Shown here: piece by piece, positions 1 through 64,000 of the stretch
Position numbering within the stretch: the first letter of the stretch is position 1
Layout: each line of letters starts with the position of its first letter
The notes under the pieces: generated by a model
Databases searched by the model: none
The model's input: the letters and a program-made list of their open reading frames with translations, nothing else
Told to the model about the DNA's origin: nothing
Program-made: the position numbers and the translations under genes
NCBI GenBank assembly: GCA_008501735.1
Contig: QQUF01000035.1
Coordinates: forward strand, 1 to 64,000
Source of the DNA: Calditrichota bacterium
GTDB taxonomy: Bacteria; CLD3
Reading direction: 5' to 3'
DNA length: 64,000 nucleotides

Positions 1-25
1 CTGCTTCGACAATCAAAGCACTTGC

Positions 26-1177
26 TTATCCACCACCAATACAGAGAGTTGCGAGTCCACGTTTTGCGTTTCTGTTTTTCATTGCGTAAAGCAGAGTTGT
101 TAGGATTCTTGTTCCACTTGCACCAATCGGATGACCAATTGCAATTGCTCCACCGTTCACGTTTACTTTGTCGTTGTCAAGTTCGAGTTCGCGGTTCGTA
201 ATTAAAGAAACAACGGCAAAAGCCTCATTCACTTCAAAAAGGTCAATATCGTCTTTAGTCATTTTCGCTTTTGCAAGAACTTTTCCAATTGCATCAATTG
301 GTGCTTTTGTAAACCACTCAGGATTTCTTCCTGCTGAAGCTTGAGCAACAATTTTTACCATTGGCTTAAGTCCGAGAGCATCAGCTTTTTCTTTTGACAT
401 TAAAACAACTGCTGCTGCTCCGTCATTAATTGAAGAAGCGTTTGCTGCTGTAACAGTTCCTTCTTTGTCAAATGCAGGGCGAAGAGTTGGAATTTTCTCA
501 AATTTTACTCTTGCAGGTTCTTCGTCAGTGTCAACAATTACACTGCCTTTTCTACCTTTAACTTCTACAGGAGCAATTTCGTCTTTGAAACGACCTTCTT
601 CTTGGGCTTTCTGAGCCCTTTTATAAGAATTGATTGCAAATTCGTCTTGAGAATCGCGAGGAATGTCGCATTCTCTTGCACAAAGTTCAGCTGCATTTCC
701 CATATGAAAATCATTGTAAACGTCCCAAAGTCCGTCGTGAACCATTGAATCAAGAACTTTTCCGTGTCCGAGCCTGAAACCATTTCTTGCATTTTTCATC
801 AAAAATGGTGCTTGAGACATATTTTCCATTCCACCTGCAACAATTACGTCTGCATCTCCACAAGCAATTGCTTGTGCTGCGAGCATTACAGATTTTAAAC
901 CTGAGCCACAAACTTTGTTGATTGTTAAAGCACCAACATTTTTATCCAAACCTGCATAAATTGCAACTTGTCTTGCAGGAGCTTGTCCAAGTCCTGCTGG
1001 AAGGACACAGCCAAAAATCACTTCATCAACTTCACTTTTATCAATTCCTGCTCTTTTTATTGCTTCTTCTGTGGCGACTGCTCCGAGTTTTGGTGCAGCA
1101 ATTGAGCTCAAACTTCCATTGAACGAGCCAACTGGTGTTCTTGCTGCTGAAACGATTACAACTTCACGTAAATCCAT
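26..1177 (-). CDS. Acetyl-CoA C-acetyltransferase (thiolase), C-terminus cut by a stop codon
   Basis: Thiolase that joins two acetyl-CoA into acetoacetyl-CoA or cleaves it in fatty-acid breakdown. All catalytic residues are visible: C90 in NKVCGSGLK, H349 in GHPIGASG and C379 in CIGGG. The frame ends with TAA directly after IGGG, whereas family members carry about ten more residues that form the last core strand. Reading on in the same frame to the window edge gives ASALIVEA, which looks like that missing tail, so a GAA to TAA change (or a base error) is likely. The ATG start is preceded by AAGGAT. Family assignment is firm; whether the product is active is not. Confidence 0.9.
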   Translation of the reverse strand: MDLREVVIVSAARTPVGSFNGSLSSIAAPKLGAVATEEAIKRAGIDKSEVDEVIFGCVLPAGLGQAPARQVAIYAGLDKNVGALTINKVCGSGLKSVMLAAQAIACGDADVIVAGGMENMSQAPFLMKNARNGFRLGHGKVLDSMVHDGLWDVYNDFHMGNAAELCARECDIPRDSQDEFAINSYKRAQKAQEEGRFKDEIAPVEVKGRKGSVIVDTDEEPARVKFEKIPTLRPAFDKEGTVTAANASSINDGAAAVVLMSKEKADALGLKPMVKIVAQASAGRNPEWFTKAPIDAIGKVLAKAKMTKDDIDLFEVNEAFAVVSLITNRELELDNDKVNVNGGAIAIGHPIGASGTRILTTLLYAMKNRNAKRGLATLCIGGG

Positions 1178-1519
1178 ATTTTTATCCTTAATTTTTATTT
1201 GTTAAAATTTTTGTTAAGAAAAGATGTTTTGGTATTTTTTCAAAAAGATTTCTTTGCTTGGAGAAAGAAGTCAGAATTCAGGAGTCAGAAGTTGGTCTGG
1301 TCGCAATTCTTTAATCTTCTTTCCTTTTCTCCTTTTTCGGATTTTCTATGTTTTTCATGAGCAATTCTTTTTTTGGGAGATTAAGTTTTCTAAAAAGTAA
1401 ATTCTAAAAGTGTCTTGTAGTTAAAAATTCTCTAAGAAATCCAATCGAAATTTTAAATTTTATGTTTAAGTTTGGACTTTGCTTTGGGAGAAGCATTCAA
1501 ACTAAAAAGGAACTATATT
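1178..1519. other. Intergenic region between divergent thiolase and lipoprotein genes
   Basis: About 340 bases with no convincing gene. It holds a short direct repeat (AGTCAGAA, twice, at 1269-1276 and 1283-1290) and T-rich tracts. A TAAGTTTG at 1467-1474 fits the Bacteroidota -7 consensus TAnnTTTG, but I see no matching -33 TTG at the right distance, so it is only a weak promoter candidate for the plus-strand gene. Confidence 0.4.
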
Positions 1520-2386
1520 TTGACTAACAAATTTTTACTCTTGTTGCTCTGTGCTACATTTTTTGCTTGTAGCAACAACTCAGAAGAACTCAAAAAAAAC
1601 TTCGCTACAACACCTGCAAAAGAAATAATTTGGAAAGCTAGTGAAGCTGCTGGAGGTTATGATAACTGGATTTCTAAGAAAAATCTAAAAGTCGAGTACA
1701 CTCTTGGAAGACATCACTCCATCTCAAAAAATTGGCGATACGAGAAAAATGTTTGGCATTTTGAAGTCGGTGAAAGATTTAAAATTCACGGAGAGTTTGA
1801 CGAAAAAGAAGACAACATCGAACAAGCAAACTTAAACGGGAAATATAAACTTGCCAAAAATTACAACTTAATCGAAGCACCCGAAAAAACAGAATTAATT
1901 TCAGAAGGTGAATTTGCAAACAAACAAGAAGAATATTTGAGACAAGTTGAAGTTACTCGCTTCCTTACAATTTCTAACAAAAATTTCTTGTCAGCACCTT
2001 TCAACTTAATTGACTTGTCGAAGTTTATGGAGTTTGAATTGCTACCAGAAAGAATCATTCAAGGAATCAAAACCATTCCTATTAAAGTTACTTTTAAAGA
2101 AAGTTACCCTTACAACAAAGATTGGTTTGTTTACTTTTTCAATGCAGAAACTTTTAGAATTGAACGAGTTTTCTTTGAATACGCTAATTTCAACAATTTT
2201 CGAGGAATTGCAAATTTTGAGAGTCCAACTAAGTTTGGAGATTTGGAATTAATGGCAAAAAGAACTTACTACCGCTCAAACTTGAACCAAAGAAAAGCAA
2301 GCACGAATCCAAGTAATTCCGCCGAAATTAAGTCAATTGAGTTTTTGGACAAGATTCCTGAAGAATTGTTTCAAGGCGTGAAATAA
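1520..2386 (+). CDS. Predicted lipoprotein of unknown function
   Basis: A 288-residue exported lipoprotein. I start it at TTG 1520, because AAAGG sits 9 bases upstream and this start puts a signal peptide (LLLLLCATFFAC, lipobox FFAC) right at the N-terminus. The ATG at 1472 would put 16 hydrophilic residues in front of it. The mature part has no cysteines or motifs I recognise. It opens with a helix (EIIWKASEAAGGYDNWISKK) followed by alternating beta-rich segments, a layout seen in LolA/DUF6503-like periplasmic lipid-binding folds. That resemblance is only a suggestion. The gene runs towards the ZIP transporter and ends in a shared inverted repeat. Confidence 0.75.
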   Translation: MTNKFLLLLLCATFFACSNNSEELKKNFATTPAKEIIWKASEAAGGYDNWISKKNLKVEYTLGRHHSISKNWRYEKNVWHFEVGERFKIHGEFDEKEDNIEQANLNGKYKLAKNYNLIEAPEKTELISEGEFANKQEEYLRQVEVTRFLTISNKNFLSAPFNLIDLSKFMEFELLPERIIQGIKTIPIKVTFKESYPYNKDWFVYFFNAETFRIERVFFEYANFNNFRGIANFESPTKFGDLELMAKRTYYRSNLNQRKASTNPSNSAEIKSIEFLDKIPEELFQGVK

Positions 2387-2427
2387 TCTATCTTTTTAGT
2401 GGCTGTGTCCGCCAAAAAGATAGATTA
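2384..2427. terminator. Inverted repeat shared by two convergent genes
   Basis: A perfect 14-bp inverted repeat (left arm 2384-2397, right arm 2414-2427) with an inner GGC/GCC pair. The left arm begins at the stop codon of the lipoprotein gene and the right arm lies inside the last codons of the ZIP gene. It could act as a two-way terminator. The A/T-rich stem base supplies U-runs inside the stem but there is no long U-tract after it. Confidence 0.45.
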
Positions 2428-3112
2428 TTAAAATTCCCAAAAGAAGTGCGAAGAGGTTCACAAGTTTCCATTTTTCAGCTTTGTGAATCTCTGGTAAAAG
2501 GTCGCTTGTAGCAATATGAAGAAATGTTCCTAACGAAAATGAAACACAAATCATTATCATCTCTTCACTGATTTCTTGCAAAAGATAATAGGAAATTAAA
2601 GCTCCGATTGGAGTGATTATCGCAAAAATTGAATTCAAAACCCAAACTTTTTTATTCGAGTAATGAGAATAAAGTAAAATATTACTAAGCGAAAAAGACG
2701 CAGGTCCTTTGTGTCCGAGAATCGCAAGTAATGCAACTCCGCTAAGTGAAGGCAAAAGAGTTGCTGAGCCTAAAATAAATCCGTCTGTCAAACTGTGAAT
2801 CGAAAGTCCGACGTAAGCAGAAAGTCCGATGTTGTGAACATTACAATGAGTTTCTTCGCAAGGGTGAACCATCACGAATTTTTCGAGAATGTAAAGGGTG
2901 ATGAAACCGAGTAAAATGTAAATTCCTGCTTCGTGAATTCCGCTGTGCAAGATTTCAGGTAAAAAGCTAAGGAAAGCAGCACCAAGTAAAGTTCCCGCTC
3001 CAAAACTTATTCCGATTCTTAAATATTTTTCGTCTAACTTTTTCCAAAGTGGTATTGAACCACTAAGAAAACTGATTAGTGCGATGATTCCGCAATTTAT
3101 CCAAAGCGTCAT
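2396..3112 (-). CDS. ZIP family divalent metal transporter
   Basis: A 238-residue inner-membrane protein with about eight hydrophobic segments, the length and layout of a bacterial ZIP permease, which brings zinc or other divalent metals into the cytoplasm. The binuclear metal centre is recognisable: HSLTDG at 106-111 (TM4) and HKGPASF at 134-140 (TM5). The loop after TM3 is rich in Cys and His (HPCEETHCNVH, 83-93), as expected for a metal-loading loop, and the chain ends GGHSH. The gene starts six bases after the stop of the upstream cytochrome gene, so the two are probably co-transcribed. Metal specificity cannot be read from the sequence. Confidence 0.87.
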   Translation of the reverse strand: MTLWINCGIIALISFLSGSIPLWKKLDEKYLRIGISFGAGTLLGAAFLSFLPEILHSGIHEAGIYILLGFITLYILEKFVMVHPCEETHCNVHNIGLSAYVGLSIHSLTDGFILGSATLLPSLSGVALLAILGHKGPASFSLSNILLYSHYSNKKVWVLNSIFAIITPIGALISYYLLQEISEEMIMICVSFSLGTFLHIATSDLLPEIHKAEKWKLVNLFALLLGILIIYLFGGHSH

Positions 3113-3118
3113 TAAGTT

Positions 3119-3475
3119 TTACTTTTTTTCCTCTTTAGGAAGTTCATTGACGGGCTTTTTGTTTCCTGCGTGGCAAGTGTAACAAGTAACTTTTTCAGCA
3201 CCTTCATAATTAAAAACATTTTTATTGAGGTCTCTTGTCATTGTAATCATTTTTCTTGCAATATCTTTGTGATGATTCTCATCGCTTGAAAAGTCTTTTG
3301 TATTGTGGCAAAAACTGCACTTCTGTCCAATTTCTTTACTGAGCTTTTTCATATAGGTTTTAAGAGCAGGTTTGTCCATATCTTTCAAAACCGTTACGTT
3401 TTTCAGTTCATCACCAGCAAAAACACTACCGCAAAGAATGAACATTGAAACAAAAAGTAAGAATGTCTTTTTCAT
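3119..3475 (-). CDS. Small dihaem cytochrome c, reaction-centre-cytochrome-like
   Basis: A 118-residue exported protein with a signal peptide (hydrophobic core LLFVSMFILCGSVFA) and two haem-binding CxxCH motifs, CSFCH at 53-57 and CYTCH at 98-102. Between them lies DIARKMITMTRDLN, the conserved helix of the CytoC_RC family (PF02276), which supplies a Met axial ligand. In non-photosynthetic bacteria such short members are thought to be periplasmic electron carriers; no partner is identified here. CcmF, encoded further on in this window, would be needed to attach its haems. The gene is separated from guaB by a strong palindrome and leads into the ZIP gene. Confidence 0.85.
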   Translation of the reverse strand: MKKTFLLFVSMFILCGSVFAGDELKNVTVLKDMDKPALKTYMKKLSKEIGQKCSFCHNTKDFSSDENHHKDIARKMITMTRDLNKNVFNYEGAEKVTCYTCHAGNKKPVNELPKEEKK

Positions 3476-3504
3476 TTTCTTTTCCTATTTTTTTAGATAA
3501 AAAT

Positions 3505-3533
3505 CCATAGAATAGCTTAAAGCTATTCTATGG
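3505..3533 (-). terminator. Palindromic terminator after guaB
   Basis: Near-perfect palindrome with 14-bp arms around a single central base, immediately downstream of the guaB stop. On the minus strand it is followed by ATTTTTATC, so it reads as a rho-independent terminator for the rel-guaB unit. Confidence 0.65.
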
Positions 3534-3540
3534 ACAAAAA

Positions 3541-7211
<3,671 letters not shown>

Positions 7212-7398
7212 TTTTTTCCTTTGCTTTAGCATTTGCTAACTTTGGCTTTTAGCTTATTGTCTAAACCTAACGTTTTTTGTAAACAAAAATTCATTTAGTT
7301 AATTTTGTAAAAACTTTATTACTTTAGAGGCTGAAATTAAGCAATTTAATTTTAAAAATCACCACAACCTTCACAAGAAATTAGGATAATTCTAAAAA

Positions 7399-9783
7399 AT
7401 GACAGAAAAGCAAAGAAAAATCATTAGCATAATGCTGATGGCAATCTCTGTTTTTATCTTTTTGAGCCTCATCTCTTACAAATCCACAGACTCTGGAACT
7501 CACCCTGAAAAAGTTCAAAACCTTCTTGGAGAAGTCGGTGTCTCAATTTCCTACACTCTTTACAACTTCACAATTGGTTACCCTATTCTCTTTTTACCGA
7601 TTATACTTTTCATTTTCGGTTGGCTTTTTTTCAAAGATGAAATTTCAGACAGATTTTTTGAAATCTCTTCCCAAATCAGTTTGACAGGAATTATTATTTC
7701 AATGATTCTTGCACTTTACGTCGAACCAGATTTTGCAAACGAAGTTCACGGAATGATAGGACTTTTTTTAATTAGTACAATCAAACAATACTTAGGCGTT
7801 TTCGGCTCGGTGATTATCATTGTTGCTTTGTCTTTGATAAATTTGATTTGGGCTTTTGACCCAAAAATCTTCAAAGGCGATTTAAGTTTCGATTACGATT
7901 TTTCTTGGCTCACAAATCTTTTTGAACCAAAAGAAACTGCCGAAGTAGAGGAAGAGGAAGAGGAAGAAGTAGAGTTAGAAATTTCTCAAACAATCAGACT
8001 TGACGAAGAACCTCAAAAATCAAAACCGAAAAAAGTTGCTCCGAAACCGAAAAAAGAAACTCCAAAACCAAAGCCTCAAGTTGTTGAAGAAGTTCAAGTT
8101 GTCGAAGAAGAACCGAAAATTGTTGAAAAAACAGTTCCAAAATCTGAAACGAAATCTGAACCCAAAGTTGTTGAGAAACCTAAAAAAGAAACTCCCAAAA
8201 CTTCTAAAACTGAAACTGATAATTTGAAAATCGAAGAGGCTTTTGAAGAACAAGAAGCAAACTTTGACGAAGCACAACAACACACAAAAGAATACGTTTT
8301 CCCTTCAGTTGAGCTTTTAGATTCCGTTGAAGAAGGAAAAGTTTCGCTTGAAAAACGTGAAGACGAAATTCGCGAAAGAGCTAAAACTTTGGTTACTTGC
8401 CTTGCTACTTTCGGAATCAAAGCAAATGTTGTTCAAGCTCACCCTGGACCTGTAATTACACTTTTTGAAGTTCGTCCTGGACCAGGGGTCAAGATTCAAA
8501 GAATTATGAATCTTGAAAATGATTTGGCAATGGCTATGGAAGCACGTGGAATTAGAATGATTGCTCCAATTCCCGGAAAATCCGCAATGGGAATTGAGAT
8601 TCCAAATGTTGACCGACAAATGGTAACGCTAAAATCAGTGATGAACACGAAAAAATTTAAAGAAAAAAAATCAAATCTCCGAATCGCTTTTGGTAAATCG
8701 ATTTCAGGCGAAGCATTTTTTACAGACCTTGCAAAAATGCCTCACTTGTTAATTGCGGGTGCAACAGGAACAGGAAAAAGCGTTTGTATGAACGTAATCC
8801 TTTTGAGCATTCTTTACCAATCTCACCCTGACGAAGTAAAACTAATTTTGATTGACCCGAAAAAAGTAGAGTTTTCAAATTACCGACCAATCAAAGGACA
8901 ATTTCTTGCACAAGTTGACGGAGTTGACGAAGCAATAATTACAAAACCTGAAAATGCAATGACAGCTTTAAACTCAGCAGTTTTGGAAATGGAAAGACGT
9001 TACGAAATTCTTTCAAAATGCGGAGCAAGAAACCTCGAAGATTACACAAATAAACTTGCAAATGGTCAAGTTGGGAAAAAAGGTTTGCCAGAAGTAAAAA
9101 TACCTTACTTGGTAGTTGTAATTGACGAGTTAGCAGATTTGATGATGACAAGTGGTAAACAAATTGAAGAACCGATAATTCGCCTTGCACAAATGGCAAG
9201 AGCAGTCGGAATTCATTTAATTATCGCAACTCAAAGACCTTCCGTGAATGTCATCACAGGTTTAATCAAAGCGAATTTCCCAACAAGAGTGGCTTTCCGC
9301 GTTGCAAGTAAAATTGATGCAAGAACAATTATGGACGCTCACGGAGGAGCAGAATCTTTGCTCGGAATGGGCGATATGCTTTTGTTAAAACCTGATTTGC
9401 CGAAACCTGAACGTTTGCAATGTGCTTTCGTTTCCACAGAAGAAGCCGAAAGAGCAATCAACCACATTTCCCAACAAGGTAATTTCCCGACTTTAACTTT
9501 GCCTTCCTCAGTTAGCGGAGGAGTTAGTGGCGATGAAGATGGATTTACAATTACCCGCGAAGGAAGAGACCCGCTTTTTGAAGAAGCTTGTAAGTTAGTT
9601 GCAAGTGCAGAAAAGGTTTCGATTTCCTTTGTCCAAAGAAGGTTGAAAATTGGATTCAACCGAGCAGCAACAATTTGGGAGCAACTTGAACAAAATGGAT
9701 TTGTAGGAGTTGCAGCCGACGGAAAAACAAAAATTTCATTAATTACACTAGAAGACTTAAATGATTTAAACTCTGACGACTAA
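7399..9783 (+). CDS. ftsK: DNA translocase FtsK/SpoIIIE
   Basis: Septum-anchored DNA pump that clears chromosome ends and activates dimer resolution at division; 794 residues. About four membrane segments lie in the first 155 residues. Then comes a low-complexity linker (about 175-300) with an acidic run and many K-P-K repeats, and the RecA-like motor with Walker A GATGTGKS (454-461) and Walker B VVVIDELAD (572-580). The last 70 residues form the winged-helix gamma domain that reads oriented chromosomal motifs. It is divergent from rel and followed by lolA, which starts 41 bases after its stop. Confidence 0.96.
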   Translation: MTEKQRKIISIMLMAISVFIFLSLISYKSTDSGTHPEKVQNLLGEVGVSISYTLYNFTIGYPILFLPIILFIFGWLFFKDEISDRFFEISSQISLTGIIISMILALYVEPDFANEVHGMIGLFLISTIKQYLGVFGSVIIIVALSLINLIWAFDPKIFKGDLSFDYDFSWLTNLFEPKETAEVEEEEEEEVELEISQTIRLDEEPQKSKPKKVAPKPKKETPKPKPQVVEEVQVVEEEPKIVEKTVPKSETKSEPKVVEKPKKETPKTSKTETDNLKIEEAFEEQEANFDEAQQHTKEYVFPSVELLDSVEEGKVSLEKREDEIRERAKTLVTCLATFGIKANVVQAHPGPVITLFEVRPGPGVKIQRIMNLENDLAMAMEARGIRMIAPIPGKSAMGIEIPNVDRQMVTLKSVMNTKKFKEKKSNLRIAFGKSISGEAFFTDLAKMPHLLIAGATGTGKSVCMNVILLSILYQSHPDEVKLILIDPKKVEFSNYRPIKGQFLAQVDGVDEAIITKPENAMTALNSAVLEMERRYEILSKCGARNLEDYTNKLANGQVGKKGLPEVKIPYLVVVIDELADLMMTSGKQIEEPIIRLAQMARAVGIHLIIATQRPSVNVITGLIKANFPTRVAFRVASKIDARTIMDAHGGAESLLGMGDMLLLKPDLPKPERLQCAFVSTEEAERAINHISQQGNFPTLTLPSSVSGGVSGDEDGFTITREGRDPLFEEACKLVASAEKVSISFVQRRLKIGFNRAATIWEQLEQNGFVGVAADGKTKISLITLEDLNDLNSDD

Positions 9784-9824
9784 CCGCAGTATTGGAGGAA
9801 ACAAAATAACTTTGGAGCGAAACA

Positions 9825-10469
9825 TTGAAAACGAAAAACATCTTAATCAGTTTAATAATTTTAGCCTTTACAAACCTTGCATTCGCAGGACCTTCCGCAA
9901 AAGAAATCCTTAAAAAAGTCCAGAAAAAATATGAGAAAGACATCAAAACTTTGAGTGCTGACTTTACTCAAAAAGTTCAGTGGAATTTGAGTGGATTCGT
10001 TCAAGAGTCAGATGGAAAAATGTTGCTCAAAGGCGACAAGTTCCGATTCGACACAGACTCACAATCGCTTTCAAATGACGGCGAAACAATTTGGACTTAC
10101 AATTCAACCTCAGAACAAATCATCGTTGACTCAATCAAAAAGTCAGGCGAAATTTTGATGCCACAAGAGTTGCTTTTTAAGTTCCCTGAAAACTACACAC
10201 TTTTTTATCTCGGTGAAGAGAAACAGGGTAAGAAGAATTTCTTCATCTTAAAACTTTCAGCAAAATCTGAATCCGAAAACTTGAAAGAGATTAAAGTTTG
10301 GGTTTTGGAAGACGAGTGGTTGACACAAAAATTAGAATACGTTGACTTAAACGAAAACATCACGACTTACACTTTGAAAAATGTCAAAACCAACACCGAA
10401 ATTTCAGACGACAAATTTCAACTCACAGAATTCACAGATGCAGAAGTAATTGACTTGAGAGAAGAGTAG
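9825..10469 (+). CDS. lolA: Outer-membrane lipoprotein carrier protein LolA
   Basis: Periplasmic chaperone that ferries lipoproteins from the inner to the outer membrane; 214 residues, typical length. It begins at TTG 9825 with TTGGAG seven bases upstream, giving a clean signal peptide (ILISLIILAFTNLAFA). The mature protein opens with the LolA signature region (LSADFTQKVQ) and continues with GKMLLKGDKFRFD and ETIWTYNSTSEQIIV, the half-open beta barrel of the family. Its position right after ftsK recalls the ftsK-lolA order of many Gram-negative bacteria. It converges on the restriction gene with only four bases between stops. Confidence 0.92.
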   Translation: MKTKNILISLIILAFTNLAFAGPSAKEILKKVQKKYEKDIKTLSADFTQKVQWNLSGFVQESDGKMLLKGDKFRFDTDSQSLSNDGETIWTYNSTSEQIIVDSIKKSGEILMPQELLFKFPENYTLFYLGEEKQGKKNFFILKLSAKSESENLKEIKVWVLEDEWLTQKLEYVDLNENITTYTLKNVKTNTEISDDKFQLTEFTDAEVIDLREE

Positions 10470-10473
10470 AGAA

Positions 10474-13125
10474 TCAAATTAACTGTCCAACTTTTTTGAC
10501 CACTTTGTATTCGATTTGTTCAAACTCGTTAAAGTGTGCTTCCCCACATTTTATTTTAAGTTGTTCACTTTCTTTCAGTTTTGATAAATCTATTTGTTTT
10601 CCTCCTGTATCCTTAGTTTCTGCGACGAAATAAATTTTCTTTTCATCTTCAAAAATTAAAGCCCAATCAGGATTGTAATTTCCAATTGGAGTAGGAATTT
10701 TGAACCAATTTGGCAATTTGAAATAAAATTTCACATTATCACTTGATTCACAATCTTCGGCAAACTGACTTTCAACTCCTGAATCCAATGGAATCAAATC
10801 TTCATAGATTGTCTTTGAATTATCCTTAACCTCGAAAGTAAAATCATTCAAATACATTTCTAATTCTTGATTTTCAAACAAAGTCATTTCGTAGTCTGAA
10901 TTTCCTAATTTCTGATATTTTATACCGTCAATCATTAAAGTGTAAAGAGTGCGTTTGATAACTTGTGAAGCTAAATCTAAAAATAATTGTGGATTAACTA
11001 AAATATCTCCGATTCTTCCTGAATCACTCAAAATTTGTAGAATGGTAGAACGAGTTAATTCTGTTTTACTTTGAATGAAATTTAATACATCTGGAATTTT
11101 CCAAGAAAAACCTTCTAATGATTCTACTCTGTCTCCTGAATACATTGTTTCAATTCCGTCGGTTGACATTTCGATTTTGACTTTTGTGGCACGAATTGAA
11201 GGTGCTTTTATTTTTGGCAAATTTTTAACGGCTTCTGAAGCTAAACTAACCAATTCGTTTGTGTCGTAATCAACTCTGTAAGTTGTTCTCTTTTTTAGTT
11301 TTTCCCAAATTCCCAAAAATTTTGGGTCTGCTTCAAAACCCTTTCGATACTTTATTTTAGTTCGGTCTTTTTTGTTTTTGATTCTTCCTTTGAACTCTAC
11401 TCCAAAATCATCTTCAATTTCTTTTTGTAAAGTTTTCGCAAAATCGTCATAAGATTCATTGGCAATTAAAGTCAGCCTGTTAATATTTTGGTCATAAATT
11501 CGTTTTCCTGTTTGGTCAACTGCTAACCTTAAGCCTCTTCCAATTTCCTGACGTTTTTTCATTTCCGATTTTGTCTCGTTTAAAGTGCAAATCTGGAAAA
11601 CATTCGGATTGTCCCAACCTTCTCGCAAAGCTGAATGTGAAAAAATGAAACGTAAAGAATTTCCTAAGTTCAAAAGTTTTTCTTTGTCTTTCATTATCAA
11701 ACTGTAAGTATCATCGTCAGCTTTTGTTACTCCTGATGTGTCTTTGAGTTTTCCTTTTTTGTCTTGGGAAAAATAACCGTTGTGAACTTTATCAACTCGG
11801 AATTTATCCAATTCTTTGTAAGCTAGTTTGGTAATAAATTCTTGGTAAATTTCTTCAAACCAATCAGCAAATTTTCCTTTAACAGAATTTCCTGCCGAGT
11901 CGTACTGACGGTAATTTGCGACTTTATCGATGAAAAAAAGTGAAAGAACTTTAATTCCTTTTTTGTTAAGTCTTTTTTCCTTTTTCAAATGCTCTTCAAC
12001 TGTTTTACGGATTTGAAATTTCATTACTTCCTCTGTCAAACCACCTTGACTTTCACCTTTGTAAAGAATGTTTCCGTTTGAAAGTGAAATGCAATCATTA
12101 GAAAAGTCTATTTCTTCAATAATGTAACCATCAGAATAAATTTCCCTTTCGTTGGAAAGTTTGTACAAATCATCGCCAGTTTTCACATTTATCGATTTCT
12201 TCTTCACTCCTCCTTTTTCATTTAAATTTATCGAAACTTTTGCCGTTACTTTGGTCTTTGCTGCTTTAATCGAATCAACAGCTATAAAAGCGTCGTTGAA
12301 AGAATTCTCTTCTACAATCGAATCCACTTCAATTTGTTTAACCAAACCTAAGTCGTAAGCCTTAACAGGATTTAGACTAAAAGTTAAATTGTAATTTTTT
12401 ATGTGAGTTGCCGAGTAACGAAGCGTACACAGGAAATTCAAACTTTCAATCGCCAAAATTCTTTTTTCAGTTTCCATATTTTGTGGCTCGTCAACAATTA
12501 CAATCGGATTTGTTGTTTGAATAAACTCAATTGGTTTTTGTCCATTTAATTTGTCATTTGGTTTATTAATTATGTTTTCGTCTTTGGAAAAGGAGTCAAT
12601 GTTTATTACCAAAATTTCAATTGTGTTATTCGTTGCAAAACCTCTTAGAGAAGAAACTTTTCTACTGTCATAAACTTGGAAATTTATTGGAACATTGTCG
12701 TACAAATTTTGGAAGTGTTCGTGTGTGATTTCTAAATTCTTCAAAACACCTTCCCGAATTGCCACTGAAGGAACAACGATGACAAATTTTTTGAAACCGT
12801 AAAGTTTGTTCAATTCGTAAACGGTTCGTAAGTAAACGTAAGTTTTTCCTGTTCCTGTTTCCATTTCAACTGAAAAGTGCATTCCGTCTAAGTTTGTTGA
12901 TTCTTCGATTTCATTGTTTTTCTGAATTTCTTTCAAATTCTTTAAAATCTGCTCTTCGGATAAAATTAAGTTGTTTCCAATTCCGTTGATTAAATCTAAT
13001 TTACCTTCTTCTTGGAGTAGATTTTCCAAAATTGATTCTTCCAAGGGTTGCCCTTCAAACAAATCAGTTATTGATTTTATCGCTTCTTTTTGGAACTCTA
13101 AATTTGGCTCAAAGGTTATTTTCAT
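10474..13125 (-). CDS. res: Type III restriction enzyme, Res subunit
   Basis: ATP-dependent helicase/endonuclease subunit that cuts unmodified DNA together with Mod; 883 residues. The superfamily 2 motor shows METGTGKTY (88-96), VDEPQN (211-216, a DEPQ variant of the DEAD box as usual in Res), SATH (238-241), and later the motif V/VI region HSALREGWDNPNVFQ and RQEIGRGLR. The C-terminal nuclease carries the PD-(D/E)xK elements as NPDWAL and VAETK. The ORF overlaps the end of rhuM by four bases, so translation is probably coupled. All key motifs are intact. Confidence 0.95.
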   Translation of the reverse strand: MKITFEPNLEFQKEAIKSITDLFEGQPLEESILENLLQEEGKLDLINGIGNNLILSEEQILKNLKEIQKNNEIEESTNLDGMHFSVEMETGTGKTYVYLRTVYELNKLYGFKKFVIVVPSVAIREGVLKNLEITHEHFQNLYDNVPINFQVYDSRKVSSLRGFATNNTIEILVINIDSFSKDENIINKPNDKLNGQKPIEFIQTTNPIVIVDEPQNMETEKRILAIESLNFLCTLRYSATHIKNYNLTFSLNPVKAYDLGLVKQIEVDSIVEENSFNDAFIAVDSIKAAKTKVTAKVSINLNEKGGVKKKSINVKTGDDLYKLSNEREIYSDGYIIEEIDFSNDCISLSNGNILYKGESQGGLTEEVMKFQIRKTVEEHLKKEKRLNKKGIKVLSLFFIDKVANYRQYDSAGNSVKGKFADWFEEIYQEFITKLAYKELDKFRVDKVHNGYFSQDKKGKLKDTSGVTKADDDTYSLIMKDKEKLLNLGNSLRFIFSHSALREGWDNPNVFQICTLNETKSEMKKRQEIGRGLRLAVDQTGKRIYDQNINRLTLIANESYDDFAKTLQKEIEDDFGVEFKGRIKNKKDRTKIKYRKGFEADPKFLGIWEKLKKRTTYRVDYDTNELVSLASEAVKNLPKIKAPSIRATKVKIEMSTDGIETMYSGDRVESLEGFSWKIPDVLNFIQSKTELTRSTILQILSDSGRIGDILVNPQLFLDLASQVIKRTLYTLMIDGIKYQKLGNSDYEMTLFENQELEMYLNDFTFEVKDNSKTIYEDLIPLDSGVESQFAEDCESSDNVKFYFKLPNWFKIPTPIGNYNPDWALIFEDEKKIYFVAETKDTGGKQIDLSKLKESEQLKIKCGEAHFNEFEQIEYKVVKKVGQLI

Positions 13126-14138
13126 TTTTTTGCTTTTAGCCTCTTAATGTCTCGCTCAATCTCTCTCAGGCTTTGCTCCTTTTCCTCTTTCTTGAGTTCG
13201 AGTTTGTATTTTTCAAATTCTTCTGTCGATTTTTCAATTGCTTTTTGATGAGATATTTTTCCTGCGTGCGTCAAAAGTTCTCTTCCGTTCATCTGCAAAA
13301 TCTCATCTAATTTTTTTACCCAATCTTTCATAAACATTGGTTTGTGTTGTTGTGCCATTGTTTCTGCAAAAGCAAGGTATTGCTCAACCAAAAGTCCAAG
13401 TAATTTTATTTCGTTTTCATTGAGATAATTTTTGGCAATGCTAATGTCTGACTTTCTAATTTTTACAACATTTTTTTTGTCGTAAGATTGCATTCCGAGA
13501 AGTGGCAAATTTGCATCAACTCTTCGGTAAACCAATTCTGCGGCTGTTTGTTCGCTAATTGCCCAAAGTAACTTGTTTTGCACAATTTTAAAAAATTCTA
13601 CTGTCTTTTCATTTTTCGGGTCGTAGTCAATGCTTGTTGTGTAAATATCTTTTATCTTTTGGTAGAAAAAACGCTCGGACAAACGGATTTCACGGATTCT
13701 CTCTTGCAACTCGTTAAAATAATTCATTGAATTACCTGTTTTAAAACGGTCATCGTTTAAGGTAAAACCTTTTACAATGTGTTCTTTGAGCCGTTTTGTT
13801 GCCCAAATTCTAAACTGAGTTCCTTGTTGAGATTTTACTCTGTAACCAACTGAAATTATTACATCAAGATTGTAGTATTTAACTTGTTTTTCCTGTGTTT
13901 TTCCTTCAATCGCTCCGTGTTTTGTGGTATGTGCGAAAAATGCACATACCAGTTTTTCCTCTAATTCTCCTTCACTGAAAATATTACTAATATGTCTGTT
14001 TACAGTCGTTCTATCCTTACCAAAAAGCAAAGCCATTTGTTCTTGTGTGAGCCAAACGGTTTCGTCTTGAATTGTTACTTCAAGTTTGGCTTCGCCGTTC
14101 TCGGTTTGGTAAATTAAAATTTCGCCTAAATTTTCCAT
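13122..14138 (-). CDS. rhuM: RhuM family protein inside the type III R-M operon
   Basis: A 338-residue protein of the RhuM (virulence protein RhuM/DUF4062-unrelated) family, named after a Salmonella SPI-3 gene and often found between mod and res or hsd genes. The N-terminal half contains a predicted DNA-binding helix-turn-helix (TVWLTQEQMALLFGKDRTTV) and the family signature KYYNLDVIISVGYRV followed by RIWAT. The C-terminal third is a charged helical/coiled-coil tail rich in Lys and Glu. Its biochemical role is unknown; location suggests a regulator or accessory factor of the restriction system. It starts nine bases downstream of mod and overlaps res by four bases. Confidence 0.9.
   Translation of the reverse strand: MENLGEILIYQTENGEAKLEVTIQDETVWLTQEQMALLFGKDRTTVNRHISNIFSEGELEEKLVCAFFAHTTKHGAIEGKTQEKQVKYYNLDVIISVGYRVKSQQGTQFRIWATKRLKEHIVKGFTLNDDRFKTGNSMNYFNELQERIREIRLSERFFYQKIKDIYTTSIDYDPKNEKTVEFFKIVQNKLLWAISEQTAAELVYRRVDANLPLLGMQSYDKKNVVKIRKSDISIAKNYLNENEIKLLGLLVEQYLAFAETMAQQHKPMFMKDWVKKLDEILQMNGRELLTHAGKISHQKAIEKSTEEFEKYKLELKKEEKEQSLREIERDIKRLKAKK
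13925..13951. repeat. 10-bp perfect inverted repeat inside rhuM
   Basis: TGGTATGTGC and its exact complement are separated by seven A/T-rich bases within the rhuM coding region (it encodes VCAFFAHT). It may form an mRNA hairpin between mod and res, or simply reflect coding of the repeated Cys-Ala-Phe/Ala-His residues. Confidence 0.5.
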
Positions 14139-14147
14139 AAAAACTCC

Positions 14148-16046
14148 TTAAATGGTTTTAAACTCAATTCCTGAATCTTTCATTTGTAAAACAGTGTTGG
14201 TTTTCAGTTGGTCGTTTCCTTTGAACAATTTGTCTAAAGCAATGACTTTTTGCGGTTGTTCAGAAATGACTTTTTCAATGATTTCCTGCGTTGCTTTTTC
14301 AAGCATTAAAACAAGCTCATTGCCATTTACACAGTAATAATTTTGTTTGTGTTCGACTTTGCTGTTTAGGTCTTTTCCACTTTTGAGCAGGAGTTCGTAA
14401 AGCATTTTTTCAGTCGTTGCCGATTCTGAAACAGGGTCAACGAAAAGCCTCATTTGTTCTTCAAGTTCTTTCGCATCTTTGTTCTGTGTTTGTTGCCATT
14501 GTTTGAAGTTGCTTTCGGTGAGTTTTAGAACCTTAAAACCTAAATCAATATTTTTCTCTTCTGTCGGTTCTAAGTCTAATTCGCCGTTCTTTTTTTCTTT
14601 TTCGGCTTCTAATTCTTCTTGGATTTTTTTGCCTGCTCTACGGATTCGTTCTTTGGCAATTTCTGCAATGGTTTTGTAACCTGCTTTGAATGCTTCTTTT
14701 TTAGGGTCGCAAAGTTCGGGTAGCTGAACACAAATGTATTTTCTCTTTCCGCCGTCTTCTTTGTTCAAATCCATTACTGCGTGAGCAGATACTGAAGAAC
14801 CTGCAAAAAAGTCCAAGTAAATCCCATCTAAATCATCTTTCTCATTTATTGTAAACCCGAAAAAAAAATTAATCAAACTTGCTGGTTTTGGAAAACTAAA
14901 TATATTAGGACCTAACAGTTCCTCAACCTCTTTTGTTCCTTCTTGATTAAAAGGTCCATTAAGAAGAGACAATGGCTTTCCTTTCCGAATTCTTCCGTTT
15001 ATATCTTTTAAATAAACCTTTGCCCTAACGCTATATTCTTCATTCTTTTTCTTTTTAAAAACTACTTCATTTTTCTCAATCGCTTCAATAAGTCTCTTTT
15101 TTCCCCATACCCATTGTTTTCGTGGGCTAATAATTTCACCATTAAACTCAATTGAGTATTGGAGATTTTCCCTATCATCTAAACTATTTGTCATTAGTGG
15201 CTGTGTTACAAAACCTCCACGAGATTCATATCTTTCATCTCGGCTTTTATCATAAACTTTACTTTGTTCTTTAGTTAGAATAGATTCGATGTTTTGAATT
15301 TCGGTTTTAGAATAGCAAAGAATGTATTCGTGTACGTCTATAAATCCCTTTGTCTTAGCACCAGCTCCATACTTATTTTTCCAACAAACTGTTCCTATAC
15401 AATTCTCTTCGCCAAAAATCTCATTCATTACTAAACGTAAATTATGGACTTCGTTGTCGTCAATCGAGACAAAAATCACTCCGTCTTGCCTTAACAAGTT
15501 TTTCGCAAGAAATAATCTCGGATACATCATATTTAGCCAATTGCTGTGGTACTGACCGTTCTCTTTGCTGTTTTTCCGAAACATTCCGTCTTTGGTCAAA
15601 AAGCCGTCTTCGTCTTTGTCACCGACTCTTTTTTCGTATTCACCTTTCGTTTCGGAGAATTTGTCAGGATAAATAAAAGAATCGTTTCCTGTGTTGTAAG
15701 GTGGGTCGATGTAAATCATTTTCACTTTTCCGAAGTAGCTTTTTTGCAAGACTTTCAGAACTTCCAAATTCTCACCTTCAATAAAAATATTTTCAGTTTC
15801 GTCAAAGTTCTCAGATTCTTCCTTTACAGGCTCAAGGGTTTTGGTAGTTGGAGTTTGTAAGACTTTAAAGGATTCGCTTTTTCCTGCCCAATTCAAGACG
15901 TAACGTTCATTGTTGAAATTTATATTTTCGCCAAGAGTTGCTTGGAGTTTTTCCCAATCAATTTTTCCTTCTGCAAAAACTTCAGGGAGAATTTCTTTGA
16001 GTTGTTTTAATTTTTCTTCTTGAGGTGTTAGACTTTTTCCGTCCAT
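14148..16046 (-). CDS. mod: Type III DNA methyltransferase, Mod subunit
   Basis: Site-specific DNA adenine methyltransferase that provides both modification and sequence recognition for the type III system; 632 residues. It has the beta-class order: catalytic motif IV DPPYNTG (114-120) precedes the SAM-binding motif I LDFFAGSS (411-418). The roughly 220-residue stretch between them, especially 215-390, is the target recognition region and shows no internal repeats or simple-sequence tracts that would suggest phase variation. A 20-base cluster GKVKMIYIDPPYN is typical of Mod. It is the first gene of the mod-rhuM-res operon. Confidence 0.95.
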   Translation of the reverse strand: MDGKSLTPQEEKLKQLKEILPEVFAEGKIDWEKLQATLGENINFNNERYVLNWAGKSESFKVLQTPTTKTLEPVKEESENFDETENIFIEGENLEVLKVLQKSYFGKVKMIYIDPPYNTGNDSFIYPDKFSETKGEYEKRVGDKDEDGFLTKDGMFRKNSKENGQYHSNWLNMMYPRLFLAKNLLRQDGVIFVSIDDNEVHNLRLVMNEIFGEENCIGTVCWKNKYGAGAKTKGFIDVHEYILCYSKTEIQNIESILTKEQSKVYDKSRDERYESRGGFVTQPLMTNSLDDRENLQYSIEFNGEIISPRKQWVWGKKRLIEAIEKNEVVFKKKKNEEYSVRAKVYLKDINGRIRKGKPLSLLNGPFNQEGTKEVEELLGPNIFSFPKPASLINFFFGFTINEKDDLDGIYLDFFAGSSVSAHAVMDLNKEDGGKRKYICVQLPELCDPKKEAFKAGYKTIAEIAKERIRRAGKKIQEELEAEKEKKNGELDLEPTEEKNIDLGFKVLKLTESNFKQWQQTQNKDAKELEEQMRLFVDPVSESATTEKMLYELLLKSGKDLNSKVEHKQNYYCVNGNELVLMLEKATQEIIEKVISEQPQKVIALDKLFKGNDQLKTNTVLQMKDSGIEFKTI

Positions 16047-16181
16047 AATTTTTATTACTCATTTTTTTGGGGATTGGTTTTGCCAACAAATTTTCACTAA
16101 AAGTGAATTTTAAAATCTATCAAATTAAAATCATTTTACAAACAATTTAACTCTCCAAAGTTACACAAGGTCTGACAGATT

Positions 16182-16259
16182 CAATTGTGGCGACAGTGTT
16201 GCTACAATTTCTTAACTTGAGAACAATTGTGTCATCATTGATGTCACAATTATCTTCTC
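16182..16259. repeat. Two tandem palindromes upstream of mod
   Basis: Two adjacent hairpin-forming sequences share AATTGTG/CACAATT arms. The first, about 16182-16209, pairs AATTGTGGCGACA with TGTTGCTACAATT, with two G-U pairs. The second, 16219-16259, has GAGAA/TTCTC ends, a 7-bp AATTGTG/CACAATT block and a CATC/GATG tip. They lie between the nitrilase stop and the mod start. They could terminate nitrilase transcription, be a mobile palindromic element, or bind a regulator of mod; there is no U-tract after them. Confidence 0.45.
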
Positions 16260-16264
16260 ATAAT

Positions 16265-16966
16265 CTAATTTACCCTACAATCAAAAACCAAAACTCCTTC
16301 TTCGGCTTCATTCAATTGCTCAACTAACAAGCCTTCTTTGTTCCAAATTGCAGATTTTCCTGTACAAACTCCATCTTCCGAATCGCCAACAGAGTTTGAC
16401 ATTAAAGCTGTCATCGAATATTTTTTGGCAATTTCGGACAAAGTTTTAGTTGCTTGTTCAACTCCATTTTTGGTTTTAGCAACACTTGCGATGTAAATTT
16501 TTGCTCCGTTTCTAAAAGCGTTTTCAGAATGTTCAGGAATTGAAATTTCGTAGCAAATCGCAAAGGTAATTTTATTTTGGAGTAAGCCAATAGAGTTTTC
16601 TCCACTTACAAAAAATGCTTCTTCGTCAGAGTGTAAATATTTTTTAGAATAAATTTGCCTTACTTGGTTTGATTGAAAAATCACTAAACTAATACAAGTC
16701 CCCAAATCGTTTTTAGTTGGCATTCCGACGCAAATCGTGATTTGGTTTTTGTCGCTTAAATTTTGGAAAACGTCAAATCTTTTGTCGTCTTTAGTTGATG
16801 CTAATTTTTTCGCTAAAGTCGGTTCGTAGCCCGTCAAGGAAAGTTCTGGGAAAACTATGACTTCTGCTTCTTTTTTAATCGCAAGGTCAATTAGTCTTTT
16901 GTGGTTTTCAATGTTTTTTTGAACTTCACCTCTGATTGGTTTTGTTTGTGCTACACAGATTTTCAT
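16265..16966 (-). CDS. Carbon-nitrogen hydrolase (nitrilase superfamily)
   Basis: A 233-residue single-domain amidase/nitrilase-fold enzyme that hydrolyses a non-peptide C-N bond. The Glu-Lys-Cys triad is visible: E41 in FPELSLTGYEP, K109 in YSKKYLH and C138 in FAICYEIS. Its small size without extra domains fits the branch of unassigned amidases near omega-amidase and carbamoylputrescine hydrolase, but the substrate cannot be named. It starts directly after the TAA of the upstream lipoprotein gene and is the last gene of the comM-kinase-lipoprotein-nitrilase operon. Confidence 0.88.
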   Translation of the reverse strand: MKICVAQTKPIRGEVQKNIENHKRLIDLAIKKEAEVIVFPELSLTGYEPTLAKKLASTKDDKRFDVFQNLSDKNQITICVGMPTKNDLGTCISLVIFQSNQVRQIYSKKYLHSDEEAFFVSGENSIGLLQNKITFAICYEISIPEHSENAFRNGAKIYIASVAKTKNGVEQATKTLSEIAKKYSMTALMSNSVGDSEDGVCTGKSAIWNKEGLLVEQLNEAEEGVLVFDCRVN

Positions 16967-17632
16967 TTAAAAACTACTTTCTTCAACTTCAGATTTATCA
17001 GTTTTGACAAGTTGCAAATTTTGCTCACTCACTTTAAAGTAGTTCGTCTCACTCCAACTCCAACCTCTTTGCTCTCTTAGATTTACTCCGCTTGCTTTGA
17101 ACCAAACGGCAATTGTGTCATTTTTTGTTGTCAAAACTATTTCTTCAAAGGTCTCTTGAACAGTTGCAGTAAATGGAGTTGTCGGACAATTTTCTCGCAA
17201 CTTAATCAGAACCTTTTCATCACCCACAAATGACTTTTTCAAAAACCCTAAATGATTTTCAGAACATTGGTAACTCAAATTTAAAGCTGTCAAGATTTTG
17301 CATTTCAAATTGCTTCTGTCTTCCTTTACTTCTCCGTCCCAATCGCACTCACTTCCGATAAAAGTAGCGACAAAAGCTAAAGCTGCTTTTTCGGGCTTTG
17401 AAATTGTTTTACAAAAATCTTCATTGATAAAAATTGTACTAACTTCTGAGCCTAATTTCTTGTCAAACTGATTTTCACGCCAAAGAAATCTTGTTACTTT
17501 CCCTTTCTTTTTTTCAACTTTGAGAACCTCTTTTTGAACAGACTCTTCTAATTTTTTTTGAGGTTCTTTTGCTTCACCACAACTCATTAAAATCACTGCT
17601 GAAAAAATTAGGGAAATTATTTTAAACTTCAT
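16967..17632 (-). CDS. Predicted lipoprotein of unknown function
   Basis: A 221-residue exported lipoprotein. The best start is ATG 17632, with GGTGA five bases before it, giving MKFKIISLIFSAVILMSC with lipobox LMSC. A longer frame reaching back to 17713 would overlap the end of the kinase gene and bury the signal. The mature part contains several cysteines (GSECDWDGE, LKCKI, SYQCSE, ENCPTT), an even number that may form disulfides in the periplasm. I recognise no family. It sits between a histidine kinase and a nitrilase in an apparent operon. Confidence 0.75.
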   Translation of the reverse strand: MKFKIISLIFSAVILMSCGEAKEPQKKLEESVQKEVLKVEKKKGKVTRFLWRENQFDKKLGSEVSTIFINEDFCKTISKPEKAALAFVATFIGSECDWDGEVKEDRSNLKCKILTALNLSYQCSENHLGFLKKSFVGDEKVLIKLRENCPTTPFTATVQETFEEIVLTTKNDTIAVWFKASGVNLREQRGWSWSETNYFKVSEQNLQLVKTDKSEVEESSF

Positions 17633-17651
17633 AAAATCACCAAAATAAGTT

Positions 17652-19025
17652 TTAAAAATTGATTTTAAATTTCGTCCAAGATTTTCCGTCAGAATCGACT
17701 TCAACAGTTCCATTGTGGTTCTCGATGATTCTTTTGCTAAGGTAAAGCCCGAGTCCGCTTCCTGTATCTTTTGTCGTGAAAAATGGTTCGAAAATTGACT
17801 TCCTTACTTGTTGTGAAATTCCTTTTCCATTGTCTTCAAAAGTTATTTCAATTTTGCTTTTTACCTTTTTCAAACGAATCTTAATTTTACCTTCTTCGTT
17901 TTCAAAAGCATCTTTAGAATTGAGCAAAAAGTTCAAAAAAACTTGTTGAAGTTGTGGTGAATTTCCTTCAATAAAAAATTCTTCCGAACCACCACTTTGA
18001 AAATCAACTTCAATTCCAAAATCCGCAAAATCTTCTTGCACACCGTTTGAAACTCTTCTCAAAAGTGCTTTCAAATTAATTTTTTCAAAGCTAATATTTT
18101 CGTCATTTTTGGAAAACTCAAGATAGTTAGTAAGAATTTTTCCGAGTCTGTCAACTTCTTCAGGAATGAAATCGAAAATTGGGTCTTCCTTTTCTTTACC
18201 ATATTTCCGTTTGATTCTTTGAGCTGTGGAATTTATGATTCCGAGTGGGTTTCGGATTTCGTGAGCAATTCCGGCAGCCATTCTTCCCATTGCCAAAAGG
18301 TTTTCATTTTTGATGAGTTGTTTTTCACTCGCACTGATTTGGAAATAAACGCTGATTTGTGCCAAAGTGAGTAAAATTATAAAGAACAAACAAACTCCAC
18401 CGATGAGAAAAATTTTGTCTTTAAATTCAATGAAACCTGCAAAAGTTCCAAGCCCAACTTCTGCACAAAGCACAAAGTTCACCTCTTCATCAACATCAAT
18501 TCCAGCGAAGTAAACTTTAAAAAATGCGTCTTCTGATTGGTAAAGGTCAGAATGAGTTGGAAAGCCAATTCGAGCAAGTTCGATTTCATTCGGGTAAATT
18601 ATTTGAAATTGAGACTTTTCTCCAGTGATTAAATCCTCATTCGTGCTGACAATGATTTTTCCACTTGAATCAAGAATCGTGATTTCTTGCAACTCTTGAA
18701 TTTTAGCAATTTCTTGCAAGCGAATTTGAGTGAAAAAAAGTTCTTGCTCAAAACTGTAAACAGGTAAAAGTAACTTTCCACCTCTTTGCCTTCCACGAAG
18801 CTGTTCAAAGAACGAGCCTTGTTGGGTTTCTTTTTCAGAAAGGCTTTGGGCAATTTCGGTTGCAGTAGTTTGAGTTAAAGCAATCAGTCTTCGGTCAAGT
18901 TCTTCGTTAAAATACTTGATTGCTTCGTCGTAAATGTACCAAATAGAAGCGTAAAGTGCGAACACAGTGATGAACCCAAATGCCGAAACAATCAGCAGAC
19001 TTTTTTTGTTAGTTGGGAATTTCAA
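17652..19025 (-). CDS. Membrane sensor histidine kinase without a nearby response regulator
   Basis: A 457-residue two-component sensor. Membrane segments at about 10-32 and 205-228 enclose a 170-residue extracytoplasmic region that reads like a single PAS/Cache sensor ([16 protein letters not shown]). The transmitter has the phosphoacceptor H255 in [10 protein letters not shown] and an HATPase_c domain with N-box LLNSKDAF, G1 DNGKGIS, F-box EPFFTTK and G2 GSGLGL. No HAMP domain is evident. The start overlaps the stop of comM by four bases (ATGA). No response regulator lies in the window, so the partner is elsewhere. Confidence 0.92.
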
Positions 19026-20569
19026 TTGTTCGTGTTAAAAGAAAGTGAACGGTCTAAACTTCGGTACTGGATTGCTTCGCCAATGTGTTGTGGGAGCAAT
19101 TTTTCAGATTTCTCCAAGTCGGCAATTGTTCGGGCAACTTTGAGAATTCTGTCGTAAGCTCTTGCCGAAAGTCCGAGTTTGTTAATTGCCATTTTTAGCA
19201 AATTTTCACCTTCAGAATCAACTGCACAAAATTCTCGAATCTGTCTTGAAGTCATATCAGAATTTGCAAAAACTCCTTTTGATTTTTCAAATCTTTCGTT
19301 CTGAATTTGTCTTGCTTCGATAACTTTGCCACGAATTGACTCGGAATTTTCGCTGATTTCTTTTGAAGCAAGTTCTTTGAAAGGAACAGCAGGAACTTCA
19401 ATTTGAATGTCAATTCTGTCAAGCAAAGGTCCGGAAACTCGTGAAAAGTATCTCTGAATTTGAACAGGTGAACAAGTGCATTCCTTTTGATTTGAACCAA
19501 AGTAACCACAAGGGCAAGGATTCATCGAAGCAATAAGAATGAAATTTGCAGGATAAGTAAGTGAAAGAGTTGCTCTTGAAATCGTTACCTTTCCATCTTC
19601 AAGTGGTTGTCTCATTACTTCAAGAACACTTTTCTTAAATTCAGGCAATTCATCAAGAAACAACACTCCGTGATGAGCCAACGAGATTTCTCCTGGTTTT
19701 GGAATTGTTGAGCCTCCGACAAGTCCAGCGTCAGAAATTGTGTGATGCGGACTTCTGAAAGGTCGAGTTGCAATTAATGCTTTTTCCGACGGAAGCAAAC
19801 CTGCAACTGAGTAAATTTTGGTAGTTTCAAGTGCTTCGTCAAGAACTAAATCTGGTAAAATTGTCGCAAGTCTTTTTGCTAACATTGTTTTTCCAGAACC
19901 TGGAGGACCTGTCATCAAAATATTATGACTTCCAGCAGCAGCAACTTCCAAAGCACGTTTCGCGTGTGCTTGACCTTTCACGTCGGAAAAGTCGAAAGCG
20001 TAGTTGCTTGAATTTGAAAAAATTTCAGTTAGGTCAACTTTGTGAGGTTTGAGTTCAGTTTCATCATTCAGAAAATCAACAACTTCTCTTAAGTTTTCAA
20101 CAGGAATTACTTCCAAACCTTCAACGATTGCCGCTTCAGTTGCATTTTCTTTCGGAATAAAGAGCCTTTTAAAATTATCTTTCTTGGCATTCAAAGAAAT
20201 TGGTAAAGCTCCTCTAACAGGACGAATTGAACCGTCAAGCGAAAGTTCACCGAGAATGATTGTGTCTTTTAATTTTTCTAAAGGAATTTGTCCTGAAGCA
20301 GAAAGAATTCCGAGTGCAATTGGAAGGTCAAGAGCAGAACCTTCTTTCCGAATGTCAGCGGGAGCTAAGTTTACGGTAATTTTCATTAAGGGGAAATTTA
20401 GGAACGAATTTTTGATTGCAGCGGAAACTCTTTCTCGCGACTCACGAACGGCTCCGTCAGGCAAACCAACAACAATGAATGCAGGAATTGCTTTTTCAAG
20501 ATGAGTTTCAACTTCAATTTTGTAAGCGTCAACTCCAATTGTTGCACTGCTAAAAACTTTAGAAATCAT
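19022..20569 (-). CDS. comM: YifB/ComM family Mg-chelatase-like AAA+ ATPase
   Basis: A 515-residue ATPase. ComM of Vibrio is a hexameric helicase that helps branch migration during integration of transforming DNA; the family is also called Mg chelatase-like. The N-terminal LonC-like domain has [16 protein letters not shown] and [19 protein letters not shown]. The AAA+ core has Walker A GPPGSGKT (221-228), [16 protein letters not shown], and Walker [11 protein letters not shown] zinc-type cluster [15 protein letters not shown] follows and the lid ends with [20 protein letters not shown]. Every family hallmark is present. Its stop overlaps the kinase start. Confidence 0.95.
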
Positions 20570-20938
20570 TTCGGCAACCTCATTTTTGGGTAAAGTCCTT
20601 TTAAAATGGTTTACTGAATTTGCTTATTTTTTAATGGATTAAAATAAAGTATTGGAAGGGAGTTTGGAAATGATTTTTTGATTAGAAACTTTTGTACATA
20701 GAAAAAGGGAATTTGCCCCAATGCAATTCCCTTAATCATCCCATTTCTGACCAAGAGCCGAGCACATTAACTAATTTGTTTTTGTGCGTTCGACAAGTAA
20801 GCTGATTTGAATAATTACAAATTGCGTACCAACTTTTATTTCCTCTCAAAAAGAGGCTTTCAAAGAGTTTAAATAAATTTTTGGAGTAAATCGAAAATAG
20901 TGTTTACGAAAATTCGTAGTATCTTGTTAAAATTTCGC
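20570..20938. other. Intergenic region between comM and the TPR-Fis gene
   Basis: About 370 bases without a gene. It contains a 9-bp stem hairpin (20705-20733) and a shorter CCTCT/AGAGG hairpin at 20842-20856. It is otherwise AT-rich, and includes the presumed promoter of comM near 20580-20680, where I could not pick out a clear box. Confidence 0.5.
20705..20733 (-). terminator. Hairpin with T-run, probable terminator
   Basis: AAGGGAATT pairs perfectly with AATTCCCTT across an 11-base loop. On the minus strand the stem is followed by TTTC within a T-rich context, so it could end transcription of the TPR-Fis gene about 200 bases after its stop codon. Confidence 0.5.
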
Positions 20939-22174
20939 CTATTTCTTTGACGAAGGATTAATTCCTAAGGAATCCATTTTACTACGAAGTGTGGAAGTTG
21001 GAAGGTCTAAACTTTTTGCAGCTTTAGAAACATTGAAGTCAGCACGATTAAGTGCTTCATTAATTATGTGTTTGTCGTAAGATTCGAGCATTGCAGAATA
21101 GGATTTATCTTCTTCAAAACCAAAATCACCTGCTTTACCAGTTAACTCTGCTCTCACTTCTTTTCTGATTTTTAAGAACTTGAGGTTTTTTTCAACTTGT
21201 TTTAGCTCAGGTAAGTTTGGATAGTTTTTATAAAAATCTAAACTTCGTAAGTAAAATCTTTCAGCTTTCTCAAATTGCTCTAACTCTGCATAAACAACAC
21301 CAAGATTTAAATTAATTGCAGCTTCATCCATTGCAGATTTTACAGTTTCTTGATTATACTGCAAAGCGTACTTAAAACAAAGCAGTGCATCTTTTGATTC
21401 TTTTTCTTTAAAGTCAAGCATTCCAATGTAAAGATTTGAGCGAATGATTCCCAAATGGTCACCATAATATTCAGCAATATCTTTTCTTTCAGAAAAAAGT
21501 TGTCGTGCTTTATCGAATTCTCTTCTTTTTAGATATGCATTACCAAGATTTCCGAGGACTTTTCCCTTTTTATAATTTGGATAGCCGTCTAAAGCATTTT
21601 CAAAATACTTAACAGCTTCATCGGAAAGTCCAATTGTAAAACAAATTATCCCAAGAACATTGTTTGCTTCGGCAATAACTTCTTTACTGTCAATATCCGA
21701 ACCGAGAACCTTTTGTAAAATTGATTGAGCTTCTAAAAGATTCCCTGTTTTTCTTAATATTTTTGCGAGAACAACATAAGATTTTGCACAAGACCTTTTA
21801 CAAACGCTAATTGCAACGTCAATATATTTTCTTGCTTTTGCGATATTATTTCTATTTAGGAGAGAGTTAGCATACTCGTAAAAAATGTCTTGTTTTTCTT
21901 CTGGAGTTGATGCTAAAGAAAGGCAAAATTCGAAATGCTTATCAGCCTTTTTGTGAGAGATTTTTTCATAAATTTTTGCACACGCCAAATTGACTCTGAA
22001 GCGAATTGAAGGTGGTTCACTCTTAGCGGTTTCCTCCGCCTTTTTACAAACTGCTTTGTAAAATTCCTCCTTACTGCCAAATTTATCAACATTAATCTTT
22101 AATTGGTCAAAACCAAGTAAAGCATCAATATCCTCAATAATTTGGTCTAGTTCTATATTGTCAATTATTGTCAT
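20939..22174 (-). CDS. TPR protein with C-terminal Fis-type helix-turn-helix
   Basis: A 411-residue cytoplasmic protein. Residues about 60-330 are tetratricopeptide-type helical repeats (for example KGKVLGNLGNAYLKRREFDK and EAAINLNLGVVYAELEQFEK), a protein-binding scaffold. Residues about 365-405 (IINEALNRADFNVSKAAKSL then PTSTLRSKMDSLGI) are a clear HTH_8/Fis motif, the DNA-binding end usually found on NtrC-type activators. The AAA+ sigma-54 domain and receiver domain that normally accompany it are both absent. This suggests a DNA-binding regulator controlled through protein contacts. It is a single-gene unit. Confidence 0.85.
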   Translation of the reverse strand: MTIIDNIELDQIIEDIDALLGFDQLKINVDKFGSKEEFYKAVCKKAEETAKSEPPSIRFRVNLACAKIYEKISHKKADKHFEFCLSLASTPEEKQDIFYEYANSLLNRNNIAKARKYIDVAISVCKRSCAKSYVVLAKILRKTGNLLEAQSILQKVLGSDIDSKEVIAEANNVLGIICFTIGLSDEAVKYFENALDGYPNYKKGKVLGNLGNAYLKRREFDKARQLFSERKDIAEYYGDHLGIIRSNLYIGMLDFKEKESKDALLCFKYALQYNQETVKSAMDEAAINLNLGVVYAELEQFEKAERFYLRSLDFYKNYPNLPELKQVEKNLKFLKIRKEVRAELTGKAGDFGFEEDKSYSAMLESYDKHIINEALNRADFNVSKAAKSLDLPTSTLRSKMDSLGINPSSKK

Positions 22175-22212
22175 TCTAAAAAAATAGCTTACTTGTCGAT
22201 AAATTGGGGATT

Positions 22213-22605
22213 TTAGTCTTCTAAAATTGTAATCATACCTTCAGGAGTTTCATAAATAATGAACCCATTCTGGTCAGTTGTAAAACCGATGACTTGCAAA
22301 TTACTATTCGAAGTAATTGTGTGTACAGTGCCATCTGGACTTACGTATCTTGCAAGCTTGTGGTCAATGATTTTTACATTAATTGGATTATTAAATGTAA
22401 TTGTTTCATTTGGACCAACATACAAGATGTTAGGAAATTGTTCTTCATTTTCAGAGCCAGCAGAATTAGTCTCAACACCTTCTTCATTGGGAACCGAAGA
22501 GTTAATCAATGGTGCTTCTGATGAAAGGATTTCATCTTGTGAACCTTCCGTACAGCCGAAAAGCAAAAAACTTCCGAGTAATGAAATTATGAGAAATTTG
22601 AACAT
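22213..22605 (-). CDS. Small predicted lipoprotein
   Basis: A 130-residue lipoprotein with signal peptide FLIISLLGSFLLFGC (lipobox LFGC) and a long acidic, Ser/Glu/Asn-rich linker (about 22-56) of the kind that spaces a lipoprotein head from the membrane. The C-terminal 70 residues form a short beta-rich domain (YVGPNETITFNNPINVKII, RYVSPDGTVHTI, FIIYETPEG). A strong GGAGGA lies 12 bases before the ATG. No homologue is recognised. It lies 38 bases upstream of the TPR-Fis gene on the same strand and may be co-transcribed. Confidence 0.7.
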   Translation of the reverse strand: MFKFLIISLLGSFLLFGCTEGSQDEILSSEAPLINSSVPNEEGVETNSAGSENEEQFPNILYVGPNETITFNNPINVKIIDHKLARYVSPDGTVHTITSNSNLQVIGFTTDQNGFIIYETPEGMITILED

Positions 22606-22786
22606 TTTGTTAAACGTTCCTCCACTTGAGTTTTGAGAAAATAACTTAAAGTTATGATTTTATTAGTCTAAGAAATATAATGTCTAATCTTTTAGTTGAA
22701 AAGATTAATTTTTAAAATTCTTTTGTACTTTGTAAAAAACCTTCTCTTTTTTAACTTTCCGCTTCAAAAAAATCGTGGTCTTTTGT

Positions 22787-23650
22787 ATGAAAAAAATTTT
22801 AATTCTTCTTAGTTTTTTAGTTTCAGTTTCCTCTTGTAGTATGCAAAAACTTGCAGTTCGTGCAACCACAGGAGTCTTGGAAAATACTTTAGTCGCTCTT
22901 AACGAAGAGAACGACTTAGAACTTGCAGAAATTTCCATCGCCTCAAACTTAAAACTTTTAGAAGGGTTCTTAAAATCTGACCCACAAAATAAAAAACTTC
23001 TAACTTTCGCAACTTTCGGTTACACAAGTTACGCCGTTGGCTTTGTTGAACCCAAAAGTAAAGACAGAGCTAAAAACTTTTACCTTAGAGCCAAAAACTT
23101 CGGTCTTCAAGTTCTTGAAAGAAACAAAGATTTTAAAAAGGCTAACCGCTCAAGCAATGAAAAAGACTTCCGCAAATCTTTAAAGAAGTTCTCAAAAAAA
23201 GACTTAGAAATTTTATTTTGGACTGCTAATGCTTGGGGTTCTTTTGTGAACTTGAGCAGAAACGACCCTTTTGCCCTTGCTGAGCTTTGGAAACCACAAG
23301 CCTTAATGGAAAGATGTTTGGAACTTGATGAAACTTTTTACTTCGCAGGACCTCATCTTTTTTTCGGAACAATCAAAGGAAGTTTGCCCAAAATTCTCGG
23401 CGGAAAGCCCGAAGAGTCGAAAAAGCATTTTGACAAAGCTCTCAAAATTACCGAAGGAAAAATGTTGATGATTCGCGTTTACTTTGCAAAATTTTATGCA
23501 ATCCAAACTCAGAATCGTGAGATTTTTGAAAACCAACTTAAACAAGTTTTGGAATTTGAGATAAATCAAGCACCTGAAATTGCTCTGATGAATACTTTAG
23601 CCAAAGAAAGAGCAAAAGAATTACTCGATGACATTGACATTTATTTTTAA
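22787..23650 (+). CDS. TRAP transporter TatT-family component (lipoprotein)
   Basis: A 287-residue lipoprotein of the TatT family (TRAP-associated T component), a trimeric TPR-like periplasmic protein that docks onto the TRAP substrate-binding protein; first described in Treponema. I start it at ATG 22787, which yields MKKILILLSFLVSVSSC with lipobox VSSC; a GTG four codons earlier is possible. Hallmarks are LLEGFLKSDPQN near the start, LFWTANAWGSFVNLS in the middle and YFAGPHLFFGTIKGSLPKIL with LGGKPEESKKHFDKAL towards the end. It is followed after 11 bases by dctP. Confidence 0.88.
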   Translation: MKKILILLSFLVSVSSCSMQKLAVRATTGVLENTLVALNEENDLELAEISIASNLKLLEGFLKSDPQNKKLLTFATFGYTSYAVGFVEPKSKDRAKNFYLRAKNFGLQVLERNKDFKKANRSSNEKDFRKSLKKFSKKDLEILFWTANAWGSFVNLSRNDPFALAELWKPQALMERCLELDETFYFAGPHLFFGTIKGSLPKILGGKPEESKKHFDKALKITEGKMLMIRVYFAKFYAIQTQNREIFENQLKQVLEFEINQAPEIALMNTLAKERAKELLDDIDIYF

Positions 23651-23661
23651 AGGAAATACAA

Positions 23662-24657
23662 ATGCTTAGTAAACTAATTTCATTTTCAATTTTAATAATT
23701 TTTGCAACTACCTCTTTTTCACAAACAATCAAATTTGCAACTCTTGCTCCTGAAGGAAGCACTTGGATGAACGTGATGAACGAAATCAACGAAGAAGTCC
23801 AAGAAAAAACTGGCGGAAAAGTAAAATTCAAAATTTATGCAGGTGGAGTTGTCGGCGAAGAAAAAGACGTTATCCGTAAAATTCGTTCAAACCAAATGCA
23901 CTCAGCGGCTTTCACTGGAGTTGGTTTGGGAGAAATTATGCCCGAAGTTCGCGTGATGGAACTTCCATTCCTTTTCAGAAACTACAAAGAAATTGACTAC
24001 GTTAACGATAAAATGTTCGACTACTTTTCAGCACAATTTGAAAAAAAAGGTTATGTTTTACTCGGTTGGGCAGAAGTTGGTTTTGTGAGGTTTTTCTCAA
24101 ACACTCCAATTTCTTCAATTGAGGATTTGAAAAAGACAAAAATGTGGGCTTGGGAAGGCGACCCTTTGGCAAATGCTACAATTTCAGGTCTTGGAATTAC
24201 GCCGATTCAACTTAATGTTTCTGACATTCTCACATCTTTTCAAACAAATTTAATTGATGCAGCTTACGCTTCTCCTCTCGGTGCAATCGCTTTACAATGG
24301 CACACGAAAGTAAATCACGTTTCAGATTTTGTAATGGCTGATGCGATTGGTGCAATTTTGGTTTCCAAAAGACTTTTTAAAAAAATCTCTCCTGAGAACC
24401 AAAAAATTTTACTTGATATTTCAAGAGAAAAACTTGGTGAACTCGTTAAACTTTCTCGGGAAGACAACCAAAAATCACTTGAGGCAATCTTAAAAAGTGG
24501 AGTAACTCTTGCTCCAAAACCTACTGCAGACGCAACAATGGAATTAGAAAAACGTGGAGTAGAAATTAGAAATGAGCTTACAGGAAAACTTTTTTCACAG
24601 GAAATTTTAGACCAAGTCATTAAACACTTGGAAGATTTCAGAAATTCAGAACAGTAA
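23662..24657 (+). CDS. dctP: TRAP transporter substrate-binding protein DctP
   Basis: A 331-residue periplasmic receptor that captures an organic acid or similar ligand for a TRAP importer. It has a signal peptide (ISFSILIIFATTSFS) and the family landmarks FATLAPEGSTWMNVMNEI, FKIYAGGVVGEEKDVIRKIR, MELPFLFRN, the ligand-carboxylate Arg region GFVRFFSNTPI, and LDAAYASPLG-like IDAAYASPLG. AAAGGAAAT precedes the ATG. The DctQ and DctM membrane subunits are not in the window: the next gene is on the opposite strand with three bases between stops. The pair TatT-DctP would therefore need membrane partners encoded elsewhere. Confidence 0.93.
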   Translation: MLSKLISFSILIIFATTSFSQTIKFATLAPEGSTWMNVMNEINEEVQEKTGGKVKFKIYAGGVVGEEKDVIRKIRSNQMHSAAFTGVGLGEIMPEVRVMELPFLFRNYKEIDYVNDKMFDYFSAQFEKKGYVLLGWAEVGFVRFFSNTPISSIEDLKKTKMWAWEGDPLANATISGLGITPIQLNVSDILTSFQTNLIDAAYASPLGAIALQWHTKVNHVSDFVMADAIGAILVSKRLFKKISPENQKILLDISREKLGELVKLSREDNQKSLEAILKSGVTLAPKPTADATMELEKRGVEIRNELTGKLFSQEILDQVIKHLEDFRNSEQ

Positions 24658-24660
24658 AAA

Positions 24661-24984
24661 TTAATCTAAAGTCAAAGGCACTTTAGTTTTTATGACAACT
24701 CCTGACATTTCTCCTGTACGAATAAATTTAGCGTCATAATTTCCGTTGATTTGTAAAAGTTCCCAATGTTCTTGGTCAACGGAAATAAATGCTTCATCGT
24801 GCATTCCGTGAAATCTTGCGTTTGTTTGTTCTTTCAAAGTCGCTGTACTTTTGTCGAGTACAGTAACCGAAAAGTCGTTTCCATCTGCTGATTCAATTAA
24901 ATCACCAGATTTTAACATTTGGTTTACTTTAGAGTTCTGACCGTTCACTTTACAGTTATCAGAAAACACAACACCTTTAGACAT
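24661..24984 (-). CDS. Small protein, possibly FecR-like beta domain
   Basis: A 107-residue soluble protein with no signal peptide, preceded by AAGGAT. The pattern LKSGDLIESADGNDFSVTVL followed by STATLKEQTNARF recalls FecR-type beta repeats (L-x-x-G-D-x-I ... v-x-l ... L-x-x-x-T), but FecR proteins are normally exported and this one is not. I regard the family as unassigned. It ends three bases from the dctP stop on the other strand. Confidence 0.6.
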   Translation of the reverse strand: MSKGVVFSDNCKVNGQNSKVNQMLKSGDLIESADGNDFSVTVLDKSTATLKEQTNARFHGMHDEAFISVDQEHWELLQINGNYDAKFIRTGEMSGVVIKTKVPLTLD

Positions 24985-25070
24985 TTTTTATCCTTAAAAA
25001 TTTTGTTTCTATAAAAATCGGGCAAATGTAAGGAATTTCAAACCTATTTCAATCTAAAATGAAAATTCTA

Positions 25071-25895
25071 CTAAGACTCTAAAAAAAACTTGCCCTTTCC
25101 ATCTTTTTTCAAAAACCCCCAAACAACTCTTGGTGAGTGGTAAAATACTAAAAACCAATTTTCTTCAAAAGCTCGTTCCAAAAGTTCCTTTCGTTTGATT
25201 CTTGCCTCTTCTTTGAAAATGTCGTAATTCATTTCTGAGTCCAAATTTATGTGTGAACTCATCGGCAAAATATCTCCCAAGTAACACAAAGTCTGACCTT
25301 GAGTTTTAAGAAAAATAACTCTGTGCCCAAAAGTATGACCTCTTGTAACTTCCACAGAAAAATCCTCAAAAAGGTTTACGCTCCCTTCCGAAAATTCAAC
25401 TTCGGCATTTTCTTTTACAAATTCAAGTTTGCCTTTTTCGTAACCGAAAGGAGTTTCATCGCTTTCAAAAATCGTTCTCCATTCTTCTTCGCCGAACCAA
25501 ATTTTTGCATTTGGGAAAGCTAACGAAAATGAATTTTCATTTTTAAAAGCCAAACCTCCTGCGTGGTCATAGTGCAAATGCGTTTGAATCACGTGAGAAA
25601 TTTGGTTTGGTTCAACTCCGATATTTTTCAAATTATTAACGAGGTTGTCCTCTGAGATTTTTTTGATTCCTTCACGAAGAAAATTTGAATCGCCAAAACC
25701 AGAGTCAAAAAGCACAAATTCGCTCTGTGGAGTTCTTACAAGCAAGTTGTTTGCACGAAGCAAAAGCCTTGCTTTGACATTTTTCAAAGTTGAGGTTTTG
25801 GGGGCAAAAGCCTTTAGAATTTCTTCTTGGCGTTTGGTTGTGTACTCGTAAGTTCCGTCGTTTACAACTTTAATTTCGTAGTCACCAAACTTCAA
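25071..25895 (-). CDS. MBL-fold metallo-hydrolase
   Basis: A 274-residue metallo-beta-lactamase-fold hydrolase. The metal-binding HxHxDH motif is THLHYDHAGG (105-114); further ligands are the His in RGHTFGHR, the Asp in LGDILP and the His of VFYHSP near the C-terminus. Such proteins in bacteria include lactonases and other esterases; FDSGFGDSNF near residue 63-71 resembles the AiiA-like lactonase/quorum-quenching branch, but substrate is not assignable. Translation is probably coupled to phoH, with which it overlaps by four bases. Confidence 0.87.
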   Translation of the reverse strand: MKFGDYEIKVVNDGTYEYTTKRQEEILKAFAPKTSTLKNVKARLLLRANNLLVRTPQSEFVLFDSGFGDSNFLREGIKKISEDNLVNNLKNIGVEPNQISHVIQTHLHYDHAGGLAFKNENSFSLAFPNAKIWFGEEEWRTIFESDETPFGYEKGKLEFVKENAEVEFSEGSVNLFEDFSVEVTRGHTFGHRVIFLKTQGQTLCYLGDILPMSSHINLDSEMNYDIFKEEARIKRKELLERAFEENWFLVFYHSPRVVWGFLKKDGKGKFFLES

Positions 25896-26848
25896 GAATT
25901 CGGATTCTCAATTTCTTCAAATTTGTCGTAAGCTTCAATAATATCTTTCACTAAACGGTGTCGAATCACGTCATCTTTTACAAATTGAATGAAATCAATT
26001 CCTTTTATTCCTTTTAGGATTCTCGACACTTCAAGCAAACCAGAAGTATGATGTTTTGGCAAATCGCTCTGTGAAAGGTCTCCAGTAACAATGACTTTTG
26101 AATTCACTCCAAGTCTTGTCAAAAACATTTTCATTTGAGCGGAAGTTGTGTTCTGAGCTTCGTCAAGAATAATGAACGCATTGTTAATCGTTCTACCTCG
26201 CATATAGGCTAAAGGAATTACTTCGACGATTTTTTGGTCAATGTATTTTTTCAAAACTTCACTTGTGAGCATTTCTGCAAGAGCGTCGTAAAGTGGGTGA
26301 AGGTAGGGAGCAATTTTTTCCTCAAAGTCACCAGGTAAAAAACCTAGATTTTCACCAGCCTCAACAGCCGGACGAGTAAGAATGATCCTTTCGATTTCAC
26401 GATTTTTCAAAGCTGCAACAGCCATCGCAACCGCAAGGTAAGTTTTCCCTGTTCCTGCTGGTCCAACTGCAAAAACCAAATCAGATTTTTTTATCAAACT
26501 AAGGTAAATTTTCTGATTTTCAGTCTTTGGCTTGATGATTTTGGATTTTGTGTAAAGAATGGCTTGTTCACTATTTTCGTCTAAAGTCGGCTTAGAAGAG
26601 TTCTTGAGTTTCGCAATTGTGCCGATGTCTTCCTGAGTCAAAAAACCTTTTCGATTAAAAGTTAAAATGCATTCTTGAATTATTTTGTTCACGTAAATTA
26701 GTTCTTTTGAACTTCCGTCAACAATCAATTCTTCTCCACGAACAGTTAATTTTGATTCAAATAAATTTTCTAAAGCTTTTAGGTTTTTGTCGCCAACTCC
26801 TAAGAAAGCGACGAGGTCAACTTGTTGTAATGGAATAATAGTTTTCAG
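25892..26848 (-). CDS. phoH: PhoH family ATPase, probable CTG start
   Basis: A PhoH-like P-loop ATPase/RNA-metabolism protein; about 318 residues. Walker A is GPAGTGKT (129-136 in this numbering) and Walker B FIILDEAQNT; it also has the diagnostic LTRPAVEAGENLGFLPGD and PLAYMRGRTINNAFI. The usual ATG-based reading begins at a TTG (26728) and loses the conserved N-terminal KH-like part. Reading upstream in frame gives FLGVGDKNLKALENLFESKL and VRGEEL, which fits PhoH. That frame begins directly after a TAA at CTG 26848, and GGAGGG lies seven bases before it. So CTG is the likely start, unless an ATT codon two codons later is used. Confidence 0.9.
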   Translation of the reverse strand: MKTIIPLQQVDLVAFLGVGDKNLKALENLFESKLTVRGEELIVDGSSKELIYVNKIIQECILTFNRKGFLTQEDIGTIAKLKNSSKPTLDENSEQAILYTKSKIIKPKTENQKIYLSLIKKSDLVFAVGPAGTGKTYLAVAMAVAALKNREIERIILTRPAVEAGENLGFLPGDFEEKIAPYLHPLYDALAEMLTSEVLKKYIDQKIVEVIPLAYMRGRTINNAFIILDEAQNTTSAQMKMFLTRLGVNSKVIVTGDLSQSDLPKHHTSGLLEVSRILKGIKGIDFIQFVKDDVIRHRLVKDIIEAYDKFEEIENPNS

Positions 26849-26855
26849 TTAGGAA

Positions 26856-26861
26856 CCCTCC
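26856..26861 (-). promoter_or_regulatory. Strong ribosome binding site deciding a CTG start
   Basis: GGAGGG on the minus strand, seven bases before CTG 26848. No ATG, GTG or TTG lies in frame in the appropriate distance, while an in-frame TAA stands immediately before the CTG. Confidence 0.65.
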
Positions 26862-26871
26862 GAGAAAAAAT

Positions 26872-27243
26872 TTAAATTTCGTTTAATTCTTGTAAGCAAA
26901 ACCTTACAACGGACTCATAGTTACTTTGTTTCCCATTTGCATCTAAATAAACTTGAAATTGCCTTTTGAACTCGTCGTCTGTAATTTCGTTTTGCTCCTT
27001 GACAAAATTTGCGATTTGCTTTTCAGAGCAAAGCCAAATTGCTTCTTCCAAAAGTTGTCTCCGCGAAATGACGAATTTATCATCTTCTTCTGTTGACAAA
27101 AAAACGGCTTGTTTTTCGAGTAAGCGAACAAACCAATCCTCGTAGTCTTCACGAACTTTGAGAAAGACTCTGTCTTGTTCGGCAAGTTGCCAACGCTTTT
27201 GAATTTTGGGTGATTTAATTAAAGATAAAAGTTCTTCGTTCAA
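26872..27243 (-). CDS. Hypothetical protein
   Basis: A 123-residue, charged, mostly helical cytoplasmic protein that I do not recognise. It starts at TTG 27243, three bases after the stop of the HAD gene, with AAGG overlapping that gene's end, so it is probably translationally coupled. Trp-rich region (KRWQLAEQDRVFLKVREDYEDW) precedes a helical C-terminus. Its place between a HAD protein and phoH, on the same strand, suggests an operon but no function. Confidence 0.6.
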   Translation of the reverse strand: MNEELLSLIKSPKIQKRWQLAEQDRVFLKVREDYEDWFVRLLEKQAVFLSTEEDDKFVISRRQLLEEAIWLCSEKQIANFVKEQNEITDDEFKRQFQVYLDANGKQSNYESVVRFCLQELNEI

Positions 27244-27246
27244 ATT

Positions 27247-27612
27247 TTAGACCTTCAAATACCTAACGCCTTCAGATTTACAAGCGTTTGTTACTTCTTC
27301 CATATCGTCAATCATCAAAGCAATTCCGAGTTTTTTGCACAAACGTGCTTTTGCGATTCCGATTTGTATGTCAAGATTGTGTGTGTAATCATTTGGTGTA
27401 AGAAAATTTTGATAATCCTCTCTTAAAAAAATATGGTCAGAAGGAATTTCCCATTTCTGCATTTGGAAGTTTGTCAGACCGATTCCGTCAAGTCTGCTTC
27501 TTCCAGTGATGATAAAAATTTGAGTTCCAAAAACTCTTAGGACTTTAATTACTAAAGAATAAAGAGCAGGAAATCTTTCGAGTGTTCCGTCAATGTCAAA
27601 ACCGATTTTCAT
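27247..27612 (-). CDS. Small HAD-fold protein
   Basis: A 121-residue HAD-superfamily protein with the nucleophile/acid motif DIDGT (6-10), the motif II region ITGRSR (35-40) and the acidic motif IDDMEEV (101-107; D102, D103). It lacks a cap domain and is shorter than most HAD phosphatases, resembling the small NIF-like or polynucleotide phosphatase-like members. A phosphatase role is likely, substrate unknown. First gene of the run HAD-hypothetical-phoH-MBL. Confidence 0.75.
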   Translation of the reverse strand: MKIGFDIDGTLERFPALYSLVIKVLRVFGTQIFIITGRSRLDGIGLTNFQMQKWEIPSDHIFLREDYQNFLTPNDYTHNLDIQIGIAKARLCKKLGIALMIDDMEEVTNACKSEGVRYLKV

Positions 27613-27630
27613 AATTTTGTCTTTTCATTC

Positions 27631-27662
27631 TTAATTGTGTTTTCTAAAGTAAGCACAATTAA
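27631..27662. repeat. Inverted repeat with TTAATTGTG/CACAATTAA arms
   Basis: A 9-bp perfect stem upstream of the HAD gene with a 14-base loop. It shares the AATTGTG/CACAATT core with the palindromes at 16182-16259 and 60733-60758. It may be a terminator, a regulator site or a chance match in AT-rich DNA. Confidence 0.35.
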
Positions 27663-27766
27663 AAACAAAAAATGTAACGCAAATCACCTAATGTTTTTTT
27701 AATGTTTTTTGTTTCAAAATGGTATTTGGAAATGTAAGCAAAATAAGTGCTTAACATAAATGTATT

Positions 27767-29053
27767 TTAAAGATACTTTACGAATTCTTCTTCGGGAACT
27801 GACCGAACAATTTGCATCAAGTATTCTTTCTTCAAGTCCACAAATCTCTGGTATCTCGTCTTTCTCCAACCTTTGGTAAAGACAACCATTACTTTTGGTC
27901 TAAAAGGAGAATTTTGGTTTGCTTCAACAACCATCGCTTTTTCACCGCTACTAAGTTCGACAACTGTTCCAATTGGAAATGCTGAAAAGCTGTTGATGAA
28001 ATTCTTGACCATTCCGTAGTCAAGTGTTTCACTACTCATTTGCCCGATTCTGTGCATTGCGTAAAAAGGTAAAATTTTACCTCTGTGAGGTCGTGAGTGG
28101 CTCAAAGATTCGAAAGTATCACTTACTGCGATGATTTTCGCAAACTCGTGAATATTTTTTGCTTTCACTTTTTCGGGATAACCAGAGCCGTCCATTCTTT
28201 CGTGTTCTTGAAAAATCGCTTGTTCAATGTCTGCATCAAGTCCAGGAATTTGCATCACTTTTTCAATCCCGTCAGTTGGGTGTTTTGAAAGAATTTCTTT
28301 TTCCTCTGTTGTCAAGCGTGCATTTTTATGAGTAATTTGCTCAGGAATTCCTTGCATCCCAACGTCGTGAAGTAAAGCCGAAATTCCAAGTTTAATAACT
28401 TCGTTTTCGCTGTAACCCAAACCAATTGAAGAATTTATCGCCATCAAACAAACGTTCAAAGAATTACTTACAAGGTAATTTTCTTGTGAAAAAAGGAATG
28501 TAAGTTTAAGAAGTTCGTGAGGTGAAGTTTGGAATTTGTGAAGCATAATTTTTAGGAAAGCTTGAATTTTACCAATGTCGAACTTTGAAAGGTCGTCTTC
28601 CAAAAGAATTTCTTGAATGACAGCTTTGCCGTAGCCAATTAAATGCTTGTTCTCTTCTGTAATTTTTAGGAGGTCTGAAACTTTCTCAACTGAGTCAGAA
28701 TCCAAAAGAAACTTACTCTGCTCTTCTTGAATAATTATTTCGTCAATTACTTCGTCTTTTAAGTAACCCGAAATTTTTTCGACTTCTTCGTGAAAATAAA
28801 GAGAATCCTCTTCACTGAAATCGCCTTGATTGATTTTTACAAGTGTGTTGAAAGAAATTTCGTCAAGTTTTTTGTACCTCGAAGACTCAAGAAGGTCACA
28901 AAAATTTTCGTAATTTGGTTCTTCAAAAAAATCACTGTCATCTCGGAAAGAGTAATTTTCCACCTCAACCATTTTTTTTGTTCTTTCTGCAATCAAGTAA
29001 CAAAATGTGTCAAGGAATTGACCGATTTGTTGTTTTTTGCTTTCTTCCATCAA
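27767..29053 (-). CDS. HD-GYP-like phosphohydrolase with altered motifs
   Basis: A 428-residue cytoplasmic protein with a long helical N-terminal half and an HD-GYP domain from about 180. Canonical members hydrolyse cyclic di-GMP with HDxGK ... HHE ... DGxGYP. Here the HD pair is present (H229, D230) but the next Lys is Met (HDVGM). The second motif has EHERMDGSGYP (283-293), so the first His of HHE is Glu. GYP itself is kept. Activity may be reduced or on another substrate. It starts one base after the stop of a MoxR-like ATPase gene, so both are probably translated together. A PilZ-like or SH3-like tail (VVELSSGEKAMVVEANQ) follows. Confidence 0.82.
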   Translation of the reverse strand: MMEESKKQQIGQFLDTFCYLIAERTKKMVEVENYSFRDDSDFFEEPNYENFCDLLESSRYKKLDEISFNTLVKINQGDFSEEDSLYFHEEVEKISGYLKDEVIDEIIIQEEQSKFLLDSDSVEKVSDLLKITEENKHLIGYGKAVIQEILLEDDLSKFDIGKIQAFLKIMLHKFQTSPHELLKLTFLFSQENYLVSNSLNVCLMAINSSIGLGYSENEVIKLGISALLHDVGMQGIPEQITHKNARLTTEEKEILSKHPTDGIEKVMQIPGLDADIEQAIFQEHERMDGSGYPEKVKAKNIHEFAKIIAVSDTFESLSHSRPHRGKILPFYAMHRIGQMSSETLDYGMVKNFINSFSAFPIGTVVELSSGEKAMVVEANQNSPFRPKVMVVFTKGWRKTRYQRFVDLKKEYLMQIVRSVPEEEFVKYL

Positions 29054-29054
29054 A

Positions 29055-29897
29055 TCAAAACTCCAACTCTTCGCAGTAGTTTAGAGCTTCTTTTCCGAGA
29101 ATTAAAGTTATCGCTTCTTGAGTTGCCTCCTTCTCTTTTTGTTTAAAAGAAGGGACTTTTTTCATCAGCTTCATTGCGTAACGTCCAACGTTAATTCCGT
29201 CTCGAACTGAAAAATTTTCCTCAAACCTGTGTGCAATTTGGAGAAATGAAACAATGTACTTCGCAACCTTTTCGGGAACAGTTGTAAGGTTTGACTGTAA
29301 AATTCTTAATTCATCCTCAGAATCGGGAAAATCAATAAAAATTTGTGGTTGAAGTCTTGAGTGGATGTATTCGGGAATTTCGTAAGTTGAAGAATCTTCG
29401 TTCATTGTTGTTACAAATCGGAAATCTTTGTGAGCAGGAATTTTTACTCCTGCAATAATTGACTCGACGTAACGTCTATTGTCAAGCAAAGGAGCAAGTG
29501 AAGCCCAACTCTTTTCACTCATTCGGTTTCCTTCGTCAAGAATACAAATTCCGCCTTCAATCATTGCAGTTACTAAAGAACTTGCAACGTATTTGATGTT
29601 TCCGTCACTTCCGATTACAGGAGTGATTAAAATGTCTTCAGGTCTTGTGTCCATTGTTGCTTGAAAAATGTAAACTTCTTGGTTGAGTTTCTGAGCTGCT
29701 GCGTAAGCTAAAGTTGTTTTGCCAACTCCGGGTTTTCCAATTAGTCGAGGATTTAGAGGGAAAGGTTCTTCTTCGTCAGTAAACCAAGAAGCAAGAAGTT
29801 GAATCATTACGTCTTCTTGTCCAATCCATTCTAATTCTAATTTGTCAGGGTGAGTAAGGAAAATCTTCGTTTCTTCGATTTCGATAAATTTTTGCAT
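29055..29897 (-). CDS. MoxR-type AAA+ ATPase
   Basis: A 280-residue AAA+ ATPase of the MoxR/NorQ group, chaperones that usually remodel or load metal into partner proteins together with a VWA-domain protein. Walker A is GKPGVGKTT (54-62), Walker B is GICILDEGNRM, followed by MxExxW-like SEKSWASLAPLLDNR and the sensor-1 TTMNED. There is no VWA gene next to it. It sits between the globin and the HD-GYP-like protein, almost without gaps, which suggests a joint task. Confidence 0.88.
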   Translation of the reverse strand: MQKFIEIEETKIFLTHPDKLELEWIGQEDVMIQLLASWFTDEEEPFPLNPRLIGKPGVGKTTLAYAAAQKLNQEVYIFQATMDTRPEDILITPVIGSDGNIKYVASSLVTAMIEGGICILDEGNRMSEKSWASLAPLLDNRRYVESIIAGVKIPAHKDFRFVTTMNEDSSTYEIPEYIHSRLQPQIFIDFPDSEDELRILQSNLTTVPEKVAKYIVSFLQIAHRFEENFSVRDGINVGRYAMKLMKKVPSFKQKEKEATQEAITLILGKEALNYCEELEF

Positions 29898-29908
29898 TTA
29901 AATAGCTT

Positions 29909-30313
29909 TTAATACCTTGAGGTCATAAAATTAATTCCTGTTTCCATTGTTGTACGCCAAACATTTTCAATTTTTGAATCGAATTTTCTATCAAATTTTT
30001 CAACAGTTTTAATTAGACACTCAAGCCAAATCTTATAAAGTTCAGGTTTTATATCTAAATTTTGTCGGTTGTGGCTTTCAGCAATTTTTTTCAAATGCTC
30101 CAGACCTTCAAGTTTTCCTTCGTTAGCAAGAACAAGCATAAAAAGCGAAGCTTTCAACATTCTTTTCTGTTTCTTCAAATCAGTATTTTTGAACTTCTCA
30201 GAGATTTCGTTTGAAGACGCAATAAAGAGTTTGTAAAAATCCTCCAAGAAATCTGGATTTTTATTACACCTTTCAAGGCTATCATTAAAAATTGAAACTT
30301 CTTCTCGTTCCAT
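29909..30313 (-). CDS. Single-domain bacterial globin
   Basis: A 134-residue haem protein of the globin superfamily. It has the helical spacing of the bacterial single-domain/protoglobin-like sensors: FNDSLERCNKNPDFLEDFYKLF at the start, EKFKNTDLKKQKRMLKASL in the C-E region, and the proximal histidine H81 in AESHNRQNLDIKPELY, ending FMTSRY. It could bind oxygen, NO or CO, as a sensor or scavenger. It is surrounded by the CcmI-like/CcmF and MoxR genes. The globin call rests on pattern recognition; I would expect a profile search to confirm it. Confidence 0.78.
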   Translation of the reverse strand: MEREEVSIFNDSLERCNKNPDFLEDFYKLFIASSNEISEKFKNTDLKKQKRMLKASLFMLVLANEGKLEGLEHLKKIAESHNRQNLDIKPELYKIWLECLIKTVEKFDRKFDSKIENVWRTTMETGINFMTSRY

Positions 30314-30329
30314 TTCAACCTTTTAAAAT

Positions 30330-30872
30330 TTAAGATTTATTTAAATTGCCACCACAATTCCCACAAAAATTACTTTCGATAGGATTTGCAGTTGAACACT
30401 CAGAACAAATTTTTTCTGCAACCTCAAAAGAATGTCCACAACTGTTACAAAATTTATTTGCTAAGTCATTTTTAGCTGAGCAAATTGGACAATCCAAAGT
30501 TTCAGTTTCCTCTTTTTGAATTGTGCTAACGTGTCCGTTCATTCTTCTGTGAGATTTTATTTCATTTTCGATATGAGTTTCAAAATCAACGCTTTGGTCT
30601 AATAATTCAAGTTTTTCTAAAATAAAGGAAGCTTCAAAAGTCAAATTGCTTTTGAGTCTTTCGTAATCGTCTTCATTTAATTTCCCCATTTTGAAATCCA
30701 TTTCAACATCCATCAAATTGCTCAAAACAGTTTCTTTCTGAAAATTCAAGTTTGCGAAAGTTTCAAGTTCGTTTGAGAAAAAATTACTCTTCTTCTTTCG
30801 TTTTCCAAAAAGTGGTAAAGTTACAAGCACCAAAACTACAACTGCAATTAAAACCGAAATTGTTAATTCCAT
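30330..30872 (-). CDS. CcmI-like membrane protein with C-terminal zinc ribbons
   Basis: A 180-residue protein directly after ccmF. One N-terminal membrane segment (ISVLIAVVVLVLVTLPLF) is followed by helices with ETVLSNLMDVEMDFKMGKLNEDDYERL, the pattern of the N-terminal domain of CcmI, which prepares apocytochromes for haem attachment. The C-terminus contains two zinc-ribbon motifs, CPICSAKNDLANKFCNSCG and CSECSTANPIESNFCGNCGG, eight cysteines arranged C-x2-C. A CcmI-like helical part coupled to zinc ribbons is unusual. Position ten bases after ccmF supports a role in cytochrome c maturation. Confidence 0.68.
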   Translation of the reverse strand: MELTISVLIAVVVLVLVTLPLFGKRKKKSNFFSNELETFANLNFQKETVLSNLMDVEMDFKMGKLNEDDYERLKSNLTFEASFILEKLELLDQSVDFETHIENEIKSHRRMNGHVSTIQKEETETLDCPICSAKNDLANKFCNSCGHSFEVAEKICSECSTANPIESNFCGNCGGNLNKS

Positions 30873-30882
30873 TTCAAATTCC

Positions 30883-32904
30883 TTAAGATTGGTAAACTAA
30901 TTTTTCTGCTTGTTTCTTGGCTCTTTCACGGAATTTCTTCTCGCTAAGGTCAGGAAGCATCGCAACAATTGTTCCGAGAACAAGAACGAGAGAGCCAATC
31001 CAAACCCAAGCAACCAAAGGATTAATGTAAAGTTGGATTCCTGCTTTTGTTCCGTCTTCGCTTCTTTCACTAAAAACTGTATAAACGTCTTCACTCAAAG
31101 CTGTGTGAATTGCAACTTCTGTTGTTGGTTGCTCACTTGCAATATAAAGTCTTCTTTCAGGCACTAAAGAATCAATCAATTTCCCATTCTGATAAATGTC
31201 GATGTAAGCCTTGTCAAAAACGTAGTTTTTAGTTTCTCCGTCTTCAATCTTCGTAAGTTTAATTACGTAATCTTTAATCGAAAATTCTTCTCCAACACCT
31301 ATTTCAAAATGTGCTTCACTCTCAAATGCTTTCCCAGTAATTCCGATAAAAATCAAAACCATTCCAAAATGAATTATGTAACCTCCGTAACGCCTTTTGT
31401 TTTTACGCGTTAGATTTATTACTGAGGTGAACAAATTCTCTTGTGTTGAATTAGCTCTTGCAACTGCCCCTTTGTAGAATTCCAAAATAATTGTCGTTGT
31501 TACGAAGACACAAAAACCTATCGAAATCAAAGCGTAAAGGTGTATAATTCCAAAAGCCAAACTAATTCCGATTGCAAGAATTCCTGCAACTGCTGGCAAA
31601 ATGAAATTGCGTTTAATCCCTTCTTCTGAGGTTTTCCGCCAAGCCAAAACAGGTCCAATTCCAGTAAGTAACAAAATTCCAAGAGCTATTGGAATTCCAA
31701 TTTTATTAAAGAAAGGTTGACCGACAGTAATTTTTTCGCCCGTTACCCATTCTGAAATTATTGGAAAAACTGTTCCCCAAAGAACAGCCAAACACATTCC
31801 AAGAAAAAGTAAGTTATTGAAAAGGAAACTGCTTTCACGTGAGCTAAAAGAGTCAAATTGGTTTTCACTTTTTAAAGAATCAAGTCTCCAAAAAAGTAAC
31901 CCTAACCCTGTGAAAAGCAAAACTGCGAGAAAAGTAACAAAGTAGTTTCCGATGTCACTTTGAGCAAAAGCGTGAACTGAAGAAACAACTCCACTTCGAG
32001 TAAGGAAAGTTCCAAGGATACAAAGCGTATAAGTTCCGATTACCATTACCATATTCCAAATCTTCAACATTCCACGTTTTTCCTGAACCATAACCGAATG
32101 CAAAAAAGCAGTTCCAATTAACCAAGGCATTAAAGAAGCATTTTCAACTGGATCCCAAGCCCAATAACCTCCCCAACCAAGTTCAACGTAAGCCCATTTT
32201 CCACCAAGAATTATTCCAATTCCAAGGAAGAACCAAGCAACAATTGTCCAACGTCGTGAAAGCCTAATCCATTCTGAGCCAAGTCGATTCGTTACCAAAG
32301 CTCCGATTGCAAAAGCAAAAGGAACAGCAAAGCCAATATAGCCAATGTAAAGGATTGGCGGGTGAATCACCATTGCAGGGTGTTGTAAAAGTGGATTTAA
32401 ACCTCTTCCATCTGCTGGAGCCCAAGGAGTTTCCAATCCGTCAAGTCCAACTGCAACAAGTTGATCAAAAGGATTTGCAACGAAAAGATGTAAACAAATG
32501 AAAAAGAAAGTTGTTCCCATCAAAGTTGCGATTACGTAAGGAATTAGAGGGTTTTCTTTGTTGTAGTACTGAACGACGACGACAACAATGTAAATCCCAA
32601 GAATCCAATTCCAAAACAAAAGTGAGCCATCTTGACCAGCCCACAGAGAAGAAATTTTGTAGAATAGCGGTAAATCCCTGTTTGAATTACCTGCAACGTA
32701 CTCGATTGTTAAATCGCTTGTGATAAGTAAGTATTCGAGACAAAAAATTGACAAAGTGATTAAACCTACTGTTGCCAATGCTCCGTTTTGTGCCGTTAGA
32801 ATTAGCTCCTGTCTTTCAACTCTTGCTCCAATAACTGCCACAATTCCAGTAAATGCCGATAAAATAAATGCTAAAACAAGTGAGAAGTTCCCTACCTCAG
32901 CCAT
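30883..32904 (-). CDS. ccmF: Cytochrome c haem lyase subunit CcmF
   Basis: A 673-residue polytopic membrane protein that covalently attaches haem to apocytochromes (system I). It contains the WWD domain as WGGYWAWDPVENASLMPWL (244-262), and conserved histidines H175 and H181 in QHPAMVIHPPILYIGYI. About 14 membrane segments and a large C-terminal periplasmic stretch (about 530-630) complete it. CcmF is the only classical Ccm component seen here; a CcmI-like protein follows. The dihaem cytochrome at 3119-3475 is a possible client. Confidence 0.94.
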   Translation of the reverse strand: MAEVGNFSLVLAFILSAFTGIVAVIGARVERQELILTAQNGALATVGLITLSIFCLEYLLITSDLTIEYVAGNSNRDLPLFYKISSLWAGQDGSLLFWNWILGIYIVVVVVQYYNKENPLIPYVIATLMGTTFFFICLHLFVANPFDQLVAVGLDGLETPWAPADGRGLNPLLQHPAMVIHPPILYIGYIGFAVPFAFAIGALVTNRLGSEWIRLSRRWTIVAWFFLGIGIILGGKWAYVELGWGGYWAWDPVENASLMPWLIGTAFLHSVMVQEKRGMLKIWNMVMVIGTYTLCILGTFLTRSGVVSSVHAFAQSDIGNYFVTFLAVLLFTGLGLLFWRLDSLKSENQFDSFSSRESSFLFNNLLFLGMCLAVLWGTVFPIISEWVTGEKITVGQPFFNKIGIPIALGILLLTGIGPVLAWRKTSEEGIKRNFILPAVAGILAIGISLAFGIIHLYALISIGFCVFVTTTIILEFYKGAVARANSTQENLFTSVINLTRKNKRRYGGYIIHFGMVLIFIGITGKAFESEAHFEIGVGEEFSIKDYVIKLTKIEDGETKNYVFDKAYIDIYQNGKLIDSLVPERRLYIASEQPTTEVAIHTALSEDVYTVFSERSEDGTKAGIQLYINPLVAWVWIGSLVLVLGTIVAMLPDLSEKKFRERAKKQAEKLVYQS

Positions 32905-32932
32905 TTTCTAACCTTTAAAAAGTATGTAAAAA

Positions 32933-33478
32933 TTAATCTGTATCATTCCTAACAAGGTCAACCCAATAATTCCCATTATAAAGCATCGCACTTAAGTCAC
33001 TGTCCGCAAAGTTTTTTGCTTCTTGTTCTGTCTGAAAAACTCCGATTCTCACCCTGTACCAATAAGTATTTTTTGAAGAAACAAAAGCTCTCTGAATGTA
33101 AGACTCAAATCCTTTACTAAGGAATTTTTGCATATGCTCCTCAGCTTGTGCCTTCGTTTCCCAAGAAGAAACTTGGATTGTGTAGAGTCTTTCATCTTGA
33201 AAATTTTCGAGAATTTTTGTAGGAGTCTTAGAAGTATTTTCTCCTGTGTAAGCAGGCTCTTCAGAAGTTTCTTCTGTTAGAGTATTTTCGGCTGAGTAAT
33301 CTTCCTCAAGTTCTGTTTCATCTTCATCAAAAACAAATTCTTCCTCTTCAAGAGAAGGGACTTCTGTTCTTGATTCGTCAATTCCTAAAGGTGAACGCCC
33401 TTCCTGTTTTTCGGAAGAATCACCGCAACTAAAAAATAAAACTGCTAAAGACAAAGTAATGAGAAATTGGAGAACCAT
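32933..33478 (-). CDS. SPOR-domain lipoprotein
   Basis: A 181-residue lipoprotein (signal MVLQFLITLSLAVLFFSC, lipobox FFSC). A long acidic Glu/Thr/Ser-rich linker (about 22-85) leads to a C-terminal SPOR domain (RLYTIQVSSWETKAQAEEHM to AKNFADSDL), a fold that binds denuded septal peptidoglycan. It is therefore probably attached to the outer membrane and contacts the cell wall at division sites. It lies upstream of ccmF on the same strand with a 28-base gap. Confidence 0.88.
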   Translation of the reverse strand: MVLQFLITLSLAVLFFSCGDSSEKQEGRSPLGIDESRTEVPSLEEEEFVFDEDETELEEDYSAENTLTEETSEEPAYTGENTSKTPTKILENFQDERLYTIQVSSWETKAQAEEHMQKFLSKGFESYIQRAFVSSKNTYWYRVRIGVFQTEQEAKNFADSDLSAMLYNGNYWVDLVRNDTD

Positions 33479-33612
33479 TTTGAGTTTACCTAATTAATTT
33501 TAAAAACTTTTAAAAATAAGACTCTAATTCCTAAAATGAAACGATTTTCTAAACTCAAAATTGTTTTTTCTAAAGGGGAAAATTAGTGTTTTGAAAACAC
33601 CTATTGAAGATT

Positions 33613-34152
33613 CTAAAAAGGCTTTTTAGCTTTATAAAGGACGTGTTTCTTCAATTTGTTGTCACCTTGAATTTTTGGGTGGTCGAATTCGTCAATCTTT
33701 ACCATTCCAATTTTCTGCATAACTTTCTCAGACTTCAAATTTATCTTTGAGGTCAAGGAACATATTTCGGAAAAATTAAGCGTTTCAAAACCAAATTTAA
33801 GACATCTTTTTCCACCTTCGGTTGCGTAACCTTTGAACCATTTTTCACGACGAATTCTCCAACCGATTTCTAAAGCAGGGGTAAAGTAAGATTCAAAACT
33901 TGTAAACCAGAACCCAATGAAACCTATGAATTCTCCTGTCTCAAGTTCGTCAACTGCGTAGAGTCCATATTCATATTGAGAAAACATACTTTTAATTTTT
34001 TTAACGAGGTGATTGCTTTCTTCCAAAGTTAGAGTCTTAGGAAAAAATTCCATAACTTCCGAATCAGAGTTCATTTTCGCAAAAGGAATCGAATCTTCCT
34101 CAAGCCAAAGCCTAAAACCCAATCTTTCTGATTTGAACAGATATTTTTTCAT
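33613..34152 (-). CDS. GNAT acetyltransferase, RimJ/RimL-like
   Basis: A 179-residue N-acetyltransferase of the GNAT superfamily. RLGFRLWLEED and FPKTLTLEESNHLVKKI are typical of the RimJ/RimL type, with FIGFIGFWF and EIGWRIRREKWFKGYATEGGKRCLKFGF containing the acetyl-CoA pyrophosphate loop (R/Q-x-x-G-x-A/G as RREKWFKGYA). It may acetylate an alpha-amino group of ribosomal protein or a metabolite, which cannot be told. First of three small same-strand genes that include DoxX and a flavin reductase. Confidence 0.83.
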   Translation of the reverse strand: MKKYLFKSERLGFRLWLEEDSIPFAKMNSDSEVMEFFPKTLTLEESNHLVKKIKSMFSQYEYGLYAVDELETGEFIGFIGFWFTSFESYFTPALEIGWRIRREKWFKGYATEGGKRCLKFGFETLNFSEICSLTSKINLKSEKVMQKIGMVKIDEFDHPKIQGDNKLKKHVLYKAKKPF

Positions 34153-34163
34153 TCAAATTAGAT

Positions 34164-34562
34164 TCATTTATTTTTAGAAATTAAAGCGTCAACTGAATAA
34201 CGTCCTGAATTGAGCAAAGCAATGACTACGTAAGCGAACAAATAAATTATTCCTAATTCCATTTTTTTGAATGGATCAGAAATGTGAATGACAAAAATTG
34301 CAACAAGCATTGTAATTACAAGTGGAACAACTGCCAAACGAGTTCGAAGTCCAATCACAATCAAAAATGCACACAAAGCTTCTGCAAAAACTGCTAAACC
34401 AAGAGAAGTAGTTTCACCAAGTCCAATTGGGTCAGCGAACTTAATCGGCTCGTCACCAAAAAATTTCATCATTTTTCCCCAACCGTGATTGACAAGCATT
34501 AAACCACCGAAAACAATTCTTAAAATTAAAGCAGATATGTCATTAAATTTTTCTTCTAACAT
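34164..34562 (-). CDS. DoxX family membrane protein
   Basis: A 132-residue inner-membrane protein with four hydrophobic segments (around 10-27, 50-66, 75-92 and 105-122). The DoxX family motifs are recognisable: ALILRIVFGGLMLVNHGWGKM and VFAEALCAFLIVIGLRTRLA. The biochemical role of these small proteins is uncertain; relatives are linked to quinol- or thiosulfate-related electron transfer. It lies 27 bases after the flavin reductase gene. Confidence 0.85.
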   Translation of the reverse strand: MLEEKFNDISALILRIVFGGLMLVNHGWGKMMKFFGDEPIKFADPIGLGETTSLGLAVFAEALCAFLIVIGLRTRLAVVPLVITMLVAIFVIHISDPFKKMELGIIYLFAYVVIALLNSGRYSVDALISKNK

Positions 34563-34589
34563 TTTATAACTCCAAGGTTTAGAAATATT

Positions 34590-35126
34590 TTACAAAGAAT
34601 TCTTAAAAATTTGCAATTGTCTTTTAAATTCTACTAACAAATCCTTGTCATTAACTCCACTTTCATCAGAAAAATTTTGATAAAAACTCGGTAATGAAAA
34701 ACTTGCAATTGTTGCTTTGTTACCAAAACTAAAACGGCTAATGGCGAGTTCCAAAACTCCCTTTCCACCTCTTCCACCTGGAGAAGTTGCTAAGAGAAAC
34801 ATTGGCTTATTCCCCCAAACATTCGCATCAATTCTTGAAACCCAATCATAAATATTTTTAAAAGCTGCTGAATAAGCACCATTGTGTTCTGCGAAAGAAA
34901 TTACAATTCCATCAGCTTCCAAAATGTGTTGCTTGAATTTCTGAGCTAGTTCGTGGATTCCATTTTCATTTTCTTTGTCAATGCTATAAATCGGCATTTC
35001 AAAATCATTCAAATCAAGTAAAAGCACTTCAACATCGTCAATCTGATTTGCTGTAAAATTTGCTAATCTTTTATTTATGGAGTTTTGGCTACTACTTGCA
35101 CCAAATGCCAAAATTTTATTAATCAC
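34590..35126 (-). CDS. NADPH-dependent FMN reductase
   Basis: A 178-residue flavodoxin-fold oxidoreductase that reduces quinones, azo compounds or flavins with NAD(P)H. It starts at GTG 35126, with AAAGG upstream. The FMN phosphate loop is GASSSQNSINKRLA (9-22); the isoalloxazine-binding loops are SFAEHNGAYSAAFKN and SPGGRGGKGVLE. It is upstream of doxX on the same strand, a common pairing in oxidative-stress gene sets. Confidence 0.87.
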   Translation of the reverse strand: MINKILAFGASSSQNSINKRLANFTANQIDDVEVLLLDLNDFEMPIYSIDKENENGIHELAQKFKQHILEADGIVISFAEHNGAYSAAFKNIYDWVSRIDANVWGNKPMFLLATSPGGRGGKGVLELAISRFSFGNKATIASFSLPSFYQNFSDESGVNDKDLLVEFKRQLQIFKNSL

Positions 35127-35249
35127 TAATTTGCCTTTCTGAGTTTCATTTTTAACTATTTCAAAATTATAGATGCAAATTTATAAACTTTAACTTTGGT
35201 TGTCAATATTTATTTATGCATACAATATTTGTATCAACAAATAAATTTA

Positions 35250-38200
35250 TTATTTCATACTTTTAGTTTTTTCCAGTTCTTCGATGCACTTTTTAAAATA
35301 ACTTTTCGAGATTTTAGAATATAATACTTGGTAGAGTTTTAATGCTTCTGTTTTAAATCTTTTGTCAGAAGTCATTTTCCAAAGCTCGTAGTTAAGATTT
35401 GCAATCTCTTCTTCATCTTCAATTTCTTCAAAAATCTCTTTGAGCTTTTTTATTGCACTATTTTTGTCATTGAGTCTAAAATTAATTTTTTCAGTAAGGA
35501 CTCTGTTTGCAAAATTAAAAGTTTTAAAATCCATCTCTTTTGAAACTTTAAAACTATTCTGATTTAAAGTTTCAGCTTCCTCAAATTTCTCTTGCAAAAC
35601 TAATAATTCAATTTTATCTGTAAGTTGTTTAAAGTAGATTTTTAGCTCTAAATCTTTTGAAATTTCAATCGCTTTGTCATAAGATTCCATTGCCTTTTCA
35701 TATTTACCTTTTTCAGTTAGAATAACTCCGATATTACCGAGAGCAATCGAAACTCCTCTTTTGTCTTCGAGTTCTTTACAAACATTTAAGTCTTTTTCAA
35801 AACATTCCAATGCCTTTGAGAAGTTACCTTTATCTCTGTAAGTTGAGCCCAAATTTTCAGAAATAGGTGAGATGAGACTTTTTGAACCTAGCTTTTCGCA
35901 AATCTCTAAGGAATTCTCAAGGTATTCAATCGCTTTATCCAAATCGCCTTTACTTTTAGAAACAACCCCTAAATTTCCAAGTGCAATCGAAGCTCCCATT
36001 TTATCGCCAAGTTCATTACTGATTGCAAATTGCACCTCATAGCTTTTTATAGCTTTTTTAAATTCGCCTTGGTCAGTGTAAACAAGTCCCATATTTCCAA
36101 CAGCAATCGAAATTCCTCTTTTATCTCCTAATTCCTTTTTCAACTTAAGTTGTTTCTTATAGCACAGCATTGCCCTTTTAAAATTCCCTTGGTCACTAAA
36201 AACATTTCCCATATTTCCGATTACATTTGAAATACCTAATTTATCTTTTAGCTTTTCTTTAATTTTCAAAGATTGTTCAACGCACTTCATTGCTTTTTCA
36301 AACTCACCTTTTTCGGAATGAATTAAACCAATGTGTCCGATTGCTTTTGAAATTCCATTTTCGTCTTCTAATTCCTTGCTAATTTCTAATTGTTTTTCAA
36401 AACAATTAATAGCTTTATCGAATTCACCTCTATCGGAAAAAATAAGTCCAATGTGTCCAATTGCTTTTCCGATTCCAATTTTATCGTCTAAGTCTTCGCT
36501 AATCTTTAATTGCATTTCAAAGTATTTCTTTGCTTTCTTAAAATCACTTTGAGTCGTTGCAATAATTCCTATTTCGTTTAGGGAAAGTGCTTCTAAATTT
36601 CTCAACTTTAATTCTTTAGATTCTTGTAAACATTTTTCTGAAACTGAAATTGCTTTTTCAAAATTTCCTATGAGTCTGTAAAGTTCAACCGCTTTAATTT
36701 TGAAATAAATTTCTGTTTTTTTATCTACAAGAATTTTTGCGATTTCAGAAACTTCCAAATACTTTTTTATCGCTTCTTCATTTCGGTATTCCTTTTGATA
36801 CTTTTCTCCCAAATATTTTGTTAGTTCGGAATGTTCTTTTAGAATTTCATTAGAACAATTCCCTTTTTCAAAAATCATTATTCCATTTTCGTCAATTATT
36901 TGATTTGCAACTCCAAGATGAAAAGAATATTGTTCAGCAACTCTGTAAATTTCATCACCTTGAAAATATCTTTTTAAGGTACTGACAATCTGGGAATGAG
37001 TTTCAATTCTAAATTCTTGAGTAGTTTGGTAGTAAATATATTTTTGAACTAAATTGTGGCTGAAATTATAAATTTTTGTGAGCTTTTCATAAACCGTTTC
37101 CGACCTCAAAATCAAAGAATACTTCATTTGTAAATCTTGGACTTTTTTCAGAAGTTTGAAATTACTTTCCTTCAAAATTGAACCAATAATTTCTAAAGAG
37201 AAATCATTTCCTTGGACAGCCGCAATTTGCAGAAAATCTTTAAGTTCTTTGCTTAATCTCTGAAATCTTTCACCAATTACACCGTTCAAAGTTTGAGGTA
37301 AAACTGATAAATCAAAATTATTTTTTGAATAGAATTTTTCACCTTTTCTGAAAATAATTTTACGTTCCTCCAAGTTAAAAAGAAGGACTTTTATAAACAG
37401 GGAGTTACCTCTTGTAAGACCAATAATTTGATTTTTGAAATCTTCACTAAACATATTTTGTGGAAATTGAAAATCAATGTAAATAGAAACTTGCTCATCA
37501 CTCAAGTAGGAAATTTCAATCAAATCTGCGGCATTATAACGTTTGAGATTATTAAACTTTTCTTCCCAAGGGTGTCTGTCCATTTTACCAGAAATCGGAT
37601 TCAGTCTTCCATCTTTCACGTCTTGTTGTCTGAATGAGCCAATCAAAACTAAAGGGTAAGGTGAGTCTTTCAGATTTTTTGAAAGATAGAAAAATAAATT
37701 CATTGAAGAAATATCAGCCCATTGCAAATCGTCGATGTAAATCACAACAGGATTTGTTTCCGCTAATTCTCTAAAACGACTCATTACTCGAACAAAAAAA
37801 TCTTGCTGATTTTGTGAGTAAGTTACTTGCTTTGACTTCTGAATCGCATTCGTGGTTTTATAAATCGCTGCTGTCAAGTTACCGATTACAGGAATTACAT
37901 TCAGCCATTCTCCTGTACATTCTCTTGCAATATTTCTGATTCGGTCTTTAAGTGCGAGTTTTTTTGAGTCGCCTGTTTCGATGTCAAGTTCCTCGTCTTT
38001 CGCAATACTTTTAGCCGTTTCTAAAATTGCAGAAGAAATGTCTCCGATTACAGGAATAGCTTCAAGCCACTGTGAACCTGCTTCGTCAAAAACTGTCTTA
38101 ATTATTTTTTTAAAGTTAGACTTCTTTTCCTCGTCTTTACCTGCTGCTTTGTCTGCGTCAAGTTCGATTAGAACTTCTCTCCAAGGAAGAAAACCTCTTG

Positions 38201-38408
38201 AAACTCCGTCCATATCCAAGCAAGAACCAACTGCTGTTAGAACATTCTTTTCAGAAGTATTGTCACAGTTGTCCATAAAATTTTTAATTAGAGTTGTTTT
38301 ACCGATTCCAGGTTCGCCTGAAATTAGAATTGTAGAACCAATTCCATTTTGGATTGCTTGGTTTAGCTTTTCTTGTAAAACTTCTGTTTCGTATCTTGGA
38401 ATGAACAT
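35250..38408 (-). CDS. STAND-type AAA ATPase with TPR repeats (third gene of the cluster)
   Basis: A 1052-residue large signalling ATPase. Walker A is GEPGIGKT (31-38), with the AAA_16/STAND motif YIDDLQWAD near 223-231. The 180-residue insert between them holds two hydrophobic repeats WLEAIPVIGDISSAIL and WLNVIPVIGNLTAAIY, at about 114-129 and 168-183. A winged-helix-like region follows, then about ten TPR units (540-940; 40-residue period, e.g. KKAKKYFEMQLKISEDL), and a C-terminal module ending in KKCIEELEK-like residues. It is closely similar to the 41912-44578 gene over its first half. It is the last gene of the three and starts 12 bases after the cyclase gene ends. Confidence 0.8.
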   Translation of the reverse strand: MFIPRYETEVLQEKLNQAIQNGIGSTILISGEPGIGKTTLIKNFMDNCDNTSEKNVLTAVGSCLDMDGVSRGFLPWREVLIELDADKAAGKDEEKKSNFKKIIKTVFDEAGSQWLEAIPVIGDISSAILETAKSIAKDEELDIETGDSKKLALKDRIRNIARECTGEWLNVIPVIGNLTAAIYKTTNAIQKSKQVTYSQNQQDFFVRVMSRFRELAETNPVVIYIDDLQWADISSMNLFFYLSKNLKDSPYPLVLIGSFRQQDVKDGRLNPISGKMDRHPWEEKFNNLKRYNAADLIEISYLSDEQVSIYIDFQFPQNMFSEDFKNQIIGLTRGNSLFIKVLLFNLEERKIIFRKGEKFYSKNNFDLSVLPQTLNGVIGERFQRLSKELKDFLQIAAVQGNDFSLEIIGSILKESNFKLLKKVQDLQMKYSLILRSETVYEKLTKIYNFSHNLVQKYIYYQTTQEFRIETHSQIVSTLKRYFQGDEIYRVAEQYSFHLGVANQIIDENGIMIFEKGNCSNEILKEHSELTKYLGEKYQKEYRNEEAIKKYLEVSEIAKILVDKKTEIYFKIKAVELYRLIGNFEKAISVSEKCLQESKELKLRNLEALSLNEIGIIATTQSDFKKAKKYFEMQLKISEDLDDKIGIGKAIGHIGLIFSDRGEFDKAINCFEKQLEISKELEDENGISKAIGHIGLIHSEKGEFEKAMKCVEQSLKIKEKLKDKLGISNVIGNMGNVFSDQGNFKRAMLCYKKQLKLKKELGDKRGISIAVGNMGLVYTDQGEFKKAIKSYEVQFAISNELGDKMGASIALGNLGVVSKSKGDLDKAIEYLENSLEICEKLGSKSLISPISENLGSTYRDKGNFSKALECFEKDLNVCKELEDKRGVSIALGNIGVILTEKGKYEKAMESYDKAIEISKDLELKIYFKQLTDKIELLVLQEKFEEAETLNQNSFKVSKEMDFKTFNFANRVLTEKINFRLNDKNSAIKKLKEIFEEIEDEEEIANLNYELWKMTSDKRFKTEALKLYQVLYSKISKSYFKKCIEELEKTKSMK

Positions 38409-38420
38409 TTGAGGTTTGCC

Positions 38421-41400
38421 TTATTTTTCGAGTTCTTCGATTTTCTTTTTGTAGTCAAATTTTGGGGTTTTTGAATAAAGTTTTTGGTAGAGTTTCAGTG
38501 CTTCAATTTTATATTTTTCTTCGGAATTTATTTTCCAAAGTTCGTAGTTTAGTTCTACAATTTCTTCTATCTCTTCTGTTTCGATGAGCATTTTTTGGAG
38601 TTGTTTTGGCGGGTTTTCTTTATCACCCAATGCAAAGTTTATCTTTTCGGTCAGAACTTTGCCTTCGAAAGTGACGTCTTTTCTGCCAATTTCTTTAGCA
38701 ATTCTTAATACTTCAAAATTAATATTTTGAGCTTCTTTATTTCTCTTAAGTAAAAACAACAATTTAGCTTTGTTGTTTAGTTGACCGCACAAATAATATT
38801 TTATCCCTAATTTTTCGGAAATTTTAATCGCTTTCTCATAACATTCCATCGCTTTGTCGTAGCCGCCTTTACCTTTGTAAACATTTCCCATACTTTCAAC
38901 TGCTATTGAAATTCCTCTTTTCTCTCCAATTTCTTTACTAATTTTTAATTTCTTCTCATAACATTCCATCGCTTTGTCGTAGTCGCCTTTAATCCAGTAA
39001 ACATTTCCCATATTCCCAATTGCGGATGAAATTCCCATTTTATCTCCAACTTCTCCACAGATTTTTAATTGCTCCTCATAACATTCCATCGCTTTGTCGT
39101 AATCGTCTTTAAGCCTGTAAACAAGTCCCATATTTCCAACTGCTATTGAAATTCTTCTTTTATCTCCAATCTCTTCACAGATATTTAAGAGCTTCTCAAA
39201 ACATTCCATCGCTTTGTCGTAGTCTCCTTTGTGTAAGTAAACATTTCCCATATTCCCAACTGCTCTTGAAATTTCACTTTTATCTCCAACTCCTTCACTG
39301 AATCTTAAAAGCTTCTCATAACATTCCATCGCTTTGTCGTAGTCTCCTTTGTGTAAGTAAACATTTCCCATATTTCCAACTGTTTTTGAAACTCCTCTTT
39401 TATCTCCATTTTTCTCACAGAATTTTATGTCCTTCTCATAAAACTCCATCGCTTTGACGTAGTCTCCCTTTACCTCATAAACAATTCCCATATTTCTAAC
39501 TGTTTTTGAAATTTGTCTTTTATTTCCAAGCTCTTCACTAATTTTTAAAGACTTCTCATAAAACTCCACCGCTTTGTTGGAATCGCCTTGTAGGTCAAAC
39601 AACCAACCCAAACTATGATTCGATTTAGCAATTCGTCTTTTATCTTCAATTTTTTGAGATAGTTCCAAAGCTCTTTTGAAAAGATTCTCAGGCTCTTTCC
39701 ATTCACCAATTAATTTTAAAGTTTCTCCTTTTTGAATAAGTGTGTCAATTTCCAAACCTGAAAGGTTCTTAAAACCTTTTAGCTTCTCTAAAAATCTGTC
39801 ATAAAACTGAATTGCTTTTTGATTCTCAAAATTCTCTTGAGCTTGGTCACCAGCTTTTTTGAGAAATTCAATTGCCTTTTCGGTTTCTTCCGCTTTTTCG
39901 TAGTGGTTCGCAAGTTCAACGTAAAATGATTCCAAAATACCTTGGAATTTTTCTTCAATTGTCTCAGCAATTATTTTATGCAAAATTCTGCGGTTAGAAA
40001 TCAAAAGTGAGTTGTAGGCAACTTCTTGTGTGATGACGTGATTAAAAATGTAATACTCGGAAAGGTTTATCAAAATTTGAATAAAATCTCTGTTTTCCAA
40101 CTCAAAAAGCTTTGTCGGAAGCCCTTCAGTTTCACCGAATTTTTTTTCCACTTCTGTCAAAACTTGAACTGAAAACTCCCTTCCGATTACAGATGCCTTT
40201 TGGAGCAAAACTTTTTGCTCAGTTTCCAAACTATCCAACCTTGAAAGAATCAGTGCTGAAAGACTTTGTGGGACAGGAATTTCAGTTTCTTTCAAAGTCA
40301 AGTTCCCTTCTTCTAAAACTATCAAGTCTTTCGATTTTATAAATTCAATCCATTCTTCAACGTAAAACGGATTTCCAGATGATTTTTCTAACAAAAGTGT
40401 TTTGGTTTTTTCAGGAATTTCGATTTCGCCAAGAACTGTTTTGATGAGCTTCATTGAAGTCTTTTTATCAAAAGTAGAGAGTTCGGTTTCACTAAAATCG
40501 GATTCAATTTTAATTTCTTTCTGAACTTCGTAATCAGGTCTGTAAAGCAAAATGAAAAGAATTTGGTTTAAGGGTTTGTTCTCTCGTTTCTCTTCAAGAT
40601 TCAGAGTTCGTAAAAGAAACTTTAGTGCAGAAGTTGAAGATTCTTCCATCCAATGAAGGTCTTCAAAAACTACCAAAAATGGAAAACCCAATTTGTTTGC
40701 TCGAAACGAAGCCGTCTCTAAAAAATATCGTAATGCAATTTGAATGTTAATCTGTAAACCTTGACCTTTTTGTTCTAATCTGACATCGTCATATTTTAAT
40801 CCGAAAAGAAACCCGATTATCGGTAAAGTTTCTCTTAAGTTTTCCTTCTCACTTTCTGTTTCAAGAAATGACTCTAAAGTTTTAAATCCACTTTCCAATT
40901 TTTCACGAATCAATTCTTTTGGGTCGAGTAAAGTGATTCCAAGATAATTTTTGATTAAAGTTGTAAACATTGAGTAAGGACTCGTAGAAACATTTGAACA
41001 AAATCCTTTCGCACTCAAGTTTCTGTGAGGTTGACTTTGAAGTTTCGATTTTAAAAACTCGTAAGCAAGTCTTGACTTTCCTAAACCTGCAACTCCTTTG
41101 AGCCCAACTACAATTGGTTTGGATTCTTCACCAGTCTGTTTCAATTCTAAATTTTTTAAAACTCGTTGGTAAGAATTTTCTAAAAATTCTAATTCTTTGT
41201 CTCTTCCGACAAAAACTGAACGTTTGTGTTGAAGCCATTTCGGTAACTTTTTCCCTTTTGTTGATTGTACCAAAAAAACTTTTATTTTTTCGGCTTTCCC
41301 TTTTACTTCAATTTCATTTTCACCTTCAAAATCAAACCAATCTTCAACAAGTTTCTTGGATCCTTCTGAAATCATAATTCTGTTAGTCGGAGCATTTGAT

Positions 41401-41912
41401 TCCATTCTTGAAGCAAGGTTCACCGCATCACCGTAAACAGTGAAATCTCCTTCTCTTTCGAGTCCAATTTTTCCTGTTGTAACAAGTCCTGTGTTAATTC
41501 CGATTCTAAGATCAAGTTCAATATTTAATTCTTTTGTAATTGGAATCTTTTTGAGAACTGAATTGAAACGATCCAAACTTTCAAGCATTTCCAAACCTGT
41601 GTGAATTGCTCTTTCAGTGTCGTTTTCATTGGCAGATTTTGCACCGAACAAAGCCATCACCAAATCACCTTCGTACTTGTCGATGTAACCGCCGTGTTTC
41701 TCAATGCAATTCGAGAACAGTTTTAGAAGTTTGTCTAAAATATTTCTGACCTGTTCGGGGTCAAGTTTTTCTGAAAGTGAAGTGAAACCTTTGATGTCTG
41801 CAAAAAGAATCGAGACAATTCGTCTTTCACCTTCTTGGAGTTTTACGGTTTGAACTTTTTCTGTTTCTTCAAGTGTAAAATCTTGTAATAAATCATCTAA
41901 TTCATCAAACAT
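38421..41912 (-). CDS. Class III nucleotide cyclase fused to STAND ATPase and TPR repeats
   Basis: A 1163-residue three-domain signalling protein. The N-terminal class III cyclase has metal-binding D39 (LFADIKGF) and D83 (KYEGD), K79 and D156 as adenine-selecting residues, and N165/R169 (AVNLASRM) for the transition state. This predicts active adenylate cyclase. The AAA part has Walker A GVAGLGKS (273-280) and Walker B VVFEDLHW (414-421). Then come about twelve TPRs (700-1050). Seven consecutive repeats are almost identical at the DNA level. The start overlaps the stop of the upstream gene by one base, implying translational coupling. The C-terminal 60 residues match the other two cluster proteins. 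Confidence 0.9.
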   Translation of the reverse strand: MFDELDDLLQDFTLEETEKVQTVKLQEGERRIVSILFADIKGFTSLSEKLDPEQVRNILDKLLKLFSNCIEKHGGYIDKYEGDLVMALFGAKSANENDTERAIHTGLEMLESLDRFNSVLKKIPITKELNIELDLRIGINTGLVTTGKIGLEREGDFTVYGDAVNLASRMESNAPTNRIMISEGSKKLVEDWFDFEGENEIEVKGKAEKIKVFLVQSTKGKKLPKWLQHKRSVFVGRDKELEFLENSYQRVLKNLELKQTGEESKPIVVGLKGVAGLGKSRLAYEFLKSKLQSQPHRNLSAKGFCSNVSTSPYSMFTTLIKNYLGITLLDPKELIREKLESGFKTLESFLETESEKENLRETLPIIGFLFGLKYDDVRLEQKGQGLQINIQIALRYFLETASFRANKLGFPFLVVFEDLHWMEESSTSALKFLLRTLNLEEKRENKPLNQILFILLYRPDYEVQKEIKIESDFSETELSTFDKKTSMKLIKTVLGEIEIPEKTKTLLLEKSSGNPFYVEEWIEFIKSKDLIVLEEGNLTLKETEIPVPQSLSALILSRLDSLETEQKVLLQKASVIGREFSVQVLTEVEKKFGETEGLPTKLFELENRDFIQILINLSEYYIFNHVITQEVAYNSLLISNRRILHKIIAETIEEKFQGILESFYVELANHYEKAEETEKAIEFLKKAGDQAQENFENQKAIQFYDRFLEKLKGFKNLSGLEIDTLIQKGETLKLIGEWKEPENLFKRALELSQKIEDKRRIAKSNHSLGWLFDLQGDSNKAVEFYEKSLKISEELGNKRQISKTVRNMGIVYEVKGDYVKAMEFYEKDIKFCEKNGDKRGVSKTVGNMGNVYLHKGDYDKAMECYEKLLRFSEGVGDKSEISRAVGNMGNVYLHKGDYDKAMECFEKLLNICEEIGDKRRISIAVGNMGLVYRLKDDYDKAMECYEEQLKICGEVGDKMGISSAIGNMGNVYWIKGDYDKAMECYEKKLKISKEIGEKRGISIAVESMGNVYKGKGGYDKAMECYEKAIKISEKLGIKYYLCGQLNNKAKLLFLLKRNKEAQNINFEVLRIAKEIGRKDVTFEGKVLTEKINFALGDKENPPKQLQKMLIETEEIEEIVELNYELWKINSEEKYKIEALKLYQKLYSKTPKFDYKKKIEELEK
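38821..39660. repeat. Seven tandem 120-bp units inside the cyclase gene
   Basis: The DNA repeats with an exact 120-base period from about 38821 to 39660. Each unit encodes one 40-residue TPR. Units at 39181 and 39301 match almost base for base over some 60 bases (CATTCCATCGCTTTGTCGTA is a shared block). Such arrays can grow or shrink by slippage or recombination and change TPR number without frameshift. Confidence 0.85.
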
Positions 41913-44578
41913 TATTTCTCCAATTCTTCAATTTTCTTTTTGTAGTCAAATTTTGGTGTTTTTGAATAAAGTTCTTTGTAGAGCTTCGATGCTTCGATTT
42001 TATACTTTTCTTGAGAAGTCATTTTCCAAAGTTCGTAGTTGAGAATTACAATCTCTTCTTTGTCTTCTGTTTCGGCGAGCATTTGAAGTAGTTGCTTCGG
42101 AGGGTTTACTTTCTCACCGAGTGCAAAATTTAACTTTAAGGAAAGGACTTTACTCTTAAAGATATCACTGACCTTTTTCATTTCTTCTGCTATTTTTATA
42201 CCTTCATCATTGAAAGTCTTTGCTTCACTAAATTCTCCAATTAAAAAAAATAGCTCAGCTTTTTTTATCAATTGAATGCACAAATAATATTTGAATTCTA
42301 TTTCTTTTGAAAGAGCTATTGCTTTGTTATAAAATTCCATCGCCTTAGTAAAATCACCTTTTTGAGTGAGTAAAGAGCCAATATTTAAATTTGCAATCGA
42401 AGTTTCTCTTTGATTTTTGATTGATTCACTAATTTCCAATTTCTTTTTAAAGCACTCCATTGCTTGAGCAAAATTGCCTTTGATTTCGTGAACAACTCCC
42501 ATACTTCCAACTGCCATTGCAACGCCATTTTGATTTCCAATTTCTTCGCAAGTTTTCAATTCTTCTTTATAACATTCCATCGCTTTAGTGTAGTCATTTT
42601 TGTATTTGTATAAAATACCCATAATTCCAACTGTATTGGCAATTTTACTTTTATCACCAATTTCTTTATAAATTTTTAAGGCTTTTTCTAAATAGTCACT
42701 TACTGATTCATACTCATTTTTATTAATCAAGGCTTTACTTAAACCTACACAAGAATCTGCAATTAATTTTGGTAACCCTTCATTTTCCGCTTCTCTCAAA
42801 CAACGTTCATACTTTGAAATTCCTTTGTCAAGTTCACCAATAAATTTATAAATATGAGCTGCACTAAGCACTGCTTCTATCTCAGATTTTTTATCCAAGC
42901 GAATTTTATAAATATTTGACAATTCTAAATATTTATTAATTATCTCCTCATTATGATAACTCGTTCTAAGATCATTCAAGATTACTTTTTGTAGGTCTAA
43001 ATATTTATTAATTATCTCATCACTTACCTGATTTTCTACTAACATTAATTTCCCATTTTCATCAATAATTCCGTTAGAAACTCCAAAATGATAAGAATAA
43101 GATTTAGCTACTTTGTAAATTTCATCACCTTCAAAAAATGATTCTAAAGTCTCAGCTAAAGCATTGTGTAATTCCAAACGAAAATCTTCATTCATTTGAT
43201 AGTAAATATATTTTTGGACTAAATTATGAGTAAAATTGTAAATTTTAGTCAGTCTTTCATAAACTGCTTCGGACTTAAGAATGAGGGAATACTTTTGTTG
43301 TAAGTCGTTTATTTTATCATTTAATATTAAATGATTTTCTTCCAAAAGTGTTCCGATAAGCTCCAAAGAGAAATCACTTCCTTGAACGGAAGCAACCTGC
43401 AAAACTTCTTGTAAATCCTCACTAAGTCTTTGAAACCTTTCTTCAACAATTCCTGAAACTGTTCTTGGAAAAGTTGATAAATCTAAAGTTTCATCTGAAA
43501 AATATTTTCCATCTTTTTCGTAAATCACTTTCCTATCAACAAGATGTAAAAGTAATTCCCTAACAAAGAGTGAATTACCCTTTGTTAAATTTACAATTTC
43601 ACTTTTGAATTTCTTACTAAACCCATTTTGCGGGAATTGTAATTCGATGTAAGAGCTAATTTGACTTTGATTCAAATAAGAAACTTCTAATAATTCTGCG
43701 GCACCGTAATTCTCAAGATTTTTAATTTTTTCTTCCCAAGGATGTTTTTCCATTGCTCCTGTAAATAGGTTAATTCTTCCATCTTTTACATCTTGTGGTC
43801 GAAATGAGCCAATTAGAACTAAAGGATAAGGAATTTCATTAAGGTTTTTCGCAATATAGAAAAACAAATTCATCGAAGAAATGTCTGCCCATTGTAAATC
43901 ATCAATGTAAATCACAACTGGATTAGATTCTGCCAATTCACGAAGTTTTGACATTACGTGAATAAAAAAGTCCTGCTGATTTTGCGTGTTACTAATTTTC
44001 TTCGTTTTTTGTAACTCATTTGTAGTTTTGTAAATTGCTGCTGTCAAATTCCCGACAACAGGAATTACGTTAAGCCAATCACCTTTACATTCTTTTGCTA
44101 CATTTTTAAGTCTGTCTTTAAGTGCAAGTTTCTTGGAATCGCCAGTTTCTATATCTATCACTTCATCTTTTGAGATTGTTTTTGCAGTTTCAAAGATTGC
44201 AGAAGAAATGTCTCCAATTACAGGAATAGCTTCAAGCCATTGTGAACCTGCTTCATCGAAAACTGTCTTAACAATTTTTTTGAAATTAGACTTTTTCTCT
44301 TCGTCTTTACCTGCTGCTTTGTCTGCGTCAAGTTCAATTAGAACTTCTCGCCAAGGCAAAAAACCTCTCGAAACTCCGTCCATATCCAAGCAAGAACCAA
44401 TTGCTGTGAGAACATTCTTTTCTGAAGCTTTGTCACAATTATCCATAAAGTTTTTGATTAAAGTAGTTTTACCGATTCCGGGTTCACCTGAAATTAGAAT
44501 TGTTGAACCAATTCCGTTTTCGATTGCTTGGCTTAATTTTGTTTGTAAAACTTCTGTTTCGTGTCTTGGAATGAACAT
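41912..44578 (-). CDS. STAND-type AAA ATPase with TPR repeats (first gene of the cluster)
   Basis: An 888-residue paralogue of the 35250-38408 protein. Walker A GEPGIGKT (31-38), the insert with twin hydrophobic repeats WLEAIPVIGDISSAIF (114-129) and WLNVIPVVGNLTAAIY (168-183), Walker B VVIYIDDLQW (221-230), a middle region, then fewer TPRs (about 590-780) than its sister. The C-terminal module NPPKQLLQMLAETEDKEE to YELWKMTSQEKYKIEA is nearly the same in all three proteins. It is the promoter-proximal gene of the cluster, divergent from the zinc-ribbon gene, so regulation probably occurs at about 44580-44680, where I see no clear operator. Confidence 0.82.
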   Translation of the reverse strand: MFIPRHETEVLQTKLSQAIENGIGSTILISGEPGIGKTTLIKNFMDNCDKASEKNVLTAIGSCLDMDGVSRGFLPWREVLIELDADKAAGKDEEKKSNFKKIVKTVFDEAGSQWLEAIPVIGDISSAIFETAKTISKDEVIDIETGDSKKLALKDRLKNVAKECKGDWLNVIPVVGNLTAAIYKTTNELQKTKKISNTQNQQDFFIHVMSKLRELAESNPVVIYIDDLQWADISSMNLFFYIAKNLNEIPYPLVLIGSFRPQDVKDGRINLFTGAMEKHPWEEKIKNLENYGAAELLEVSYLNQSQISSYIELQFPQNGFSKKFKSEIVNLTKGNSLFVRELLLHLVDRKVIYEKDGKYFSDETLDLSTFPRTVSGIVEERFQRLSEDLQEVLQVASVQGSDFSLELIGTLLEENHLILNDKINDLQQKYSLILKSEAVYERLTKIYNFTHNLVQKYIYYQMNEDFRLELHNALAETLESFFEGDEIYKVAKSYSYHFGVSNGIIDENGKLMLVENQVSDEIINKYLDLQKVILNDLRTSYHNEEIINKYLELSNIYKIRLDKKSEIEAVLSAAHIYKFIGELDKGISKYERCLREAENEGLPKLIADSCVGLSKALINKNEYESVSDYLEKALKIYKEIGDKSKIANTVGIMGILYKYKNDYTKAMECYKEELKTCEEIGNQNGVAMAVGSMGVVHEIKGNFAQAMECFKKKLEISESIKNQRETSIANLNIGSLLTQKGDFTKAMEFYNKAIALSKEIEFKYYLCIQLIKKAELFFLIGEFSEAKTFNDEGIKIAEEMKKVSDIFKSKVLSLKLNFALGEKVNPPKQLLQMLAETEDKEEIVILNYELWKMTSQEKYKIEASKLYKELYSKTPKFDYKKKIEELEK

Positions 44579-44680
44579 TTTGAATTGCCTTAGATTTTTT
44601 ACTGAATTTTTTAAAATAATTCTTATTTTATTAATTCAAAAATCAATAAAAATCAAAACTTTAAAAATAGGATTGTTAAA

Positions 44681-45073
44681 ATGAAATGTCCAGTTTGTGC
44701 AGTCAATATGGTTACCAAAAAATTTGGTGATGTCGAAATTGATGTTTGTGAAGATAGTTGCAAAGGGCTTTGGTTCGATGCTTTTGAATTAATTCAATTA
44801 GATGAAGCCCACGAAGGATTCGGTAAGGCACTAGAAGAAGCATTAAATTCTGAAAGAGTTAGAAATGACGAAAGAGGCAAAATTAATTGCCCGAAATGTT
44901 CAATTAATATGCAAAATCATAAGTATAAGTCTTTAGATGTAATAATTGATGAATGTTACTCTTGTGGCGGAAAATTCCTCGATGCAGGAGAACTTAAAGA
45001 GATTCGTGACCACTTCAATAAAGATCGTTTTGGAGCAATGAAAAAAGTTAAAGGAATGTTCGCTAAAAGATAA
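44681..45073 (+). CDS. Tandem TFIIB-type zinc-ribbon protein
   Basis: A 130-residue protein with two zf-TFIIB-like modules: CPVCAVNMVTKKFGDVEIDV to CKGLWFDAFEL (3-38) and CPKCSINM to CYSCGGKFLDAGEL (68-105). Each has CxxC pairs and the WFD/FLDAGEL tail, common in small bacterial zf-TFIIB proteins of unknown function. AGGA precedes the ATG. It is divergent from the STAND cluster and separated from the next gene by 54 bases. Confidence 0.8.
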   Translation: MKCPVCAVNMVTKKFGDVEIDVCEDSCKGLWFDAFELIQLDEAHEGFGKALEEALNSERVRNDERGKINCPKCSINMQNHKYKSLDVIIDECYSCGGKFLDAGELKEIRDHFNKDRFGAMKKVKGMFAKR

Positions 45074-45127
45074 AAAATAGCAACTTTCCCTAAACTATTT
45101 CTTGATTAATTTTATAAGAGGTTAAGT

Positions 45128-47134
45128 GTGAAAAATAGTTTACAAATAATAATTTTATGTGTTTGGGCAATGTCTTTACAAGCCCAAACATTTTTGGAGA
45201 AATTGACGGAAGGACAAACTACCGTAACAGAAGATTTTCTTCTAGAGACTTACGAGGAATTCAAGCAAAAACCTTTACGAATCAACGTTGATTCAAATTA
45301 CAAAATCAAAAACTTCCCCTTTTTCAATCAAGACCAAACAAACAAAATCCTACGTTTACGACTTGAAAAACAATTTGAAAGTTTTAATGAATTTGCTCTA
45401 AAATTGGAGCTCGAAGAAGATTTTCAAGAATTTCTTGAACCGATTCTAACTTTTCAGAAACGAGAAACACAATTTTTCGGGACTAATTTTAGAAGCCGAA
45501 TTTCACAAGAACAGCCAAAAAACAAAGGTTTCAAAAATGATGCTTTTGCAGGAAGTGAATTAAAGTCTTACAATCGCTTTGAAACAGTTCTGAACGAGAA
45601 AATTTCAATTGGCTTTCTTTTGGACAAAGATGCAGGAGAGGACAGTTTCCAAGATTTTCGTAGTTTCTACCTTTCAATCGAAAATTACCCGTTTGTGAAA
45701 AAAGCCGTTCTTGGAAATTATAAATTTGAGCATTCTCAAGGACTAATTTGGTGGGGACCTTACATTCTTACAAAACTTTCTTCTGCTCCTGTTCTTTCGG
45801 GAAATCGGAAAGCGAGAGGAATTTCGCCTTATCGTTCTGCAGGTGAGTCAAATGAGTTTTTGGGAGGAGCAAGTACCTTTTTGCCCCACGATAATTTTGA
45901 AATAACATTTCTTTACTCTGACGTAAAACGCGACGCAACAGCAACAGATGACGGAAAGGTTTCTTCGATTAGTGTTAGTGGACTTCACAGAACTGAATCC
46001 GAGATTTTAAAAAAAGATTTTCTTGGTGAAAAAATGTTTGGTGGAAACTTGACTTTCAGAAAAGCAAACCTTGAGTTTGGAGCTTCTTTTTCACAAACTG
46101 ACTACTCAAAGGAATTTGACTTTGAAAAATCTGAATCCCTTAAACTTTTTGGTACAAACTACACTTACGATTTTGAAAATCTTTCGTTTTCAGGTGAAAC
46201 AGCTTTTAACCAAAATGGCAAAAATGGAACTGTCAACACTCTAACTTTATCGAGTGAAAACTTTAACACAATTTGGGTTTACAGACGTTATGAAGAAGGT
46301 TTTGAGAACCCTCACGGTTTACCTTTTGCAGAATCATTTTTAAAAGCGGAAGAAGGTTTTTACTGGGGAAATTCGGTTCGTTTTTCTACAACAAAAATTC
46401 ATCTTTTTACTGATATTTTCAGAAGTCTTGAAGTCTCAAGCTCAGAACTTCTTCCACAAAATGGCAAAGAGTTTTCACTTGAAATTGAGCAAAAAATTCA
46501 CCAAAAAGCTAAAATTACAACAAGGCTAAAATCCTCTTTCAAAGAAAGAAAAATTACTGAAGAAGTTGCTGTCGGTGATTTTTTCAGAGAAACGGAAGTA
46601 AGTTCTGAAACTGAAAGAACAAACTTAAGACTTCAATTCGACTTCACACCAAAACCCAAAATTGCTCTGCGAACTCGCTTTGAAAAACTTTTTTGGGAAG
46701 TCAAGAGAAGCGGTGAAAAGGAAGATGGAATTTTGATTTACCAAGATTTGAAATTGGATTTTCACAAAAGAGTTTCGGTGAACTTGCGAGGAATTTTCTT
46801 TGAAACTGACAGCTTTGAATCGAGAATTTACGAATACGAAAGAGACCTTCCGGGAGTTCTGCGAAACGTTCCGCTTTCTGGTCGCGGAGTCAGAACTTAC
46901 ATTCTAACCAAAATCAAGTTGCCCTACAAAACGAATTTGAGTTTCAAATTTGCTAAGACTTTCAGAACGGATTTAGAAGAAGAAAAGACAGGCAAAGACT
47001 TTGTCGAATTCAACGAAAGCGGAGAAGCAGAAATAACACGCTTCCCTGAAAAAGTAATTCAAGGCAGTGGAAACGGTGAATTTTATGGAAGTTCTAAAGA
47101 ACTTTTTTCTGTGCAGTTGGACTTTGAATTTTAG
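45128..47134 (+). CDS. Helix-hairpin-helix outer-membrane protein
   Basis: A 668-residue exported protein starting at GTG 45128 (AGAGG upstream) with a signal peptide ending SLQAQ. The first 100 residues have helix-hairpin-helix-like repeats (RINVDSNYKIKNFPFFNQDQ, LRLRLEKQFESFNEFALKLE), the domain order seen in a widespread Bacteroidota family of ComEA-like proteins. The remainder is rich in alternating hydrophobic and aromatic residues and ends in F, as expected of an outer-membrane beta barrel (last residues QLDFEF). Function is unknown; it may bind DNA at the surface, as the HHH motif hints. Confidence 0.72.
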   Translation: MKNSLQIIILCVWAMSLQAQTFLEKLTEGQTTVTEDFLLETYEEFKQKPLRINVDSNYKIKNFPFFNQDQTNKILRLRLEKQFESFNEFALKLELEEDFQEFLEPILTFQKRETQFFGTNFRSRISQEQPKNKGFKNDAFAGSELKSYNRFETVLNEKISIGFLLDKDAGEDSFQDFRSFYLSIENYPFVKKAVLGNYKFEHSQGLIWWGPYILTKLSSAPVLSGNRKARGISPYRSAGESNEFLGGASTFLPHDNFEITFLYSDVKRDATATDDGKVSSISVSGLHRTESEILKKDFLGEKMFGGNLTFRKANLEFGASFSQTDYSKEFDFEKSESLKLFGTNYTYDFENLSFSGETAFNQNGKNGTVNTLTLSSENFNTIWVYRRYEEGFENPHGLPFAESFLKAEEGFYWGNSVRFSTTKIHLFTDIFRSLEVSSSELLPQNGKEFSLEIEQKIHQKAKITTRLKSSFKERKITEEVAVGDFFRETEVSSETERTNLRLQFDFTPKPKIALRTRFEKLFWEVKRSGEKEDGILIYQDLKLDFHKRVSVNLRGIFFETDSFESRIYEYERDLPGVLRNVPLSGRGVRTYILTKIKLPYKTNLSFKFAKTFRTDLEEEKTGKDFVEFNESGEAEITRFPEKVIQGSGNGEFYGSSKELFSVQLDFEF

Positions 47135-47137
47135 AAA

Positions 47138-47169
47138 AACCCGTAAAGGCATCAAAGCCTTTACGGGTT
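47138..47169. terminator. Strong terminator between convergent genes
   Basis: A perfect 13-bp stem (AACCCGTAAAGGC and its complement) with a 6-base loop. On the minus strand it is followed by TTTTTC, so it terminates the large cargo gene; it also lies four bases after the plus-strand stop and may serve both directions. Confidence 0.9.
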
Positions 47170-47180
47170 AAAAAATCAAA

Positions 47181-50100
47181 TTACTTGAGAATCGTTAGCT
47201 TTTTGGTTTCACTGAAATTTTCGGTTTCTAATTTGTAAAAATAAATTCCGCTTGAGACTTTCTCGCCGTTTGAATCGTCTCCATTCCACTGAATTGTGTA
47301 AAAAGCAGGTTGTAATTTTTCATTTAGCAAAGACTTTACTTCTCTACCAAGAATGTCAAAAATCTTGATTCTTACCAAGGCTTCTTCTGGAACTCCAAAC
47401 TTAATTTTAGTTGAAGGGTTAAAAGGGTTCGGGAAATTTTGTTCCAAAGAGTACCTCGTTGGAACTTGTAATTCAGAGGCAACTTTTGTCAAAGATTCAT
47501 CAATTTGGATTGAATAAGTTGCACTTTTTGTTAAGTCTTCCGAATCTTGTTTCCAAACAGCAAGACAGTAGTAACCGCTTTCATTAATTTGAACTGTAAA
47601 CTGTTCGTCTTGCCCGTCGCCGTTTAAGTAAGAATAACCTTTTTTGAAGTAATTATTTTTGAAGTAATTGCTTCTTGAGAAAAACCCTTCATCGTCGTCA
47701 AAGTAAAGTGAAAATCCTAAATCTGCATTTCCTGAAATGTTGTCAAGATTGAAAGTGAATTCTTTTCCAACTGAACTCGAAGAGAAATAAAGTTCATAAA
47801 TTTCGATTAGTGAACTTGAAGAAATCGTGGAATTTCCAATCGAGCAAGGCGGATAGAATTTGCCGTTCTCTTTTACCGCTTCAATCACATAATTTTCACT
47901 TGTGTAATTTTCGTTAATGACTCCAAATTCATAAGTTGTTTTTGGTTCTTCACGTCTTGTGACTAAAGTAAAATCAATTTCTCCTTCACTATAACTAGAA
48001 TTTTTGATGTATTGTTCGAACCCTTTATCACTTCCTTCATAGTCATTAAAAAGCCTCAAATCTACATCAGCATCAGAAGTTGTCGGTAAAACAGCACAGG
48101 CAATCCAATATTTTGCAAAAGGTCCGTAGTTTGCATTTCCAAAATTAAATGAATAACCGTCACAGTTCCAAAAAGGTTCATTTTGGTATTTTTTGAAAGG
48201 AGGGCTTGTAGATGTAACTGAGTTCTTATTGGAAAGAACTTGTGGTGCCCAAACGTACTGTTTCCAAATCAAATTATCATTCTCGTTTGATTCTCCTGCT
48301 TCATTAAGAGCATCAATCGAATCTGAGACAAAATGTCTTCCACCTTTTATATTAAAAGGACCTGCATTTTTGTAAGTTTTTTCTGCTCCTGAACCAATGT
48401 CTCCAAGAGTCCAAGTCTGTAACGGTTTTCCATCAACACAAATTTTGTCTTTATGTGCTGCTGCTTGTCCTGTTCCATAATTTTTTACTGCCCAATTGAA
48501 GTAAGTGGAATTTGAATTTCCGAATAATTCAGATGTAACTTGGCAGTCTGAATTTGTTGCACCATTTGTATTTCTTGCAACTAAAGAGTAATCCCAACCA
48601 CTTGGAACCAACTCAGCTAAATTTGCACGAGTAAGTTGTGTTTTCCAAACTCCTCTTCCATTTGTTGCTACGTAAAGTGTTCCTGTTGCTTGATGAATTT
48701 TGAGCTCATTTACCACAGCTTTTGGAAGACCGTCGTCAAAGGCATACCAATTAACTCCCTCATCTGGAGAAAAGAAAACTCCCAAATCAGTTCCAATATA
48801 AAGAAAGTCGGGATAAGAATAATCAATTACGATAGATTGAACAGGGTGATTTATGTTTGGTGAAATATCTGTCCAGATAGTGTCAGTTGGAGTTATTTCA
48901 CATTTGAAAACATGACCATTAATTCCATTATTAAAACCAGAAAAAGTTATATAAATTTTTTGAGAGTTAGTAGGGCTAACAACTATCGAAGTAATACTTC
49001 TTGTTGGTAGACCAAACCCTGTAGAAATGTCGTACAAATTTGAATTATTGTTAGCAAAAGCATCTGTTGACATCATTACTTTTCCGTCACTTGAACCTGT
49101 GTAAACAAAACTGGAATTACTTGGAGAAATTCCAATGGAATTTAATGCCTTTCCATTTGTCAAATCTCCTACAACCGTAAGCGAATCCCAAGAATTTCCT
49201 GAATTTGTTGTTCTGTAAATTTTATCAGTTCCTGTGTATAAACAATTTGGATAAATTGGATCCATAACTAATGGCATAAAAAAATTTTTATCATCATTCA
49301 AATTAATACCACTCTTTATAGAATTAAATTCATCTGCTGAATTTGTAGATTTTATTGGATTTATGTATTGTGTATTTGCATAACAAATTGTTGGGTTTGA
49401 ATAATCAATAATTGACTTTCCACCATCTCCACCGTATGACTTTGTCCAATTTTTTGTAGTTCCGCCGTGATAAGTATAAATCCCGTCGTGCATTGCACCT
49501 CCAATTAAAAAATTTGTGTTTGTTGGATGTGGAGCAACACTTCTAATATCTGCAATCCCTAAATCATTATTAAGTGCTTTAAAAGTCTCAAAATCATCTG
49601 TAGTTTTAAAAACACCTCCATCATTTCCGATATAAAAAATATTAGAATTTGTTGGATGTTGTATTGCACATAATTGGTCCACGTGCATTGAAGTTGATGT
49701 AATTCCACCATTATAAGCATTTACGCTTTTTTTCTCAAATGTATTACCTCCATTAGTAGATTTCCAAAAATTTAAACCTCCTGCATAAATTTTATTATGA
49801 TGTCCTCTGTCAGTAATAATTGCAATCTTTCCCCAGCCTTGTTGTCCTAAAATATTCGAAGTATCTGGAGTTTTACTCCAACTTTTCCCTGAGTTAGTAG
49901 ATTTCCAGATTCCTAGTGTTGATCCGTCTGCAGAATCACTAATAATTGCAAATGCTTCATTTGAATATCCAATAGCTGTTCCCCAACTAAATTCTATTCT
50001 GCCAATATTAGAGGTTGGTAATCCTTTAACAGGCAACCAAGTATTACCAGAATCCGTTGAACGATAAATTTTATCCTTATTTATTGCACAAAGAGCCACT

Positions 50101-50987
50101 GAAGGATCACCGACTTTGAATTCAAAATCTGTAATATTTTTATTATTTTGACCATAGATTGAAATTTGATTCCAATGAAATCCTCCATCTGTACTTTTAT
50201 AAAGTCCTTTTTGAGTCGCTGTGAAAACAATGCTAGTATTATTGGGTTCAAAAACTATTTTATAAATACCAAAATTAGAATTTGCAGCAAAATCATTTGC
50301 GAAGTTTGTAGTATCCCAAGTTGCTCCTCCATTATTAGAAAAAAGAATTCCACCTCCATTAGTTGATTTTGCCAGATTATTTGTTCCTCCAATTCCAACT
50401 AAAATAGAGTCAGGATTACTCGGATTAAGCGAAATTGCACCAATAGTTAAATTTGGTAAGTCATTATCTAAAGATAACCAATTTTGCCCTCCGTTTAAAG
50501 TTTTCCAAACTCCACCTCCTTCTGCTCCAAGATATAAAATGTCAGGATTAACTGGATTAATTGCTAAACAAGTAACAACCCCTCCAAATTGATTCGTTGG
50601 ACCAATTTCTGACCAATTCGCAGCATCATTAATTTTAGTTGTATATTTTCCATTTCTCACCTCAGATGGTAATCTGTCAGGGTTGTTTTTTCCAAATCCA
50701 GGCATCGTCTTTTTTAGTTTCTCGTATTCATTGAGAATATAATTTGGAGGAATTTTCCCACTTGGATAAGCCATTTCATAATATTGACTCCAAGATCGCA
50801 TAAAAGGTTTTGAACCTGTTCCTTTGCCTTTTATTTCACCGTTTAAGTATTTAATCGAAAGTTCGTCTTTCATATTAAATTTTTGTAACCATTCCGAATC
50901 TTTCGTTGGATAATCTTCAGCTTGTGATGTTTGCAAAAATCCACAAAACAGTGCCGATACCAAAAGTGCCTTTGTTAAAATTTTCAT
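47181..50987 (-). CDS. Large Asp-box repeat protein exported by a type IX secretion system
   Basis: A 1268-residue extracellular protein. I use the ATG at 50987, preceded by GGAAG, giving a clean signal peptide (ALLVSALFCGFLQTSQA); the longer ATG frame adds 32 residues before it. Residues 150-850 contain at least eight Asp-boxes (e.g. STDSGNTW, STNSGKSW, SPDEGVNW), the beta-propeller signature of sortilin/sialidase-like folds. About 1080-1180 there is a PPC-like beta domain. The last 75 residues (FPNPFNPSTKIKFGVPEE to SGIYFYKLETENF ... KKLTILK) are a type A sorting domain, so Por secretion to the surface is expected. Ligand or enzymatic activity is not evident. Confidence 0.88.
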   Translation of the reverse strand: MKILTKALLVSALFCGFLQTSQAEDYPTKDSEWLQKFNMKDELSIKYLNGEIKGKGTGSKPFMRSWSQYYEMAYPSGKIPPNYILNEYEKLKKTMPGFGKNNPDRLPSEVRNGKYTTKINDAANWSEIGPTNQFGGVVTCLAINPVNPDILYLGAEGGGVWKTLNGGQNWLSLDNDLPNLTIGAISLNPSNPDSILVGIGGTNNLAKSTNGGGILFSNNGGATWDTTNFANDFAANSNFGIYKIVFEPNNTSIVFTATQKGLYKSTDGGFHWNQISIYGQNNKNITDFEFKVGDPSVALCAINKDKIYRSTDSGNTWLPVKGLPTSNIGRIEFSWGTAIGYSNEAFAIISDSADGSTLGIWKSTNSGKSWSKTPDTSNILGQQGWGKIAIITDRGHHNKIYAGGLNFWKSTNGGNTFEKKSVNAYNGGITSTSMHVDQLCAIQHPTNSNIFYIGNDGGVFKTTDDFETFKALNNDLGIADIRSVAPHPTNTNFLIGGAMHDGIYTYHGGTTKNWTKSYGGDGGKSIIDYSNPTICYANTQYINPIKSTNSADEFNSIKSGINLNDDKNFFMPLVMDPIYPNCLYTGTDKIYRTTNSGNSWDSLTVVGDLTNGKALNSIGISPSNSSFVYTGSSDGKVMMSTDAFANNNSNLYDISTGFGLPTRSITSIVVSPTNSQKIYITFSGFNNGINGHVFKCEITPTDTIWTDISPNINHPVQSIVIDYSYPDFLYIGTDLGVFFSPDEGVNWYAFDDGLPKAVVNELKIHQATGTLYVATNGRGVWKTQLTRANLAELVPSGWDYSLVARNTNGATNSDCQVTSELFGNSNSTYFNWAVKNYGTGQAAAHKDKICVDGKPLQTWTLGDIGSGAEKTYKNAGPFNIKGGRHFVSDSIDALNEAGESNENDNLIWKQYVWAPQVLSNKNSVTSTSPPFKKYQNEPFWNCDGYSFNFGNANYGPFAKYWIACAVLPTTSDADVDLRLFNDYEGSDKGFEQYIKNSSYSEGEIDFTLVTRREEPKTTYEFGVINENYTSENYVIEAVKENGKFYPPCSIGNSTISSSSLIEIYELYFSSSSVGKEFTFNLDNISGNADLGFSLYFDDDEGFFSRSNYFKNNYFKKGYSYLNGDGQDEQFTVQINESGYYCLAVWKQDSEDLTKSATYSIQIDESLTKVASELQVPTRYSLEQNFPNPFNPSTKIKFGVPEEALVRIKIFDILGREVKSLLNEKLQPAFYTIQWNGDDSNGEKVSSGIYFYKLETENFSETKKLTILK

Positions 50988-51281
50988 TTTAAGTTTCTTC
51001 CAATTTAAAGTTTGATTGTTTTTTGGAAAGAAACTTATGTGTAATTGATAAACGTGATATTGATTTGAGTCACTTAAAAACAATTTTCTTTACTAGAAAG
51101 TGTTTTTCTTACTTTTTACAAAATTGAGTTTTGATAAATCCAAATTTTGTTTAATTGATTTTAGTTCAATTTATTTTAAATTAAATAAATATTATAATAA
51201 TTCTCACAATCACTTTTATAAAAAATTAACAGGCTCACTAACAGTCCTTCTTTTTCCAAATTAACTTATTAAGAAAGAAAA

Positions 51282-52199
51282 ATGATTCAAGGAACACATA
51301 ACGCATTACCTGACGCACGAAACCAAAACGTGAAAATTTTTATCAACGGAGAATTGTTTACACGTGAAGAAGCAAAAATTTCTGTTTTTGATAGTGGCTA
51401 TTTAGTTGGTGACGGAGTTTGGGAAGGTCTAAGATTACACTCTGGGAAAATAGTTTTTCTCAATCAACACCTTGAAAGACTTTGGCAAGCAGCAAAAACA
51501 ATTGGAATGAAACTTAGCTTTAGCCAAGAAGAGTTAGTAGCAAGTATTTGGCAAACTCTTAATGCAAATAAAATGCAAGATGGAGTTCACATTCGGGTTA
51601 TGGTTACTCGAGGAATTAAGAAAACTCCGTCACAAGACCCAAGGCTTACTATTTCAGGTCCTAATTTAGTAATTATTGCTGAACATAAAAAAGCATCGGA
51701 AGAAACGAAACAAAAGGGAATTACCCTTTTTACAAGTACGATTAGAAGAGGTTCGCCAGATTATTTAGATCCTCGTCTAAACTGTCACAGCAAACTTCAC
51801 GAAGTACAAGCTTTAATTCAGGCTTTAGAAGCAGGAGCGGACGAGGCTCTTATGCTAGACATTCACGGATTTGTCTCAACTTGTAACGCTACAAATTTTT
51901 TTATTGTAAAAGATAAAGAAGTTTGGACTTCAACAGGTCAGTACTGTATGAATGGAATTACTAGAGGAAATGTAATCGCAGTTTGTAAGCAAAATGGAAT
52001 CAACTGTAAGCAAAAAAATTTCTCACTTTTTGATGTTTATGGAGCAGATGAAGCATTTGTAACAGGAACTTTCGGAGGTTTGACTCATATAACAAAAATT
52101 GACGGAAGAGTAATTGGAAATGGAACTCGTGGGAAAATGACTGAAACTTTAAACAATTTATATGAAAAATTAATTGAAGCAGAAATAAGAAAAGAGTAA
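51282..52199 (+). CDS. Class IV aminotransferase with altered PLP-site residue
   Basis: A 305-residue PLP enzyme of fold type IV (branched-chain or D-amino acid aminotransferase-like). The PLP Lys is K171 in LNCHSKLHEV, and SVFDSGYLVGDGVWEG and HIRVMVTRG are family landmarks. Usual members have a Glu (G-x-V-S-E) that contacts the PLP ring nitrogen; here it is Thr 200 (GFVSTCNATNFF), while the GADEALML and TGQYCMNGITRG regions are kept. The enzyme may act on another substrate or be a lyase-like member. One base separates it from the sulfotransferase-like gene. Confidence 0.85.
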   Translation: MIQGTHNALPDARNQNVKIFINGELFTREEAKISVFDSGYLVGDGVWEGLRLHSGKIVFLNQHLERLWQAAKTIGMKLSFSQEELVASIWQTLNANKMQDGVHIRVMVTRGIKKTPSQDPRLTISGPNLVIIAEHKKASEETKQKGITLFTSTIRRGSPDYLDPRLNCHSKLHEVQALIQALEAGADEALMLDIHGFVSTCNATNFFIVKDKEVWTSTGQYCMNGITRGNVIAVCKQNGINCKQKNFSLFDVYGADEAFVTGTFGGLTHITKIDGRVIGNGTRGKMTETLNNLYEKLIEAEIRKE

Positions 52200-52200
52200 A

Positions 52201-52917
52201 ATGACAAAACGAATTAGCCTTTGGTCAGGTCCAAGAAATATTTCTACTGCTCTGATGTATTCTTTTGCACAACGAAAAGACACAAAAGTTTTTGATGAGC
52301 CACTTTACGGATTTTATCTTAAAAATTCAAATGCGAAAGAGTATCACCCGGGAGCAGAAGATGTTTTGAATTCAATGGAAACAGATGGTTCAAAAGTTGT
52401 CGAGATGATGATTAATGAAAACTCAAAACCTGTTCATTTTTTCAAAAATATGACTCACCATTTACTTAATTTAGATTGTTCGTTTATGAAAAGTCTTGTT
52501 AATATAATTCTTACAAGAGACCCTGTCGAAATGCTTCCATCTTTTGCTGAAGTAATTGAAAATCCAACTATTGACGATGTCGGTTATAAACTTCATACGG
52601 ATTTGATAAAAAAATTAGAAGAAATGAAATTGCCTGTCATTGTTATTGATTCTAAAAGCATTCTACTCAACCCTGCAAAGCAACTCGAAAATTTGTGTAA
52701 TGCAATTGGGATTCCGTTTGATAATTCTATGTTGAGTTGGAAAAAAGGAAGCCTTCCTGAAGATGGTGTTTGGGCAAAGTATTGGTACAAAAGTGTGCAT
52801 AACTCAACTTCATTTATGCAATACAAACCTAAGACAAAACCTTTTCCAAAACATTTGAAACCTTTGCTCGAGTCTTGTCAACCTCATTACGAAGCACTAA
52901 GAAAACTTTCTTTATAA
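52201..52917 (+). CDS. Sulfotransferase-like P-loop protein
   Basis: A 238-residue protein whose N-terminus LWSGPRNISTALMYSFAQ matches the phosphosulfate-binding P-loop of sulfotransferase-like proteins, followed by KVFDEPLYGFYL, NIILTRDPVEMLPSF (3'-phosphate motif) and a C-terminal Trp/Lys-rich region. Plant proteins annotated as BCAT-like fuse such a domain to a class IV aminotransferase, matching the gene pair here; I recall this from plant sequences and could not check it. The substrate is unknown. Confidence 0.78.
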   Translation: MTKRISLWSGPRNISTALMYSFAQRKDTKVFDEPLYGFYLKNSNAKEYHPGAEDVLNSMETDGSKVVEMMINENSKPVHFFKNMTHHLLNLDCSFMKSLVNIILTRDPVEMLPSFAEVIENPTIDDVGYKLHTDLIKKLEEMKLPVIVIDSKSILLNPAKQLENLCNAIGIPFDNSMLSWKKGSLPEDGVWAKYWYKSVHNSTSFMQYKPKTKPFPKHLKPLLESCQPHYEALRKLSL

Positions 52918-52921
52918 AAGA

Positions 52922-53332
52922 TTAATCCAAAACTTTCATAATCCCTGCAAAATCTTTCTCGTTCAAACGGCTTTCAATTAAAGGGAAAAGTTTGTTTTCC
53001 TCAAATCGAATATGGTCGTGAATTAGTTCTCCTAACTTGTGCAAAGACTCTAATGAAGAACCATTCTCAAAAATCATTTTTCGGATTTCTGCGTGTTGTA
53101 AGAAAAAATCTCTAATCTCTGACTCTTCAAAGCTAAAATGCCCGAACAGAAACGGAAAAAGGATTTCCTCCTCTTTCCGAAAGTGAATTTTCAAATCTTT
53201 TTCCCAGTAGTCATAGAATTCCTCTTTCACTTTTGAAGCATTTGCTTCATCTGATTCTTTTAACCTTTTTGCAAAAACAAGACCTGTGTGATGTTCGCGT
53301 GAAAGCGGATGTAAACTTTTGTGTCTTTTCAT
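52922..53332 (-). CDS. Hemerythrin-domain protein
   Basis: A 136-residue protein of the hemerythrin HHE family, a four-helix bundle that binds a di-iron centre. The iron ligands are visible: H15 (REHH), HFRKEEEILFPFL with His and Glu, HAEIRKM, and HDHIRFEENKLFPLIE. Such proteins sense oxygen, NO or iron, or repair Fe-S clusters. It is the last gene of the cupredoxin-cyclase-barrel set, starting nine bases after the barrel gene's stop. Confidence 0.9.
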   Translation of the reverse strand: MKRHKSLHPLSREHHTGLVFAKRLKESDEANASKVKEEFYDYWEKDLKIHFRKEEEILFPFLFGHFSFEESEIRDFFLQHAEIRKMIFENGSSLESLHKLGELIHDHIRFEENKLFPLIESRLNEKDFAGIMKVLD

Positions 53333-53341
53333 TTTAAGTTC

Positions 53342-54601
53342 CTAAAACATTGTTGTTAGCATTGCTCTGAAAGAATAAGTATCAGAATCTACGTTCTTAA
53401 TGTCTTGGTCTGAGTAAGCAACTTTGAGCAAAATTGAACGCGAAAGCTTATAGCCAAATCCGATTGAGTATCGAGTTACGTCGTTATCCCAATCTTCTTT
53501 TTGCTTTGTTACTAATCCGGAGTCTATTCTTTCTTGTGTAACAATTCTGTCGTCAGGAGTTGAGTAATTGTCGAATTTTTGAAAAATTAACTTCTCGAAC
53601 CTCGCTGAAATAAAACTTCCACTCAAAAACGGAGGTTCAAACTTTAAGTCAGTGTAAAATGAATAATTTTCCAATTCAAATTCTATTAATTTTTCTCCGC
53701 CTTCTGTTACGAAAATTCCTCTTCTGTAAGTTGGAACTTTCCATTTAGAGTAAATTGCTTCTCCTGAAAACTCAAAATAAGAATAAGATAAAACCCAGTC
53801 AGTTCCAAGAGTCATTTGGTAATCATCTTTGTAATCAAACCCTAATTCGTTAAGGGTATCTGCTTGCATAAAACTTCCATAACCAAAAGAAAATCCTTGT
53901 TGCCACCACATTTTTGGTTGCAAACCAAGCCTTCCTGCAAAGCCATAATTTGTGTTGTTTAAATAGGCTTCCGAAGCAGAAATTGCAGCATTCAAGACAG
54001 CAACTTCAAGGTTCATTTTTTCTTCTAAAATTGTCCAGTTGAAAGAAGCACCTGTTGTGTAACCACCGTAATAAATCGTTGAAAGTCCAGTGTGTGAATT
54101 ATCTCCATAATCACCTGAATTTCCTGCAATTCTCCAAAGTCCAAGTTTTGGTGTTACATTTACAAAATAGCCATAAGCAAGTGGCATATTTACTAAAGGA
54201 TTACTAACGGAAAGTTGCCTTCTTGGGTAAAGTCCAAAAGGCGTAATAAACCTTCCAAGTGAAGCACTTAGTGGTAAGTTCGAAGAATTCCAATCCAAAG
54301 AAGCTAAGGAAAGCCGCAAGTTGTTAAGTTTTCCACTTCCCCAAGTGTCGAATTGCATTCTTGTGTTGACCGAAAAATTATCGTCAATCCAAGCTGAGCC
54401 AAACAAATTAAATTGGCTAATCGAAAGGTGAGGTTTGCGGAAATCATTGTTAATTTCGTTTGCAATCCATTTTGAATCTTTTCCACCTGCGGAAAGTTCG
54501 AGGTCAAGGCTTCCGCCAAATTCAATTTGTGCAAAGGAGAGTTTCGCACTAAAAATTAAACTTAAAGCCAAAAAACTTTTAAGAAATAATGTTTTTTTCA
54601 T
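53342..54601 (-). CDS. Predicted outer-membrane beta-barrel protein
   Basis: A 419-residue exported protein with a signal peptide (FLALSLIFSAKLSFA). The mature chain shows alternating hydrophobic strands and many aromatics, closing with YSFRAMLTTMF (last residue Phe), which signals outer-membrane insertion. It resembles porin-like or phosphate-selective porin-like barrels but no family is certain. Its first 23 bases overlap the cyclase gene's end, so expression is tied to the cyclase. Confidence 0.72.
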   Translation of the reverse strand: MKKTLFLKSFLALSLIFSAKLSFAQIEFGGSLDLELSAGGKDSKWIANEINNDFRKPHLSISQFNLFGSAWIDDNFSVNTRMQFDTWGSGKLNNLRLSLASLDWNSSNLPLSASLGRFITPFGLYPRRQLSVSNPLVNMPLAYGYFVNVTPKLGLWRIAGNSGDYGDNSHTGLSTIYYGGYTTGASFNWTILEEKMNLEVAVLNAAISASEAYLNNTNYGFAGRLGLQPKMWWQQGFSFGYGSFMQADTLNELGFDYKDDYQMTLGTDWVLSYSYFEFSGEAIYSKWKVPTYRRGIFVTEGGEKLIEFELENYSFYTDLKFEPPFLSGSFISARFEKLIFQKFDNYSTPDDRIVTQERIDSGLVTKQKEDWDNDVTRYSIGFGYKLSRSILLKVAYSDQDIKNVDSDTYSFRAMLTTMF

Positions 54602-56279
54602 TTAAAATCTCCACAATTTCGAGTTGATTTGTAAAACCTTTGAATGACATTTTTAGAGAATCACCTGTAAGAAATTCTTTCATTACAGTTTCTTCCAACA
54701 AATCTTTTCTAACCAAAATCTGATTTGCTTTTGCGGCACTGCACAAACGGGCAGCAAGATTTACCGCTGAACCGATTACAGTGTAATCCATTCTTTCTTT
54801 TGCTCCCATATTTCCAAGAATCATCGGACCGAAATTCACTCCAATTCCAATGTAAATCGGAACAGGGTCAGTTTTGTGTTCTTCTTTGATTCTCTTCTGA
54901 ATTTCGATTGCACACTCGATTGCACTTTGTAACGCATTTTCTCCCGAAAAAAGTGCAACCATTTCATCACCGACAAATTTATCAACTGAGCCGTTGAACT
55001 CTTTCACAATCTCAGCTTGAAAACTTAGGTAACGGTTTAGCATCGAAATTACTTCCTCAGGAGTTCTTTTTTCACTAAAAGCTGTAAAGCCTCGAATATC
55101 TGAGAATAAAACTGCAAGTTCTTTTTTTTCACCGCCAAGATTGAGTTCATTACTTGAAGAATCTTTAATCATTTCGATTGTGTGGCTTCCGACGTACTTC
55201 ATCAAATGCATTCTTTCACGAAGTCCGATGAGCATTTCGTTAAAAGTCTGTGTCAGAAGTCCGATTTCGTCTTTTGTTGTTGGCTTAAGCTCGACGTTCA
55301 AATTTCCTTCTTTAACTTTATTCATTCCACTAACTAAGTTCAAAATCGGTTTTGAAAAAGTTCTTCCAAGTGAAAAAGCTAAAATCAAAGTCAGCCCGAA
55401 ACCTACTCCTGCAACGATTAGAATATTTTTTTCAATTACGTCCAAAACTTTTAGAGCAACAGGCTTAGGAATTGTTGCAAGGTAAAAAGCTGAGATTCCC
55501 ACTCCAAGAGGACTGATAAAAGCGAAGACCTCTTCCATTGCCAAATCTGTTTCGTAAGGATTTGTTGGAATTAAGTATTTTAAAACAGAATCGGCTAATG
55601 TTCCATTTTCCTTGAGAAAGTCGTTGAAATAATCTTGGGTCAAAAATTCATTGGTTGAAGCGATAAGTTTTTTATCGCAAACAAAGTGAATGTCAAATTG
55701 TGAGTTGGCTTTGAGTTCAACTGCTTCAACTTTTGTAATTTGCATTCCCAAAGTCAAAGTTCCGTAAATCTCGTCTCCGATGTAAATTGGAACAGTTACA
55801 ATTTGGTAAATTTTTTCGTCAATTTCCCAAAGTTCGGGCCAAGTAGTTTTGATTTCAGGCTCAACACCTTTTAGAGCTTTGGAAATGCTTTGCTTGGAAG
55901 TTAAGTCTTGTCCGTAGCGTTCAGGTTCGCCAAGCTTTGCCAAAACATTTCCTTTTCTGTCAGTAACAATGAAAAGGTCAACCTTTGAGAAAAGTGAAAA
56001 TTCTTCAACACTTACGTAAACTGAAGTTGGGCTTTCAAGTTCAACGTTTGCTTTAAAAGTAGAGTTTTCTGCAATTAGGTAAGCTGACTCAACTAATCTG
56101 TCATAACGAAGGTTTTGGTCACGTTCAAAAACAATTCTTGTTTGGTTAAAATCGTCAATCAATTTTTCAAATAAGACTTCGGTTAATGTTTTGTCAAGTC
56201 CTATCAAAAAACCTAAAAGAATTCCAGCAGAAAGACCTGCGAGAGATAAAAATAATTTTGTTTGAATATTGAACTTCAC
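54579..56279 (-). CDS. Membrane nucleotide cyclase with Cache sensor and HAMP
   Basis: A 566-residue receptor cyclase starting at GTG 56279 with AAGGA upstream. Membrane segments at about 10-28 and 282-304 flank a 250-residue periplasmic dCache-like sensor (DLFIVTDRKGNVLAKLGE, YQIVTVPIYIGDEIYGTL). A HAMP linker (about 305-357) leads to a class III cyclase with D394 (LFSDIRGF), K434 and D438 (VDKFVGDE), D498 (MDYTVIG), N507 and R511, predicting a functional adenylate-type enzyme. It lies in the operon cupredoxin-cyclase-barrel-hemerythrin, suggesting a sensor for redox-linked or metal ligands. Confidence 0.93.
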   Translation of the reverse strand: MKFNIQTKLFLSLAGLSAGILLGFLIGLDKTLTEVLFEKLIDDFNQTRIVFERDQNLRYDRLVESAYLIAENSTFKANVELESPTSVYVSVEEFSLFSKVDLFIVTDRKGNVLAKLGEPERYGQDLTSKQSISKALKGVEPEIKTTWPELWEIDEKIYQIVTVPIYIGDEIYGTLTLGMQITKVEAVELKANSQFDIHFVCDKKLIASTNEFLTQDYFNDFLKENGTLADSVLKYLIPTNPYETDLAMEEVFAFISPLGVGISAFYLATIPKPVALKVLDVIEKNILIVAGVGFGLTLILAFSLGRTFSKPILNLVSGMNKVKEGNLNVELKPTTKDEIGLLTQTFNEMLIGLRERMHLMKYVGSHTIEMIKDSSSNELNLGGEKKELAVLFSDIRGFTAFSEKRTPEEVISMLNRYLSFQAEIVKEFNGSVDKFVGDEMVALFSGENALQSAIECAIEIQKRIKEEHKTDPVPIYIGIGVNFGPMILGNMGAKERMDYTVIGSAVNLAARLCSAAKANQILVRKDLLEETVMKEFLTGDSLKMSFKGFTNQLEIVEILNEKNIIS

Positions 56280-56287
56280 AGGAATCC

Positions 56288-56962
56288 TTAGTTAGAAAGA
56301 GTGAAGTTTTTTTCTAATTTTTGATTCGCTTTGATTTCGATTGTTTCTTTAAAAAGAGGTAAACTTGAGTGGTAAATTTGGATTTCATATTTTCCTTTGG
56401 GCAAGTCTAAATTGAATTTTCCATCAGCTTCCAAATTTGTAAAGTAAGGTGTTTCAAAAGACAAAATCACTGCACTCATTTGGGAGTGAATGTCACAGAA
56501 AATTTTGATTTCACCAGAAGTTTCGATTTTTCTTTTTACCACTTCACCAGTTGGTCTTCTTCCGATGTTGAATTTGTCGCCTGATTTTAAGCTAAAAACA
56601 TTGTGGTAGAAATTGTCATTGTTTATGAATTCGATTGTTGAGCCTTTTGTAACTGCAACAACTTTAGGAATGAATTCTTTATTTTTTTGAAGAACTTTTA
56701 CATTTTCTTTGAGAGGTTTGACTTTTGACTTAAAAGAAATTGGGTGAGCACTAACAATAACATTTTCAAAAGAGGTTACAGATTTGTCTTCTTGGCTATT
56801 TTCAGCCTTTCCGGCAAGCCTGTTTCGGTAAACTCTTCCACGAAAAGTTCTTTTCTTTTTTGAAATTGTCGGGAGATTAACTGAACCGATAAGTTCACCC
56901 GTTTGAGCATTGATTTCGCTTGTGAATAAACTGAAAATTAGGAAAAGAATAAAAATCTTCAA
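56288..56962 (-). CDS. Periplasmic cupredoxin-like protein
   Basis: A 224-residue secreted protein (signal ILFLIFSLFTSEINA). It holds a single plastocyanin-like domain with copper ligands H120 (FYHNVFSL), C156, H159 and M162 (FCDIHSQM), as in methylamine-utilisation/cupredoxin families, and a C-terminal carboxypeptidase-regulatory-like beta domain (YFTNLEADGKFNLDLPKGKYEIQIYHSS). A basic linker 35-60 separates the signal from the copper domain. It is first in the operon leading into the cyclase, with eight bases between. Confidence 0.85.
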   Translation of the reverse strand: MKIFILFLIFSLFTSEINAQTGELIGSVNLPTISKKKRTFRGRVYRNRLAGKAENSQEDKSVTSFENVIVSAHPISFKSKVKPLKENVKVLQKNKEFIPKVVAVTKGSTIEFINNDNFYHNVFSLKSGDKFNIGRRPTGEVVKRKIETSGEIKIFCDIHSQMSAVILSFETPYFTNLEADGKFNLDLPKGKYEIQIYHSSLPLFKETIEIKANQKLEKNFTLSN

Positions 56963-57043
56963 AATATGTCCCTTTTTGATTTTAAACTAAACTAACTAAA
57001 AAAGATTTGAAATAGATTGTAAAATTTAAACGCTAAACCTTTG

Positions 57044-57574
57044 TCATTTTATCCCTGATTTCTGAAAAAGTAAAGTATCTGGAAATCGACCTTTCACTTT
57101 TTTCTTTTGCTTAAACCTTTTGGCAACTTTAAGTCCGCATTTTTCAAGAACTTTTTGCGAGGGAACATTTAGGGCATCACATTTTGCTTCGATTTCTGTA
57201 ATAGCAAATTCTTTCACAACAAAACTCAGTAAGGCTTTACAAGCTTCTGTTGCGAACCCTTGATTCCAAAAATTAGGATTAATTATGTAACCAAAGTAGC
57301 CTCGATTTCTAGATTCTTCATTAATTCTGAAACCGCAACCGCCAATCAACTTACCTTCATTTTTTAACGTAATTGCAAGTGTAATGCCTTTTCTTGGAAT
57401 TTCATTTTTCTCATCAATTGACCGATTGACAAATGCTTTCGTTTCTTCTTCGGTATTTGGTCCCCAAGCTTCGTAAACTAAAATTTCTTCTTGTTGTGAG
57501 TAAATGTGAACTGCTTCCCAATCTGATTCTCTGTATTCTCTAAGAATCAATCGTTCTGTTTCAATTTTTATCAT
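57044..57574 (-). CDS. GNAT acetyltransferase, RimJ/RimL-like
   Basis: A 176-residue GNAT-family N-acetyltransferase. ETERLILREYRESD is the typical RimJ/RimL start; GGCGFRI, YFGYIINPNFWNQGFATEA (acetyl-CoA loop) and CDALNVPSQKVLEKCGL are diagnostic. It acetylates an unknown acceptor, possibly a ribosomal protein N-terminus or a small molecule. It is a same-strand gene after argF but is separated from it by a terminator-like hairpin. Confidence 0.87.
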   Translation of the reverse strand: MIKIETERLILREYRESDWEAVHIYSQQEEILVYEAWGPNTEEETKAFVNRSIDEKNEIPRKGITLAITLKNEGKLIGGCGFRINEESRNRGYFGYIINPNFWNQGFATEACKALLSFVVKEFAITEIEAKCDALNVPSQKVLEKCGLKVAKRFKQKKKVKGRFPDTLLFQKSGIK

Positions 57575-57600
57575 AATTTTAAACTAGATTTTAGTAAAGG

Positions 57601-57629
57601 AAACTTGGTAGCAAAATGCCACCAAGTTT
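57601..57629 (-). terminator. Terminator after argF
   Basis: AAACTTGGT and ACCAAGTTT form a 9-bp stem continued by GC/GC around a mismatch. On the minus strand the right arm runs into TTTCCTTT. It lies eight bases after the argF stop. Confidence 0.65.
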
Positions 57630-57637
57630 AGAGAAAT

Positions 57638-58618
57638 TTATTTTCCGAGAGTTGCAACCATTACAGCTTTGATTGTGTGAACTCTGTTTTCAGCTTCATC
57701 GAAAACTTTTGAGTGTTTTGATTCAAAAACTTCGTCAGTTACTTCTTTGATTTCAGGGAATTGTTGTGCCATTGCAGTTTCATCGTCGTGAAATGCAGGC
57801 AAGCAGTGCAAGAAAATCACTTCGTCGTTACCTGTTTTGTTAATCATTTCCATATTCACTTGGTAAGGTTTGAGTTGTTTGATTCTTGCAGGAATCAAGT
57901 CTTCTTCTCCCATCGAAGCCCAAACGTCAGTGTAAATTACGTCGCAATCTTTTACACCTTCGTCAACACTTGCTGTGATTGTGATTTTTCCGCCTGTTTC
58001 CTTTGCTATCTCGTTACACTGAGCAACAAGTTCATCAGCTGGGAAAAGTTCTGTCGGAGTTACAATTCTAAAATCCATTCCGACTTTCGCTGCACCAATC
58101 ATTAATGAATTTGCCATATTATTTCTACCGTCGCCAGTGTAAGCGAATTTGATTCCTTTGAGACGACCGAAGTTTTCTTTGACTGTAAGAAAATCTGCCA
58201 AAATTTGTGTTGGGTGATACAAGTCTGTAAGTCCGTTCCAAACAGGAACACCTGAATGTTCTGCCAAACCTACGACCGTTTCTTGACTAAAACCTCTAAA
58301 TTGAATTCCGTCAAACATTCTGCCGAGAACTCTTGCAGTGTCTTTGACCGATTCCTTTTTGCCAAGTTGAATGTCGTTTTTTCCTAAATATTCTGCGTGA
58401 CCACCTTCGTCGATTACTGCAACTGTGAAAGCACAGCGAGTTCTTGTTGAAGACTTTTCAAAAATTAGAGCAACATTTTTTCTTTTTAAATTGTCGCCGT
58501 AAACTCCTGCGTACTTGTCTGCTTTAAGTTTTGCCGAAAGGTCAATTAAAAAGTTGATTTCTTGTGGTGTGAAATCCAAGAGCGTGAGGAATGAACGTCC
58601 TTTTAGATTGAAAGGCAT
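57638..58618 (-). CDS. argF: Ornithine carbamoyltransferase
   Basis: Makes citrulline from ornithine and carbamoyl phosphate in arginine biosynthesis; 326 residues, the usual length. The carbamoyl-phosphate site has SSTRTRCAF (56-64), the ornithine loop and catalytic Cys lie in HCLPAFHD, and DVWASMGEE matches the SMG loop. [19 protein letters not shown] and [14 protein letters not shown] are also hallmarks. No other arg genes are nearby, and a hairpin after its stop indicates a single-gene unit. Confidence 0.96.
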
Positions 58619-58661
58619 TTAATTTACTCCTTGATTTAAATTTGTAAAGTTTGATTTAAGT

Positions 58662-59549
58662 TTATTCTAAAATTTTACAGTTGCGTTCAAATTCTTCTGT
58701 CAAAAGTTTAGTAATTTTTGGTCGGTAATCGTTTGAATGTTTTTTAAAAACACCTTTTTGAATTTTTACAGAGCTACCGATTAACTGCGGATTTAGTTTT
58801 TTTTCTAATCTTTTTTTGTGAAGACTGAAAATCAAATCTTCAATCCAATTCCAACTTGGCAGAGCAATTGGCTTGTCATTTTTTAATTCAAGTTCGAGTT
58901 CATCTTCAAAGTAGAAGTTCGGGAAAAACTGTCCTGCCCAAGAATTCGCTTCCAAAAATTTCTGATGAAAATCCAAGTTGCTTGCGGGTTGCAAATTTAA
59001 CAGTTGGTGAGCAGTAAAAAAATCTTTTTCTACGAGTTCTAAGTTGCCTTCGGTAATCAAATAATTATGGCAAACTTTTTGGGCTTCTTTTGTTAATTTT
59101 TTTCTCAAAGTAATTTCAAAGTTAAAACGCCAAATTGAGTTGTTCTTTAAGATAAAAAATATATCCAAATCGTCGTTTAAGTCTTTGGAGTTTTTGAAAC
59201 AAAGGGCTCCAGAAATTGCAACAAGTTTAACTTCCTTGTGACTTTTGAGCTTGGAAATAAAATCTGATTGTTCGCTTAAAAGTTGCTCAGAAATCTTTTC
59301 ACGTTCTTTCCGGAATTTGACAAGTTTATTTTGCCCTTTAAGAAAGTAAAGATTTTCCTCTGAACCCCAAAATTTGTTTGTATTTTTTTGTAAGGATTTT
59401 TCTACTTCTTCAAAAGTAGATTTGCAGGTTAGCCACTTAAAAATTTCTTTTGAAGTTAGCGGATAAGTAAAAATATTCGCGTAAGTCAGAGCAAGTAAAA
59501 TTGACTCTTCTAAACTAAGTTTTTTGAGCTGAGTTAAATCCAAATCCAC
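58662..59549 (-). CDS. Nucleotidyltransferase-like protein
   Basis: A 295-residue cytoplasmic protein. The N-terminus is helical and resembles a winged-helix (ILLALTYANIFTYPLTSKEIFKWL); then comes the minimal nucleotidyltransferase core with SGALCFKNSKDLNDDLDIFFI (113-133), where SG and the DDLD acidic pair match the GS...DxD catalytic elements. It is followed by a helical C-terminus. It may transfer a nucleotide to a small molecule or protein, but nothing in the context identifies the acceptor. Neighbouring genes are unrelated. Confidence 0.7.
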   Translation of the reverse strand: MDLDLTQLKKLSLEESILLALTYANIFTYPLTSKEIFKWLTCKSTFEEVEKSLQKNTNKFWGSEENLYFLKGQNKLVKFRKEREKISEQLLSEQSDFISKLKSHKEVKLVAISGALCFKNSKDLNDDLDIFFILKNNSIWRFNFEITLRKKLTKEAQKVCHNYLITEGNLELVEKDFFTAHQLLNLQPASNLDFHQKFLEANSWAGQFFPNFYFEDELELELKNDKPIALPSWNWIEDLIFSLHKKRLEKKLNPQLIGSSVKIQKGVFKKHSNDYRPKITKLLTEEFERNCKILE

Positions 59550-59604
59550 TTTTCAATTTTTTGTTCATTTTTAGCCTAATGAACATTGAAAATAACTCTA
59601 AAAA

Positions 59605-60657
59605 TTATTTTGTGTACCACTTTTTCAATAATTTTTCAGCGGGTTTGTTTTGAGGTGTAAAACCGATATTCGAACTTGAAATTGAGTTATGGCTCGGATA
59701 CCATTTCCAAATGTAAAATCCACCAAACCAATCCTCTTGCCCAAAAGTCTGAAAAAGTGATTCGTAAGCATTTTCCTGTTCTGAAAAATCTAAATCATTT
59801 GCTGTAAGGTTGTTAAGTTGTTCGGGCCAAACCCAAGGTTCAATTGCTGTTCCTTTGAGACTTTTGTAACCGATTTCGGTGAAAAGAACTTTCTTTCCAA
59901 ACTTTTCAGCAATTTCTTGAACTGACTTTTTGTGAGGTTGCCAACCTTCGTTGAGTTCTTGAATCGAAGGGTTATTTTTTTCTGAAAGTGGAAAGTAAGC
60001 TTGAATTCCGATAAAATCCAAGTCGTCCCAAAACACAACTTTTTCGTATTCGTCGTACCAATTAGCCGCGTAAGTAAGTTTACCAGAATAAATTTCTCGG
60101 ATTCGTTTAATCAAATTCCGCCAGTACTGAGGTCGGACTTTTACAGGATTTGTAAATTCTGTTCCGATGCAAAGAATTTCAATTCCTTCTTCTTCAGCAA
60201 TTTCAGCAAAGTGTAAAATGAATTTTTTGTAACTGTTTTCCCATTTCTTCCACTCGGCTTCAGTCTCAAAATTAATTTCACCTCGCCAACCATTTTCAAG
60301 AGGTTGAGTAATCCACAAATGCGGTTTCAGCAAAACTTTAACGCCATTTTTGTGAGCTTCTCTTGTTGTTACAATCAATCCTTCGTCAGTTTCGCCCCAA
60401 AGATAACCGCCAGAATGCACTTCAGGAGTTTTGTGATTTTGCATCCAGCCAAAAGGAGTAATTGAAAGCCATTCGACACCAAATTCTTTCGCTTTTGGAA
60501 TTGAGTAATTCGGAAGCATTTGCCTTTCTCCAACCCAACAAACTCCTCTATGAATTTCATTTTTGAGAAGAGGTTTTGGCTCGTTTACTAAATCGTTTGC
60601 AAGAGAAAATTTGAAAGTAAAAATCAGAAAGGAAAGAATTAAGAATTGCAACATCAC
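59605..60657 (-). CDS. Exported glycoside hydrolase, GH113-like
   Basis: A 350-residue secreted TIM-barrel hydrolase with a signal peptide (LQFLILSFLIFTFKFSLA). The layout fits GH113 beta-mannanases: acid/base Glu E167 in CIGTEF and nucleophile E261 in LFTEIGYKS, with VLLKPHLWI, FIGIQAYFPLS and the C-terminal FGGFYIWKWYP near their usual places. It probably degrades a mannan-type or related polysaccharide in the periplasm or outside the cell, though the substrate is inferred. It stands alone between the nucleotidyltransferase-like gene and a divergent small gene. Confidence 0.8.
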   Translation of the reverse strand: MMLQFLILSFLIFTFKFSLANDLVNEPKPLLKNEIHRGVCWVGERQMLPNYSIPKAKEFGVEWLSITPFGWMQNHKTPEVHSGGYLWGETDEGLIVTTREAHKNGVKVLLKPHLWITQPLENGWRGEINFETEAEWKKWENSYKKFILHFAEIAEEEGIEILCIGTEFTNPVKVRPQYWRNLIKRIREIYSGKLTYAANWYDEYEKVVFWDDLDFIGIQAYFPLSEKNNPSIQELNEGWQPHKKSVQEIAEKFGKKVLFTEIGYKSLKGTAIEPWVWPEQLNNLTANDLDFSEQENAYESLFQTFGQEDWFGGFYIWKWYPSHNSISSSNIGFTPQNKPAEKLLKKWYTK

Positions 60658-60732
60658 TAAACCTTTGTTTTAAGATTTTTTCAAGAGTTACGAAAAAACT
60701 TCTTTAAGTTCCACAAACTTTATTTAATTAAT

Positions 60733-60758
60733 TAGAGGCACACAATTGTGCGTCTCTA
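60733..60758. repeat. REP-like palindrome (TAGAGGCACACAATTGTG core)
   Basis: A 26-bp imperfect palindrome: 13-base arms with one mismatch and one G-U pair around a CACAATTGTG centre, flanked by T/A. Similar GTAGAGACGC...GCGTCTCTAC palindromes are dispersed repeats in other bacteria, from memory. It lies between the GH113-like and the CMD-like genes. Confidence 0.5.
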
Positions 60759-60789
60759 CAAACTATTTTTTAAAACTTAGAATCCCAAA

Positions 60790-61431
60790 ATGAAAAATAT
60801 CTTAGCAAAAGCACAAAAATACTTCACAAACTCAGAACTTGATTTTGAACAAAGAATGCTAAACTTAATTTCTTCGACTTCTGCACTTGCTTTGCACACA
60901 GATTTGAAAGAAGTCTTAAACTTTACAAAAGAAAAAGATATTCCTTACACAAAAATTTACGAAGTGATTTTACAAAATTATCTTTTTGCAGGTTTCCCTG
61001 CAGGAATTGAAGGAATGATTTGTCTTTACGAAGTATTCCCAAATGAAGAGAAACCTAAGTTTGAGAACCCTTACAAAAATTATGATAAGACTTTAGCTGA
61101 CGGTGAAGCACTTTGCCAAAAAGTTTATGGCAAAAACTTTGGTAAGCTGATTGAGCATTTTGAAAAACTTTGTCCTGAACTTGCTGAGTGGATGATTTTT
61201 GAAGGATACGGAAAAACTCTTAGCAGAAAAGGATTAACAGTTATTGAACGTGAACTTTGTGCAGTTTCTACTCTTGCAGTTCTGTCTTGGAAAAGACAAT
61301 TAATTTCACACCTGAAAGGTGCAAGAAATGTCGGAGCAACAGAAGTTCAAATTAAAGAAACGATTTTACAAACCTCTGTTTTTTTACCGAAGGAAATCAT
61401 TGAGAATTATCTTAAATTAATCTTAGGCTAA
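60790..61431 (+). CDS. Carboxymuconolactone decarboxylase-like protein
   Basis: A 213-residue protein of the CMD/AhpD-like fold. YAGFPAGIEGMICLYEVFPNEE-like helical regions and ELCAVSTLAVLSWKRQLISH followed by GARNVGATEVQIKETILQT are typical; no C-x-x-C active-site pair as in AhpD is present. Such proteins without the cysteines have uncertain roles. It is divergent from the GH113-like gene and 27 bases upstream of the ATPase gene, perhaps sharing its promoter. Confidence 0.8.
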   Translation: MKNILAKAQKYFTNSELDFEQRMLNLISSTSALALHTDLKEVLNFTKEKDIPYTKIYEVILQNYLFAGFPAGIEGMICLYEVFPNEEKPKFENPYKNYDKTLADGEALCQKVYGKNFGKLIEHFEKLCPELAEWMIFEGYGKTLSRKGLTVIERELCAVSTLAVLSWKRQLISHLKGARNVGATEVQIKETILQTSVFLPKEIIENYLKLILG

Positions 61432-61458
61432 AAAATCTACTAAATTTTAAAAAAAGTT

Positions 61459-63156
61459 ATGATCACAAAAATTTCTATAAAGAACTTTAAAAAATTAAAA
61501 AATATTAACTTTGAACTGGGCAATGAAGTTGTCCTTGTCGGACCTAATAATTCTGGTAAAACTTCAATTTTACAAGCTCTTACTCTTTGGGAAATTGGAA
61601 TGAGGAAATGGAATGAAAATGGTAGAAATAAAACAGCAAGCCAGCGAAAAGCAGTCCCTATTAATCGTTTGGACTTATTTAGTTTACCAATTTCTGATGC
61701 GAAATTAATGTGGTTTGAAAAGCACGTTAGAAAAGGTGCTAAAGATAGAAAGAATACAAATATAAAAATTGAAATTATCGTTGAAGGAGTCGAAAAAGGA
61801 AAAATTTGGCATAGTGGATTAGAGTTTGATTTTAATGGAAGTGAAGCATTTTATTGTCGTCCATTAAAAAAAACAGATGGTTCAGAATATGAAATTAGTG
61901 AAGAAGCTTATAATGCTAAGGTGGCTTATTTACAACCAATGTCTGGTTTAGCTTCTCAAGAAGATAAATTTACTTATGGTTCAATTGACGTTAGGGTTGG
62001 GCAAGGTAAAACAGCAGACGTTTTACGAAATATTTGTTATCAAATGCTTTACCCAGAGGTTGCAGTTGGAACAGCTAGTGAAGAGCAAGCGGAAAAAAAT
62101 TGGATATTATTAACCGAACATTTAGAAAAAAAATTTGGTGCAAAACTTAACAAACCTATGTTTATTGCTGAAAGAGGTGTGATTGAAATGACTTATTCTG
62201 AAAAATTGTCCAATTACAAAATTGAGTATGATTTATCTTCTGCTGGAAGAGGTTTTCACCAAACATTATTACTTTTAGCTTACCTTTACTCATACCCAAA
62301 TAGAGTAATATTACTTGATGAACCAGACGCACATCTAGAAATTATTAGACAACGTGAAATTTTTTCTCTTTTGATGGAAGTTGCTCGAGAACAAAATTCT
62401 CAATTAATTATTGCTAGTCATTCAGAGGTAATTTTAAATGAAGCTGCTGAAATTGCTAGTGTAGTGGGAATTTTTGGTAATGAAACCCAAAATTTAAAAT
62501 CAGTCAAAGCAATAAAACAATTTGAAAAAACTCTTAAAAATATTGGTTGGGATAAATATTATTTAGCAAGAGAAAAAGGGCATATTTTATATCTCGAAGG
62601 AGAAACGGATTTGGTTATTCTGAAAGAGTTTGCCAAATTACTAAACCATAAAGTCTTACCTATCTTAGAAAATGCTAATATTCATTTCCTTAGCAATAAT
62701 ATACCAAGTGATGCAGAAAATAATTTTTTTGGACTAAGTCAGGTTTTAAAAGAACTCAAAGGCATTGCATTATTTGATAGACTTGAGAAAGAAGTTACAA
62801 ATCCTCATTTAAAAATAATTTGTTGGCAAAAAAGAGAAATTGAAAATTATTTTGGTTTCCCAGAGGTTCTTGAAAATTTTGCTTCAAATGAAAATAATTT
62901 AGCTTTTATGAAAGCGGCAATAGAAAACAATACTTTACCAAGAGCATTAAAAAATAAAAACGATTCTTGGTGGAAAGATGAAAAGATTTCAGATAATTTT
63001 CTAACGCCCGTCTTTGAAGAATTTTACAAAACATTAAAAATTTACAACCAACTTCCCAAAGGTAAATTTTACGAATTAGTTAAATTTTTAAAACCTGAAA
63101 AAGTTGAAAAAGAAGTAATCGAAAAACTTGATTTAATTTATGAATACTTAACATAG
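61459..63156 (+). CDS. OLD-like ATPase with TOPRIM-like nuclease domain
   Basis: A 565-residue ABC-type ATPase linked to a nuclease, like OLD family defence or repair proteins. Walker A GPNNSGKTS (28-36), signature-like SSAGRGF (250-256), Walker B VILLDEPD (283-290) and H-loop ASHS (319-322) are all there. The C-terminal TOPRIM-like part begins ILYLEGETD (E380) and includes ALFDRLE (D440), but the second Asp of the DxD motif is replaced by Leu, followed by REIENYF. Activity may be reduced or use another residue. No accompanying UvrD-like or Gabija partner is present, so it is a single-gene system at most. Confidence 0.82.
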   Translation: MITKISIKNFKKLKNINFELGNEVVLVGPNNSGKTSILQALTLWEIGMRKWNENGRNKTASQRKAVPINRLDLFSLPISDAKLMWFEKHVRKGAKDRKNTNIKIEIIVEGVEKGKIWHSGLEFDFNGSEAFYCRPLKKTDGSEYEISEEAYNAKVAYLQPMSGLASQEDKFTYGSIDVRVGQGKTADVLRNICYQMLYPEVAVGTASEEQAEKNWILLTEHLEKKFGAKLNKPMFIAERGVIEMTYSEKLSNYKIEYDLSSAGRGFHQTLLLLAYLYSYPNRVILLDEPDAHLEIIRQREIFSLLMEVAREQNSQLIIASHSEVILNEAAEIASVVGIFGNETQNLKSVKAIKQFEKTLKNIGWDKYYLAREKGHILYLEGETDLVILKEFAKLLNHKVLPILENANIHFLSNNIPSDAENNFFGLSQVLKELKGIALFDRLEKEVTNPHLKIICWQKREIENYFGFPEVLENFASNENNLAFMKAAIENNTLPRALKNKNDSWWKDEKISDNFLTPVFEEFYKTLKIYNQLPKGKFYELVKFLKPEKVEKEVIEKLDLIYEYLT

Positions 63157-63159
63157 AAA

Positions 63160-63186
63160 TGGTACAATCCCGAAAGTATTGTACCA
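63160..63186. terminator. Hairpin between convergent genes
   Basis: A perfect 9-bp stem (TGGTACAAT / ATTGTACCA) with a nine-base loop, four bases after the ATPase stop and before the acyl-CoA ligase stop. It may end transcription in both directions; no U-tract follows. Confidence 0.5.
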
Positions 63187-63202
63187 ACCATAAGATTTTA
63201 AC

Positions 63203-64000
63203 TTAACTTCTTGATTCTAATTCGTGTGTGCGTTTTTCGCTTTTAAGTAATTTTTTGAGGACTTTTCCCAATTCATTTTTTGGCAGTGAATCGCAAAATT
63301 CAATGTATTTCGGGCATTTGTAGTTTGCCAAATTTTTACGACAGAATTCTATCATTTCTTTTGCAAAAGCATTTTCATTTTCTTTCAAAACAATGTAAGC
63401 CTTTGGTTCTTCACCGCGAATTCTATCCGAAACTCCAATCACTGCAACCTCTTTTACCTTTGGGTTTTTCAAAATTACTTCTTCGACTTCACTCGGGTAA
63501 ATGTTGAATCCACTTTTGATAATCATATTGTCTTTACGACCTGCAATGTAGTAATAACCTTCTTCGTCAACCCAAGCCATATCGCGAGTGTAAAGCCAAT
63601 TATTTTTTAAAACTTCTGCTGTTGCTTCGGGGTTTCTCCAGTAACCTTTCATCACATTTTCGCCTCTAACAATGATTTCTCCGATTTCACCTTCGTGAAC
63701 CTCGTTGCCTTCCGAGTCAACTAACTTTACCTGAACTCCGTGAATTGGAAATCCGATTGAACCTAATTTTCTTTCCTCAAAAGATTGGTTAAAAGTAACA
63801 ACTGGCGAAGTTTCTGTCAAACCGTAGCCTTCAAGAACTTTGACGTTAAAAGTATTTTCAACCATTTTTGCCAAAGGAACGGCTATCGAATCACCGCCTG
63901 TTAAAACATACTTTAGTGAGCTAAAATCAATTTCATTTATGCCTTTGTAAGAAACCATTAAGTAAAACATCGCAGGAACACCGACAAAAATATTCACTTT
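63203..64000 (-). CDS. Acyl-CoA ligase (AMP-binding), partial at the window end
   Basis: C-terminal 265 residues of an AMP-forming long-chain-fatty-acid-CoA ligase; the 5' part lies beyond the window. The first codon seen continues an open frame (K-V-N-I-F-V-G-V-P), so there is no true start here. The motifs LEGYGLTETSPVVTFN, TRDMAWVDEEGYYYIAGRKDNMI, GFNIYPSEVEEVI and the catalytic Lys region LPKNELGKVLKK are present. It activates fatty acids for beta-oxidation or lipid synthesis. The gene converges on the OLD-like ATPase. Confidence 0.94.
   Translation of the reverse strand, partial: KVNIFVGVPAMFYLMVSYKGINEIDFSSLKYVLTGGDSIAVPLAKMVENTFNVKVLEGYGLTETSPVVTFNQSFEERKLGSIGFPIHGVQVKLVDSEGNEVHEGEIGEIIVRGENVMKGYWRNPEATAEVLKNNWLYTRDMAWVDEEGYYYIAGRKDNMIIKSGFNIYPSEVEEVILKNPKVKEVAVIGVSDRIRGEEPKAYIVLKENENAFAKEMIEFCRKNLANYKCPKYIEFCDSLPKNELGKVLKKLLKSEKRTHELESRS

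What the first reader, a model, noticed from the sequence alone, without database searches (positions are those of the whole stretch)
35250..44578. Three-gene cluster of STAND ATPases, one fused to a nucleotide cyclase
Three large proteins lie head to tail on the minus strand with a one-base overlap and a 12-base gap. All share a P-loop STAND/AAA_16 domain, TPR repeats and a common C-terminal module (NYELWK then KKKIEELEK). The central one has every catalytic residue of a class III cyclase. STAND proteins often detect a trigger through their repeats, and the cyclase would turn that into a second messenger. I know of no named system with this exact composition; that is inference.
Basis: partly seen in the sequence, partly recalled or inferred. 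Interest (0 to 1): 0.78.

Follow-up and report, generated by a model that had tools for sequence, protein, structure and literature searches.

The report
STAND receptor genes around a cyclase
Three neighbouring bacterial genes encode ATP-driven switch proteins, one of them fused to a signal-making cyclase; the cyclase gene is an ordinary, widespread type, while its two neighbours belong to a locally multiplied, fast-changing receptor family so far seen only in this genome.

Summary
In detail: three head-to-tail minus-strand genes (A 41912-44578, B 38421-41912, C 35250-38408), all STAND NTPase plus TPR, with an apparently intact class III cyclase on B. The joint-system reading is only weakly supported. 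B's ortholog in the only other genome held of its family (68% identity) stands alone, no A/C-type gene exists in that genome, and cyclase-STAND-TPR proteins like B occur in 35 of 386 sampled genomes, with no cyclase-free STAND-TPR neighbour in 19 inspected neighbourhoods. A and C belong instead to an expansion of at least 11 copies seen only in this genome: a six-gene tandem array 37 kb beyond A and a repeat-broken contig, mostly with a constant 12-base spacer. Their NTPase is nearly invariant (dN about 0.03), their TPR arrays hypervariable (dN about 0.7), with gene-conversion tracts, including between A and B at the 3' end. The shared C-terminal module is a TPR end-cap found in other, unrelated genomes. 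Most likely B is a ligand-gated adenylate cyclase embedded in a growing family of effector-less STAND-TPR receptors; whether A and C feed B is unknown. New variant of a known kind.

The parts
41912..44578 (-). gene A, 888 aa: effector-less STAND NTPase (AAA_16) + arm + TPR superhelix + C-terminal cap
38421..41912 (-). gene B, 1163 aa: class III cyclase + STAND NTPase + TPR + cap
35250..38408 (-). gene C, 1052 aa: effector-less STAND NTPase + TPR + cap
41271..41819 (-). class III cyclase catalytic domain of B (D39, K79, D83, T158, N165, R169)
   Evidence: PF00211
39813..41213 (-). STAND NOD of B (Walker A from residue 273, Walker B LVVFEDLHW, GNPFY motif)
38833..39589 (-). 120-bp (40-aa) tandem TPR units of B, 6.3 copies, 81% matches
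38424..38657 (-). C-terminal TPR cap of B (NYELWK...KKKIEELEK)
43079..44578 (-). STAND NOD of A; Walker A from residue 31, Walker B from 222; fold matches Apaf-1, MalT, CED-4, PH0952
43988..44254 (-). insert in A's nucleotide-binding domain (aa 109-197): two copies of a WLxxIPVxGxxxxAIxxT segment, conserved in all paralogs, low model confidence
42089..42961 (-). hypervariable TPR superhelix of A (aa about 540-830)
41915..42106 (-). C-terminal TPR cap of A (aa 825-888); last 50 aa 84% identical to B's
38399..38422 (-). B-to-C junction, exact match to the array-type junction AAGGCAAAYCNCAAATGTTCATTC

Best explanation
B is a STAND-gated adenylate cyclase. A ligand, probably a peptide or protein, binds the concave TPR groove; this releases the arm/sensor brake on the NOD, ATP replaces ADP, the protein multimerises and neighbouring cyclase domains pair into active dimers that make cAMP, read by some of the genome's seven cNMP-binding proteins. 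A and C are two members of a receptor family of at least 11 copies, seen only in this genome among those searched, that has the same switch and sensor but no output domain; it multiplies by tandem duplication, is homogenised in its NTPase by gene conversion, and varies in its TPR sensor. A, B and C are probably one transcript and made together; A and C most likely modulate or feed B or act through protein contacts, rather than forming an ancient three-part system. Shown: architecture, intact motifs, predicted fold of A's NOD, family expansion, divergence pattern, solitary B ortholog. Inferred: cAMP product, ligand type, multimerisation, single transcript, any A/C-B contact.
For: Domains and motifs; A's NOD models with confidence once aligned with 17 distant homologs and its best folds include Apaf-1, MalT, CED-4 and the TPR-STAND PH0952; the TPR part resembles LGN/Pins peptide-binding TPRs. 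MalT and PH0952 give the arm/sensor-release mechanism (PMC4381067, PMC6468293). Own genome: 11 class III cyclase domains, 7 cNMP-binding domains over cut-off. Expansion and constant spacers; dN 0.03 in the NOD versus about 0.7 in the TPRs; conversion tracts p=0.0002 for four pairs within aa 1-280 and a 612-nt identical R1/R3 3' end; B/A 3' exchange. Solitary B ortholog.
Against: No expression, ligand or activity data. NODs of A and B are only about 18% identical, so mixed NOD rings are not obvious. Excess change at TPR concave positions was significant in only one of three close pairs (p=0.0018, 0.18, 0.72) and dN/dS is mostly below 1. Only two genomes of this family are held.
Confidence: 0.55

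Rival explanations
1. Sensor/helper network: A, C and the array genes are ligand-specific sensors that, once activated, recruit and nucleate the single cyclase helper B through the shared TPR/cap region, as NAIPs do for NLRC4 or sensor NLRs for NRC helpers.
For: Many diversified effector-less sensors, one adjacent helper with an output; translational coupling; B's cap homogenised with A's; fold matches include Apaf-1 and plant NRC2.
Against: NODs of A and B about 18% identical; the six array copies are not next to a cyclase; the cap is found in cyclases of unrelated genomes; B exists without A/C partners in the sister genus.
Confidence: 0.15
2. Unlinked neighbours: B was caught up in the array by recombination at repeated 3' ends and shares only a transcript with A and C; A and C act on other targets.
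For: Array-type junction between B and C; B alone beside uvrB in the sister genus while this genome's array lies about 2 kb from uvrB, suggesting rearrangement; repeats drive conversion.
Against: Close spacing and the A-B overlap are retained; B's cap stays matched to A's. Decay is unlikely: all complete copies are open with intact motifs and a strongly conserved NOD.
Confidence: 0.25
3. A phage-defence cluster (Pycsar-like or Avs-like) in which B's cyclic nucleotide triggers cell death.
For: PADLOC PycC models hit B's cyclase (best 4.3e-23); STAND plus hypervariable sensor is typical of immune receptors (PMC4986451, PMC10907252).
Against: PycC hits reflect the shared class III fold; no effector with a cNMP sensor nearby, neighbours look like housekeeping genes (CcmF, SPOR, GNAT, DoxX, FMN reductase, Zn-ribbon); no Avs model hit.
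Confidence: 0.05

Closest known systems
Cyclase-STAND-TPR proteins (class III cyclase + AAA_16 + TPR; partial match to TIGR03903 TOMM kinase/cyclase; analogous to mammalian soluble adenylyl cyclase ADCY10)
   Same: B has the same order cyclase - NTPase - TPR; relatives in 35 of 386 sampled genomes
   Different: one cyclase domain, not two as in ADCY10; lacks the kinase of TIGR03903 (210 bits against a cut-off of 705.75)
Effector-less AAA_16 + TPR proteins such as Deinococcus aetherius WP_264778436.1, and the AAA_16 protein Parabacteroides distasonis WP_228002710.1
   Same: A aligns from residue 2 over the NTPase (and TPR for Deinococcus) at 22-26% identity, no output domain recognised by Pfam
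   Different: those are single genes; A/C has a duplicated WLxxIPVxG segment (Walker A-B spacing 191 against 148-152) and a multi-copy tandem expansion
MalT and PH0952 (STAND with TPR-type sensor)
   Same: NOD fold, arm and TPR sensor
   Different: MalT carries a DNA-binding output domain; A/C carry none recognised, B a cyclase
Fungal NLR families with TPR/ANK/WD repeats of high internal conservation (PMC4986451)
   Same: conserved NOD, variable repeat number and sequence, within-gene repeat homogenisation in B
   Different: B's units average 63% aa identity, below the 85% used there; positive selection not demonstrated here

Membership tests
STAND NTPases | Walker A and Walker B, NBD-HD plus winged-helix NOD | tested here: met
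   motifs in A, B, C; A model mostly at pLDDT 80-93 outside the insert, best folds Apaf-1, MalT, CED-4
STAND NTPases | C-terminal superstructure-forming repeat sensor | tested here: met
   TPR families and confident TPR superhelix
STAND NTPases | inducer-dependent ADP/ATP exchange and multimerisation | not testable with these tools
   needs purified protein
Class III nucleotide cyclases (B) | PF00211 domain with two metal Asp, purine-selecting pair, Asn/Arg transition-state pair | tested here: met
   E 9.9e-36; D39, D83, K79, T158, N165, R169
Class III nucleotide cyclases (B) | catalytic production of cAMP or cGMP | not testable with these tools
   Lys/Thr pair suggests ATP as substrate (general knowledge)
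Soluble adenylyl cyclase (ADCY10) type | twin cyclase domains C1-C2 followed by NTPase | tested here: not met
   only one cyclase domain in B
TOMM kinase/cyclase fusion (TIGR03903) | score above curated cut-off, N-terminal kinase | tested here: not met
   210.6 bits against 705.75; no kinase domain
Pycsar | cyclase gene next to a cyclic-nucleotide-sensing effector (PycTM/PycTIR) | tested here: not met
   no such neighbour
Avs (AVAST) | Avs profile match with effector domain fused to STAND | tested here: not met
   no Avs model among PADLOC hits; A and C have no recognised effector
   A/C absent from the sister genus and from the other genomes searched; B alone there; only two genomes of the family are held

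The most novel reading that the evidence does not exclude
A bacterial sensor/helper receptor network: a growing array of diversified effector-less STAND-TPR sensors, kept alike in their switch and cap by gene conversion, that signal through one co-transcribed cyclase helper carrying the same cap.
Probability: 0.12. Interest if true: 0.78.

Novelty: new variant of a known kind. Interest (0 to 1): 0.42.

Why it matters
Bacterial STAND receptors are usually described one gene at a time with a fused output. Here a bacterium carries at least 11 near-copies without output domains, with an almost invariant switch and hypervariable sensors, the pattern known from plant and fungal immune receptors, and two of the copies flank a cyclase that has an obvious, measurable output. 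That makes the question whether effector-less bacterial STANDs signal through partners directly testable with a cAMP assay. B itself is ordinary.

Tried and rejected
Mobile-element origin: no relative in viral contigs or phage records; plasmid matches were all below 60% identity. The first structure model of full-length A failed in the NOD (pLDDT about 30-40) because only nine paralogs were aligned; adding 17 distant homologs fixed this. A unique inserted domain in A: the insert looks like a duplication of a segment present once in Deinococcus and Parabacteroides relatives; Pfam gave only sub-threshold hits to it. Positive selection at TPR concave positions: suggestive, significant in one of three pairs. 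An inversion that split an original A-B-C-R1-R6 array next to uvrB was considered; flanking genes in G001 neither confirm nor exclude it. Promoter/terminator scans were at chance level. Literature searches found no paper describing this gene arrangement in the open-access library.

Full report
Observation. Three open reading frames lie on the minus strand at the stated coordinates: A (41912-44578, 888 aa), B (38421-41912, 1163 aa) and C (35250-38408, 1052 aa). A and B overlap by one base and B and C are separated by 12 bases. Pfam AAA_16 and TPR families are above cut-off in all three; PF00211 (class III cyclase) is found only in B, E 9.9e-36. Alignment with CyaB (3r5g) and with eight relatives shows D39 and D83 (metals), K79 and T158 (purine selection), N165 and R169 (transition state) all in place; the Lys/Thr pair is that of class IIIb adenylate cyclases (general knowledge). 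A and C start directly with the P-loop region (Walker A GEPGIGKTT from residue 31) and have no recognised output domain.

What the finding did not see. A search of the window's own genome showed that A and C are two of at least 11 copies: six genes R1-R6 in a plus-strand tandem array at contig C41:81956-100105, 37 kb beyond A, and contig C35 (6 kb) with one complete gene and the ends of two others, broken inside the repeats. Successive array genes are 12 bases apart with a near-constant junction (AAGGCAAAYCnCAA-ATG), which also joins B to C exactly. The array contains no cyclase.

Evolution of the A/C family. Along the protein, dN between paralogs is about 0.03 in most of residues 1-280, 0.15-0.2 in 280-520, about 0.7 in the TPR part (540-830) and 0.15 in the C-terminal cap, with dS about 0.4-1.8. 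Conversion-like tracts within residues 1-280 are significant for four pairs (p=0.0002 each, 36 pairs tested), and R1 and R3 share a 612-nt identical 3' end. In the last 50 residues B is closer to A (84% aa) than to its own ortholog (67%), whereas about 100 residues upstream it is closer to the ortholog (68% against 55%), so exchange has probably also involved the cyclase gene. B's own TPR units are homogenised: at nucleotide level 79% within B, 81% within the ortholog, 74% between, and copy number differs. Short-read assembly of such repeats can be chimeric; the array structure deserves long-read confirmation.

Test of the joint-system idea. The class to which the genome belongs holds only nine genomes. 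In the single family relative, G001 (100% complete by the table), B has a 68%-identical ortholog standing alone beside uvrB and what read as ATP-synthase genes, and the best match to A is merely the TPR/cap of that cyclase. Among 386 genomes A's NTPase has, outside its own genome, only two matches at E<=1e-25, both limited to a generic Walker B-to-winged-helix stretch at 28% identity in proteins with other outputs (only the best few candidates per genome were scored). B-like proteins occur in 35 of 386 genomes; in 19 neighbourhoods holding such a cyclase gene none has an adjacent cyclase-free STAND-TPR gene, though some have two cyclase-STAND genes close together. The shared C-terminal module models as the last helices of the TPR superhelix and recurs in cyclases of unrelated genomes, so it is an end-cap and not a mark of a system.

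Fold and relatives of A. With 26 sequences the NOD of A models mostly at pLDDT 80-93 except for residues 109-197; its best PDB folds are Apaf-1, MalT, CED-4, Cdc6 and PH0952. The low-confidence part looks like a duplication of a segment (WLEAIPVIGDISSAIFETAK / WLNVIPVVGNLTAAIYKTT) that AAA_16 proteins of Deinococcus and Parabacteroides have once. So A's architecture is not new; its expansion is.

Mechanism. STANDs with TPR-type sensors are held shut by arm-NBD and sensor-NBD contacts; inducer binding opens the NOD, ADP is exchanged for ATP and the protein multimerises (PMC4381067, PMC6468293). In B this would bring cyclase domains together, since class III cyclases act as dimers (general knowledge). 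The genome has 11 class III cyclase domains and seven cNMP-binding domains over cut-off, so cAMP signalling is plausible. What A and C do is open: the modest hypothesis is modulation of B or another partner; the bold one is a sensor/helper network. NODs of A and B share about 18% identity, which argues against simple mixed rings; the shared TPR/cap argues for possible contact.

Known kinds. Fungal NLRs with TPR repeats show repeat homogenisation and positive selection on the concave face (PMC4986451); here concave positions change more, significantly in one pair of three. Multicellular bacteria diversify STAND-linked sensors with retroelements (PMC10907252) and carry diversified NTPase conflict systems with cyclases (PMC7159879); no retroelement was looked for here. 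Pycsar, Avs and TOMM kinase/cyclase membership fail on tested features.

Verdict. Real and correctly read locally, but not a conserved three-part system on the evidence available. B is a member of a widespread type; A and C are part of a striking, apparently lineage-specific expansion of effector-less STAND-TPR receptors. New variant of a known kind, moderate interest.

Noticed in passing
G000:C41:81956-100105 (L022, L025): Six-gene tandem array of A/C-type STAND-TPR genes with 12-base spacers; R6 lacks the C-terminal cap.
   Followed up: yes
G000:C35 (L024): 6-kb contig carrying one complete and two partial further copies, broken inside the repeats.
   Followed up: partly
L072-L089 (contigs C55, C12, C38, C32, C24, C5, C57, C50, C48, C47 and others): More than ten giant proteins of about 1,600-1,700 aa, many with a Ser/Thr kinase motif, then STAND NTPase, TPR and what looks like a Fis-type helix-turn-helix end, several next to about 490-aa proteins ending in a type IX-like sorting tail (SSGTYFYKISAGTFTQTNKMILLK).
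   Followed up: partly
L060:3623-6928 (G001:C75): A B-type paralog that has lost both metal-binding aspartates (FAHVKD, KIENEM): probably a dead cyclase.
   Followed up: no
G001:C13 (L058) and G000:C41:102033-104048: uvrB lies beside the solitary B ortholog in G001 and about 2 kb from the STAND array in this genome, hinting at a rearranged common locus.
   Followed up: partly
window 54579-56279: A separate HAMP-linked class III cyclase (566 aa) in the same window.
   Followed up: no
G113, G249, G371, G111 (L133, L136, L137, L130): Pairs of cyclase-STAND-TPR genes lying within a few kb of each other.
   Followed up: no
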